Shown here piece after piece: positions 1 to 64,000 of a DNA stretch of 64,000 nt. The translations under genes were made by a program, and so were the position numbers. The stretch comes from Phoenix dactylifera. Taxonomy: Eukaryota > Streptophyta > Magnoliopsida > Arecales > Arecaceae. The first letter of the stretch is position 1. Every line of letters begins with the position of its first letter. The notes below the pieces were generated by a model. It worked only from the letters and a program-made list of their open reading frames with translations. It was not told the DNA's origin and made no database searches. Where the stretch lies: positions 22,756,899 to 22,820,898 of the forward strand of contig NC_052394.1 in NCBI RefSeq assembly GCF_009389715.1. Direction: 5' to 3'.

Positions 1-3000
1 GCTAATAACCACTCCTTTGGAAGCTTTTGACCAACTGCTGTTCATTCAGAATCAAAGTCCACGTGATCAGAGCTTTTCAAATGGTTGTTTTTTAGCCTTT
101 TAAAACGAAAAAAAAATTCTTTCTAAGTTCGACTCGTGTAATCTGCTTCCGAACCTTTTGAATCACCTCAAAAGAAGGCATCATGTGGCGTCCCAAATTT
201 TTTAAGGTCAAGGATTTAGAGACTTTCTCAAAGGTGGACGTGGAAACTGAATGCATGGTTTCCTCTTTTTTTTTCAAACGCGTAGACTTTTTGTTTTTTC
301 ACGTGGATGTTTGAAAAGTATCACAGCTAAACTTAAATTATGATAATTTGAAAACAGGAAGGGCAACAATTGACTTAGTCCATGCTTGGTTCGGGAATTA
401 AAAAGAGATAAGAGTGGAGATAATTATCCTTATCAGAATTGCTATTCTGATGATTTAATTCTTTTTCTTTGCCTGAAACTTTTAGATTATTTTTTCCAAA
501 AGCTTTTTTACTCGGAACTTATTCTTTTTGATATGCGAAAGGAGGAGGCGCGAATGAAAAAGGGTTGTATTCTAGGAATAAAATTGTTCCCTTACTTAAA
601 GCCATAGGTGGACTTTTATTCAGATTTCAAACACAAGCCGAGATTCTATCCATGAGACTCATGTGCCATCTTTATGAGCTTCCATGAATGCGACCAACCA
701 TCTCATGGTATAAGAACCAACATGCTTGTGACTTGTGTTTGCCCGTATCTTATCCAGATGAGTTAAGATGTCCTCTGATTCATGTTTCTATCCAATACCA
801 TCAATTCAAATCGCTCATGTCAATTCAGGTCATTTTAGTTGCCCAACGGATATTACCATTCTTATGACGCTGTGTGGGCTTTTTATTTGGATTTTCTAAC
901 CTCCTCTTTTATTTTATTTTGTTTTATTTTTCTATCTTTCTTCATGATCCCTTTTTCACCCATTTCATATCCAATGAAATAAGTGGTGGGCTATACCACC
1001 ATTTTTTTTTTTTTAAAAAAAAGAAACTAACTGGAGATCATTCATTCATTGGACTTCACTTACAAAAACATGCAATTAACTGGGTAGAACTAAACAAAAA
1101 TATAAGTTATAGAACATTTGCAATTCTAGAACTCGCCACCTATAGGCAATGACCTAAGAGCAAAGGAGGTCAAAGAAGGCATCCATTATTTTCACAACTA
1201 GCCACAAATTTAATAGTAAAAATTAAGGAACCAGTTGCAGTGGAATGGTTGCCAAGAGCTGACATTGCTTTCAGTCCAACAAGTTGCGTTACCTATTTGT
1301 TTATTACCTAAAGACAATATAAAAATATTTGCTTCCAAAGTCTAGTATATGTCCAGATCAATTTAAGGTGGGGTAGGTTGTCTTCACTTCTCTGTGATCC
1401 CATATGCATCAGCAAGAAGAGAAGGTGGTCTGACTGTATCCATTATTTTTCACTGTTGATGAGGAGCCTCCTCCCCGTTGAATTTTTTAGATAGTCATCG
1501 CACATGTTTGGAAAGAAAGCAGTTTCAAGAGAGAGATGGCATTTCTTAGTTGGTGCAAATTCTTTATGTATCTCCTTTGTCAATTACCAAATTCTCCAGG
1601 AACCTTTCAAGATGGGGAAAGTCAATGAGCTGTTTTTTCTTCTTCAAACATATCGTTCTCAATCCATACTAAGAAACGTAACCGCACTGCATCTAATTTT
1701 TATACTTTATAGTCTGAATTTGACAATGTAAACTTTGCTGGAGCCGAAGATGGTATCTTGATATGAGATTCGTTGACCTTCTGGATTCCATGGATGTGAG
1801 GATTTAATCTAAAGTCAATGATGGTGAATGTTTTTTTTCTTCTTTTTTTTTAAGAAGTGGGTGGACGGTAATATGTAGCATGTTCTTTGAATGTACAAAA
1901 TGGAGAGTTTTTTGGGTGATAAAATGGTTTTTGGTTCTCTTAATTCAATAATAGAAACGATCATGTGTGATGGTTAAGAGAGATGAATTTGGCTGGTGAA
2001 AAAGAACATAAATTTTTGATAAATAGCTTGAAAAGTAAAAAAATAAAATCAAGCTCTTAGTAATAGAGTTGCATCGATCCATTGGGTGTCTTCATATGTT
2101 ATGCTCCAAGAAGATTTATCCATATTTCAAAGTCAAATCAATATAATTTGCACAGAATATTATCACAAATCTTAACATGTATAGAGGATGTTGTTTATTT
2201 CTTGCTTCTCTTCGTACTGTTCCTTCATCGTTAATTTTAAATTTAAATAATTAAAAATTATTTTTCTCAAGATTCATCCAGTTTTCCTATCCTCTTTGTA
2301 TGAAATGCTTGTTGATATTACATCAAATTTTTTTCACAAATTCATGTCTCACTTACGACAAAAATTTTATCCAAACCTTTGTATGCAATAATGAGTAAAC
2401 CTTTTTTCACATATATAACCAAACACCAAATCAAGAAAATTAGAAGAAGTAGACACCAGCTATGAACTTCTGTGGAGCTCCAAACTTAATTAAAATTTTG
2501 TCAAATCTGGCACGATGCTAAAGTCCACGGTTAAAAGAGTTGATTGAAAAAACGAAAAATTACATGGTTGGAAAGTAGGGGAAGCTGCACTAAGGCAAGG
2601 CATCAAACATTGCATTTTGATAAAGTTATGAATAAAAGCGAAGATTCTGGTGCATAATTTCCGTGCATTTCTCTTCACATGATTCTTGTGCTACCTCTTT
2701 ACATATTTTCAAATAATCTTATACACAATTCTTGGGTCATATATAGTAATACAGATTACCATACATGATTCTTGGCCGATCATACGTGATCAATTCACTA
2801 ACCATAACTTTGTATTTCATGCAATTACCTTCGTACTCTTACATAGTACAATTCACTATTGAATACCAGCGTCGACTCAATTAGAGTACAACGCCACATT
2901 ACACTCGAGATAATTAAACTATATTTTTATTAAACGAGCTAATTAAGCTATAAGTTCTACATCCATAGTGTTTTAGAGAAAAAAACAAGAAAAAAAGTTC
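1..3000. other. AT-rich intergenic DNA, no gene seen
   Basis: Six-frame reading shows only short open frames without family motifs or splice-linked continuity. Poly-T and poly-A runs (for example near 990-1025 and 1830-1855) and AT-rich text dominate. I see no tRNA, no terminal repeats and no recognisable transposon protein here. Confidence 0.6.
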
Positions 3001-3080
3001 TACTTCCGTAGCCCAAATATCATCTCCAGTTGAGTTCATTGTCAAAATATATTTTGAGTCACCCACTTTGCCATGGCAGA

Positions 3081-3103
3081 GAGATAGATAGATAGATAGA
3101 TAG
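3081..3103. repeat. (GATA)n microsatellite
   Basis: About five tandem GATA units are read directly. The surrounding 3.06-3.9 kb block has several overlapping open frames on the minus strand with no family motif, so I do not call a gene there. Confidence 0.85.
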
Positions 3104-3949
3104 AGGAGGAAGTTTCATTTGCAATGATGGGTGGTGGCATGATGACATCCAGCACACAAAAAATGGGAGGCTATGCCCCACATTACTTACAAGCATTAAG
3201 ATAGTTGTGTTTGTAAAAGCTTGACTTCCACAATCACCATCCCTAAAAACAAAACACATATTGAGAATTTTCAAATCCACCATCATTTTTTTCAGGTCAA
3301 GTGGAAGGAGCCTAGGTACCCACCATCCACCACAATCCCTTGTCATGTCTCCTTTCCCCACCCCACCCACAGCTAATCCCCTCCCCATAGGTGCTCCAGG
3401 ATAAATAAATAAAACTAGCACACAGACACAGAGATAATGGCATTAGGTGCACCACATGCTGCTGCAGATATAAAGCGAGATCAGTGACACCAATCTTGGA
3501 CACAGCCCCAAGAAGCTTCCTGAGTCGCCATGCGAAAAAATGACCCTCATCCCTCTCAAAGGCCATCAATTTCCTCCAGTCCCAGTCTTCCAAAGCAAAA
3601 CCATATACATACTGATAGCCGCCGTGACATCGAACCATGCGAAGGAGAACCATCCTGGGAACTTTCTCTCTCTCCCCACGGCTTCCTGGTCTCGTCCTGT
3701 CCCTGTTTGACATCATGAGCCGTTGACATCGGAGATTGTCCCCGTGGTGGACGAGCCCCACGTGTCCAGCATCGATAGGGCAGGAGTTTTGGTAGTTTGG
3801 ACTTGGAAGCGTCTCCGGCCAACCTAATCAAGCTGCAGCCTTTTGTGGGTTTCAAGGGAATGATGGAACCCCATGGCTCGCACTGCTCCACATGATGTTG
3901 CGTGGTAATTAGAGTCCATGAGAAACCTTCTCCTTTTCGAGGACGAGGT

Positions 3950-4095
3950 CGTAGGCAATTTTGTTATCACACAGCAGGGTGCAGCCTGCCCTCAAAGCTA
4001 ATAAACTTTTCAAACCTTGACGTAGGATTTGAACTTGTGCTTTAGGTGCAACCACCTTAAGTCGTTGGTGTTTAAAGAGAAAAAGAATGATCAAG
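3950..4095 (-). mobile_element. possible tRNA-related SINE fragment
   Basis: Read on the minus strand, a B-box-like GTTCAAATCC lies roughly 30 nt downstream of a weak A-box-like stretch (TAAGGTGGTTGC). This is the layout of a tRNA-derived Pol III promoter. I see no clear target-site duplication or tail, so the call rests on the two boxes only. Confidence 0.3.
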
Positions 4096-4389
4096 ATACC
4101 TTCCACATTAATAAAGAAGACCGTTTGTTGGCTTAATTGAGAAACTTGCCATGCATTCTACTCGAGAAAGAAACCCTGCTCCAAGTCCATGTTCCTTCTG
4201 CCATTCTAAAGCCTCTGATGAAAGTTGGCTAGAGGAAGAAGGGTGGAAATGAAAATTGGGAAGCGCCATTCTTTAACCTTCAATTTGGATTCTGGATCTG
4301 GATCATTTAGGATGCTTCATTCATCTATGTTATCTTCACTCAAATATCATCGTTGATTTGGTTATCCCAGGGACCTTGAGCCTGATTTC

Positions 4390-5560
4390 GCCTAAAATCA
4401 TAATTCTACCCACCCTGAACTTTATGCGAGTTCGATCTATATTTCTTTAATATGGCCAAAAAATTTGGATGGAGCCAGATTAGGCTCAAGTCAGCCTAGC
4501 ATGAGTGATAGTCTGGCTCGGGACACCATGACCCAAGCCAACTCTCATTGGCCACCTTAAGTGGGAATCTAGTGAAGGATGTGCTGGCCATTGAGCAAGC
4601 ATACATGGAGGGGGCTTGATCCATTACATTGTGTCCTCCACTACTCCATTGTCTTCATCCCATCCTCTTTTCCGTATCCCTATCTTGAGACAATGGCTAG
4701 AAATGGAGCAAATTGTCTTTGGAGCTTGTGGGCACTAATAAGGTGGAGGAGAATGATGGACTCTGAGTGTAAGAATCAGGCCAACTGGGCCTGACCCAGA
4801 CCAAAGTCGGCAAACCAAGCAGGTTTGGATTCAAATTCAAAACTAAAAAAAAAGAAGAAGGGATCGAAATAGAGGATGCAATCACGATCCTCTGCTTCTG
4901 CCCTCTTTCATTGAGCCGATAAGCCACAGTAAACCATGGCTATTGTGGACTCTGCAAGGCCGTTGAATGGCTATCGGTCGTTGGGGTCATGCACATTTGC
5001 CGCCAGGATCCATGGACGGGAGCGACGACGATTGAACTTATCTCTCCCAGACCTCTATAAATCCCTCCTCTTCCCTCTACTTGATCCACCATCCAGCTTC
5101 CTCTCTTCTTCTTCCTCATCTCCTGTGGCTGGTGTGCCACCTCGGTCGGCCGCCGCCGCCCAAAATCCTCTTCCTCCTCTCTTTAGATCCTGGTTGCCAG
5201 CCTCCCTGTTTCGAGTGTCATTTCCTCTCTTCTAGCTAGGACCACCGAAAATTGCCACGACTGGCCAAAGTCCACCACCTCCACCCCCACCGTCGTCACC
5301 GTCTCCTTGGGCCGTGAGGGCTACTACCAAGGCAGCCAGGGGCGCTGCCCCTCTTCCTTACTTTTTCCTTTTTGGCCAAGCACGGCGAAAAAAATGAGAA
5401 AGTAAGAAATTTTAGGTTCAGCATGACCAAATTTTAGATTTTTACTAATTTTTATTAGAAATCTTAATACCAAATATTAGATTTGCTAGAGACTTTCAGA
5501 CAATGATCAAATTTGAATCCAATTTTTAATTTAATGATCTAAATTAAGTAATTTTGTAAT
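4390..5560. repeat. unclassified repeat-like block, possibly an old LTR fragment
   Basis: A GC-richer stretch has a TATA-like CTATAAAT at about 5056 followed by a pyrimidine-rich leader (TTCCTCTTCTTCCTC-type). It then passes into AT-rich text. This promoter-plus-leader look is typical of plant LTRs, but I see no paired repeat, primer-binding site or coding remnant. The open frame at 4936-5235 is low-complexity and probably not a gene. Confidence 0.2.
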
Positions 5561-6129
5561 CTGCCCATGTTGTGACTAAGAGACCACCTTGTTCATGTTG
5601 TGGGAACCTCCTATATCTAGAGTTGCAGAGTATTTGCTTTCCCTCTGGGCTGATACTGCAGCACATAGTTCATACACTGGAACGTCTTAGATGACATCAG
5701 ATTGAATAACCTTATCAAGAAATTTTATCTTATCTTACCAAGCAATTAAGACCAACCCAGAATCAATACACCACACACCATCACACCCCACTTAGGATCT
5801 CGCACTCTCCAAGACTTACTCTACAAGGCAGCCACCACTTAGGTAAAGACATCAATCATGCAACTAAGAATCTTGTGAGTCTTCCGAACACATGACAGGC
5901 GCGATCATCATGTCATTAAAAATAATAACATTTCACAAACTTAACGTACGAAGATTATAGTACATTTAACATAGGGCATGCTGACTAGTAGTCCTTAATT
6001 TAGTGCTTATGAAGAAGAATAATAAGACTGGCCCTTAAGATATTAGTTCGGCAAAGGAAAACCAGCACTGTTTCATGGGAATTAGTTTTTTGATTTAAAA
6101 GGCCATTGCCAATGTATTTAGTACTAGAA

Positions 6130-6740
6130 ATAAGAGAAAAAGCGGATGGAATAGAAGTATGCTGCATCTATCTCTACAAACAAGCTTAAATCAAAGGCAA
6201 GTTATTGAAGCACTTCACTTTCAGAAGATTTTGCCTTCACTAGGTGCATGAGTTCCTAGCAATCTTTTTTCAAGATACATTTCTTCATCCTCCTCAATGT
6301 AGTTGGTCTAAATTCATTCACCCACCATTCTAGTATGATATGATGCATCCGCCCTTCACACCAATTCTTCTTTTCCTGACACCAGATTATTCGGTTAACA
6401 AGGTCACTGCTTCAGAAGCATTAACGACATTTATATCGATAGAATCCAACACTTTCAGGAGTATGTCAAGCTGCCTGAAGGTCATTGGCGAATAATTAGC
6501 ACTGAACTCTGCTTCAGCTCTGAGGGTGTTGAAATCAGAGCAGGGAATAACAGTGGAAGATGTTTTGGGAGTTCAACCTCCGAGAAGTCTGAGATCGTCG
6601 TGACCAAAGCAAACATCAGGATATTCTACTCCAGTCCTGGCGGAGAATCCGGCAAACCAGTGGGCGGATTCATGTAGAGAACCATGAAGTCCTGCTGCTG
6701 TAGCATCTCTCAACCAAATAATTGAGTATGGGGTGATCTA
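6130..6740 (-). other. possible eroded coding fragment, unidentified
   Basis: On the minus strand, from about 6737 down to 6390, one frame reads about 115 codons with a single internal stop. It contains protein-like text such as WLRDATAAGLHGSLHESAHW and FRQLDILLKVLDSIDINVVN. A second frame continues from about 6395 to 6260 (WCQEKKNWCEGRMHH). I do not recognise the family. It could be a decayed host gene or transposon fragment, or a chance open stretch. Confidence 0.25.
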
Positions 6741-7878
6741 TCTAGATCTTTTCTGGCTCATTTGTAAGCTCCAACAACATACAAATATGCCACTCTGCAA
6801 AACAAGCCTCAAGTGTTCAAACAGTGGCTTTCCCCACTATATTTTAGATCCAAACAAACATGGAGGCCCAAAAGTATATCCCCTGATTCAATCAATCATA
6901 CACCCCTCACCAACTACCAGGGCACCAGCATATTATGACTCTATAAAAAGAGATGGTGGATCCAGCTTCCATTGCACTAAAACATAGTGGCAAATCTCTT
7001 CCATCCTTTACTTTTTTCCTCCTCAAAAAAAGTATCCTGATATTTGTACATCATTTGCAGAAACATTCAGAACAGAATGCATAGATAAATTCATGCAAAT
7101 AAAAATATTTCTCTTTCATTAGTAGCATATAATTCTAATAGAATCGATACATATTCTAATAACCTTGTCATGATAATATCATGGTAATGCATACGAACAT
7201 AAGTAACTTCTATGACTTCATCATAGAATTTCACTTGTTTATCAGGTTTTAGTGGGTATTCTGTTTCGGTTCATGAATCCCCCTTACGACAACTTAGAAC
7301 AATAATACCAGTAGAATGTTAGTTAGCACACTCTAGGATGAATTATAAATGTTAATACTGAGTGTGAAATCTCTGTCACTAGATGGAGGAAATTCCCACA
7401 ATCATGTTACATGGCAAAGAACTTTAATGGATATTTGGTGGCTTCGTACCTTTGGTTTGCAACCGGTTTACAAGGAATTTTGGTTTTAAATGTAAAACAA
7501 ATATTACCTAGATTCTCCTATGACCTATCACTCTGCTTTGCACCCAAACAAGGTCCTAGAGGATCTGTTGCCATACTGCTTACCTAACATTAGCACCTCT
7601 AACTTAGCCCCAGTCCCTATCAAACATTTAAATCCTATTTAAACCCAATGTATTCATCTGGATGTTTTGTACACTCTTTTTTTTTTCTTCAAAAAAAGAT
7701 AATACTCTACATTTGATTATGCAGTGAAATTAAATAGAAGCTCTAAAATCATGAAACCGGAACAAAATTTACATCTTTCTCTTCTTGTCGTCTTAAGTCT
7801 TTTAGTTTCTAAAAATTCTGAGTAAATCTCTACTTATTTTTTAAAAAATAAAAGCTTAGAAGTCTTAAGATTGAGTTT

Positions 7879-7898
7879 TTTATTATTATTATTATTTC
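7879..7898. repeat. (TTA)n microsatellite
   Basis: Tandem TTA/ATT units are read directly in intergenic DNA. Confidence 0.7.
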
Positions 7899-8075
7899 TA
7901 AACATCCGCAACTCATGCCCAATGAGTTGCACGGTGGCAGCTAAATCAACCCCTTTGTACCGGTCAAATCGGCTCGCAAATGGAGCAATCGGTAGTAAAG
8001 CCCATTTCATCAAAGGAGGCCTATTTAAAACCTTGCTACAAGCATCGTAGGAAGGGGAAGAGATTAGCTGCAAAC

Positions 8076-8530
8076 AGGGCTAAAATCGGATCAGATATCC
8101 ATATCCATACTTATTTTGCTTGATAAATACAAATACAGCAGTCATAAGCAAAAAATTCATATCCTAATTTATTTTAAACCGATATGGACACAAATAGAAT
8201 ATCGAAAGTATAGATATAAGTATAGATAATTAAACTCTATGAACATAGAATAAAAAATATTAATAAGTGAATGAAAAATTAAATTAATAGTATATTAATA
8301 TGATTATTTTTAAAAAATATATAAGTATTATATAAAATAAAATAAATTATAAATAAATAATGCTGTTTAAATATTAAATAATTGTCTATTTATGTCCATT
8401 ATTTTTCTATAAATATAAATTTAGATATAATATTAGTTAAATTTTTAAATTTTTATTCTTGTTTACTGGATTGGATCCGAATAAGAAATCAAATCCGAAA
8501 AAAAATATTGTCCCACCCCCTTCTACCCCT
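8076..8530. mobile_element. 455-bp TIR element with 10-bp target-site duplication
   Basis: The element begins AGGGCTAAAATCGGATC and ends ACCCCT. It is bracketed by AGCTGCAAAC (8066-8075) and AGCTGCGAAC (8531-8540), a 10-bp duplication with one mismatch. The interior is AT-rich with repeated ATATCCATA-like words and no coding capacity. The start matches, in reverse complement, the right end of the element at 23854-24347. Non-autonomous Mutator-like elements usually make 8-11-bp duplications, so that superfamily is my inference. Confidence 0.7.
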
Positions 8531-8540
8531 AGCTGCGAAC

Positions 8541-9362
8541 TTTCTGACAGCAAAAGGACGCGCGATCCAGAGCAGCACCGGCGATGTACAAACAAGAGCG
8601 CCGACGAACGATGACGTTATCAGAAAGGAAATATGATATATATATTATAGTCACGGACAGCCTCCAATTGCTCGTCTTCGTATCCGGCCAGCTCATTCCC
8701 AAATCCAGCGCTGTCCCGTCACCGGCCGAGGTGTACTTATCCGACTGCAGAGCCCTCGTCTCTTAGAGAAGGATAAGACGAACAAGAAGAAGATGGCTTT
8801 CGAGAATTGATAGGAATTTCGTGATTCTATGTTCTCGATCCCCTCCCTGGCTTGTTGAATTATAACCCTTATCTGGATTCGAAGGCATTCGAGAGGAGAA
8901 ATCGGATAAAGATGGGATTTTTATTCATCTTCTAGCTCCAACTGAGAGGGAGGGAGAAGAAGTTCAAATTTTGAGAGCAGAGAGAAGTTTGGAAGGGGAA
9001 GAACCTGTCCTCGCTCGCCCGATAGAAGAAGAAAGGAATAACCTTTTTCGATTTCTCCAGCTCGTGGATGGAAGGAAAGGAAGATGAAAAGAAGTGAGAG
9101 AGAAAAAGGAAGGAATCGCGTTCTGATTGTCTGAAGAATTCTCCCAAATTATTCCAATTCCAACAAGAACCCAATTTAATTCAAATTTAAATGTAAACTT
9201 CTTCCCTCATCAATATCACCCCGAAATACCCAAAAAAATCGCTGCTTTGCAGCCAGAATTGGAATCTCGTATACAAAATTCTGAAAAAAAAAATGCAACA
9301 TTTAGAGAGGAAGAAAAGAGAGGAAGAATCTCAGATCTCCTACCATAGTAGATACAGGTAGC
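8541..9362. other. 3' flank of the FLA4-like gene; no other gene seen
   Basis: This stretch lies directly downstream of the minus-strand fasciclin gene and probably contains its 3' UTR. Short open frames on both strands (for example 8932-9174) are low-complexity and have no family motifs. Confidence 0.5.
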
Positions 9363-10667
9363 CTATACACACAGAGCAGCTCCATCGCCGACGATGATAA
9401 AACCCCCACTCCTCGCCGCAGCGGCTGATCTTATGTCTTCACTGAACTCCGGCGGCGATGACAGCCTCGTCAGCGGCGTTTCCACCCCGTCCGCCCCCTT
9501 CGGCGCGGACGCCCCAGCCTGCGCCGGTGGCGGAGCCACCTCCGCTCCACTCCCCGGCCTCGGCTTAGCCCCACCTCTACCGCCGCCGCCGCCTGACGAA
9601 TCCTTGCCGAAGATCTCTTTCGGAAGCAAAACCCTCGAGACGGCGAAGACGGCGACGGGGTTCTGGTCGAAGACGGTCCGGGTGATGGTGGCCTGGACCA
9701 CTCCGGTGTCGATCGCCACGGAGCCGTTGACCCGGGTGATGTTGAGGGTAAACCGGCCGGCCTCCGTCGCCTCCGTGGCGAGCGTTGGCTGGACCGGGTT
9801 CACGATGGACTCCAGAGACCCCAGCGGGTAGTAGGAATGGAGCACGTGGAACCGGAGCACCACGGCCTTCCGCTCCGCCGGCAGCGACTGGAGCTGCTCC
9901 GTCACCGGCAGCTCGGCGAAGGCCTCGTCGGTGGGGACGAACACCGTGATCCCTGCCCCGCGCTCGTCCGCCTCGAACTCCGCCGCCACCCCGGACGCCT
10001 CCAGCATCGACGCCGCCACGTTGAAATCCCGCCCGTCGACGAGCACCTGCGTGATGTTCCGCGGCGCAGCCGGCGGCCGACTCAACGAAGCCGCCAGGTC
10101 GAACCCGTACGGAACCAGCAGCGCATCCACCGCGAATATGCTGACGTTGTAGGGCAGCGACTCCACGAGGGAAAGGATGGTGGCGTTGGAGGGCGAGTAG
10201 GGGACGGGGGAGCGGGCGGTGACGCCGCCGCCGCGGGGGTCGCGGGTAAGGTTGACGGCGCCGAGGTTGTTGAAGGCGCGCCCGGTGGTCTGGTAGAGGG
10301 TGGCGACGAGCTTGCCGGCGGCGGGGATGCGGCGGAGCTCCGGCCAGGAGAGGTACTCGAGGAGCACGTGGTAGCGGAGGACGTCGGCGATGTCGGCGGC
10401 AGAGCGGCCGAGGTCGCCGAGGCGGAGGAGGTAGGAGTTGGGGACGGCAAGGAGGGTTAAGGATGATCGCCGGGTGAGGTCACCAGCTACAGGGGTCGAG
10501 CCCAGCAGCCGGTTGAAGTCAGAGAGGTCCGGGAAGGGTGCTAGGAGAGCGGTGACGTTAACCGCCAGAGACACGGAGGGAAGAAGAACTAAAAGAAAGA
10601 GAAGGAGAGGAGCAGAATGGCGAACACGACAATGTGAGTGGAGGAACGGAGGAGACGGAGAAGCCAT
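9363..10667 (-). CDS. FLA4: fasciclin-like arabinogalactan protein, FLA4/SOS5 type
   Basis: This intronless frame encodes 434 aa when started at the ATG at 10665-10667 (MASPSPPF); the upstream in-frame codon at 10688 is GTG, not ATG. A signal peptide (LLLFLLVLLPSVSLA, about residues 22-36) precedes a first fasciclin domain (about 38-185). A second, better conserved domain (about 205-350) contains GAGITVFVPTDEAF and FHVLHSYYPLGSLESI. N-x-S/T glycosylation sites are frequent. A Pro/Ala/Ser-rich, glycine-flanked segment (about 355-400) is the arabinogalactan-type region. The second domain closely resembles what I recall of Arabidopsis SOS5/FLA4, an apoplastic glycoprotein of root cell-wall integrity and salt response. 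The C-terminus lacks a strong hydrophobic GPI-signal tail. The gene is GC-rich, in sharp contrast to its flanks. Confidence 0.88.
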   Translation of the reverse strand: MASPSPPFLHSHCRVRHSAPLLLFLLVLLPSVSLAVNVTALLAPFPDLSDFNRLLGSTPVAGDLTRRSSLTLLAVPNSYLLRLGDLGRSAADIADVLRYHVLLEYLSWPELRRIPAAGKLVATLYQTTGRAFNNLGAVNLTRDPRGGGVTARSPVPYSPSNATILSLVESLPYNVSIFAVDALLVPYGFDLAASLSRPPAAPRNITQVLVDGRDFNVAASMLEASGVAAEFEADERGAGITVFVPTDEAFAELPVTEQLQSLPAERKAVVLRFHVLHSYYPLGSLESIVNPVQPTLATEATEAGRFTLNITRVNGSVAIDTGVVQATITRTVFDQNPVAVFAVSRVLLPKEIFGKDSSGGGGGRGGAKPRPGSGAEVAPPPAQAGASAPKGADGVETPLTRLSSPPEFSEDIRSAAAARSGGFIIVGDGAALCV

Positions 10668-10744
10668 TTCTTTCTTCTCTCCACTCACTCCACTCCACTG
10701 AGAAGAGAGCTAGAGACCACGGGGGAGAGATGATGACGACGACG

Positions 10745-10775
10745 ATGAGAATATTATAATAATATATTTTTTTCC
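10745..10775 (-). promoter_or_regulatory. AT-rich putative core promoter of the FLA4-like gene
   Basis: Read on the minus strand, AATATATTATTATAATATT lies about 80-105 nt upstream of the chosen ATG, between GC-rich coding sequence and GC-rich upstream DNA. It is the only TATA-like stretch nearby. The transcription start is not visible. Confidence 0.4.
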
Positions 10776-11380
10776 TTCTCTTGTCCTTTAATATTGGCAA
10801 TTTCATGCCTCGCGTGCGATCTGCTCACCGTTCAGTACGTTCACCTTTCTGTTCTCCTTGGTTCGTGAGCCGTGACGTCGGAGGCGAGCGGAAGCGGGGA
10901 TTGTAAATCCGGAATAAAGAACGGCGGTTCCGCGTGAGGTGTCCGCATCCACGGGGATTAGACGCGACGAGAGTGCACCGCCTCATCTAGGGGACATGGA
11001 ATGGGGACGAGTGGTTGTTGGACGCGTGGACGTTTGCATTATGCGCCGCCCAGGCCAGTCGATTTGATTAAATGGTTGGTGGGAAGGGCTTGATATTTGT
11101 ATCCACTTTTCTACTTTTCTTTTCTCACCCGTGAAAGTATCGTTCTTATGCTAAGGGGAGGGGGGTCCGGATTCATACCCTACTTCGAAAATTTTAGAGG
11201 TCAAGCTCATCTTTACAAAGACAGAATGGTATTGCTGAATGAATGAATTTTTTTATGATAAACCACACCGATAGGGTAAAGTCTGATGCTGCTGCTCAGC
11301 TATTGAGAGCCTCGTAGAATATTTTATTTTTTTATTTTTTAATATATTCATACTAGAGAAGTGCGAGTCCCTTGTTATAG

Positions 11381-11382
<2 letters not shown>

Positions 11383-11430
<48 letters not shown>
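11383..11430. repeat. compound (AT)n(AG)n microsatellite
   Basis: About 14 AT units (11383-11410) pass directly into 10 AG units (11411-11430). It is read directly and lies in intergenic DNA. Confidence 0.95.
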
Positions 11431-14319
11431 GTTATTCACTTGGTGATTGGAGTTAAGATGTCAAATGGAAATAAAAGGAGTTATGGATCAAATGTGGCAG
11501 CAGTTAAATTAAGCGGTGTGTCGTCCAAGGTTGTCCCAAGGAAGACGGTCGCACACCAATAGGTATACTTGACATTCTACATGGACATGGTGGTTTAAAA
11601 GTATGTCATGAGAGAGTATAGACAAAAGAAGCAAAGTGAATCCACTGTAAAGGGATAGCTCCTAACAAAGCTGCATTTATGTGGCACATGCGGCCATCAT
11701 GCAATACTTCTCGGCTTGTTCTCAATTGAGTGGGCCTATCTTAAGGCCAGCTGGCAGCTATCATACCTAACACTAAGGCGAAACATTCATTATTAATTAG
11801 ATATTTCAGTCTCATTCATATTTTACAAATCATTGCTCATCATCAAGTTCAAGTATTCAATTCAAATAAATAAGCACCAGAACATTGTGCAGATGGAATT
11901 ATGGCAATGGTGCATAACCTCGGGGGTGCATTGCATGTCTGATTGGCATGATCTTTTAATTTTCATATGTATTTGATTTAATGAAGCTAAATTAAGAGTT
12001 AATTATAAATTGCCAAGACTATTCTCTAAGGGCACTGATCATCCCTTGGAATGAAAGGTCCCAGTTCCATCACATAATCAACATAATGTCAATATGGTAA
12101 CAGTAAAGAGGGAGTCCAAGGAGTATCAGGTCAAAAGGACACCAGACTAAAGCGTGTTAAAGTTAATCATACTTATGAATGCTTGTCACTAATCGATCCT
12201 AAAGCCTGTCGTCTGTAAGAAAAAGTTCACTGCTGCTTTGAGGTGGACCTAACCCCCGAAGTCGACTGATGATGAACCTAAATGCATTATGCTCTTTCAA
12301 CTGTTGCATGCATGGAGAGAAGAATAGGGTGCTCGATCGGCCAATGGAAGCTAGCAGTGTGTCATGATGGCGGCCGTGTGGTCCTACTGTGGATAACTAG
12401 GTAGGGCAGGAGTTGTAACTTTCGTGCGAACCTATCATTTGATCATGCGATGGTCACTTTGAAATTTATGCAGGTAGATGAACGGAAGAGTCTAGGGTGT
12501 TTTAAGATTTGTACACATCGCGATTCGATGATCAATGTTGTGAAAGAAGATCAATTGTTCATTCGTGCGAAAGATACAATCCAAACCCAGCTAGCTAGCA
12601 GTTGAACGAAAGTTGATCTATGGTATTATTGTTGTGATACATTAGTCCTTTATAGCAGGTCCAGCTCGGTTACGGAGAAAGCTATTGCCTCTACTAGGCA
12701 TTGGCCGGCTTTTTTTAGACACGGCTTAACAAATAGTAGCATCAATTGTGGTGTTGATCGTAAAATGATCCAGTGGAAGCCACTGTTTAGCTCTTAACAA
12801 CTTTTTTTCCTTAAAGAAAAAGTTGGACCTACTGTCCTGTAAATGTTTCACCTTATTGCCTGCATGTTGCCAGTCGATGCCCAGCTACCTCAAAAGAGAG
12901 ACAATAAGCTTAAATAATCACATATGGGTACGGAGATGCTTGCTAATGTAAATTAGATTTGAAACTCCTTCGCTCGCTTGCAATGAGAAGCCTCACGGAG
13001 AGCCATTTGCACAACTTTAAAATATAGAAGATACCCAAAAATTGGGTACGAGAAAAGTTATTGCTAATATGGTGTGTGGTAAGTTTCAACTTTCATCCAA
13101 TTACATACGGGCCAAAAGTTTAGGAACAAGAAGAATAAAACTAGGTGCACTATCTTACAGGACATGTCTCTCCGAAGAGAAAGTACCTTATTGTTCCTTA
13201 TCCCAAAAGAGTTCTAAAAAGTTTTAAGATTTGGATATATTGGAATCTTTGGTTGGACCAAAAAATATGTGACCAAGCTTGATAGTTTTTAAGATGACAA
13301 GGGGTATTTCTTAATTGAAAATTATTTTATTTTTGGTATAATAAATGAAAAATATTTACACAAGAAACTTCATGTTCAACCATTCCACTAATCCCTATGA
13401 ATTATGCAAATTCCTCCGTAAAAAACAGTTACTAAATCCCCCTTCAAAGTTCAACAAATTAAAATGGGTAAAAAATCTAAATTTTAGAAAATAAACAATC
13501 CATTGCCTACATTAAGAAGAGTGGATAAATTATATATATGAAAAATATTTGCGATATCGTTAGTGATAAAAATAATTACACTAAAAATATTTTTTGTCGG
13601 ATGATATTGTGGTTAATTATAGCCTTTTTTTATTTATTTATTTTACATGCATCCTACATGATAAAATTCAGCGAACATTAATTACAAAAGGTTGAGCAAC
13701 TTGTAGGAGATTTACAACTGCGATGACTTGCGTGTGTGAGAGAGATTTTTGAGCAAGAAGCAAGATCTAAGGCCATAAACCAGAGACTCATTTCACTTTG
13801 CTTCCATTGCCAAGCAAAGTCCTTTTGTGAGGGATGATAACGTGTAGTAAGAGGGCTAGCATCATAAGCTCCAAAGATCATTTTTTCCCCTCTTTTTTTC
13901 CCAGAGTAAACTCGCAAAAGTAAGAGCTGATTGGTGCTCATAAACTCTCATTTGCATGATTGCATCCAGAGCCCGCAAACAAAACAATAAAATAAAGCAA
14001 GCTTCCATCGCTTTTATCAACAGAATCGCCGCACCTGTTTGCTGCCCCCTTCAAACATCCAGTCCATCTAGATAGGATTAAGACTTTGTGGGCTCCAAAT
14101 AAGCCCAAATGAATTGGCCATTACATGGGAATCTAATTGTTGAGTCTCACATCTACTATAATTTGCCCGCAAATATTCTATAGATCCCAAACAAGATCGA
14201 GGCATGGCACCATTTAGATTAGCATCTATCCTGCCACTAGAATGTAAACTAAAAAGAGCAGTTTACAGAAAAACATTTGCTTAGTGATAAACATTTCAAC
14301 CAAGATTCGTCATTTCAGT

Positions 14320-14465
14320 GCCGGTTCTCATGCGGGTGCCACACTAGTACAGTATCAGTACAGTATGATACGAAGTTTTTTTTAGCATACTGAGTATTGG
14401 TACGGTATGTTACACTCCATATTGTTCGTTTTGGACTAGCACGATATACTATAGTTTCAACTATT
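14320..14465. repeat. unclassified repeat with reiterated AGTACAGTAT/GATAC words
   Basis: The words ACAGTATCAGTACAGTATGAT and GGTACGGTATG recur within 140 bp. Similar GGTAC/ACGG-rich text appears in the ALG5 intron at 37.6-38.0 kb. This suggests one dispersed family, but the boundaries are not visible. Confidence 0.35.
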
Positions 14466-14890
14466 AATTAACTACAAACTAGATTTTCGTGCCACTTCTC
14501 AAACCATAACCACTATCCTCAAATCTCATGTGCATTAGCGATCCGCTTAAATAAACTCGGCACCATCGCATCGTAGTAAAAAAATTATCATTTTCTCAAA
14601 ATCTCTTTTTTTTCTTGTATTTGACTTTATAGATATATATATTGCGCCATAACTATGATGGCTCGTATTCTTCCGCTTGCGATAGAAATTTTCTTGTTAT
14701 AAACAAATAATTTTGATACGGAATCAGTAAATTGCATAGCTTTGCCTTATGACTGACGTACTTTGTTTGGTACGGTCCAAATCGAACCACAGAACCGGAC
14801 CGGTTTGTTCAGCTCCGGACCGAACCGAAGGGAAAACCGGTTTCTCCTCCAGGTTCCGCTGGTTTACGAGTTGCGGCCGTTGGCAGTTGC

Positions 14891-14906
14891 GCGCGGGAAC
14901 AACGGC
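14891..14906 (+). promoter_or_regulatory. E2F-like and CAACGG-core sites upstream of the TRM gene
   Basis: GCGCGGGAA (14891-14899), the complement of a TTCCCGCGC E2F-type core, is followed within a few bases by ACAACGG, the core of mitosis-specific activator motifs. They lie upstream of the presumed 5' UTR exon of a gene with a likely cell-division role. The match is to short cores only. Confidence 0.3.
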
Positions 14907-15738
14907 ACGGAGAGGACGGTAAGAAAAAAGAAAAAAAAAAGCGGTAAGAAGACCGCAAGGGAAGAAAGAAGGGAGCGGACGACCGTTGTCCTCTCTCTCC
15001 CTCTTTCTCTCCATCCTATATCCCCTCCTCTATTTCCTCCTAACCCTAACCATAACTCTAATCCTAATCCTTATTCTCCTCTGGATACGGAGGCTACCAA
15101 AGAACTCACATTCCCCACGACCATCCTGATCGCTTGGTACGTCTTCTCTTGATTCCAAGATCATTGTTTCTTCCTTTCTGAAATTTTTGTCGTTGTTAGA
15201 TTTAATTTTTTTAACAAAAATCTTCGATGTTGCTTCTTTATTGAATAAGAGGATATTCTTTAATCCGGATTTTTTTGGAAAAGATCATGTTTTGATGTTT
15301 CAGGTGATGTCCTCGCTGCTCTTTTTCTTTTTTTTCCCTATAATTATATGCTTTCTACCCAGGAGATAATGCATCTGTTGAACCGTTCATTTAGATTGCA
15401 AAGGAGAAGAGGAAATAATTTTGGTTCTTTTCGGCCATATGATTATGATGGTTGATGGTGGTTGTCATGGAAATTCCAGGCATTGCACTGTTCTTGTGAT
15501 GATGCTCCTTTTGGCTATCATAAGATGCTATCCTGGAGATAATGCAGCTGTCGGAACCTTTTGTCTTGATTAATTTTAGTTCCTCTTGGTCATATATATT
15601 GCTCATGGAGTCCAGCTACTGCAAATTACGTTTGTATCATTCTTTTATGTGATGGTCGCTTTCTTTGATCAGCTGCTCTCTTTTTTACAGCATAGCATCC
15701 ATCAGAGGCCAATTGTTCTTTAGCTGCTGGCAGTAGAC

Positions 15739-18700
15739 ATGGGTGAGAATTTGCAGCCCGAGAGGTCCAAAATGTCACTCGACAACTATCATCCAGGCTG
15801 CATGCAGAGCCTACTTCACGTCCTCGACTTGCACCAGCGGCTTTATAAAAGAAAGACTCTAGGATACCGGAGGAATGACGGTGAAAGTCGGCCTGGAAGT
15901 AAGTCTTTTTTTTTTACTCGATGAATAGCCTGTCTCTCTCGCTCTCTCTTTTTATTTTTCATTATTCACCATACTAATAGGTTAAGTAGTAGTTTTCGAA
16001 TACTTATTACATAGTCAACAGGAAATGATGCAAGATGTTTAGGTGGTCTATGATTGTCTCATAAAATCTAATTCATTAGAAAAGATAAAGAGATGGTATC
16101 TTGACAGTCCTATCTATTGGTCCTGCTTCGCAAACAACATGAAAGAAGGCTACATTATTTCAGTGTCACTTGTCAAGATATTGATCAATTATATCAGCAA
16201 ACCAACAAGGAGAAGCAAGAGCATGTTCCACCTAATTTGTCACATACGGAGACTCTCCATCAGCTGATGGTTTGATATAAAGTCCTTCAAGCTTTGCTGA
16301 ATAGTTGTTTCTATGTCTTGATCAACTCGCTCTCAGGGGCCCTAAGATAAGTTACTGAAATAACTCATTCAATTCTGTACTAACTTCAGCGAGGTTTATC
16401 CTAGAGAATCCCTGCTCTGTCAAGGTCAAAGTTGCAGTTTTTCTTTCCATCTTAAGGTGATTCTATGAAGCAATGGCCAATGGTTAGGACTGTGAATAGG
16501 CTAACAACAGTTTCAGAATTGCAATCCAAACAGTTCCACAACCTATTACCAACCAGCGGCACCTTAAAAAAATTAGTTATGTTTCACATATTTATTTTTT
16601 AAAATGGTCAATAAGCAATATTTATTATAAATCTTCTTAGAAATGCATGGCTTTAGGGATGTAGTATATTAGATTATCATCTGGCTGTAATCTTCCAAAG
16701 GTGATAATTTCCTGGTTTAACTGAGCACTTGATCTCGTTAGGGAATTTTTTTTCTGGATTTCATCATATTGATTATTCTACGCACGTTAAGTGAGCTAAT
16801 TCACAATGGCAGCAACATTTTAATTATGTTTATTGCTTTTGTAACTAAAGAAATTGCAGACTGTACTTGCCTGCCTTTCCTTATGCTACAGTACTATTCA
16901 TTCCGTTATCATGGTATTAGGCACTAGAACAAAGTTAGTTGCTCCTATGGATGTGATCTGCTTAGTTTAACATCCTTTCTTGGATCGGAGGTTCAAGATT
17001 TTTTCAGTTATGTAGGAACTCAATTAGAATTGATGGTTTCTTGTTCCTTAAAAGGATTATAGGTGCTGAAGATAATCCTGCTTACCTTTCATGTGGATTG
17101 TAATGCTTAGCCTGTACTTGCTCCCTGTTACTTCTATCTGTTTAATGAATGCATCACACATTTTTTTTTTGGTCATCATGTGGGTTAGATGGTCACTTCA
17201 CAATTTCATTTTCCCATGCTCATTATAAATTTTTAAAAAATTTCAGGAGTTAAAACTCCAAAAATGAAGCACCATATTCCTTCAACCAGTGAAGACAATG
17301 TCTATCTGGATAAAGATGCAAAATTCCTGGTGAGCTCAATACATCTCTGAAAGACAAAACTGCAAGCTTCAGAATATGCTGTTGATAAATGTGTTATTTC
17401 TTTTTATCAATTTTGATCGAAACAACCTTAATTTCTTCTTTTTATTGAAAATAAATGCAAGCATATATCATGTCATGTCTTCAATTAGTTCTGCCCATAT
17501 CGCTATATAAGTCATGTTGTTAGCTTATCAAATGAACCAGAATTTAAGTGTTGGTTGTTTCTGAAACTGTCTCTTAATATATTAATGCATGTTCTTTTGA
17601 ACCATCTGATGACTATTTGTTGATGCCGCCCCAGACAGAAGATAAAATTAGTCCTGCAAACAGGACTTCTGGCAAGGCTCTCATGAGAAACATAATTTGT
17701 AAAAGAAGGAATAGGCAGAAAGATCAGAAGCGAAAGATTTCTCCATTGGCATCACGGTTGCTTCGTACCAGTTCTATCCATCGTTTGGAATGCAATGATT
17801 ATGTTCTTCCTGATGAACTTACTTCCGGCAGCGAAACTTCACCAGTTGGACTTCATTCAGCTGAGGCTGCTTCTTCAAGTAGCCAAAATAGACCATCATC
17901 GAGCAAAACCTCCGGCAGTCCTATTATTCGAAAGCAATGCAAAGTGTGTGGGAGCATTAACATTGCGGATGACAAGGGTCATAACCGGCTTGGAGATCAT
18001 TTACTGGAGAAAAGAACACTTCTTGGAGAAAAGTTAAATGAAGCAAAGGAAGCCTTGTTAAAAAAACAGCAAAGTACGCATGCTGGAGAAGCAGGAAGAG
18101 GTGTTGCTCTCCTTCAATCAAAAGAATTCTTGGATATGATGGAGTTACTCAATGCAAACAGGGAGTTAATTCTAAAAATTCTACAGGATCCAACATTCAT
18201 TATAGCAAATTATCTGCAGGGTCAACAGGCTTCTGGCTCCGAGATGGTTTTGACCACGTCTAGTTCACTTCCTGCAGCAGAGTTGTCATGCAGAAATAGC
18301 GAGGCACTTAGGCTCAATCATAAGTCGAAGGAAAGTGAACCTCTCTCCAGAAAAAATGGGAAGTTGGAAGCTGGAAGCTCACCTTTAGTTCCTAATATCA
18401 TTGAGGATGGTTCCCAGGCGATGGAATCAATTACTGATGAAGAGGACGAAATTCTAACAGTGGAAGCTGAAAATCTGGATACTGCTGGAACTGCTCCTGC
18501 TCTTGGATACTTAACGGGTTCTTTCTATATATCAAACGACAAGAAAGATAGGACTCTTTCAAATCATTTTAAGACCATCAAGCGGAGGATAAAAGATGTA
18601 ATCAAGGATAACAAAAAGGAGCATCATAGAATCTCTATGGATGGGGTTCTCCACAAAATCCCATATGGACAGAAGGTATCCGAGGATGTGAAGAAAGAAG

Positions 18701-20389
18701 TTCAGAGTCTGTTGGAACGATCTGCATCCGACAAACTTAATAGCTACAGCTCAAAAGGTAAATTTGGGAGAAAAGGTGTTGCTTCTTCAAAGAGCGGCCC
18801 TGTAGGTGGAAGTATCAGGAAATCTTTCTCGCTAACTGAATCCTTGGATAAGTATTCTCATTTGTTCGAGTCTATTTCAAGCAGAGAAAAGAAAAGGTTA
18901 CCTGCATGTTCAGTGTCGACGAAAGAAGATAGTGGTTTACAGGTTAGGAAGTTCCCAAAAGCCTTCGAAAGGATATTCTCCCTCCCTGAACTTGACTCAT
19001 ATTCTTTAAGCAAGGATATCCAAGATGAAGTATCTGATGCTTCCCAGTCACTAGAGATGCTAACTTCAGGTCCTCAAATTGATGATGCAGTGCTTGATCC
19101 ATATAGTTATAATAAGCCCAAGCCAGTTGACAATCTTGTATGCACAGAGGAAAGCATAAAATCAGATGCACTGACAGAACATATTGTAGAAGTAAATGCT
19201 AATGAACAGCCCATATTGATCAATGAACTAGATCATTGTGACACCTACAGTATTTCTGACAACTTTGTTTCAGAAGAGGATAACTATGGTTCCCTGCATG
19301 TGATTTCCAGTGATATGCCTGCAGAGCCAAGTCCAATCTCTGTAACTAACTTATGTGCTCAAGAGGACCTTGTCAGTCCTGCAAAGGATTCTGTCTCAGA
19401 AGGTAAAATATCTCAGATCAGCAAGACATTTTTTACTGAAAGTCACAAACTCATATATTCATAATTTCCCAAAAACCAATCATCTGAGGAAATGCCTTCT
19501 CTTCTTGATCCAATTATCAGTTTTTCTTCTATCTTCTATGATTACTCAATGAATAGTCTAGGAAGTAAGAACATCTTTAATTAGGAAGATAAAGCAGGAT
19601 CCTGTTTTTATTGATAATAATTGCTCATATAACTATCCAACTGCAGCAGGTTCAGAGCTGAAAACTAGGCAGATAGATTTGGAGGAGCTGGATTGTTCGG
19701 AGCTGAAAACTAGGCAGACTGATCTAGGGAGCTGCTGGGGTATTGATGATGCCTCCAATGTGGTGGAAGGTGTTGAAACAGACTTTGGCAAGGCACCAAC
19801 TTCAATGGAACTCGATGATTTTAATTCTTCCGACATTCAGGTGGATGAGAAGGATGAGGCACAGTTTCATTATGTGAGAGATATATTGATGAAGTCTGGG
19901 TTTAGCAGTGATGAGCTTCTTGGAGAATGGTATTCTCCTAACCAGCCAGTGGACCCCTCACTGTTTGAAGAAGCAGAATGTTCTTGTTATGAACTTGATC
20001 CTGCTGGATACGAGCCTGAAATGACTCTTAATCACATGCTTCTGTTTGATCTGATCAATGAAGTCTTGTTGGAAATTTACGACAGTACCTTCACTTACTG
20101 CCCCTGGCTCTCGCGTTTTGATTCTCGTGTTCGGCCAATGCCAGCAGGTTACCATGTGCTCGAGGAGGTGTGGGCAATCATTAGTCACCATCTCAGCTCT
20201 CAACTGCAGCTGGATCAAACTGTGGAGGATATTGTTGCTCGAGATTTCATGAAGGATGATGGATGGATGAGCCTCCAACATGATACTGAGTACATAGGCC
20301 TGGAGTTGGAAGATCTGATTTTAGATGATTTGCTAGCTGAGGTCATTCTTCAATTTGATGACTTGCCGAGTTCTCTATATGTTCTCTGA
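15739..20389 (+). CDS. TRM-family (TON1-recruiting motif) protein with DUF4378 domain
   Basis: The spliced model is 15739-15898, 17247-17329, 17635-19402 and 19650-20389, giving 916 aa; all junctions are GT-AG and in phase. The ATG at 15739 follows a CAG acceptor at 15731-15733, so a 5' UTR intron is likely (donor near 15136, GTACGT). The N-terminal HPGCMQSLLHVLDLH motif is shared by the TRM subgroup around TRM32. The middle is a long hydrophilic, Ser/Lys-rich region. The last exon holds the DUF4378 domain, with MLLFDLINEVLLEI, VRPMPAGYHVLEEVW and the closing ELEDLILDDLLAEVIL. In Arabidopsis, TRM proteins bind TON1 and PP2A subunits and organise cortical microtubule arrays; subgroup membership is inference. 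A 15-codon tandem duplication (SELKTRQ-DL) opens the last exon. Retention of intron 3 would stop translation at 19464, before DUF4378. Confidence 0.85.
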
Positions 20390-20590
20390 GAAATCGAGTC
20401 CTCAGTATGTTCATTCCTAGTTCCTGTCTCCATCACGTGCACAGAGCTTTCTTTTTGCCATTATTTTTTTGTAATTATGAAGAAATCTGTTAAATAATTT
20501 GCCTCCAATAGGGCTTTTTCTTTTGGGCCGATAGCAAGTTTAAGCTCACTCACTCCTTGTTCAGACAAGCATCCAGTTGATGCGTTCCTT

Positions 20591-22426
20591 TCACCAAAAA
20601 TCTTTACATGAACAGAACCCATCTTTAAAACAATGAAACCGATTCCGATCCCTCACTGTGATCTCACGATCATACACCTTAGAAATGAATTTTGTTGCTA
20701 AATGGCAGTCTGCACACACCCGCAGATTCTTAACAATCCAAATTGGTGTCCTCGGAGGAGTCTTCAGCAACATGAAAGCAATGGCCAACTTCTCACTATG
20801 CCAATGCAATGCATCCTCCTTATCCCCTTCATCAATGTCGAGCAGTACCTCTGAAGATATTGGCACATACCCTGCTCTCTTCAACTTCTTCCCAATCTCC
20901 TCCACCATCTCATAGATCTCCTTAGACTGCAAATGTGATGTATCTCCGGCAATGAACTCGTAGATCTCACCATCTAGCTCCACCGAACTGCTTCCAGGCA
21001 CCTTCCTAATCCCACGCTTGCTCATCACCTTCCTGATCTCCCACTTCTTGTCCCACCGGCGTGTCGATGCATAGACATTAGATAACAATACATAATTCGA
21101 ACTGTTCATCGGATCCTCCTCAAGAAGTTGCTTATTGATGCTCTCGCCAAGCTCAAGCCTACCATGGATGCGACAAGCACTGACTAATGTCCTCCATATC
21201 ACCGGGTTTGGCTCGATTGGCATCGTTCGAACAAAATTCACTGCCCGCTCGACCATCCCTGCTCGGCTAAACAGATCCACCATACATCCATAGTGCTCAA
21301 TTTTGGGTTCGATGCCGAATTCTCTCCTCATCGAATCAAAATAGCGGCATCCTTCATCAACCATGCCAGCATGGCTGCATGCAGTGAGGACGCCGATAAA
21401 GGCTACATCATCGGGGGGCACGCCAGCATCCTTCATTGCCTCGAAGATGCAGACCGCTTCACTCCCACGGCTGTGCATTGCAAGCCCATCGATCACCGAC
21501 GTCCATGACACGATGCTTCTCTCCGGCATTCTCTCGAAGAGAGCCACCGCACCATCAATGTCCCCACATTTGGCAAGGGTGTCCACCAGAGCATTGCACA
21601 AAGGCAGACTCTTCGGTATGCTCTCCCTCTCGATGTAAGACCCGAGCCATCTTGCGAGCTCGAGAGCCCCCAAGTCAGCGCAGGCAGAGAGCACTGTGAT
21701 GATGGTGACATCGTCAGGACGGACTCTGCCGACCTGCATCTCCCGAAAGAGAGCCACGGCCTCGTTGGACAGGCCCGACCGGACATAGCCGGCGATCATA
21801 GCACTCCAGGTGACCGGGCTGGACCTCGGAATCCTGTCGAACACCTTGCGAGCAGAATCAAGGCTGGTGCTGGAGCCGGAGTACATGCGGATGAGGGTGT
21901 TCTGCACGTACGAATCATCGGCGAATCCAAATTTGACGGCCGAGGCATGGACCTGGGAACCGACACCATGGGCATGGGGGAGGCCAGCGCAGGCCTTGAG
22001 GAGAAAAGGGAATGTGAACTTGTTGGGGCGGCGGCGGCGGCGGAGCATGAGGGAGTAGTAAAAGATGGCTTCTTGCTTGGAGTCGGGGCGGTGGGACTCG
22101 GCGTGGGAGCGGATGACGGTGTTGAAGAGGAAGTCGTCGTATAGATGGGTGGCGGCACGGGGGGAGAAGAGGAGGGAGGTGGCGGCATCGACGGCGTCGA
22201 GGGAAGAGGCGGTGGAGGTGAATTTGGTGAGAACGAGAGGGTTGGCTTGGAGGCCGGACTTGAGGAGGAAGGCCTGGGCTTGGAGGAGTTCGGGGAGAGA
22301 CTCGCAGCCTTGGAGCAAGGCCAGGCACGTCTGTTCAGCCGCTCGTCCTCTGGCAGCCGTGCGTACCAGAGGAGGGAGGCTTTTGAAATGCCTTGCCGAG
22401 GGAAACACCATATTCCTCAAGTCCAT
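20591..22426 (-). CDS. DYW-class pentatricopeptide repeat protein (organellar RNA editing factor)
   Basis: An intronless frame of 611 aa starts at the ATG at 22424-22426. After an N-terminal, probably organelle-targeting segment come PLS-type PPR repeats from about residue 100 to 420, with typical cores such as VTWSAMIAGYVRSGLSNEAV and VSWTSVIDGLAMHSRGSEAV. E/E+ motifs follow, including VPGSSSVELDGEIYEFIAGD. The DYW domain carries the cytidine-deaminase signature HSE (543-545) with CADC (571-574), and the protein ends FCSCKDFW. Members recognise specific cytidines in chloroplast or mitochondrial transcripts and convert them to uridine. The terminal tripeptide is DFW instead of DYW, a known natural variant. 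The gene is tail-to-tail with the TRM gene, with about 200 bp between stop codons. The target site and organelle cannot be read from the sequence. Confidence 0.93.
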   Translation of the reverse strand: MDLRNMVFPSARHFKSLPPLVRTAARGRAAEQTCLALLQGCESLPELLQAQAFLLKSGLQANPLVLTKFTSTASSLDAVDAATSLLFSPRAATHLYDDFLFNTVIRSHAESHRPDSKQEAIFYYSLMLRRRRRPNKFTFPFLLKACAGLPHAHGVGSQVHASAVKFGFADDSYVQNTLIRMYSGSSTSLDSARKVFDRIPRSSPVTWSAMIAGYVRSGLSNEAVALFREMQVGRVRPDDVTIITVLSACADLGALELARWLGSYIERESIPKSLPLCNALVDTLAKCGDIDGAVALFERMPERSIVSWTSVIDGLAMHSRGSEAVCIFEAMKDAGVPPDDVAFIGVLTACSHAGMVDEGCRYFDSMRREFGIEPKIEHYGCMVDLFSRAGMVERAVNFVRTMPIEPNPVIWRTLVSACRIHGRLELGESINKQLLEEDPMNSSNYVLLSNVYASTRRWDKKWEIRKVMSKRGIRKVPGSSSVELDGEIYEFIAGDTSHLQSKEIYEMVEEIGKKLKRAGYVPISSEVLLDIDEGDKEDALHWHSEKLAIAFMLLKTPPRTPIWIVKNLRVCADCHLATKFISKVYDREITVRDRNRFHCFKDGFCSCKDFW

Positions 22427-23547
22427 CGCCAGGCCAACAACAACATTTGAACTACCGCTGCACCCTGCTATATGGATGGTGTCATTGACCGTTCATTGAT
22501 TGGCAACATGCAGAAATTGATACAATCTCACTTCTTAATAATCAGCACATTATGATGGAACAAGTTTGTATGTTCCTAGCATGGAAATACACAAACAAAA
22601 ATCTGGTGTTTACTGCAGAATAAACTATGGTAAACCTCAAAAAATATTTCTTCAAGTGCGAGCTTTCTACCAGCAAATCTACAGGCAAAGATGATGATAC
22701 AGCCTGTAAATTTTGGGACAATCTTGCAATTGCAATAGCAGAACATGGTCTAATTTTCCTGCTGCTTCAAAGAGAGGCATGAGATTGGAATGGTAGAGCA
22801 ATCTTTCCCTTAAATGATATCAGAACTTTCGGAATGAATTTTTGACTTAAAGGCACCAAAGAAAACTGAAAAAATCACAACCAGTCTTGATAACAAACCT
22901 TATCGCATCAAATGACAATAATTATGAAAAGAATGAATGATGTATAACTTGACATCAATTTTGTGTATCTTCACACCCCCGTCGCAGGCCTAAAGTCTAA
23001 ATCTGAACAACAATGTTACAGAGAAAGAAGGGTAACACCCTTCAACATGTAATTGCTCTTCAATAATATCGAAACTTTGGTTGGGACAATAGCCAAGTAA
23101 TATACAAATTTATAAAAGAGAAATAAGCCCACAGTATTAGTGCCCCAAATGCTTGATAATTTCCATTTCCCTCTCGACATGAATATTTGCATACGTACGG
23201 AAGCAAAAAAATCAAATCATATACAAGCCTCCGCCAAAACTGAGGGAGCAGGAATGAAGGAATACAGTGGATTCAGATTGTTAGATACAGAGGCTGCAGA
23301 TGCGAGCCAAATGCTGTCAGTGCCCAGGGATGAAAAGGCTCCTATCTCAGATCATCTCTTCCAGCTTTACAAGAGGATGCATACATCCCAGGCCAAAAAG
23401 AATTGTAACGATGTGCTTTTTGCCGGTGCCTGCAAGCTTTCAAAAAGACAGCACTCCCACCAGATGCCAACAAAAGAATGAATCACACACCAATGCAAAA
23501 GTCAGGCATATTGCAATGAATGTTAACCAAAATCTCCCTAGCTAATA
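22427..23547. other. spacer between the PPR and O-fucosyltransferase genes
   Basis: Both neighbours are on the minus strand, so this stretch holds the 3' UTR of the O-fucosyltransferase and the promoter of the PPR gene. The open frame at 23140-23481 (+) has no family motif, and antisense UTR is the simplest reading. Confidence 0.5.
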
Positions 23548-26500
23548 TTATGAAGCTGGTGGAGATTTTAAAACTTCTGATTTGTTGGAGCGGCACATGC
23601 AGTCCGGGCAAGGATAAGTGTATATTGAGTCATTTGATCTTTTAATCTCTATCCCCTTGGCGTCACTATGTGCTCGCATGTTTAACAATTGACGCTTCAA
23701 GGCCTTCCAACTGTTGTAAAACATAGGGGAAAAGGTGATGTACATGCAATAAAATCATGCTGATAAAAAAGAAAATCCAGATTAGATGATCAATAAGTAT
23801 GCAAGAAAGAGAAGCAAATCAGTCTTTAAAGCTAATTGATAACATAGGCAACTAGGGCTGAAAGTGGCTTGGATAATATCCATCCGGATCTGTTTCCATA
23901 TCCGAGTCTATCCGGATATAGATGAAAATTTGAACATCTGACTAATATCCGTATCCATATTCACATTCGTCAAAGAGAAATGGATAAGGATATGAATAGA
24001 CAACTACCCAATCTGTATCCGAATATCCAATTCAATTTGTAACCCTATTTAATTTTATATAGCACTCATAAACTTTTAAGAAAAATAAATGACCACATTA
24101 ACAAGCTATCAACTTAATTTATTATCCACTTAGTAATATATTTGATCCTGTGTTCATATAGTTTAATTATCCGATTATATCTGTATTTATATCCATACTT
24201 TTAATATCCGATTTGTATCCGTATTCGTTTAAAACAAATATAGATATGAATTTTTGCATCCGATTAACATCCGTATCCGTATCTGTATTTGTCAAACAAA
24301 ACAAATATGGATATGGGTATACTAGTATCCGATCCGATTTTAGCCCTATATGCAACTTTCTTTCTTAAACATTATATTAATTTTTTCTTCCAAGTTTCTT
24401 TATTAGTTATATGGACAATCACAGGCAAAACAAGCTGAGTTTGGAAAATGGAAGTGAGTGTGTTCTGTGGAACATACAATAAAATAAATGCTTAGGAAGA
24501 ATGGATTCCCTTCAGTATCTGCAATTATGATCCACAAAACATGACATGCCTTCTCTTTATCTTACGAGATTTTCTTTCAAGCACCCACAAGAAAGGCATG
24601 TTTTCATTACAAGCACCCACAAGAAACTTTCTACTTCACCCACTCAAGGTCTTTTAGATACCTGAGGATATATCTTTCCCACTCTTCCATTAAATGGACC
24701 CCAAATGATAAATATTGTCACAGCAAGTCATTGCTCAGTCATTGACATTAACAAGGTATTAGTTTTTATACTTATTTCAATCAAAGTTGTATTCCCTAGC
24801 TCTCTTCTAGTTCTATTGATTTTCCAATCCCTACCTTCAGGGCTTTACTCAATAGTTTTTAGCATTCAACCCTAATCTCATCTCATCAATTAATACTATT
24901 GTACAAAATGACCCCTCCTTTAGGTTTGCTCTGAAGCTATTTCAAGCTCTTCCATGTGCTTTCTCGTAACTGACATCCATGTTACCTGAAGTCTTCCCCT
25001 CCTTTTCCAATATTCATCAAGGGACCCCATCTTGCTGGAGCTCCCTTAGATCCTTGTTGTGTAAGCACATATCATTACAATCAATTCTCCATAAACTTCT
25101 AGAACTCCAATATACTTGTCTCCCATTCTATCTGTGCTGGTTATACATCTACCTCAATATTCTCATATGTGCCCCATTCAACTTGTTTTTTGGGGGCCTT
25201 TTTATTGTCCGATATTTTGTCCATGCAACATGCCAAACCTAATTATTGTTCTATAACTTGCCACCAAGGTATTTTTTGATCATAAGAGCATCATGAAATG
25301 GTTAGTGTTAAAAATTAATTTGTATTTCTGCAGAGGATGAAATACTACAATGAACTAGGATTTTAGATATAATTTGGTGGATCATATATACTTGCTCCCT
25401 AATGAACTTTAAGCTATGGATGGATTGACATGAAAAGCTATTCAATGAAAAGAAAATATGAATCATTGCGCACAAATCATATAAATACACAACTGAATTA
25501 TTCATATTAATTCATAAAGACGCACCTAACTTTTGGATTGTCGAACAACAATGCCAACTTCCTTTTATCAGGCTTGATAGTCTTAGAATGTCCACCATAC
25601 AAATATCTCCTATGGCCAACCAAAAAGTGAGGAAAATTCCCACCTTGAGTTGTCACAAACACTTCACTATGAAGGCAGACACTGTAGTCTATAGCAGCCA
25701 TTCTAGAAGAATAGTTCTGGAAATAATAGTTCAAGTTACAACAACAACTAATTGCAAAAGATTATGCAACAGGCACATTTTATGATATGAAATCTCAAGA
25801 ACCATAACAACAAATTAATGTTACCTTAAATGGAGCAAGCTCCTCTGGTGATGCTAATGTCTCTTTAGTTTGCAAAAGGGGAAACATTTCAAGAAGCGGA
25901 GCCATAGTTTTTTCTGCCTTGTAAATCTTACCCGAAGCCAAATATATAGATGTATTATTACTGAAACCCATGCCTCGAAGCATCAAGCCAACCTGAGCAC
26001 AAGAGACAATGAAGTAAAACATGCATGATAATGCAAAAAAAATCTAAAAAAAGGAAAAATCAACTAAATATATTCGAATCAGTAATTTCAGCATTTCCAT
26101 AACAAACTATTCCATAAATCATCAACTGTACGAAGATACTAACTGAAGATAGCTGATCCATGGGAAATAAAGTAATTCAAGTTTGCAAAATCATGTCACC
26201 TCAGTTGCTTATTTCATAAAAAAAATAAATTAATAACTAAACTATCTGAAATTGCGCTTTAAGAATTCTTCAATTTTTCTTGCTCAGTTTACAAGATCTA
26301 TGCTAGCTAACTAGCCCATTAGTGTCCCATAAATTAAGTGACAATTCTCAAATTTGTGCTTACCACGATGATATGTCATAATATTTCTCTTGCTATTGAC
26401 TGGAAAAACTTCTTTTATGAAGAAAATTATAGAGATTTTTTCATATATTCATATATCCTTCAAAAATGGGATGAAAGGGGGAAAACTTACTTGCTTACTT

Positions 26501-29189
26501 GCAAAACAGAAATATGGGAGCTTTTCCTTTAAATAGATGTTAGTCAGGAGAGACTCAAAGGCAACGGTAAGTGGTATTCCACAAAGTCTACAAAGCAAGA
26601 TTTTTTTTTTTGTTTGTTTTCTGAATTAGGTGGGGTCATCCCCCACCCCACCCAGGGCAAAGCCCAGGCCCCCAGTTGACTAAGCCAGCGCTTGTGGGAT
26701 GACGCTTAGTATAATCAGAGGCTGAAGCGAAGGTTGATGCCTTGTAGAATCAAACCCCCGACTCTAGCCAAAGAGGCTAGAGGTTGTACCATCTGATCGA
26801 AAGGTCAGTGATACAAAGCAGATTGATAAAAGGTCTCTGTATAAAGCAATATAATTATTTGGTGATCTCTGGCTTGCAAGTGAAGCTGAACACAACCTGA
26901 TTAAAGTCCACCTAATCATCATCATTCAAGGTTTATTCATGCAGACAACTTTGGGCACCAAAGTAAAGATACAATATTGATAATTACTTTTGGGATTTTA
27001 GAAAAAACTAAAAGCATCATTTTGGTGCTTATTTCTTTGTAATCAAGTTGAACTCATTCCTACACCACCCAAATAAAAAATCAGGTTAATACAATTTCTC
27101 TTTTGGGGGAGGGAGTGCTCTATTTCAAATAAGCCAGTTAAAGTAATGCAGAACCTAACAGGACCTCAAGGGATACGGATGCTTTATCAGTTCAAATAAC
27201 ACACTTTAGAGATATAGTGTTAAGCATCAGCCAAAAATGATTGTGGGAGGTAAAGGAACAACAAGTGGTTGTACGGTCAAAAACTAGAATGATAGCCAGT
27301 AGGGAAAAGTAAGCAGAAGGAAAAGCATACAAGGATGACCACAGACTTAGACCTATTCTACACGTATCAAGATAAGCAATTAACCTTAAACTTATAAGCA
27401 TAACCAACAAGCATCATTCCTGATCCTTCTAAAGGGGTCATCTTAATGAATCCTGCACTAACCATTTCTGAAGGATCACTGATTGAATAACAAAAAGCAA
27501 ATCCAAGCCAATTTTTTTGTTAACAAAGAAGACAGGCATGGCACAGAAGGTTCCAGCAATCATGAACTTTACAGCATTTTGATACAAAATGGTATTAAAA
27601 TCTAGATAAGCATATACCTCCAAAGGTGTAAGCGGACATTTTCCATTCATCCTAATTACACCAGGCCGTATAACACGACCCCGTTTAGTAAACTTTCCTC
27701 TCCAACCTCTTTCTCTTGCAGCATTCATGTCCTGTTTCTCCTCTTCGCCACCATCAAATATGCAACAAGAGAATGCAACCATATCCTGCAAGAGAGGACA
27801 ACAGCATCAAATTTACTATTACATTTCCAAGGAAGTAAAAAAGGTGTCCCAACGGACGAGGCTTCTGCTATTGCAGGGTATGGGGAGCGTCAAATGTACG
27901 CAGCCCTACTCCCATGTGTGAAGAAGCTATTTCTGTATTTCGAACCTGTGACACCTAGGTCACAACGGAGCAACCTTATTGTTGCACCAAGGCCTACTCT
28001 CCACATTTTCAATTGAGTGCATGAAATGAAAAATTACAAGAGCAACTAAAAGTCCAAATCTTGGTAAAGGCAAGCTAACCTCTTCAAAGCGAAGATGCAC
28101 TGCAATATATCTACCATTATTGTCTGTGCTGCGTTCTTTCATTCGAGAAATCAACTTTTCAGCCAAAGTTGCTATAGGATTTGAAAAGTGCAAGGCTTCA
28201 AAATTTGCCAAGCATCTTAGGTGTTGGACTGCAGAAGGGGCATCAAATGACAGACGATTTGCAAAAGGAGATATCCTTATAAACCTGAATTTTCCAATCA
28301 AAATTATATGATGTGAGTTATTATAAACCATTACTTATGGAAACTTACAGTAATAAAACCACAAGGAAATAGGGCTACATGTTATTAGAAGTTTCTGATC
28401 ATGTCAAAACAGATCTTTTTATGAAAAATCTTAATTAAGAAAAATACAGATCCAAAAATTTAAACAAACAATTATTCAGTAAGTCTGCAATTAACAACAA
28501 CAACCTGCCACGTAAAGGTGGCAGATAGATAGCATATTCAACTCACTTTTCTTCAATTAGCTTAGGCAGGACAGCATCCTTGTAATATTGAATGGAAGAC
28601 CAAGCCTTGATCTTGAAGTTATGTACATTACTCATATTGTGACCAAATCGTTCCATTATGAAGTCAGGCACCTTATCAACCACTCTTACATCATTTTTCA
28701 GGGTATTGATGAAGTGCTCCTCATCATAGATATCCTTAAATTTGCTGCAGACAATGATAAATATGTCAGCAAGAACATCTAAATGGATTCTTTACCTACT
28801 ATTTTAACAAGCAGCGTGATAACAAGAAGCATGTTATTTTCTATATGTTTCTTCATGCAACCAGTATAGTTTATGCAGAAACCCCTCAGAAAGCTTTGAA
28901 CTGCAATATCCAAGACTCAAGGAGCATAAAAGGTCAAAAATCCAGAATGGATAAATTAGAATCCCATAAAGCCTATAACAGCAGAGAATCAGCACGGAAA
29001 GCATTCTAATGCTCAATAAAAACATGATGGACCCAACAAGTCTGCCACCATGCCACGAGTACTATTTCCATGAAAATAAAAATATACTAATCCATTATTA
29101 TCAATATATATATATATATATAACAAACCATGTCTCTGCGTGTGTGTGTGTGTGTGTGTGTTCTCTTACAGATTTTTTATTTGAGCTTC

Positions 29190-29227
<38 letters not shown>

Positions 29228-32200
29228 ATAAGGATGAAATGAACATAAGCAATTCTTATTTTTCATTCTAAAAGCATTTTTTTCTAGGCAAGGTGCAACT
29301 GCATTTAAGGAAAGCCATAAGGTCAATATTTAAGAAAAATGTCTTAAATGTGAAGGCCAACAAGACTCCAATCCAATTATTTTAGCTTTCCTCCTAGAAG
29401 TTCACGAGCTAGTTAAGGATAACAGAGTTTTAGCATTTCAAAAAATATTGATGACTGTAAGCCAAGGCTGAAAGTACCATCTGGTTCACCAATGCTGGTC
29501 ATTGGCTAGCATACAATATCAGACTGTGTCATGCCATATAGGTCTCCTAACAAAAGAGAGAAGAAGAAAAATAAAGAAAATAGCCAATTCGTGTCAATAA
29601 ATGCTAGTCCATGTCAGCTGTATCATGCCCATATCCAGTTGTCGTGGTACATAACATTTAGCACACACTGGCACTTGAATCCATGTTATTAGCTAAAGAG
29701 AACTGAAACTCACCTTCATAATTCATAAGTTTAGACTATAACAATATTCCTTTTAGAATTTTTAAGCAGCAGTATAAAGTTGTCAATTTTAAATAAGAGG
29801 AACATGCAAGTACCAAAGTACCAGACAAGAACCCCTCTTTAACAAAGACAAACAGCCAGCAAGTACTCCAAAACTAAGAGTTAAACTTTGAGATGGCTAA
29901 CATATAGAATGGTTACTCAACCGGGTCCTTGGACCAATCAGAGGCCCAAACAACGCAGGTCAGACCAAAATGATAAATGGATCCATTGATCTAAACAGAA
30001 GGGCTTGAAATACACATACTCCGGTCTTCAATTTCTCAACCCTTGCACCTTCATTGTACCGCTTGTGGCTGTACTGTCTGACACTAACTAGTCATATTTG
30101 TTACGAGCATACCTTTCTAGGCTAGCAACCACTCAATTGGTGCACAATATGATGGGAAAGTCTACATAAAAGCCATGCAGTGAACAACTCCGCAAATAGT
30201 AAAGTCACAGAAGCCAACGAGATTATGATGCCTTTTGACACGGTATACATCTTCTGTCCCTAGTTAGCAACGTTCCATCAAGATTTTGATTCTATCTTGA
30301 TTTGGGTATGATACATTGTAAAACATACCCATCATGTTGGGTACTTCTATCCAACTAACAGATCACACTCATATCAGCATCCACCCTAAACCCTTTAACA
30401 AAGGTGAAAAGGCACCATTAAAATGAAACTTCACAACCTGTTCCCTTTTCATCCTTGCATTAGGCCTATTAATCCATGACCAAGCCATCTTGAAGGATCT
30501 AACACTAAGAAGAAAACAGAAGCAACAAGATCACCAATAGTCCCCATTCTATGAATATCCAGAACCAAACATTCAGCTTCTTACAAATGACATCACATGC
30601 TAAATGTAATGAATCTCTAATAGACTCTTAATATATATATATATATATATGCTGAAATACATGTGAAACACATCAAGTAAAAACTAAACTAGTAGGTAAT
30701 AAAAATAACAACTGGATTGTCTACATATTTTAGAAAAAAATTGGCAGCAAACCACCCATAATTTTCTTATTAATTAAATTATAGGTTGTATAAGAAGAAG
30801 AGGGAATATAGCACAAAAGTTCCAAACCTCAGGAACTGGCCAACTCTAGAAAGAACCAGTTCAACAGAGATGCCTTGAATAATATAAACAAATCAAACAA
30901 GCGGGAAAAAAAAACAGAATACAAAAACAGAGAAGAAAATCACAACATGTAATTATTAAGTCTTCTTAAGAAAACAGCAACTCCCATCAAATAAACAAGG
31001 CAGCCTGTGAATAGGTGCTTAACAAGTCTTCTTAAGAAAACATCAACTCCCATCAAAAAGGTTAAATAATTATTCTTTACCAATCATTGTTTATTCTGCA
31101 CTAATCCTATGCAGACATGAATTTCTTGTACGTACAATCAACAATTTGGTTCATACAAAACAAGGATCCAATATTCCAGGTTTTCTAGCTTCAAAACTCC
31201 TACCCACTTTGTTAAAATTGATGTGCATGGCATGAAAAAAGAAACTTATTGGCTATTTGACTCCCATTCCACAATTTTGGTACTTATTAGTTGGACTAGT
31301 GCAACAGTAAATCTAGAGTTGTAAGACTATCTCTCTGACTTATCCTTACTTGACAAACACATAATCAAGAAAGGGCATATCATCAAAAAAACAACAACAA
31401 AATAAAAATGTAAAGCATCCAAATAGAACTTAATGCACTGCTTGCCATGCCAAAAACATCACAGAATCATCCATGTTGACAAAAAAAACCATACTTAACT
31501 CAAGAAAAGGTCAAGTAGACAGAACCTTTATTTCAGCCTCACATAAGAAGCGTATAATTTTAAATTTCAAATACCATCCATTTTGATCCTAGAGAAACTT
31601 GTTCTTAACACATTGGTCCACAAATTATAGCATCTCCCCTGAATTTGCAGGCATATGCCTGCTAATGTGTTTCTCATATCTTTTATCTACTCCCTATATA
31701 TAATTGGAAATGCTGGAGTCCAACACCAGCATGTTTGACTTCAGGACTTTCCACATTTTATCGAGAGATGGGAAAGCCTAGAGTCCAGCATGGATGTGTT
31801 AGACTCCAGGACTTCCCATATATTATCACAAAAAGAGGAACAAAAAAGATTGGAGTGGGGACTTCTCTGAGTAATCTCTCCCTTTGTCTCGATTTTTCCT
31901 TGTGTATGTTGCAATTGCATAGCACATGCCTAACTTTAGCCTCTACAATACCAAGACCACCAAACCTTTCAGGTTTGCATGCTAGGTCCCAATCCAAATA
32001 TCTTGACACTGTCACCTCCAACCTATGACCATTTCAACAAAACTTCCTCGCAACCTCTTCCATTGTGTTGTCCACCACCATTACAACAACAAAGACTAGA
32101 AAAAGGTAAAAGGTAAGCCTCAACAGGGGCAAGGCCCCCTTAGGCAGAATAATTTTCCATTACAAACAACTTGTTCATCCTCCACACAAGCAACTAATTT

Positions 32201-35200
32201 TATGCTTTGAACATGCTCCTTCACAATGATTTTGACAACAACATGAGATTATCCCCGAATCTATGGGGAAATATTTCCATTTTGTATGAAGAGATATTAC
32301 ATAATTGTCTACAATATCATACCCAAACATATTTAGACCAGACGACTTGCTGCCAATAATTATCAATGTTTACAAAAAAATCAATTTATCACAGATTTCA
32401 GGTCAACGTAGCAGTTAAAACTTTAAACCATTACCAAAAAAACATAGGTTTGGTTTTGCACGTTCTGAGTGAAATTAGATAGTTCCATTAAAAACAGGCC
32501 AAATTGATTCAGAAAAGGTGTATACCCCACTCAGTTAACTACACCAGATAAAGTGTTTTTTATTGGATATTAACATCATGTTTGGGTTATATGGAATGAA
32601 GAAGTATAATTTGTAAAACTATAATCGTATTAAAGGCAAAGATACATTTGGAAGCAAATAAGCCATTGAACGCAACCTTCACAATTAGTTTAAACCCAAT
32701 TAACTATAAAAAAAAGGTTAACAAACTTATAGGTCTATTTGTTGGGGCCTTTTTAATCAACGATGTCTTAGACCAAAGGTTTTTACATCCCAGCTTATAT
32801 GTCAGAATCAGTTCATCAGTCAAGCTTTAAAAGAAGTATGATACTGATATGTGATGATGGATCACAGTAACCTTCAAAATTTGTTCAGCTTAAGAATATG
32901 GTAATGCCTAAAACCAGATAGCAGGCCTGACTACACAAACTAGGTCATGAAGAAGAAATAGAGATGTATGCACAAACCTAGGATCTCTCCAAATGCTGTG
33001 GTAGTGGAAATTTGGGATAACAAGTGTTGCATTTAGATATCCTGCTACAGCAACTGCATTGCATATCTGTAAAATGAACAACAGGAACAAACTATAAGTG
33101 ACCGAAGGCAAAAAAATAAATGATATATCTAGAAGCCTTTAAAAAAAAGCGAACACTGAAAAAGAAAAGGAATTACAGAAGTCCGTTGCTGATTCAAGCC
33201 GCCATTTGCTTCAACATATATGTAACCATTAGAATCAGGCAGTTCTGAGATTAGAAAAGGAGAAGCTTCAATGAATAACTTTAACAGATCAACAAAATAG
33301 ATACAGAAAATAAGGGGGCAGAGAGCAGATGGAAAGTTCTATAAGTCAAAATTTGTTAGCAGCAATCAGATAAATCATATCTAACAAGATTCAAAACTTT
33401 TATGAGTGCATAAACTGAATCCAAAAGATTGAAACTATAGGTAACATCCAACAAGAGCATGCAGATAGGTATGAACCTCATTAAGAAATTTCAACAAGTT
33501 TCCATATATATATTTTTTACAAAAAATGTGAATCCAGTGAAGTTAATTGTATTATACTACAAACTGTGACAAAGTTTATACAAACTTGAATTATAAGCCA
33601 ATAAAAAAGTAAAAAAGGAAAAAAAAACTTAGTATGTGAAACTAATACTCCATTACAACATTAATGACTTTCCATACTGACAAACTAATTTAAGCTTTCC
33701 CAATGTACTCAGCAAGAAAAAGTTTAAAGTTCTAATGATTAGGGAAATATCATACCATTCATAGTCACATTTATACATGGTCGCCACGTACCACCTTTAT
33801 AGGGGTGTCTCCATACAGCTGCTAACTACAAAAAAAATTGAAACTTTAAAACATAAATAAAAGAGATTCACCAACCCAAAAATTTTAATTACAATTATAA
33901 GATAACAAAAAGTTAAGAAGAAAAGGATCAAGCAAATTTTCTTTGATAAAAGATGATGCTTCAGTTTAACAATCTAAAGTAAATGGTGGGTACATATTCT
34001 GCAGCCAAGGACACAGAATTGAAGAACTTATGGTGATAGGTCAAGAATTATGGAAGAAAACTAAAATATCCACAATGGAGATGATAAAAACAGGATACTT
34101 GAACCCAGAGACAAAAATAAAATCATCTAAAAGCATTTTAAATTCATCACTATGTCCGCCATACATCAATTGTTCTAGACCCAAAGAATTCCTACACACT
34201 TTCCTCAAAAAAAGCAAAAAAAAAAAGAACTCGCAAAGACATAGTACTCCTCGAACAAGATGCCTAAAAAGGCATGCTCATTATGAATCAAATATGGTAC
34301 TCCCTAAAAATGAAACATGTGGGTACCAAGCTCATCTCCTTCATTTGGATTATTTCTTACAAAATTTTATCTTAAGATCTTATGTTGGTCAAATAACATC
34401 CTAGCTAAAAGTGCCTTGTCAGTTCGTGCTCATGATTTTAATTTAAACCGAATGCCTTCATCGATTTTTCTGTTATCTAGTTTTTAGAACTTAATGCACC
34501 ATATACATCTTCATAGTCCAATTCAGCACTCAGCCTTATATTCACGTCATGTTAAAAAAAAAAAAAAAAATCGCGACTCATCTCAAAAATCACAACTCAT
34601 CTCAAAAATCGCACTCAGCCTTATATTCACATCATGTTTAAAAAAAAAAAATCACAACTCATCTCAAAAATGAAAAATCAGAAATGCTATTCACTGCAAC
34701 AAGAAACTTCCTTTTATTGGTAAAACAGTTTCGATGCCTAACATCTATCATTTGCACTGTGAAAGCGACATATCAACTGTTGGGCATTATAGTAGCTTTT
34801 AAGGATATGCAGCAAGATGTTTCCTTGTATAAGGTGAATAAATACTCAAATAAAGGAGGGGGCAGAGGAGTTATAATTAGGGGAAAAAGTTGGTAAGAGT
34901 TTTGAAAGTCACCATGCATAGGCTATCAGTATCATATTTAACATCTATAAACGTCACTATCTCGCCCCAGGAGTTAAGTTTAGTAAAACGCAAGATCTAC
35001 AGTATGGTACATTGTCGTTTTATAATATGCAAATGTACACATAAAACAGACTCAGAAGCGGGAGATCCCGCAAGTAATTATGCCATCATAAATAGAGTGC
35101 CAGTCTTTCTTGGATGATTTCGTTCCTTCCTAGACATTAGATCATGCATCCTCTGGGCAAGAGTCAAAAATTCGAAACTAAAGTCCATCTGAGCGCCCTC

Positions 35201-35657
35201 AGAGAGAAATCGAAGCGCCAGAAAATACAAGAAAGAGCAGATCCAGAGGGATTCTTTAAAGAAGGGGGTGGGTTCAAGAACTGACCGCATCGGAAGAGTT
35301 ATCAGAGTCCATATCGGGGCGGAGGCGCTGGTACAGCTGGGGGCTCCGGTAGATGGAGCCAGGAGCGGGGCGGGAGATGATGCGGGGAACGCCCTCGAGG
35401 GAGACGGTGCCCATATAGAAGAGCATCCCGGCGACGTACAGGAGCGGCGCGAAGAGGAAGATGGCCTGCCGCCGGAGGAGGAGCGATAGTACCATCCACG
35501 CCAACCGCTGCAGAAGGGTCCGCGGCGCCTGGAGGGCCCGTCCGGAGGCGGACTTGGAGGTGCGCCGGTGGATCCTCGGCGAGCGGCGGGGCGACGCCGG
35601 CGGGGACGGCGTCGTCCCCCCGCTGCCGAGGCGGTTGTAGGCATGGTGCGGCACCAT
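23548..35657 (-). CDS. GT65-type O-fucosyltransferase family protein (plant PF10250)
   Basis: The ten exons in transcript order are 35657-35286, 33825-33756, 33244-33177, 33066-32978, 28744-28547, 28284-28080, 27785-27618, 25992-25825, 25716-25526 and 23710-23548. They encode 563 aa, and every junction is GT-AG and in phase. A basic N-terminal cytosolic tail (1-62) precedes one signal-anchor helix (about 65-86, [18 protein letters not shown]), giving a type II Golgi-like topology. Family motifs are [10 protein letters not shown], the [14 protein letters not shown] block, [14 protein letters not shown] (about 329-342) and YTTQGGNF-like [19 protein letters not shown] near the C-terminus. The arginine of HLR belongs to the GDP-fucose site in this fold. 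Arabidopsis relatives act in cell-wall glycan synthesis and cell adhesion; the exact acceptor is unknown. Intron 4 is about 4.2 kb. Two SINEs sit in introns 6 and 7. Confidence 0.9.
23854..24347. mobile_element. 494-bp TIR element, same family as 8076-8530
   Basis: The ends read AGGGCTGAAA and, from the other side, AGGGCTAAAATCGGATCGGA. The flanks are ATAGGCAACT (23844-23853) and ATATGCAACT (24348-24357), a 10-bp duplication with one mismatch. The interior is AT-rich with reiterated TATCCGTATCCGTAT words and no open frame of interest. The element lies in the last intron of the O-fucosyltransferase gene (25525-23711). A non-autonomous Mutator-like origin is inferred from duplication length only. 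Confidence 0.72.
26602..26811 (-). mobile_element. tRNA-derived SINE in an O-fucosyltransferase intron
   Basis: On the minus strand the element starts near 26811 with an A-box-like GATCAGATGGTA. About 40 nt later comes a B-box-like GGGGTTTGATTCT, and the element ends in an A-rich tail (AAAACAAACAAAAAAAAAA). Flanks TACAAAGCAAGAT (26589-26601) and TACAAAGCAGATT (from 26812) look like a target-site duplication of about 13 bp. It lies in the intron between exons 27785-27618 and 25992-25825. Confidence 0.7.
27837..28002 (-). mobile_element. Au-type SINE in an O-fucosyltransferase intron
   Basis: Read on the minus strand, the body shows GGCCTTGGTGCAACAATAAGG, then AGGTTCGAAAT as a B box, then GGGCTGCGTACATTTGACGC and a T-run tail. 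This is the arrangement of angiosperm Au SINEs as I know them (…CCTTGGCGCAACGGTAA…GGTTCGAGTC…GGCTGCGTACA…TTTTT). Imperfect flanking repeats ACATTTCCAA (27821-27830) and ACATTTTCAA (28003-28012) fit an aged target duplication. It sits between exons 28284-28080 and 27785-27618. Confidence 0.82.
29104..29221. repeat. (AT)n-(TG)n-(AT)n microsatellite cluster in intron
   Basis: AT units at 29104-29122, TG units at 29139-29160 and AT units at 29195-29221 lie in the 4.2-kb intron of the O-fucosyltransferase gene. Confidence 0.9.
30631..30650. repeat. (AT)n microsatellite in intron
   Basis: About ten AT units are read directly, within the long O-fucosyltransferase intron. Confidence 0.9.
30957..31056. 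repeat. 33-bp direct duplication, 66-bp offset
   Basis: AAGTCTTCTTAAGAAAACA followed by CAACTCCCATCAAA occurs at 30958 and again 66 bp later with one internal difference. It is intronic and has no coding content. Confidence 0.75.
31758..32021 (-). mobile_element. possible LINE-derived fragment in intron
   Basis: The minus-strand frame opens with [20 protein letters not shown]. This resembles the W-x(3)-C-x-P-K-x-x-GGLGI motif found downstream of the reverse transcriptase in plant L1-type LINEs. The rest of the frame does not continue convincingly and no flanking duplication or tail is seen, so this is a short decayed fragment at best. Confidence 0.3.
34528..34670. repeat. 85-bp tandem duplication with poly-A tracts in intron
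   Basis: ACTCAGCCTTATATTCAC followed by a poly-A run and ACTCATCTCAAAAAT occurs at 34528 and again at 34613. It lies in intron 1 of the O-fucosyltransferase gene. Confidence 0.8.
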
Positions 35658-37169
35658 CACGTCGTCGTGGTCGTCTCCGGAGGGGCCGGCGAATCGCAGG
35701 GGGATCCGTCCGTCCCTCCCCGCCGGTGGAGGCCGATCACGGGGTCTACGGTGAGGGTTTCGTATTCGTTTCTTGGGCGCAGGGAAAGCGAGGAGGGCGG
35801 GGATCGGCGGGGCGGTGCTGGGGGTGGGGGTGTGCGGCGAACGTGCGGAGGGGGTGGGGGAAGGACCCGGCTTTGGCCGACTGGACGGCTGTCTGTTTTC
35901 CGGCCGGCGTTCTCGGACCTCCGAGTCGGAGAGGCGGACTTTGTTTCTCGATGGTTTTTTATGTGATATACAGCCGTTGGACGTCGCGTTCTGGTCACCT
36001 TCTTTCAAGTCGATATCATCAGCGGGCCTGGTCCGAAACAAGGTCCATGCTCTTAGTAAGTCTTGGTCTTGGCACGGGCCAGGCCGGGTTGGTGACCGGT
36101 TATTTTCGGCCAAGGTTACTGACATACCTGGGCCCACAAAAGGATCGCTTGGATATCGTGGATGGGGGCATGCGCACGTAGTGCGGAGGAAGTTTCTGGC
36201 CCATGGGAACAACTGGCAGATCTGGTTGGGAAGTTGCCTTACGATCGGGAAGGTTTGTCAAATCTCCCGGCTTTCTTCAGTGGCAGCCAACAAAATTGAT
36301 GAAGAAGGGGTAGAGATGAAAAGAACTAAAAAGAAAGGCCCAAGATGTCTCCATCTTACCGGCATCAAAACACTGACAGCACCAATCGCGAGCGGTATGA
36401 CTTGGATATCCGTCTTTGTTTGATAATTAATTTGGTTATTATCATATAATTTGCTGTTTCCGACTCGTAACATACTAAACCTTCTTAGCTCATTGGCTTC
36501 CTTTACCCTTACCTAGAAGCATGTTCAAGTTCAACCATGGCTGATGGCAGGACCACCCTAGGCTTCATTTTTTCGCCTTGCTCTCGTCTTCCCAACGAAA
36601 GCTAAACTCTTGGCCTTCTATTTAAATATACCTTATTCTAAATATTCAGCAGAAATTACTTTGTGCCTGATTTTCTACAGCCCAAATAATATTGTCAAAT
36701 TCACCTCGATATAGTTCGATGCATCTGTCGACGAACGTAATGAGCTCACCAAAAATAAAAATATAAAATACAGAGATGGAAGATTCGTTGGCCTTGCTGT
36801 AAACCGAGTCAACTTCGGTAGACAGATAAATGATGGCCGCATTGCTTGAAAAATCCATACTCAGATGTTAGCAGGGGTATGACATCAGCTGCTACATGCT
36901 CCAAGAGGAGTTGGATTATGATTGATGCAGCATCTATATATAGTTCTTGTTGGATACGGTTATGCTGATCTGGTGTTTTCCTACTGCTAGCAACAAGTTC
37001 ATAAAAAAAAAAGTTTGCCCACCAAATGCATGAAGATGCGGTGCCCCATCGACAGAAGTGGTAGACTACCCGAAATTCCAAACTCCTGACTGGTTCATAA
37101 CCCTCCTGCTGCTCCAATGGTGGCAAAATTAGGAGATTTTGTTGGCTCCAGGGGAGACAATACAGATAG
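35658..37169. other. spacer between O-fucosyltransferase 5' end and ALG5 3' end
   Basis: The first 300 bp are GC-rich and probably hold the 5' UTR and promoter of the O-fucosyltransferase; an open frame continues upstream of its ATG but lacks family features. The remainder (36.2-37.1 kb) has no gene I can support and contains the 3' flank of ALG5. Confidence 0.5.
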
Positions 37170-40100
37170 TCAGGTGTAGATTTTCCATATTCCCAGCCCA
37201 TAGCCCAGTCGAATAAGAATAAGCTCAAAAAGCATGTGCATGATGCTAGTCATGCGCACTTTAGATCCAGGTATCTCGGACCAGGTAACAGAAACCTCGA
37301 TCATCGGGATGCCAAGATGCTTGCATAAGTAGACAAGCTCAACATCGAAGCACCACCTGCATAAAAATTTAAATACATCAGTTTTCATTACCATTATCAG
37401 GATGGTTTTTTCTTCCTTGGTGGATCTTCAGCTGAAGTTTCGAATATTTAGGAATACTCAGTCAAAACTTAAATGAAAAGGTGAGGCAACGATAGGACCA
37501 TTAATCGATATGGTGTTCACAATATGGAGTCCCGGGAGGGGTGGACTTTTTTAACAAAGTTGCCCAAGGGCCTGAACCCGCACAGCACCCCTTTAAAGGT
37601 GAGACGATTATATTGAAACCATGGTCTGTTGTGCCGATATCAAGCCCCGAACCAGTTGTCCGGCAGCACGGATCGGTACAGGCCTGTGCCATGCCGTGCC
37701 GGGCTTGTACCAATACAGTAGAAAAGACGGAGGAGAGGGAGAATAAGAGAGGAAAAGAAAGAGAACAAAGAGGCCAACAAAGAGCCAGCAGCGAACCGAA
37801 AAGCCGTAAAAGAAGGGCTCCAGTCCCCTATTTCTCGAAACAGAGGACCTGAGCGAAGCCCCTCTTCTGCGGCTCCCTCCACGCGGCGGCTCTCCGATCT
37901 CCGCCGGCCGGCCTCAACCTTCCTCTCCCTCCCTTCCCCGCTCTCCCTTTTCCTCTTTTTCCTTCTCCTTCTCCTTTCATTTTCATCGCTGGAACCGTTC
38001 CGGTCCTCGGCCGGTACAGCGCGAGACGCCCTGAATCGGGCGATTCAGGACGATTCCACTGACCATGCTCGAAATAGTATCTCATAATTGATAAGCATAA
38101 CAAATAAACAGCTAGGCATGCAACACGCCATTTAAATCACTAATAGAAAAATCTACCTAACAAGAGAGATGGATTACTGAAAGCATTATGATAGAGTATG
38201 TCAATAAAAGAGCAGGATCCAACAACATTGAAAGGCATGCTTTCGGAACAAAGTTTGCTACCCAATAACAAATTTAATTTGATATTCATAATTAATTTTT
38301 TTTAAATCAAAGAATTTATAAAAGCAAAATTGATTGTAAACTGGGGCTGCCCCGGTTTTCACATTCCTTTGCTTGGCAACTAGAGGTTTTAGATTTAATT
38401 TTTGAGCATTGCAGCCCTAAAAATCTGGACCTAGGTATCTTGGAGAAGTCCCTCCCTTTCTTTCACAAAGAAAAAGAAAGGAAAAAGAAAAAGCGAAATG
38501 GAAAATCAAGAATATCTGGAGAAGTTTGATATTTCATAAGATTATTTGGCTAGGCTTCATGGCACTCTGTTAACAAGATCATTATCTCATTTAGCCACTA
38601 AGCATGCATTTTGCTGTTGGGAACTACGACTAAATTCAGTTTGTTTTTTTTTAAGAAGACAATTCAGTTGATCCTCATCAATTCTCCACTTGCATCCACA
38701 AGTGAGAATGGTCGGTCCAAAGAATTAGCTTCAGTATGCAGCAAGTACCAAGATGACTAGGACAATTTCTCCAGAAATGAAGTAATCTTTTCTTTTTTTT
38801 TGGCAATGACTGTAAGATGTAATGTTGAGCTGGCTTTAGCCAAGGTTCTTCAAATTGTGTTGGAACCCAACATGATCATCAAGGTTTACAATGGACACTG
38901 AATCTGTGACCATCGGTGACTGGCCAGCCATTCAAGTGTAAAACCATGGGTCAGACTAGCACATTTTTGGAGAATCCCATGTCCCCTTTCCTGATGATAG
39001 GCTTGCACTGTAATTTATGCTTATGATCACATTTTGCATATTATATTATCACTCTAAGGTTATTTGTCAGAATGATACAGAAGTTTCCACTTGGCATTCG
39101 TAAAAAAGAGATATAGGTTCTGTTCAAGTGCCCATGCAACAAAGTTCTGCAGGTCTATATTACCACTCACAGGCACAGCTAGGAAAACAAGAGATGCTAC
39201 AAAAATAGCACATCAGTTCTAGAAGAAGAAACGCTGTCATCAGTATGAACAATGTCTTAGCAGATACCTCTTCAATCGAATATTTGTGAATAATTTCCGG
39301 GCAGCAGCTCTGGTAAACATCTTAAAGCCACACTGTGACAGATGTAACAAGTTACATTATAAGAAAGTATGCAACCCCACAAACCTCAGGTTTTTAATGG
39401 CACTCCATAATCTACAAGCACATATTATCATCATCATAGCTAGATAGATTGGATCATCATGAAGCATACAAGCATACCTGTGTGTCACGAATTCCTGGAC
39501 CTGCAGTTAACAGAACTACCAGATGGAAACCCTTCATAAGTAAATTACGATACCACTTCCTCTGGAATAATATATAAATAGTCATCATTGTAGAAGGGTA
39601 AGACTAGAGAAAACTAATTGGGGGGGGGAAAGAAACAGACTGTAGCAAGAGCTTGCTTCTCAAGATGAGCACGAGAACCAAATGCAGCAACCTCAATATC
39701 CGATAGCTTCAAACTCAGACCATTAGGCATTGCAGCAGATAAGTTATCTTTATCCTTTTTAGCCAATGCGCGTATCTTCGCAAATAAACAGGTAGGTAAA
39801 TAATCAGTTTGTTATCTTATTTCAGCAAATTCTCAAAGAAATCCAGAGCAAACATGAGATTAAGTTAGATAGGAAGACTGGGTTTACATATTTGCAATTT
39901 GAATAACAGACCTGAGTTTCAAGCTTTTCAAGGTCAGTCACCTTGGTTGCTCCATCGGCATCAAGCATTAGAAGCAGTTCACCACGTGAATGGAGCATTC
40001 CCTGTTTAGCAATGCTTTCACATAATTGGAAGCATTAATCAATCACCACTGCATATGATGTAACAACTTACCTAACTAGCAGCATCAACAGATAAGATCC

Positions 40101-43100
40101 TGAACTATAACAAGTGTATCATTCTCTCTATCACAAATAATTATTAAATATAACTCTAAACATCAACCAGATAGCCTTGGAGGAAAAACATCAGGCTATA
40201 AAGGACTCACTTTTCTTATAGCTTCTCCTTTCCCATGATTTCTTCCAAGTAGAATAACCCTTACATTATCAATCTTGTACTTCCTTACAAAATCAAATGC
40301 TACTTGTGATGTCCGATCAGTACTTCCATCATCAACTATCAACACCTGCTTAGGAACTCGTCCAACAATGTACAATCAGGAAAATCTCAATTTTCTTTTA
40401 TAGATAACTAGTCTATGGTCATCAGGAGCAAGTGGTAACCAACATAGATGCAACAGTGAACAACACTACAAGCTACTAAATAGTGTAGAAAACGTTATCT
40501 ATAAATTATAATATGGTTATGATGCAAGATCAAGTTATTTCAGTAGCATAGTCACTAAGCCCTATTGTCTTTTATTTCCCACCTTAAGCTTCTCTAAGAG
40601 AAACGCTCCACTTCAACATTCCAAGGAACCATAGCCCTTAATTTAAAAGATTTGAACAGCCATTAATTGCTGTGTCTGGATAAAGTAGCCAGGATACATA
40701 ATTTAATACATGTGGAATGATGTAAGGGAAAAAGGAAATGCCAAAAGAAAGGAACTATCTGAAAGGAAATGGTAAGAAGTGATTTGCTTTCTTTCTTGAA
40801 TGTTCTGTATCATTATTAATGTATATGCTATGAGTCATCTCACCATTAAAGGCCTTTGAACATAAAGGAACTCTTTCCCCACCACTCTTCCTTATTGCTG
40901 AGCGAGGCCCTAAGTCTGATAATTGCAAAAAAGAGCAGAATGGTTTACTCATTAGATTGCCTCTAGTTGAAGGAGGGTGTTGATCAACCATCAGCTATAT
41001 GCAGATTACATGCTAAATATACCCTAGTACTTTGATCTGCAAGTGGTCCTCTATCTTCTTTGAGAGACATACTACTCCCTCCTACTGGGTCCTTTATGAA
41101 GGAATAATAGCTGCCAAAATCTATTTAGCTTTTCATGCTCGCCTGTTCAAGGTTCAGGTATTTAGGTTTCCTTGGAAGAACATTCACCATTGAAAAGATA
41201 AAGCAACATGTGCTGCAGCCCAAGGATGGCAATTGCTTAAGATTACATCTCTTGCAAGAGTTATCTAGAGGTCACCTCATTCATTGCCTAGTTATTCAAG
41301 AATTGCGGTTGCGCCTAGGTTTAAAGAGGATTGTCTTAGCTGTTGCCAATGCATGTCATAGGATGCAATTAAATTTGAAATGCTACCACATGCTCTTCAT
41401 TAGAAGCTAAAGTTTTCAAGATCTCTTATCCCTTGGGAGGATTTAACATCTATAGTGAACATGTACAGCTGGAAGCAGCAGTCGTAATTTCCCTGAGTTC
41501 TTTTACCAATGATTTATAGATAGCTCCTCTGAATCCTTTAACATTCTGTGCTCAGGGATATAGTTTTCATGCCGGTCTATCTTCTTGCAACACTGTCAAG
41601 GCTCTATTAGGAAAAGGTTGCCCTTATGGGCTTGGAGATGCTTTTGATTTTGAGATCCTGCTATTAATTTATCACCTGATACACATCATCAACATGCTTT
41701 CAGGTGCCCCCGCACACTGTTTCTTTCTTTTTTTCCCATGTTTTTCTAATGCTTAATCGGAATGTGATAACTTCTACTAAGTCTCACATTGTTAATAAAA
41801 TAACATTCTTCTAAGTTGATCTCCTTCTACGTTTTCTCAAAAAATTCCTTCAGGGCCCAACCCTGGTACTATTTTAGAAAAAAGAAAAAACTATTGCCAT
41901 GTCTCACAAGGTGATTGGTGCTTTATACCGCAATGACGCTATGTATCTTAAGACCCATGGGCCCTAAGTTTCCTTCTCCCCTCTCCCCATTGTTGGGACC
42001 CATAGCAGACTCTTTCTCAAATGGTCGTATTATTTCCCACCTTTCAACAATGCAGATGATAAAGGACACTTCATTATATCATTTTCAGAATATTGTACAT
42101 GGTGTCACTGTAGTATATCCTTCTGATTTGCATGAGTAAGATTCGATAGCTCATAAGAAAGGAATTAATACCAGATGTCTATAGTTAATTCCATCTGTTG
42201 GAAGCAAATTATGTGTATATGAAAAATTCGGTATCTAAAGAACAGCAAAACGTGTTTCCGAGGAGAAAACACTACCCAACTCCAATGGATGATAAAGATG
42301 AATAGCGGAACAAAAAATAACAAGCACGATTATTGTAGGGTGTCTTTGAAAATGTTGGATAGACTTGTGCGACACAAAATACAACACCCATAATAGCAAA
42401 TTATGCAGCAATATAGTGTAGGCAGTAAGATATTACTGACATGTACAGTAGATTCCATCACTTCAATATTTATGTAAAAATTATGTTCAAGATTCAATCA
42501 TCTGAATCTACATTATTGCCATAAGCAAGCAAAATTGATTAGATATAATGTTTACTTAACCTTAAAAAGTTTTTACATACCTCATAAGAAAAAGATTTCT
42601 CAACTGCTGAACGTTGTTGGAGATAGCTACAAAAAAGCAGTATTGAATAACTAAAATGTACTGCCATAAGAGATAAGGAAGGCATTACAATTGAAAGCCA
42701 TATAGAACAAAAATGCAATGATGGATGACAAAAAAGATATCTTTCGAGCGAAAAAGGGTTTCCCAAGTGTTATGAATTCAGAGCCCAAAAGCTTAAGCTG
42801 TTGGGAGGAAGATCAGCTCAAGCTAATAAACCTATACAACACTCCTTTATTAGTTAGAGCAGAACTATGACAATCTCCCCCATCCAACCCCATGACGCCC
42901 TCATCACGGTTGGCTCCTACCAGAGAGAGGGGGGCCACCCATAGCCTGGGTCATACTCAACCCTACTAGATCCTCCACGACCCAAGAAACCCTCAATGAG
43001 GGGCCTACATGACTAATAAAGGTTGTAACACATAATAGGCCTAGCTCTAATACCACTTGTCACAAACTCACAGCCCAAAAGCTTAAGATGTTGGGAGAAG

Positions 43101-45408
43101 AACTGGTCCAGGCTAATAAACCAATGTGGCACCCCTTTAATTAGTCAATGTGGAACTATGACATTCATCTACTACATATACTTCAAGTTGTCACTTATAT
43201 TGTGGAAAGAAGCAGCAGGCATTAGGAAGTAACATACTTTCGAAGTACTAACAGCAGGCACTACCACAATATTGAGACATTTCAATGCAACCAAAAGTTT
43301 TTTCATTAACTGGGAAGAAATTAACCCCTAAGAAATGTCTATTTGCAATCAGGATGGACAAAACGAAGCCAACAGAAAGAAACTTGTCATACAGAAGAGG
43401 TAAGTATGATTATTTCAAGTTGTCTTCAATCACAAAAATTAAGTATACCTTAAAATTTTAGTATCCACTAGCCTCAAGAACCTCCTCCAAACACCACTAT
43501 ATAATATACATGAACTATATATAACCTCAATAACTAGTTATATCTTCACAAAGTTTATTGAAAATATAACTATGAAATTTCTTTTAACCTGATATACAAC
43601 AGTAGACTGATATGCACTTCAAAAAGTCATTTAACCACTTACTTTATGGTCTCAATAAGAGCTCCAGGAAGCCTATGCTCTTCATTGTATGCAGGAACAA
43701 TCAAAGATAAATACTTTTCAGCAGGATCAAAGATAGAAGGACATGGGACCTTGCATAAATTATTCAAAACTATCAGCACGACCAATATAAGTTGAAAAGG
43801 TTGTCAAAAATTACTTGTGCTATATTTGATTTTGATAATGCAATTTCATAAGTTTGTGAAGCAGTCAGTAAATGGAAATAAATAATTCATGCATCAAATG
43901 AAGCACATCCTGGGGCTTATAATTAAAGTCTGAAGCACATCAACAATCTTGAGTACAGTTGAATGAGACAAAAGTTATGCTTCAAGATCTCCATTAAAGA
44001 TAAAAAGGAAAACAAAGTAAAAGGTTGCGAGAGGTTTAAGGCAAAGAGAATCTAAATTTAAACACTAAATATGCCGCAGAATTACATCTAGAAATAAAAG
44101 AAGGGTAGTTACTAAAGTTCCTGTCTCTAAATTATTCCCATCTCCAGAGTTCACTCATGTTCTTCTAACAAGGCAGCCATGCAATTTTTTCAAACTTGAT
44201 TTGGATTAACATCTCATGTTTGATGGCACTTTGTTGTATCTTCCTAGTAGTCTGGCTGGGGCTTCTTGTATCTTGACTTTACCTTCCAAATGATTGGTCT
44301 ATACTTCTTGTAGTGCATTTCTTTTATTTTTGTCTTCAAACTACCTTCTTAAATACCACTCTATACATCTAATCGAAATCATAGAAATCAAAGAGAGCGA
44401 AACATGTAAATTGTATTAGTTGAAAGAGGACTATGAATTTACTATGTGTATATTCTATATAGATCTGGAATTATTTGGAAAATATGCTAGATATACACGT
44501 AGTGTCTCACGCATTCAAGCAATCTCAGTTTCCTCTAATTTACACATAATAAATCTCTGGATTGAAACCCTAGCCAAGAACCTAAAGCCATGAAACTCAC
44601 TGAATTAACTTGAAAAGAGCATTTTTTGCATAGAAAAACTCAATATAGTAAACAAAACTTCAAGAAGTCATGAATTCACATCCCATCCGCACATCCACTA
44701 GTTCGCATGACATTCTTGTCAATGATGTGACAAAGGTGCACAAGCTCCAGATCTACGTTTCTATTTCAGTGCCCAAACCCCAAATCCAGTTTATTTTATT
44801 TATCTAATACTGCATTGTGAAGTCCAGATTCATTAAATCTATGTCCACGCAAGTGAATCTAATTATCCAATAATTTTCTACATTATCTAAACACTCGATC
44901 AGGAACAACAATACAAAATCGATAATACCAGAAATTTTTCATCAGCGGTTCATAAAACCAAGACAAAAACGGAAGCACTCAAACAAAAAATCAAGTGTTC
45001 ATAACGTTGGCTTGCTTACCTTCTTCAACGAGTTGGGGTCCTCGAAGAAGGCATCCAAGGCGGCAGTTCTTTCGAGCCTGCAATAAGGTCCGAAATTTAT
45101 AAACGAGAAGGAAGATAGATGGCAAGAAAGGCGAAGAGGGTTTGGACTGGGAGGTGAAAGGATGGAGGGTTTACGAGTGCTTGCATCCGATCTTTCTGAC
45201 GTATTCGAGGAAGAAGGCCGCAATGCCGAGCGCCAAGATCAACGCCTGCGAAGAGAGAAGAGGCGAAAGAAACAATCGATCGTGAGAGGAGATAGGAAAG
45301 GGGGATTAGGTTTAGGGTTTGGGATGGGAGGGGGGGGAGACGAACCAGAGAGGACAGGAAGAGGGAGAGGGCGAGATGGGGATCGGGGAAGAGAGACCAC
45401 CAGCCCAT
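37170..45408 (-). CDS. ALG5: dolichyl-phosphate beta-glucosyltransferase (ALG5, GT2 family)
   Basis: The eleven exons in transcript order are 45408-45346, 45245-45175, 45077-45020, 43749-43643, 42626-42581, 40345-40211, 40001-39912, 39775-39641, 39561-39478, 39332-39268 and 37356-37170. They give 346 aa, close to the usual 324-336 for the family. The N-terminus is one hydrophobic anchor (about 12-36). The GT2 domain shows [24 protein letters not shown] (from 116), [13 protein letters not shown] and the metal-binding DAD in [10 protein letters not shown] (174-176). It continues with [33 protein letters not shown] and the family end segment [11 protein letters not shown]. The enzyme makes dolichyl-phosphate glucose from UDP-glucose at the ER, the donor for the last three glucoses of the N-glycan precursor. 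Introns of about 2 kb carry repeats, including a TRIM. Confidence 0.95.
37500..38070. repeat. GC-rich unclassified insertion in the last ALG5 intron
   Basis: This stretch is far more GC-rich than the surrounding intron. It has CGGTACAGG/GGCCGGTACAG words near both sides and a purine-rich run (37728-37790) facing a pyrimidine-rich run (37920-37985) that could pair imperfectly. No coding motif or clear end is visible, and a dispersed monocot repeat is the likeliest explanation. Confidence 0.4.
40346..42580. other. 2.2-kb ALG5 intron, no recognisable element
   Basis: The intron between exons 42626-42581 and 40345-40211 contains a 92-codon plus-strand open frame (41135-41410) with no family motif. 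I see no terminal repeats or tRNA-like boxes. Confidence 0.5.
42768..43163 (-). mobile_element. TRIM (terminal-repeat retrotransposon in miniature) in ALG5 intron 4
   Basis: Two related terminal repeats of about 105 bp (43058-43163 and 42768-42872) both run from TGTCATAGTTC to a CA end on the minus strand. Two bases after the upstream repeat lies TGGTATTAGAGC (43055-43044), a primer-binding site for initiator tRNA-Met. A purine-rich GGATGGGGGAGA just before the downstream repeat is the polypurine tract. The internal part is only about 185 bp and non-coding, as TRIMs are. The repeats differ clearly from each other, so the insertion is old. No target duplication is evident. Confidence 0.8.
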
Positions 45409-45507
45409 CTTCTACCGTTGCGTCGACGATGTCAAGGGTTTAGCTGACTATGATGCAATACCTATGAAGTAAAGTTAAATACATTTTGTTGTGACCCCCT
45501 CTCCCAA

Positions 45508-45580
45508 GCCCGTCTAGCTCAGTCGGTAGAGCGCAAGGCTCTTAACCTTGTGGTCGTGGGTTCGAGCCCCACGGTGGGCG
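45508..45580 (+). tRNA. tRNA-Lys (anticodon CTT)
   Basis: The 73-nt cloverleaf has acceptor stem GCCCGTC paired with GGTGGGC, with G as discriminator. D-arm TAGCTCAGTCGGTAGAGC contains the A box, and anticodon stem CAAGG/CCTTG encloses loop CTCTTAA (anticodon CTT at 45541-45543). The T-arm GGGTTCGAGCCC holds the B box. No intron is present and CCA is not encoded. It is transcribed away from ALG5, whose start codon is 99 bp upstream on the other strand. Confidence 0.97.
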
Positions 45581-45581
45581 C

Positions 45582-45587
45582 TTTTTT
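45582..45587 (+). terminator. Pol III T-run terminator of tRNA-Lys
   Basis: Six consecutive T residues begin two bases after the mature tRNA end, the normal RNA polymerase III stop signal. Confidence 0.9.
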
Positions 45588-45774
45588 AAGCCATTATGTT
45601 TTCTTCGGCTCGATGTATTTTTTATTAACCACTTATTCACGTAGAATAAATGCTAGTATCACAATTTATCTATTTATTTTTAGCTTCTACTTACGCAGTT
45701 AAATGTTTATTTATTTTTTAGTTGCCTTAGGTTATGTCTGATAAGTACCCTGCCCCTCTTATATGATGCGCTCG

Positions 45775-45794
45775 CTCTCTCTCTCTCTCTCTCT
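45775..45794. repeat. (CT)n microsatellite
   Basis: About ten CT units are read directly in the spacer between tRNA-Lys and the metallothionein gene. Confidence 0.9.
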
Positions 45795-46396
45795 TCATTT
45801 TTTTCTCCCTCATATAAAAGCTAAACTGATATATAATTGCAAAACAATTGGTGTTCGGAGGAGAAAGGAAGCTGCTTATCTGGTGTCCAAAATTAAGGAT
45901 AAATAGAGAGCCTCCTAGAATGGTTTAGTAGAAATATCAAAAATTCAATAATTATACTTGTCACAAAGATAGCAATACGTGCAGCCATCCCCTTTCTTAC
46001 GCTATAAAGAAGCAAATTAGATGCTAAGCTGCATTGTATTATTATTTCCAATAACAAACATATAGAGAGCTTATAGAATCATGTAGTTACAACTAAAAAT
46101 CAGCTTATAGAATCATGTGGCTCAAAATTTCCCATGCAACATTATAGCATACCGCATCACATTCTCTCCTAAAAATGAGTTAAACGAAGGCATTGATGAC
46201 CATCTATGACAAAGATCTTTGTTAAGGAAACATCGTGAGTCGTATTAGAGATTGCAGGAAGAGGTCTGCTACTGTTTGGAGTTGTGAATGTTTTGATGTT
46301 TGTTGACTGTTTATATGAGTAAAAGTAATAAAGATAAAGGTTTAGTAAATAGCAAATGAGGGAAGAGAGAATATAGCAATTGTATTGAGATATGTA

Positions 46397-46622
46397 GGTT
46401 CATCGCATCGATCCAGGATCCTCTCCAATTCGTATGTGAATTGAAGAGGATAGGTTCTTCAATCACAACCATCCATGATTGGTGCAATTGTCATGATTAG
46501 AGATACGGCCCTCTCTAATTTAGGTACGAATAGAAGAGGATCCCAACTTCGACAGATTTCGTATGCTCCACCACCTATTTACTCTTCACTAGTACTACCA
46601 GATTTATACAAAAATAATAATC
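46397..46622 (+). mobile_element. candidate small retroposon flanked by 14-bp direct repeats
   Basis: The sequence TATTGAGATATGTA occurs perfectly at 46383-46396 and 46623-46636 and brackets 226 bp. The bracketed DNA ends in an A-rich tail (ACAAAAATAATAATC). Inside, GGATCCTCTCCAATTCGTA (46416-46434) and its near-complement ending at 46543 form an inverted repeat. I see no clear tRNA-type boxes, so the class is uncertain. Confidence 0.4.
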
Positions 46623-48558
46623 TATTGAGATATGTAAATATAAATCAGAATGTAATAGTGAATGATGGATGAATAGCCACACCCAAGATTTCATTCATAC
46701 AAAAACATGTATAACCCTGCACTAGCAAGAAGAAAATCAATAGCTTTTGTCTCCCTCCTAAAATCTCTCTCAAGTTGGCATCAGTGTGGATTGGCACTAA
46801 GCTAAGATCAACATTTCAAACGCCATTACCAAGATGCATTTGTGAATGAGTACATGCCTCAAGCATTACAGCTCGAGTCTGAAACTTAAACAGAACCATG
46901 TATAACCATCATGGCATGATAAACTCAAGCGGGAAGGTGAAATTTTTGGTTGGACTAGGTCCACTGCTAAGCTGGTGGACCAGTCTAACCACGAACTAAC
47001 ATGCCAAAACACATTTGCACTGCTACCTTGTCACTTTATTATTATTATTATTTTGTCCATCTTTGTGTGTGTTAATTCATGGTTGAAATGGTCTAGCACT
47101 AAGCTGATGCACCTGGTCCGACCAATACTTTCTCGGCTATAAAGGTGATGGAGAGAGGTTCTAAGAAGAAGCAAGCTTGAGTGGAGCATATATGTCATAT
47201 ATCTTTACGGAGGTGAATATATTATCTAACTCTTTCTAAGATATGACGATGGTATATATATTTCTAAGGTATGATAACGGTATATATATTTCTGAATGCC
47301 ACCTACAGGATTTTCTATCGTTAGTTCCTCCAAGATACATTGACACGTCACATTTATTCCGATGTATGCAAAGACTTGAAAAATACCTTATCATAACTCC
47401 AATAAATAGCTTTTGATACATATCATGCATTTGGCTTGGTTGATCAAATAACTTGACAATCGAAACGCATGCAGTGTGATATCGTTTGGAATCTTGAATG
47501 CAATTAAGTATAGGTTTTGCCTGTCTAGATAATTTTTAGGTAATTAATATTATGATACGGTTGTTTTATGTTGGAATGACACAAGAGGGGATGCAATCAT
47601 GCCTCAATTCTTGCAAGGGATTGCATGATTGGTGTTAGGGTTTAGTTTGACCAAATTTAGCATTTATATATTTTATAATCCTGTTGGAATTTATTTAACC
47701 TTTCAAGTCATCCTCACGCCCAGCTCTTCTTCTTCTCCTTTTTCATTGACAACAAAAGAAACAAAAACAAATAGGATTATTTTTTATTTTTTTGTTTTTT
47801 AGTTGATGTCCATTGGTGAAATATAGGTGAGGCCAAGTTCAATTCACATTCAGCCTGGCCGGATTTGAAAGTTGAATCAAATAAAATGACAATGAAAGCA
47901 TTTCCAAAGGATATCATGACCAATGATAAGAAGCCGAACATAATCCATGAAATACATCAAATTGCATGAGATTGCTTGCTTAGTCGCTATAATAATGCAC
48001 AACTAAAACTAGTATTTAGCATAGACAAAGAATCTTATCCCATTAAACTTAACCCTATCAGAATAATCAATAACACAATTCATCCATATCATTGACAGCA
48101 AAGTTGGGAAGGCAATCGGCTATTTGCTTAACGAGGAAGCAAAAATCGTGATAATTCAAAATATAATATTGTAGGCTCCACAAATGTGTAGTTAATTACC
48201 CCATAGCTAATGAGGAAGAGAGTTAGTATAATAACATTGCAATGACTTAGGCCTCCACCAATTATAAACACTATCAATGTTTTGCCGATTAGCTTGTAGA
48301 CTTTTTCAAATATACTTTAAAATTTTGTAAGAAAATGTCATAAGATACTGCCTAATCCTACAAGTTTCTTACATCAACATACCGTTGACATAAAAAGTTA
48401 GCACGAGATGCTGCATGTCATAAAAGTGGCATCACCTAAATTTTTTTCCAATCAAACAGTACTCAAATTTATGGTACCAAATAGTGGACTCCCTACTTTT
48501 TACGCATAGAATGCTGACACGTAGACGGCGGATAGGCGACGCTCTCTCCTCTCCCTTC

Positions 48559-48564
48559 TATAAA
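48559..48564 (+). promoter_or_regulatory. TATA box of the metallothionein gene
   Basis: TATAAA lies 91 nt upstream of the start codon, after a pyrimidine-rich stretch. This implies a short 5' UTR starting near 48590. Confidence 0.75.
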
Positions 48565-48654
48565 TTCAGACCTCGGCCTCCTTCTCTGCGTCGTGCTTAG
48601 AGTTTTCTTCCTTGTTGTAGCTCTTCAAATTATCTTTCATTTTAGGAGGAGAAA

Positions 48655-49715
48655 ATGTCTTGCTGTAGCGGGAGCTGTGGTTGTGGAGATGGCTGCAACT
48701 GCAGCAGTGGATGTGGAGGGTATAAATATGATCAATATCATTAATCTTTAACTGTGTCACTCTTCTTCATGATTTCATTATGGGTTTCTTTCTTTCTTTT
48801 TTCTCTCCTCCCCTGACTAGTTATTTATGTTTCTTTATATTTAGGCTGTGATAAGGAGTTTGGACAGTTTTTTTTTAATTCTTCTTCTTCTCTTAATTGA
48901 TATCACTATTTTTTAAAAAATTAAGAGGGACTAGTTTTCTGTATTCTGTTTTCACTTATTGATATGGGAGGCCAGGCATGTGATTTGTTATCTGATCATT
49001 TGAGGATTCATAGATGCATTTTCTTTTCTTTTCATCAATCCATGCACTTCCTTTTGTCGCTGTAGGAATTGCATGCTATCTTGCTGAAGTTTTCTTCCCT
49101 ATTATCTGTTTCTTGTCCTTGGATTAATTTATGTTTTTTGCGATTCCACTATTTTCTTTGCCTTTTACCAATATCCACTACAAATTCATCCTTCTCCAAC
49201 CTTCTGAATTCTGGTTGTAGAGAATATCTTTTCTTGCATACTATTTTGATTTCTTAATTTATTCTGTTCTGGCGTGCAGATGCAACATGTATCCTGAGTC
49301 GGCTGAGAAGACCATCACCTCTGAAAGCATGGTCCTTGGGGTTGCACCTCTGAAGGGGTTTTGTTTCTACCTAGAATCTTAATTATTAATCCTCTCTTAA
49401 AACTGACATAAATCCAAATTATTAAAAAAAAAAAACAAGTATAGGATCACATTATATGGTATCCGTAGTTTCCTAGCTCATTTTCAGAAAATTACTACTT
49501 ATGCTTCATGGATCAACCAACCTTAAGTTTCTCTCTAATTAATGTTTAAGAGAGAGACATTAATATTACTGATGATAGATTTTAGTTATACATAACTCTT
49601 CAGCTTTTCTTTTCTTGATTATAGGCACTCTGAAGGGTTTGAGATGGCTACTGGGTCCACGACCGAAGGTTGCAAGTGCGGATCTAACTGCACCTGTGAC
49701 CCCTGCAACTGCTAA
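48655..49715 (+). CDS. type 2 metallothionein
   Basis: Exons 48655-48719, 49280-49357 and 49625-49715 encode 77 aa, and the GT-AG introns (560 and 267 nt) are both in phase. The N-terminal domain, [20 protein letters not shown], has the Cys-Cys start diagnostic of type 2. A Cys-free linker of about 40 aa (MYPESAEKT...) leads to the C-terminal domain [14 protein letters not shown]. The 8 plus 6 cysteines match the family. The protein is a cytosolic chelator of Cu/Zn and a redox buffer, and such genes are usually strongly expressed. In the usual two-intron layout, the first intron splits the N-terminal Cys domain near its end. The ATG follows a purine-rich AGGAGGAGAAA. Confidence 0.95.
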
Positions 49716-50616
49716 TGACCCAGTGAGAAGCTTGCTTGCCTTAAAAAGAGAATGAGTTCTAGGTTTGCAGATATGATGGTGTGGTGTGTTTAGCTTTGTG
49801 TGAAGACTGGTAAGTTAAATAAGAGGCCATGGCTACAAATTACATGACGAGGTCCTCTCAGTAATAGTTGTTGCTGTGGCCATCTTGTGTTCGGATTGCC
49901 AAGCTACTGTGTATGATGTGCTTGTTATATTTGATGCTCTTGTTGATCTGAGTGGAAAAGTTGGATCCATAAAAATAATATTTGTGTACTGTCTGGAACT
50001 TGCCATGTGAAAATTTGGCTCTGCTTGTATTGTACAATAAGGTGGTCTATGTTCTTATTGTTCCAAAACTTGCCTGGCCTGTGCCTTTAGACAGATTGAT
50101 GGCTCTCTTCAAAAAATTCATGGTTAAACGATACACCATCATCATTCCGGTGAGTAAAGGCTAGTGTTAATGCTAAAATACTCTTCAGACATGGTAACAA
50201 TCACATGATTTGCCAAGCAAACCCAGTCTGAATACATAGCAATAACTTAAAAACCTATATAACATGTTCATGGTGGACAACAATAATAGCAGCAGCAGCC
50301 ATTAATTAAAAAGATCCAAAGGAGGAAAACAATAAACCTGACCACCATTGGCATTGACCCTAAAGGAGATTATCAACTCAGGCTCTCAGAATAATTCCTT
50401 AACTGATGAATGTTCTAACTTCTAGAAAGCAACTATGGTGTTGCCACACTTCAGTTTAGAACAAGCTGTTTTAGCTGGCTTCATTGTCAAAGAAATTGCT
50501 GAGCCTCTGTCAGATGGAAGCTGTAGCCACAATTCAGCAATCAGTACAAGTGGGTCGTTAGATCAGACCGGATGAATTGATATCTCCTCGAAACCTATTG
50601 CACAGCAAAGGTCTTG
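49716..50616. other. 3' flank between metallothionein and kinesin, convergent genes
   Basis: This is the shared downstream region of two convergent genes. It contains the metallothionein 3' UTR (AATAA-like signals near 49815 and 49970-49980) and probably the kinesin 3' UTR at its right end. The open frame at 49982-50164 has no family motif. Confidence 0.5.
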
Positions 50617-53600
50617 TTAATTAAAGATTCCTCTGGCTGCTCTTCTGAACATGTCATTCACCTGTAGAAAGAAAGGAGTAGGTCAGTGGCATCTCTCTCT
50701 CTCTCTCTCTCTCTAGTTTCTTTAAAAGTTATCTCAAAATATCTGGATCATAAAATGAAGAGGCATTTAATAAAAGACTTGACAATCTACCTGTTTGCAA
50801 GAGAGGCCTATCTTCTCCAAATCAGAGAGCTGTAATCATCATTAATTTATATTTTCAGCACCAGCTTCAAGTCATGCGTTTCCATCTAACTTTTAAGGGT
50901 TTAGATTAGCTTACTGATTTCAAAGGTCTGGGTGTGTGCTCCCGCAGCTCGAGGATGTATTCCGCTCTTTTTTGACCAATACCCTGGTGATAGAGTATCC
51001 AGAATTAGCCTTTGCATATGATGAATTGGTTCTTCTTGATATATGATTAACAAACATCTCTTATTACCTTTAACTGCATAAGCTCCTCCCTGAGTTTGTA
51101 GAAAGCAGGAGAATTTCATACCAAGTCAGTTAACAATTTCGAATATGGTATACCATTAATGCACACAAAAACAAAATTAATCCTTCATTCCCCACTTCAA
51201 AAAGTTACTTTTTGAATGCAAACATATGCTAGAAGTTTAATATACAAAATAATTACAGAACAATATTCAACTTGACATTTGTAATAATCCTTAATAAGCA
51301 GGAGAATTTCATACCAAGTCAGTTAACAATTTCGAATATGGTATACCATTAATGCACACAAAAACAAAATTAATCCTTCATTCCCCACTTCAAAAAGTTA
51401 CTTTTTGAATGCAAACATATCCTAGAAGTTTAATATACAAAATAATTACAGAACAATATTCAACTTGACATTTGTAATAAGACAGCATATAGCATGTTAA
51501 GGAAAAATACTACAGCATATCTGAGTTGTACATGTGTCAAACTTGAATGTTGTTTTACAGTTTGAGGTCCTTCCTGAATGATAAGAACATGATAACATGC
51601 TCATTGAAACTCGAGAGAAAACAATTTTCTTCATTTCCAAAACAAATAGTATAAACATCACTACAATCTGTAATTCGTGGCAAAACTTTTTCGTTGGCAC
51701 TCGAGAGATCTCCATGATCCAAAGTATAATGACCTCATACCAGAGTTTAATAATTTCAATAATGTAGACTAACAAGCTTAAGAGAGAATTAGCACCATCA
51801 GTTGAACTGTAGATGCTTACATAAAGTTCTTGATTTCCACCAAGACTCTGTATCTACCAAAATCACTCCATTATCTGGTAATTAATGTTCTGCTCAAATA
51901 TGTATTATCACATCTGTGTTCAAATCATACTGGATGGAAGGGATATTCTAACATGTTCCATTTCATTATTCATTTCTTTCTTTCTCTTCAATCTTGCTTT
52001 AAGGCGTAGGTTAAACAGAATGTAAACACAAAGGAGAAACAGAATATGAGAGAAGAAAATTCACCAGAAATCGACGATAAATAAGATACAGAAGATAGAA
52101 TAGAAGATATGGAAAATAGATACAATTTCCAAGCTTCCCAACATCACTATCATGGATGCTCTCAAATCTGCTAAAGATAAACAAATATAATCATCACTTG
52201 TTGTTGTCTTTTGCTTTTCTGCTATTTATATCTTTCACCTGATTGATGGGCTTAAGTTGAATGAACCCATTCTAACATTATAGGTTGATTTTGTCCCTGT
52301 GAACCTAGGATTCCTAATCCCTCATAGTCACCCAAACATAGAGAAGAAAGTAACAGACCCAATCTTGCTTTGACTGATTAATGGATTCAACAAGTTCCAG
52401 ATCAAAAACCATCAGTAACATTGAAACCCAATAATACTTCAATAATTACTTAATATTTTCACCAAGGAAGTTAATCTCCAAAAACATTTGCAAGCATTTT
52501 AGTCCAAACTTTTGATACGAACCAACCTCCTCTTACAAAATCCATATTATATTTTCCTAAAGGAAAAAAAAGTCTATGCTATTTAGGTCATATTATAACT
52601 TTTCCAGAAATATAATAGATATCTTTAAATTTCATATTAATCACATTATGCAGTTCTTAATTCCTTTTATCATGCTTCTACATAATCACCACTAAACTCT
52701 ATACTAAACAGGAACTAGCAACTTTCATGGTCGAAGAATATAATACCACAAACAATTCGTCGATCAGAAATTACTTCAGAATGCAGATAGAAGGAAGCAT
52801 GCAATGACAAATTTGCAAGAACTTTCCAGATGATGTAATCACATTGGGAGAGCAAAACTTACTTGCTAGCAATATTCAAGAATGCAAGATATTCTTGAAG
52901 AAGAGACTCCTGTGAATAGAAATGGCCTCATCAGTAACATAAAACGTGACTGCCAACTAAAGGATGCAATTAAGTATCTAGGCAAACCTTCAAGTTAGAG
53001 CTCAGTGCATTGAATTTGTCAAGAGGGGTGCCAAAAATTCCAACTTCATCCTTCTCACAAGCTGATTTTGGAGTTTTTGGGTCTAACAAAATGAGACAAA
53101 CACGATCATCGGATGATAGATGCTTGACTGGTCCTATGTTGGATGAAATTGGAGACAGAACTTTTCTAGGAGAATTCTGCAATTCTCTGATCCTTTCAGT
53201 GGTTGCTGGTGATCCCACATTATTTATAGAAGGAAGATGTAAATTCTCCTCGTTAAAAGGGGTTCCTGCACAAATAATGACATAAAAAACAACAACCTAG
53301 ATCTAAGTTCCTCATTACAAACTAATAAATTTATATGACGTTACTGAATTTGACAGAACTAGATGATACCAGGTAGATCGAATGTCCTGAAAAACTTAGC
53401 ATCATTGGTACTCTTCTCTCTCTTATCATCATTGGCTCCATTGAGGGACAATGGTACAGCCTACAAAAGAGTTTCACAATGAAATTTTAAATTTATATGT
53501 TGTCTCTAACAAGACTTAAGATTTAAAACTTTACCTTAGATGGCTCTAACCGTTCGCCGTCATCTTGAGTTGCCATATATGTGTCAGAGTTCTCATATGC

Positions 53601-56030
53601 GTGAAGCGATGAACAATAATTTAGCAGACCATCATCATGTTCTTTAGAATAGCTAGCTCCGCATGAGTGTAAATTCTATTAAAAAATTCAGGAAAGAAAT
53701 GATCATAATTCAAGGTACACCAAGGGAGAATTTACATTCACATATGATACACATTTCCATTTTTTTTTTCAAGTAAGAATGTATAACGACAAACCTCAGA
53801 TGTCTTTTCTTGATCCCTGTCGAGCAAAGCATGTGTACAACCTTGACAGATCTCATCCTTTAAAACGCATGAAGAGCTGTCAAGCCTGATGTCATGCTGG
53901 ACTACTTCATCTACTTCAAATGGACCTATTTTCTGGTTAAGAAACATATATATCAAATATAACATAAAAAGGAAAAACTGAAGTCTGAAGCGCATGAAGC
54001 ATACTTCATAAGGGACCAAACTTACTTGCTTCAAGAGTGATGCATCATTTGCAGCAAGAACACTTGAAAATATGTTTCTCTGATGCAAAAATGAATGTAA
54101 ATTAGTGAGAGCATTCATGTCTGTGAATAATGCGTCATCTGGTTGATGATGAGCATATACTTTCTTGGTAGTTGAAATAGGAGCCCCTGAATCAAATAGC
54201 TTCCTGTGAACAACACACCAAGTAAAACAAGACATACTGTAAGCAAATAGAGAGCATAAGAAAAGAAACTAGTAGGTAGATAAAAAGACTGAAAGAGAGA
54301 CTGACCTATCAGTAGTCTTTACTTTCGCCGAAGACCGAACTGATCCTGGTTGCTTTAGATAGCGAATAGAGGTTGGAGTTTTGCCCAAAAACGGAGAACA
54401 AGAGCCATTCATTCTTTGAATTCTCTTGTTCTTGCCTTTAGATTCAAGCCAGGCTCGAAGCTTTGCCTCCATATCAACTTTCACCTTTGGAGTCTCCTTT
54501 TTGTTGGCAGAACCCACATAGTTTACAATCTGGCGAGAGCGAGCAGCCAAGCTGACGGTGTGGACAGCTTCTTGGTACGACGCCGGATTCTGCACCAAAA
54601 GATCCAGTAAAGCTTCAAGTGCACGTTGAAACAAAGCCATCAAAAAAGAATTCTAGCATAATATCTAAAATTCCTACGAGACAAGCGATCATCAGAGCAT
54701 GACTCGTCCCTCCCAGTGAATCCTGCAGTATCCTTGTCAATTTGCTGTCTCGGTAGGGAATCCGTGGCTCGTTGTTGTTGAGAGCATATATGACGTTCGA
54801 TAGAGCAAATAAAGACTGATTAATCTTTGCACTCTCTTGTAGGCGGATTCCTTCATTGCAGGTTCTTCTGTTATCTTCATTACCTATAGAAGATTTAAAA
54901 CGAAAATGTAAACAATAAAAATGCCGCTTGAGCATTAATTTCAGTAATCTAAAAAAATGGAAACAAAAGGCTCTCAAGAAGGCAAATACCTGCCAAATCT
55001 ATGAGATTAAGCTTCCCCTTAACAGCACCGTTCGTAACAGCGATGGCAAGCACTGCATGGCTTCTGCTAGAAACATCATTAAGACCTGTGTGTGCTACTT
55101 TTCTCCTTTGGACACCGGTAGAAAAGACATCACAGAACTCATCCATCGAGTGCACGGGGGCCTTAAAATCATCGAAAAAAAGTAAGAACAAGAAAATTAA
55201 TCAATTTTCAACTCAAAAAAAGGTGGACGGCTAGCTACGCGGCTGGCTGGAAGACCTTACCCAAGAAAGTCCCTTCATTTGAAGCCTTCCCTCCTTGTCA
55301 TCGAGAGTCATGATCTCCTTCGCCTTAGGCTCTAACAAATCATAACACCGTTCCATGTAAATTTCATAGTACGCGATCTCCACGGAGCCTTGTGCGTTCT
55401 TGCACGAAGAGAGAATGGTTGACATGGCCAAGGGAATTAGGCCGGGTTCGTCCTTCGTCCCCTGCTTCGTCAACCAATCGAGTCATCATACCTCTAATAG
55501 AGAACAGAAGTGGAGAATGTCGTGGTATCAGGACTCGTATTTCTCGAATCAACTCACCTCCATTGTGTAGGTCTTTCCACTTCCTGTTGCCCCATAAGCA
55601 AAGACAGTAGCATGTAATCCTTGAAAGATTCCCGGGATCACAGTACTGACCTCCCTCTGGAAGATATGACCCACGCGGTCCTCTTGCCCAAAGAATGAAT
55701 CTAAATTGTAGCACTCGTTTCGGCTGCATGCGGAGATCAAGATCAGAACTGGCAACCCCAGAACAAAGGAAAATGTAATTAACTTGCAAACTCTACAATT
55801 GAACAGGGGTGTCACCTTGTCCATTGGTCTTTGATGTGAACGGTGACTTCCTTACCGATACGATTATCCAGGTCGAGCAGAGTGATGCATGGGATCGGGC
55901 TCTTCTCCTTGGACGTGATCTCCGAAGGAAGAAAAGGACGCACTCGCAGCACAACTCTGACTTGGGATGAGAACGTATTTGACGAGACGTGTCCCATGGA
56001 AGATTGCGAATTTGCTGCTGGATTTGCCAT
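50617..56030 (-). CDS. kinesin-10 family motor, Kid/KIF22-like chromokinesin
   Basis: The sixteen exons in transcript order are 56030-55816, 55723-55558, 55461-55261, 55161-54990, 54883-54678, 54589-54306, 54203-54026, 53932-53795, 53675-53535, 53460-53370, 53265-52988, 52909-52863, 51089-51068, 50983-50915, 50829-50791 and 50661-50617. They encode 763 aa and all phases close. The N-terminal motor has [10 protein letters not shown], the P-loop GATGSGKT (116-123), switch I NDVSSRSH (222-229), switch II DLAGNE (from 249) and [13 protein letters not shown] Lys-rich neck ([18 protein letters not shown]) and a Ser-rich stalk follow. The C-terminus (about 700-763) is a helix-hairpin-helix DNA-binding tail, with [20 protein letters not shown] and [14 protein letters not shown], as in animal Kid. 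The expected role is chromosome-arm movement in mitosis or meiosis. Exon 13 is only 22 nt. Confidence 0.93.
50692..50714. repeat. (CT)n microsatellite in the last kinesin intron
   Basis: About eleven TC units occupy part of the 129-nt intron 50662-50790; on the transcript strand it is a GA run. Confidence 0.9.
51104..51480. repeat. 184-bp near-identical tandem duplication in kinesin intron 12
   Basis: 51104-51287 and 51297-51480 match over 184 bp with a single difference (ATATGCTAG versus ATATCCTAG) and are separated by 9 bp. The copies sit immediately upstream, in transcript sense, of the 22-nt exon 13 and stop 14 bp short of its splice acceptor. Confidence 0.95.
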
Positions 56031-56110
56031 CGCATAGAGAGATCTAGAGGAAGAAGAGAAGCAGGGAGAACCAGAGGTGCGGGAGAAGGGGGCCGGGGTC
56101 GCAGGGTGGT

Positions 56111-56121
56111 TGACCGTTGGA
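56111..56121 (-). promoter_or_regulatory. mitosis-specific activator (MSA) element
   Basis: On the minus strand this reads TCCAACGGTCA, a full match to the plant MSA consensus YCYAACGGYYA bound by three-repeat MYB factors. It lies about 80 nt upstream of the kinesin start codon, consistent with G2/M-phase expression of this gene class. Confidence 0.75.
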
Positions 56122-56127
56122 TCTTGA

Positions 56128-56138
56128 GGACCGTTGGC
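56128..56138 (-). promoter_or_regulatory. second MSA-core site
   Basis: On the minus strand GCCAACGGTCC keeps the AACGG core of the MSA motif but departs from the consensus at both outer positions. It lies 6 bp beyond the perfect site, and paired sites are common in mitotic gene promoters. Confidence 0.55.
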
Positions 56139-56402
56139 GGAGAGCGGTTTGAATTTGAACTAGGTCACGGTCTGGTGGACCGCGTGTCAGAATAGGGGCG
56201 AAGGGCAGGCAGGGGATACCACAGAGCGGGCAAAACGGGAAACTCGTGAAGTCGTAAAATGGATAAGGCCACGTAGAGGGTTTCGCATCGGTTGCGGTAC
56301 GCCGAGCTAAATTTAAATTTCGAACTTCAAATTCTCACCGCAGAAAAAGGTAAAAGCTAGTGGATGGATCCGTCAGCTTTAATACAAGCACCATCAAATC
56401 TA

Positions 56403-57247
56403 GGGGTGGTTCTATATACACCCCCCAGACACCCCCCAAAAATTAAAAAAAAATTAAATACTCTCTACACCCCCCCCCATTTGCTAAGGACACCCCTAAA
56501 AAATTAAAAATTCCTAAATTACCCCCCACCCTCCCCACCCCCTCACCTAAATTGCTCTCTACACCCCCCAAACCCCCCCCACCCCGCTCTTCCCCTCCAA
56601 AACACCTCGCCAACGCCCAAAACCCCCCCGTTCCCCCTTCTCCCTCTCGTCGCCGGCATTCTCCCGATCTCCGACCACCTCGCCGGCTTCTCCCGGAACC
56701 ACCTCGCCGGCTTCTCCCGAAATTTTTTTTTTTCACGGTTCGTGCTCCGTTCGGCACTGGATCGCCGAACAAAAGGCTTCTGTTCGGCTGAACAGTGCCG
56801 GACAGAAGCCTTCTGTTCGGCACTGTGCAGCCGAACAGATCTGTTCGGTTGAGGGTTGCCGAACAGAAGGCTTCTGTTCGGCACTGTTCAGCCGAACAGA
56901 AGCCTTTTGTTCGGCGATCCAGTGCCGAACGGAGCACGAACCGTGAAAAAAAAAAATTTCGGGAGAAGCCGGCGAGGTGGTTCCGGAAGAAGCCGGCGAG
57001 GTGGTCGGAGATCGGGAGAATGCCGGCGACGAGAGGGAGAAGGGGGAACGGGGGAGGAGGGGTTTAAGGGGGGTTTGAGGGGTGTTTTTTTTTTTCTTTT
57101 CAAAACGAAACGGAGGAGGAGGAAGGGGGTGTATGAGAAAATTTCAAGGGCAATATGGTAATTACACTAAAGGTTAGTTTGGGTATTTTCTTTTTGGTTT
57201 TTGGGGGGTGTCCTGAGCAATAGGGGGGGTGTATATAGAACTACCCC
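56403..57247. mobile_element. 845-bp TIR transposon with a 422-bp internal hairpin
   Basis: The ends are GGGGTGGTTCTATATACACC and, from the other side, GGGGTAGTTCTATATACACC. Both flanks read AAATCTA (56396-56402 and 57248-57254), extendable to 8 bp with G, which would fit a hAT-type 8-bp target duplication. Inside, 56629-57050 is an almost perfect palindrome centred on AGATCT at 56837-56842: 211-bp arms align without net gaps, with only a few mismatches outside a short stretch beside the centre. The arms contain repeated TGTTCGGC/GCCGAACA words and a tandem pair of CCACCTCGCCGGCTTCTCCC. No transposase is encoded. The superfamily is inference. Confidence 0.85.
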
Positions 57248-57610
57248 AAATCTAGGCTCCATCTGCTTTACGTAATTTGTTTATGTAATCAATGGAGGGA
57301 ATCAAACAGTGTTTGGTCCCTTGATATTCTCTGTCTGAAATGTATTTAATAATCTTAAAATTGGATAATTTATTAATCTTAAGTCAAAAGGAAATGACAA
57401 ATTCTCGGATATGCAAATACAAGCATGCAACCGATTATGATTTCTCATTAATCATCTCGCCGCCTTTTTAACAAAACAGAATAATTCAAGTATAATGGTA
57501 GAATATACATGAATCGAATTCATGAGATAGCTATTGGCTCTGGGGGCTGCATGACACCTATAGAGTTCGGTTTAGCATTTCTTAGGTTAAAATTTCAGAT
57601 TTGTTAAAAT

Positions 57611-57636
57611 TGATATATATATATATATATATATAT
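57611..57636. repeat. (AT)n microsatellite
   Basis: About thirteen AT units are read directly. Confidence 0.9.
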
Positions 57637-58012
57637 TTTTGATATAAAATTAGGAGGAAGAAAATATGCTGGGCTAAAATCTAACTCTTTTAATACCAAC
57701 TCTTAAAGAACTAGTTTGTACCCTTATGTAATGGTTGATGAAAGAAGTTCCACGAAAACATAGTTTAAGTTGAACCATCTTTACCTGCAAGAGAAAGCAT
57801 TTTATAGTACAAACTATATGTTTTTAAGAATTTATGAAGCTCGTAATGACAACAGTGTCAGCATATGCCCATGAAAATCATCTATATAGCCAACTTTAGT
57901 TCTATAAAACTACATGTGATCTGTTTCCCCATGAATTATACAAGAAATAAACATAAAAATACTAACTAGTTTGGCATGTACATTCAGAAGGAGAGAAAAA
58001 AAATGATATCAT

Positions 58013-58250
58013 ATCAATTAATTGTCTTAGTGGTAAGTGAATTTGAGTTTTAATTTAAGATTTTGACATGTAGGTCAGGGGTTCAAACTTGGTGGCACAA
58101 TTGAATTGCATGTGCTTTGCTCTACTTTGATTAATTTTTTGATTTGTAGTCGAAATATCAAACCTCGAAAAAGGATTTTCTTTATAAAGATGTAAAATAT
58201 CATAAACTGGATAAAGGTTTGTCTTGTCTAAGATAGAGATAACATATATG
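58013..58250 (+). mobile_element. probable tRNA-derived SINE
   Basis: CTTAGTGGTAAGTG (A-box-like, as in TAGCTCAGTGGTAAGAG of tRNAs) is followed about 45 nt later by GGGGTTCAAACTT (B-box-like). This spacing fits a Pol III promoter of a tRNA-derived SINE. The 3' end and target duplication are not clear, so the right boundary is approximate. Confidence 0.5.
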
Positions 58251-58564
58251 TGTATGGGGAAGAGAAGGCTTGGTCGGTAATCTCTATCCAATCGATTCGT
58301 TGGATTTGTGGATCGAAATCATGACCCACGGAGGCTTTGAGAATTTTCAAACTATCAGCTCTCGAACTGATGCCAGCCCTTCATGGATATCAAATTGCTT
58401 AGTGCAGCAACTTCATGCAATAGAGGGACCCACCATGAGACCATAAAATAGTTGCATGAAGAACACTAGCCATTTTGCTTATTTTGTTGATGGAGTCCCA
58501 ACAATATATGACTATATAAAAAATATAGCTAGCAAATAATTTGACACCACAATCAATCTCAGTT

Positions 58565-58777
58565 ATTAAGGCATGTTTGGTTGGAAGGAGTTGGACTCTG
58601 GTATGGAAAATGAATGACTCCCGTTCCAACAGTTTGGTTGGGAGAAATTTCATTTCCATTTCAATTCCAGAAAAGAACGGAAATACTCTGATTTTTCTAA
58701 ACTTACTCCCTACTCTTCCATAATATTCATATTCTATTCTGATTTCTATTCCAATCACGAACCAAACACATTAAGGA
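58565..58777. mobile_element. possible Tourist/Harbinger-like MITE
   Basis: The left end TTAAGGCATGTTTGGTTGG mirrors the right end, which read from the other strand is TTAATGTGTTTGGTTCGTG. TTA at both outer edges would be the 3-bp target duplication of PIF/Harbinger elements. The interior is short and non-coding. Confidence 0.5.
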
Positions 58778-59430
58778 ATATAGCCGTTCCAATTCCTATT
58801 CCAATCTATTCCTATTTCGATCGCGAACTAAAATTACTGCATAATTGGTGCTTAGTAATGAATTTATATATGTGGAAGTAATTAACTAGAAGAAATACAT
58901 AATCTGGAATTGGCATAGTTCCTGCTTTTGAGTGTAAAAAAACACTCTAGATAAAATATGCTCACTAGATAAGAAAAGAATGATGAGATAAACATGGAAT
59001 AGAAATCTCAACAATTTGCTTGTGCAATGATTCGTTTCCCACCCCTATATGCACCTTTCTTGATCTTCAACTAAATTGACAAGAAAATATCGGCAAAATT
59101 ACAACATCGTAATTTATTGGGTTTTTTGTGTTCTATCCCCACACTAATAAGAAATTTAATAGCAGCAGTAGCAAATTTTGGCAAGCTCAATGACTATATT
59201 TATAACGTTTATAATTCAACTCTGAGGATTTTGATAGCACAAACAATTTTCTATATCACTTACAAGACTAAATTTATATGGGACATTAGAACTTGGCTCT
59301 TGCTTTTAGAGTGTAAATTACATTGGCTTCATTCAGAAACATATTAAAAGATAAAGAGAGCAATTCAACAAAGTTCCCTAGCCCGACTCATTTGCAGCCC
59401 TAGAGATCTATGCCCAGAGGTGGGTTGGAT

Positions 59431-59773
59431 TCAAGTTTTACTAAACCCAGACATGTACCCATTGATGTTCCTGGTCTAAATTTTGTTCCATACATGGTCT
59501 ATAGAAGGGATCGGGTCAGGCTTGAGTTCGAACAATAAAAGTGTATATCAAGTTTGGATAGATGTGCTACCGCGTCAAGTCGGGTTCGAATTTTATTCTA
59601 GTCTGACCTATTTGTGGCTCTAGACATATGCTTAGATGCGCTACCGAGTCAAGTCCGGTTCGAATTTTACTAAACCCGAACCTATACGCATTGATGTTCC
59701 TAGACTAAGTTTTATTCCATACGTGGTCCATTGAAGGGACCAGCTCAAGTTCGAGCTCGAACAATAGAAGTGT
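59431..59773. repeat. diverged direct duplication, 229-bp offset
   Basis: 59431-59544 and 59660-59773 align without gaps from TTTTACTAAACCC to GAACAATA(A/G)AAGTGT, at roughly four-fifths identity. Between them GCTACCG(C/A)GTCAAGTC also recurs (59568 and 59640). It is probably an internally repeated old transposon. Confidence 0.7.
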
Positions 59774-60905
59774 TTATGGGGTCCAGATAAGATAGAGATC
59801 GGGTCAGGTTTAGAAACCCATAGGATGTAATTACAACTTGAAAAGTTAATTAAGCTAATCAATAAATTTGTACAAAAAAAAACAAGCGAAACAATTCATG
59901 CTTTAAAAAGTTTATTAGTGAAATATCCAATGTATACAACAAAATTAATTCATGAACAACAAGCTCTCAATAGTTTTACTATAATAACAATAGAGCAAAA
60001 ATAAAAAAGATATATGTTATTCATAGTCAAGTATTAATATCCAAATATGGTCTAACACGTCGTTATCTTTTTTATCTTTCCAACTAAAATATATATATAT
60101 ATAACTAATATTATATATAATAAATCACATAATTTATGTAGGATTGGGTTATGACGGGTTTGGGGCAAGCAAGGCTAGAAATGGGTCCGGGTTACCCAAA
60201 ATCCAACCTAACCTAGTTAGACCTAGCCCAACCTGTTCTTGAAGACTTGTGGGTCGGGTCATATTCAAATATTAGACCTATTCCATAGTCCGGGTTGGGT
60301 ATGGATTTCACAAATTTTGACATAATCTGATCCAACCCCATATGAATTGACCCAAAAAAAGTATTTCGAGCCATTTCTTCTTTTACCATATTAAGAGAAA
60401 AGTGCCCGAATTAATCTCACTACATTAAAAAAGATCGTTGTTGATGTTATTAACTACTTGAAGTAGATTGTCAGGAAACAAATAAAGATGCAAAATTAGA
60501 CTGGACTCGATTTGGACTGGATTTGACTCGAACCCGAATAATACATGACCATTTTGGAATGGATCCGAGTCGTACACGATGATGATCTGATCTGAACGGT
60601 CTTCCGCGTAGGACCAACTCGAACCCAGACGATGATCTATTGTATTATTGAATTGGATCTACAGATCTAATGACTAATATCAAAACTTGTATATGAAACT
60701 GGGTCGAGGCCAAGAGTGTCTCAGTTTAACCCGACCCGTTTACAGCCCCAAGTCGAGTATCGGATGTGTCGGTTGGAGTCACGGCCTTTCTGCGCGCCTC
60801 TGAACGAAGGGCTTGACTAGGGTTTTAGTCGTCTGGAGCTCGCAGCCTCCGTCGCCCCAGGACCGTAGAACCCCGGAAAGGTAGAGGGCGAACGAGGAGG
60901 ACAAG

Positions 60906-63900
60906 ATGGACAAGAGCATGCTGGGAGATCTGGACTCGCTTCCCGAGGAGGACAAGATCAGGATGTCCGCCATGATCGACCAGCTCCAGATCCGCGACAG
61001 GTCTTAACCTCCTCCATCGATTCCCCTTTCCTCTTCGGTTATTTTCTCCATCTTTCACTATATCGCTTAATCCTTTGAAATGTTTGATAAATGACATCCT
61101 ATAGTGATCACTGAAGCGTAGAGAGACGTCTTCTCATGCGATTCATCTTTTCTTGGTGTCATCATTTGCATCGATTTTACTTTTTGGTTATCCCCTCGCG
61201 CAATTTATTGAGCAGAATAAACGCATTTTTGAAAACGAAAATAGAAGGGATGCGTTTGCTTTGGCTTGGTTTGTTAGAGTAGGACCAAAAGATTGAATTT
61301 TCGTTCTAGTTAGAGTGGTTTCTGACACAAAAAAGGATAAGTAGAGTGGGTTTAAGAGATTGAATTTTTGGTTGTCTCTTTTTAGTCTCAAAGGTAGGCA
61401 AGTGACATTCAAGGATAAGAAGTCCACTCGCAAGCTGATCTTTTGGTGTCAGCACTTAGCACAATGTGAATGTCAAAATTTTATAGCAGTTATCTATTAG
61501 GAATTCTAGTCATGGAGAGAGAGAGTATTATTCTTGAAAAATGAATCAAACATTATGTAGCAGATGAGATAATTTGCAGTTCCCATTTTGAAAAAGCAAG
61601 GGGTGTGGGAATTACAATAATTAGTGCAAAATTTAGCTCATAGGCCATATTAGAAAGAAGTTTGTGGTGCTCAACTTGCATGTATTAATTCTGCTGTGAC
61701 TATAAGAGCTTTACTTTTGAGCTTTTTGTTCGCGGTATTGGTGACTTTCAAATGTATCCTCTTGGAACTTCTATGACTTTCTTCGTCGACTCTCTTGTTA
61801 TGTAAAGTTTGTATGTAAGTTTGTGTCTTGTGTAACAGCTTCTAGAGTTCAATATTACACTCTTTAATTTCAACAATCAAAATAACAATTTATTCATGGA
61901 AGTCAACTACAAACAATATTTTTCATGTGTTTAGTTAGTTTCAAGAAAAAACTCATATAATTGCCACCTAAAAATTACAATGAAAAGTTTTTGTATTTCC
62001 TAGAACCTGAAAGGCATTTGCAAGGAAACTCATGGGAAAGGAAAAAGAAGATGTAGGTATTCCAAATGGAGTATAAAAAGTGAGTTTTCTCTAAGCGCTT
62101 GGTTCACTATAATCAAATACTGATTCTTAGATTTTTTTTTTCTTCTTTTGTGTGTGTGTGTGTGTGGTTGGTCTATTGGTACCCTTAACTCTTAAGATAG
62201 ATTTTTACGGATAGGTTTTTAGGTTTTTGATGTCTTTTTGTGAAGTGAGAGTTAAGTTCTAATCATTTGACCTCGCAATTTGACCTCAAGAGGTTGAAGT
62301 GAAATTTTTTAAAAAGTTTTGAGGGTATCAGAAGGGTAAATATGCTCAAACTTTAATTGCATATTTCAGAGATGATGTATGCAAAAAAAAGGGAACATAT
62401 CAGAGAGATATATATGTATACATATACATACACATATACATACATGCATACACATATACATACATACATATATATATGTTATATTACCTTTTGTATTTCT
62501 CACTACTCTTGCAGTTAATCTTGCAAGAAAGTCTGTCCGCAGGCAATTGATTTATCATCTAAGCAAATAGGATTGATTTTACTTGGTTCACTTCTTAAGG
62601 TCCATTCATGATATGATTGTTTCAATGATTTTCCGGTAACCAGGGCATATACTGAAGAAAGGTATGATTTTCTATTAGGCTATACATGGTTATGTAGTTG
62701 TTGTTCAGGCATTCAATGTAGATTGCCTACTTTAAATTCAGGGATAACTAGGTTTAGAGGTAGTGTTCTTTCTTGGAAGATGTGGATAAACTTGGACAGT
62801 GCACTATGGCATGTCCAACACAGAGGGGCTCACTTGTAAATAATTGAAAGTTAATTTTCGTACTGGGGGTCTGTTTGGGAAATCAGCAAGATTGGGTTAG
62901 ATTTTCCATTGGATCATGGATTACACAGCCTATTTAATAGATAAGGCCCATATCAACCAAATTCCTCTCTAGCCCAAATCATGTGGGAAAAAAGATCTAT
63001 AGAGGTCCTTTCTTCTTGCTGTCCAACAAGCCCATAATTGGAATTTGGATGAGAACTAAGGCGGGCTTTTAGAGAAAAATGGGCCGGGCAAGCTAACACA
63101 CCCGATTCCTATAGCAAATCCAACCCAATCCTGTTTGATTTCCTAAACAACCCTTGGAGGTGCTGTTATAGTTTCGTTGAACTATGTTACAACTCTAATA
63201 TCGTATTGACTAGCTAGGCATATGGATTGTTTTAGTCAATGGTATCTGTATAATGTACTTACTCTTCTGCTCTTCCACCTGGAATTATCATTCTTAATAT
63301 TACATTTTTGTTTAGCATGGTACAATTTCAAGTTCATTTTGACAAGGTGGGAACACAAGTTGGCTTGCTTTTCCTTGGGGCTGCTTGTCAGTCCACCTGG
63401 TCCTGTCTTCCCAAATAGAAACTCGAGGATGTTATATGGTAGAGCCATTTGCATAAGAATTTATACTCGGTCAGTGCCCATCAAGAATAAACATAAGTTG
63501 GTTCCTAAGTATGGATGGCCAACCACTTGGTGACATGGGCTGTTTCCCACATGTTGCGTAACTAGCATCTGATAATGCTGCTTAACTGCATGGTCACCAA
63601 GTTAAATAACTTGAACGACACCTCTAAGAGATTGGTAGTTTGAGACCTTTTTCAAGTGTACACAGTGACTATCTTTTTATCACTGCTAGTTAGATGACAA
63701 AATAGGCTGTTAGCCTGTTTCTAGTTGGATCTTACTTATTGTTATACTATCTTGCAGTTTAAGAATGTATAATTCGCTGGTAGAGAGATGCTTCTCTGAT
63801 TGTGTGGACAACTTTCGGCGCAAGTCTCTTGATAAGCAGGAAGAGACATGTGTCCGACGATGCGCAGAGAAGTTCTTGAAGCACTCTATGAGGGTTGGAA

Positions 63901-63944
63901 TGAGATTTGCAGAGCTCAACCAGGGTGCTGCCACACAGGATTAG
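60906..63944 (+). CDS. TIM9: mitochondrial intermembrane-space chaperone TIM9
   Basis: Exons 60906-61000 and 63758-63944, joined in phase across a 2757-nt GT-AG intron, encode 93 aa, the usual length of plant TIM9. The twin CX3C motifs are CFSDC and CVRRC, separated by the family-typical 15-16 residues (VDNFRRKSLDKQEET between them). The C-terminus is RFAELNQGAATQD. With TIM10 the protein forms a hexameric chaperone that carries hydrophobic carrier proteins across the intermembrane space; it has no cleavable presequence and is trapped by disulfide formation. The intron splits the codon before SLRMYNSL. The long intron carries a MITE, microsatellites and no other gene. Confidence 0.96.
62151..62166. 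repeat. (TG)n microsatellite in TIM9 intron
   Basis: About eight TG units are read directly. Confidence 0.85.
62404..62478. repeat. compound TATA/CATA-type microsatellite in TIM9 intron
   Basis: A 75-bp stretch alternates ATATAC, ACATAC and ATATAT units. Confidence 0.85.
62867..63153. mobile_element. 287-bp MITE-like element in the TIM9 intron
   Basis: The left end GGGTCTGTTTGGGAAATCA, continuing to GATTGGGTTAGATTT, matches the right end read from the other strand (GGGTTGTTTAGGAAATCA...GATTGGGTTGGATTT). The terminal inverted repeats are thus about 40 bp. The interior is non-coding. No unambiguous target duplication is visible, so I leave the superfamily open (hAT or Harbinger are both possible). 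Confidence 0.65.
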
Positions 63945-64000
63945 TCCCCATGCAAATTCAAAAGAACCAAGTCACTGATTCAGTGATTATTTTTTTTGGA

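What the first reader, a model, noticed from the sequence alone, without database searches (positions are those of the whole stretch)
56403..57247. Transposon carrying a 422-bp near-perfect hairpin
The palindrome 56629-57050 has 211-bp arms that stay in register with no net gap around the AGATCT centre, inside a TIR element with 7-8-bp target duplications. Transcripts from either strand would fold into a long dsRNA stem, a natural substrate for Dicer-like enzymes. Arm symmetry this good implies recent formation, gene conversion between arms, or selection.
Basis: partly seen in the sequence, partly recalled or inferred. Interest (0 to 1): 0.7.

Follow-up and report, generated by a model that had tools for sequence, protein, structure and literature searches.

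The report
Young plant jumping gene with hairpin
A small, recently multiplied jumping gene, probably of date palm, contains a 430-base mirror-image hairpin that seems to have grown in two steps, each end of the element copying itself onto the other, before it spread to well over a hundred places.

Summary
Window 56404-57246 is an 843-bp non-autonomous Mutator-type (MULE) element with a 9-bp (not 7-8-bp) target duplication, CAAATCTAG. It holds a spacer-less palindrome (56625-57054; arms 215 nt, 8 mismatches). The host is most likely date palm. The family is large and young: 278 exact palindrome centres, 186 copies of this form's own junction, 1234 near-exact element ends (reversed-pattern controls 0). 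The probable autonomous partner is a 7394-bp MULE with transposase and plant-mobile-domain genes; 105 transposase exons at 98-100% identity were scored. Comparing parents, an intermediate form (A) and the window form (B) shows how the palindrome arose. First, right-end sequence was copied, inverted, into the left half (A, ~120-bp arms). Then the left arm was copied into the right half, 96 new bases replacing 122 native ones (B, 215-bp arms). B then amplified; sampled copies lie ~0.7% from their consensus. Arms mutate no slower than the rest, so selection for a hairpin is not supported. A weak signal (4 mirror-symmetric double changes, P=0.006) hints at continuing arm-to-arm conversion, but assembly polishing could mimic it. 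Dicer processing was not testable. New variant of a known kind.

The parts
56395..56403 (.). left copy of the 9-bp target-site duplication CAAATCTAG
   Evidence: sequence; canonical ends fixed from 85 TIR pairs
56404..57246 (+). whole element: non-autonomous Mutator (MULE) element, form B, 843 bp; has a 10-bp deletion in its left TIR relative to the B consensus
56404..56453 (+). left terminal inverted repeat (about 60 bp in the consensus, shortened here by the deletion; inner limit approximate)
56625..56720 (+). outer left arm, derived from the LEFT end of the autonomous parent; template of copy event 2
   Evidence: alignment with parent ends
56718..56720 (.). CGA: microhomology at the event-1 junction between left-end and inverted right-end sequence
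56721..56839 (+). inner left arm: inverted copy of the RIGHT end of the parent (event 1), with GTTCGGC-type repeats
56840..56958 (-). inner right arm: right-end sequence of the parent; axis of the palindrome (AGATCT) between 56839 and 56840
56959..57054 (-). outer right arm: inverted copy of the left arm (event 2); form A and the parents have 122 other bases here
57045..57069 (+). event-2 outer junction (GGAACGGGGGAGGAGGGGTTTAAGG), found 186 times genome-wide with at most 1 mismatch
57187..57246 (-). right terminal inverted repeat (inner limit approximate)
57247..57255 (.). right copy of the 9-bp target-site duplication CAAATCTAG

Best explanation
This is a high-copy, recently amplified non-autonomous MULE whose long palindrome was built by two successive end-to-end copying events in opposite directions and then spread by a MULE transposase supplied in trans. 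The autonomous parent already carries short TIRs and inverted arrays of GTTCGGC-type repeats near both ends. Event 1: right-end sequence was copied in inverted orientation into the left half, joined at a 3-bp CGA microhomology, with the interior lost; this gave form A (arms about 120 bp). Event 2: synthesis starting in the right arm ran along the left arm past the end of homology and rejoined in a C/G-run, so that 96 new bases replaced 122 native ones; this gave form B (arms 215 bp), which multiplied. Shown by sequence: the forms, junctions, donor sides, order A before B, copy numbers, TSDs. Inferred: that the events were failed or ectopic gap repair (or hairpin template switching), and that the listed transposase moves the element.
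For: Exact 9-bp TSDs at fixed ends in 69 of 85 TIR pairs. Elements with the same ends carry a MULE transposase (PF10551 6e-27; FAR1 1e-6) and a plant mobile domain gene (PF10536 6e-57); the longest is 7394 bp with TSD CTAGGTCTG on both sides. 105 transposase exons at 98-100% identity were scored out of 418 first-look candidates, 100 of the 105 without stops. Form A and five parent right ends share a 122-bp right segment, which form B replaces by 96 bases of inverted left-arm sequence. Of 77 distinct 550-1000-bp copies, 25 are A, 47 are B (40 with the exact outer junction, 7 with a private change in it) and 5 are neither. The left arm of A and B carries right-end markers (CACGGTTC; AACAAAAGGC) where three parent left ends read differently. 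Genome counts: B junction 186, native right junction 411, event-1 junction 488. In the B consensus the arms have 7 mismatches of 215, none more than 38 nt from the axis, so the copied tract is perfect.
Against: No movement or transposase activity was observed, and no empty allele of the window site is in the assembly. Direction of event 1 rests on three parental left ends and five right ends; one of the five right ends (L092) lacks the AACAAAAGGC marker, and array units are interchangeable, so the innermost part of the arm cannot be assigned. The transposase gene appears split between frames and I did not model introns. The few extra bases at the event-2 outer junction are unexplained filler or slippage.
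Confidence: 0.82

Rival explanations
1. The palindrome is kept symmetric by natural selection because its hairpin RNA makes useful small RNAs (miRNA-like or siRNA locus).
For: Very stable predicted fold; position roughly 0.8 kb upstream of a kinesin P-loop codon on the minus strand; reviews link plant MITE hairpins to small RNAs (PMC10004981, search listing only).
Against: In 44 B copies arm substitution rates (0.0070, 0.0069) are not below subterminal and TIR rates (0.0066, 0.0059); with homopolymers masked the arms change faster (0.0073, 0.0056 versus 0.0031, 45 copies). Copies with one-sided 26-bp arm deletions or 33-bp insertions exist. No Rfam family matched in the element.
Confidence: 0.06
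2. The palindrome arose in one step, by simple internal deletion fusing the parent's inverted subterminal arrays.
For: Parents have inverted inner arrays (in L089 a 311-bp left stretch matches the right end at 84%), and another derivative (L085) has a ~172-bp-arm foldback of about 87% identity.
Against: Form A's left arm carries right-end sequence from outside the array, and form B's right arm carries left-end sequence; neither can come from deletion alone.
Confidence: 0.07
3. Symmetry is maintained now by continuing gene conversion between the arms of individual copies.
For: 4 mirror-symmetric double substitutions in 45 B copies; re-pairing of arms gives mean 0.85, P=0.006; registers slid by 1-8 give 0-1. 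Without masking, 5 observed against 1.40, P=0.007 (44 copies).
Against: Few events, two of them the same change; most arm substitutions (62 left and 50 right in all) are one-sided. The published date palm assembly was polished with 2x100-bp reads (PMC6794320 passages), which could hardly tell the arms apart and could copy a change across.
Confidence: 0.25
4. Assembly artefact.
For: Long palindromes are hard to assemble.
Against: 186 places with the form-B junction and independent TSDs; the axis-near arm differences are kept in the consensus of 44 copies.
Confidence: 0.01

Closest known systems
Plant Mutator-like elements (MULEs) and their non-autonomous derivatives
   Same: 9-bp TSD, MULE transposase in full-length relatives, ~60-bp TIRs, internal-deletion derivatives
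   Different: about half of the element is a spacer-less palindrome made of sequence from both ends of the parent
Galileo (P superfamily, Drosophila) with extended or recombinant TIRs (PMC3573991: passages and the Discussion; PMC4168063: passages)
   Same: the authors propose repair of one TIR from the other with a tract running past the TIR, lengthening the inverted repeat: the same logic as event 2
   Different: other superfamily and host, 7-8-bp TSD; the parts that I read describe no two-step history in opposite directions ending in a spacer-less palindrome that then amplified
Tm1 Mutator/Foldback elements of root-knot nematodes (PMC3169594, abstract and outline)
   Same: Mutator-type transposase, 9-bp TSDs, composite inverted repeats, MITE-like members
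   Different: a section heading there says low copy without evidence of recent transposition; here hundreds of near-identical copies
MULEs with multiple long TIRs (PMC3310237, abstract and Discussion)
   Same: MULE ends duplicated and amplified; slippage, recombination, nesting or acquisition discussed as causes
   Different: there mostly tandem TIRs; here inverted copying from one end onto the other
Mu killer of maize (PMC3440606, abstract and passages)
   Same: an inverted-duplication derivative of an autonomous Mutator element, proposed to give hairpin RNA that silences the parent
   Different: a single locus with a ~1.3-kb mudrA inverted duplication; here dispersed copies without transposase sequence, silencing untested. 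That paper itself found short antisense transcripts, unable to form large hairpins, in silencing plants, so the hairpin model is debated even there

Membership tests
Mutator (MULE) superfamily | 9-bp target-site duplication | tested here: met
   69 of 85 TIR pairs exact, window copy included
Mutator (MULE) superfamily | MULE-type transposase in full-length elements with the same ends | tested here: met
   PF10551 6e-27, FAR1 1e-6 in L091 and L092; both ends and TSD found for the 7394-bp element
Mutator (MULE) superfamily | transposase shown to act on these ends | not testable with these tools
   needs an excision assay
MITE | short, non-coding, high copy, homogeneous | tested here: met
   about 840-880 bp (long for a MITE), 278 exact centres, sampled B copies ~0.7% from consensus; no transposase frame in the window element
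Foldback-type elements | long inverted repeats with internal repeats filling much of the element | tested here: met
   215-bp arms with GTTCGGC-type repeats, 430 of 843 bp
Galileo (P superfamily) | 7-8-bp TSD and P-type transposase | tested here: not met
   9-bp TSD and MULE domain; the likeness is of mechanism only
Mu killer-like silencing hairpin | hairpin RNA giving siRNAs against the autonomous element | not testable with these tools
   only sequence identity tested: 214 to 278 of 410 21-mers of the window or consensus palindrome occur exactly in each of three parents
MIRNA or other Rfam RNA family | match above the family's gathering score | tested here: not met
   the only match in the window was a tRNA at 45508-45580

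The most novel reading that the evidence does not exclude
The two-way copying joined left-end and right-end sequence of the autonomous MULE in one hairpin stem. Any transcript through one of the 186 or so form-B copies could then yield siRNAs against both subterminal regions of the parent, making form B a dispersed, self-spreading counterpart of Mu killer that rises with, and eventually silences, its own parent. More generally, palindromes in DNA transposons may ratchet outward by alternating arm-to-arm copying.
Probability: 0.15. Interest if true: 0.7.

Novelty: new variant of a known kind. Interest (0 to 1): 0.45.

Why it matters
How transposons acquire long inverted repeats, and how hairpin loci that might feed RNA silencing are born, is usually argued from end products. 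Here putative parents, an intermediate and the product coexist in one genome with little later mutation, so donor side, direction, junctions and order can be read off. The same family has many near-identical open transposase exons, which makes it a candidate for a still-mobile MULE in date palm, useful for insertion-polymorphism studies and for testing whether hairpin derivatives silence their parent.

Tried and rejected
Rejected: a hAT reading (suggested by 7-8-bp TSDs), because the TSD is 9 bp and the partner is a MULE. Single-step deletion origin, because of cross-end markers. Selection on the arms. A CHH-context C-to-T excess in the arms, as a footprint of small-RNA-directed methylation: event rate 0.0104 versus 0.0045 outside, but only 21 distinct changes at 90 sites versus 13 at 94; I do not claim it. 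A 327/562 symmetric change lies at a homopolymer edge and was dropped by masking. Empty-site search for the window copy: each flank matched only the window locus, no empty allele held. Rfam: nothing in the element.

Rows dropped: of 88 TIR pairs 85 were distinct for the TSD count, among them one spurious pair across two neighbouring copies in L034, and 77 were kept for alignment after a size limit (550-1000 bp) and removal of duplicates. One search split these into 25 A, 44 B and 8 other; one search found 3 of the 8 to be B with altered junctions, 47 B in all. The masked substitution test used 45 of the 47: L084 was removed by hand (arm deleted) and L072 fell out by a string rule. Copies came from best-scoring hits (L001-L008), an exact 26-nt centre, or TIR hits, taken in list order from the first contigs plus one cluster on C626, so the sample is not random and divergence may lean low. 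The two whole-genome DNA searches with the element scored only 40 of 919 and 40 of 897 candidates.

Full report
Host. The window lies in G000, 773,078,369 bases in 2391 contigs. The size matches the published date palm (Phoenix dactylifera) long-read assembly of 772.3 Mb (PMC6794320: start of abstract, passages), and contig C2390 is 715,001 bp with an rbcL-like stretch, which is the date palm mitochondrial length as I recall it. I treat the host as date palm, inferred and not proved.

Observation. The palindrome is real: arms 56625-56839 and 56840-57054, 215 nt, no spacer, with 8 mismatches at 9, 12-16, 38 and 147 nt from the axis and abrupt loss of symmetry beyond 215. With the element cut out, the longest comparable palindrome in the window has 16-nt arms, and 20 shuffles gave 7-14. 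As RNA it folds at -460 kcal/mol against a mean of -168 for 100 shuffles.

Ends and superfamily. Of 85 distinct TIR pairs, 69 have an identical 9-bp duplication outside the same ends, GGGT... and ...ACCC. For the window copy this gives element 56404-57246 and TSD CAAATCTAG on both sides.

Copy number. The genome holds 278 exact copies of an asymmetric 26-nt centre, 1234 TIR ends with at most one mismatch and 186 copies of the outer junction peculiar to the window form. The native right junction occurs 411 times and the event-1 junction 488 times. Since form B can carry the latter in both arms, form A should number roughly 488 minus twice 186, about 116 (arithmetic, not a count). All five reversed-pattern controls were 0.

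Autonomous partner. Among 20 stretches that I chose from TIR hits without the exact centre, L089 (5357 bp) and L091 (5385 bp) have both ends and encode a 394-aa frame; in L091 it matches MULE (PF10551, 6.3e-27) and FAR1 (PF03101, 1.4e-6). L092 with the adjoining L095 gives a 7394-bp element flanked by CTAGGTCTG on both sides. It carries the same transposase frame, a plant mobile domain gene in the opposite orientation (PF10536, 6.2e-57) and a frame with only a weak otubain-like hint (Peptidase_C65, E 0.036, below the curated cut-off). The transposase frame was scored in 105 places out of 418 first-look candidates, full length at 98-100% identity, 100 of 105 without a stop. Activity is inferred, not shown.

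How the palindrome was made. Aligning 77 distinct 550-1000-bp copies showed two main forms. Form A (25 copies) has in the outer right half a 122-bp segment that is also at the right end of L089, L091, L092, L083 and L079. Form B (47 copies, the window's form) has instead 96 bases, nearly all of them the reverse complement of the left arm. The inner switch point lies exactly where arm homology ends in form A (TTTCG); the outer one lies in a C/G-run with a few extra bases. The left arm of both forms is itself a composite. Its outer part matches the parent's left end. From a CGA shared by both donors inward it matches the inverted right end (CGAAATTTT..CACGGTTCGTGCTCCG, AACAAAAGGC), where the left ends of L089, L091 and L092/L095 read differently (CCTCCAGTGCTCCG, AACAGAACCC). 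CACGGTTC is in all five right ends and none of the three left ends; AACAAAAGGC is in four of the five right ends. So sequence went right to left first, then left to right. Form A keeps the parental right end, which fixes the order A before B. Nine of 25 A copies share the right-TIR state of B and of the parents (CCTGAGCAATAG); the rest differ, most with CCTTAGC, so B most likely came from the older A state. Of the 47 B copies, 40 have the identical outer junction and 7 differ from it by a private change, which points to a single origin.

Mechanism. Inferred from established biology: excision of a DNA transposon leaves a double-strand gap; a repairing end that invades the opposite, inverted end copies past the homology and is then joined at short homology. 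The Galileo authors propose the same for TIR lengthening (PMC3573991 Discussion). Template switching within an extruded hairpin is an alternative route to the same junctions. In L073 the axis palindrome is repeated about four times, so the axis itself is prone to slippage.

Selection or conversion? In 44 B copies 248 substitutions give about 0.7% mean distance to consensus. Rates are 0.0070 and 0.0069 in the arms against 0.0066 subterminal and 0.0059 in TIRs. With homopolymers masked (45 copies) they are 0.0073 and 0.0056 against 0.0031. So the arms are not conserved. Four mirror-symmetric double substitutions remain after masking (re-pairing mean 0.85, P=0.006; slid registers 0-1); unmasked, 5 against 1.40, P=0.007. 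This fits occasional arm-to-arm conversion after spreading, but shared ancestry of variants and Pilon polishing with 2x100-bp reads are live alternatives.

Function. Between 214 and 278 of 410 21-mers of the palindrome (window or consensus) occur exactly in each of three parents, and both the left-derived and the right-derived part contribute. A transcript could thus supply siRNAs against both parental ends, as first proposed for Mu killer; in the paper that I consulted (PMC3440606 abstract and passages) the silencing plants had short antisense transcripts instead of the long hairpin. No expression or small-RNA data were available here, and I give this reading 0.15. The window copy lies upstream of a minus-strand kinesin-like gene (motor-domain exon in 54615-54998; P-loop at about 55593).

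Known or new. My ten searches of the held open-access library listed no paper that, by title and start of abstract, describes this date palm family or a MULE palindrome built in two opposite copy steps; I opened six papers in part. Subscription papers and repeat databases were not searched. Components and mechanism have precedents, so I file it as a new variant of a known kind.

Noticed in passing
L092:1000-8022 with L095 (G000:C4:21263009-21270402): 7394-bp candidate autonomous MULE with transposase and plant-mobile-domain genes on opposite strands and a weak otubain-like frame; 100 of 105 scored transposase exons in the genome lack stops.
   Followed up: partly
L034:3722-9414 (G000:C626): Five family copies within 6 kb: two stand head to tail with the same 9-bp duplication ATGGAGAAA, and one appears inserted in another's right TIR.
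   Followed up: partly
L073 (G000:C4:18807664-18809089): Form-B copy whose axis palindrome GCCGAACAGATCTGTTCGGC is repeated about four times (+44 bp), suggesting slippage at the hairpin tip.
   Followed up: partly
L085:500-1677: 1178-bp derivative with a different foldback (arms about 172 bp, ~87%), so palindromic derivatives may have arisen more than once in the family.
   Followed up: partly
L076:6069, L090:6193, L093:6158: Derivatives with the same ends whose middle is a G-rich GGAGG/GGTGG array instead of the palindrome.
   Followed up: no
L079:251-1189: Strongly repetitive stretch inside a family element, open in several frames on both strands.
   Followed up: no
51103-51480: 193-bp tandem duplication, 2.0 copies at 99% matches.
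   Followed up: no
54615-56164: Kinesin-like gene on the minus strand (PF00225 3.7e-24 in 54615-54998), whose 5' end faces the element; the element may lie in its promoter.
   Followed up: partly
20591-22492: Long PPR-DYW frame, 633 aa, minus strand (PPR_2 1.2e-37, DYW_deaminase 1e-36).
   Followed up: no
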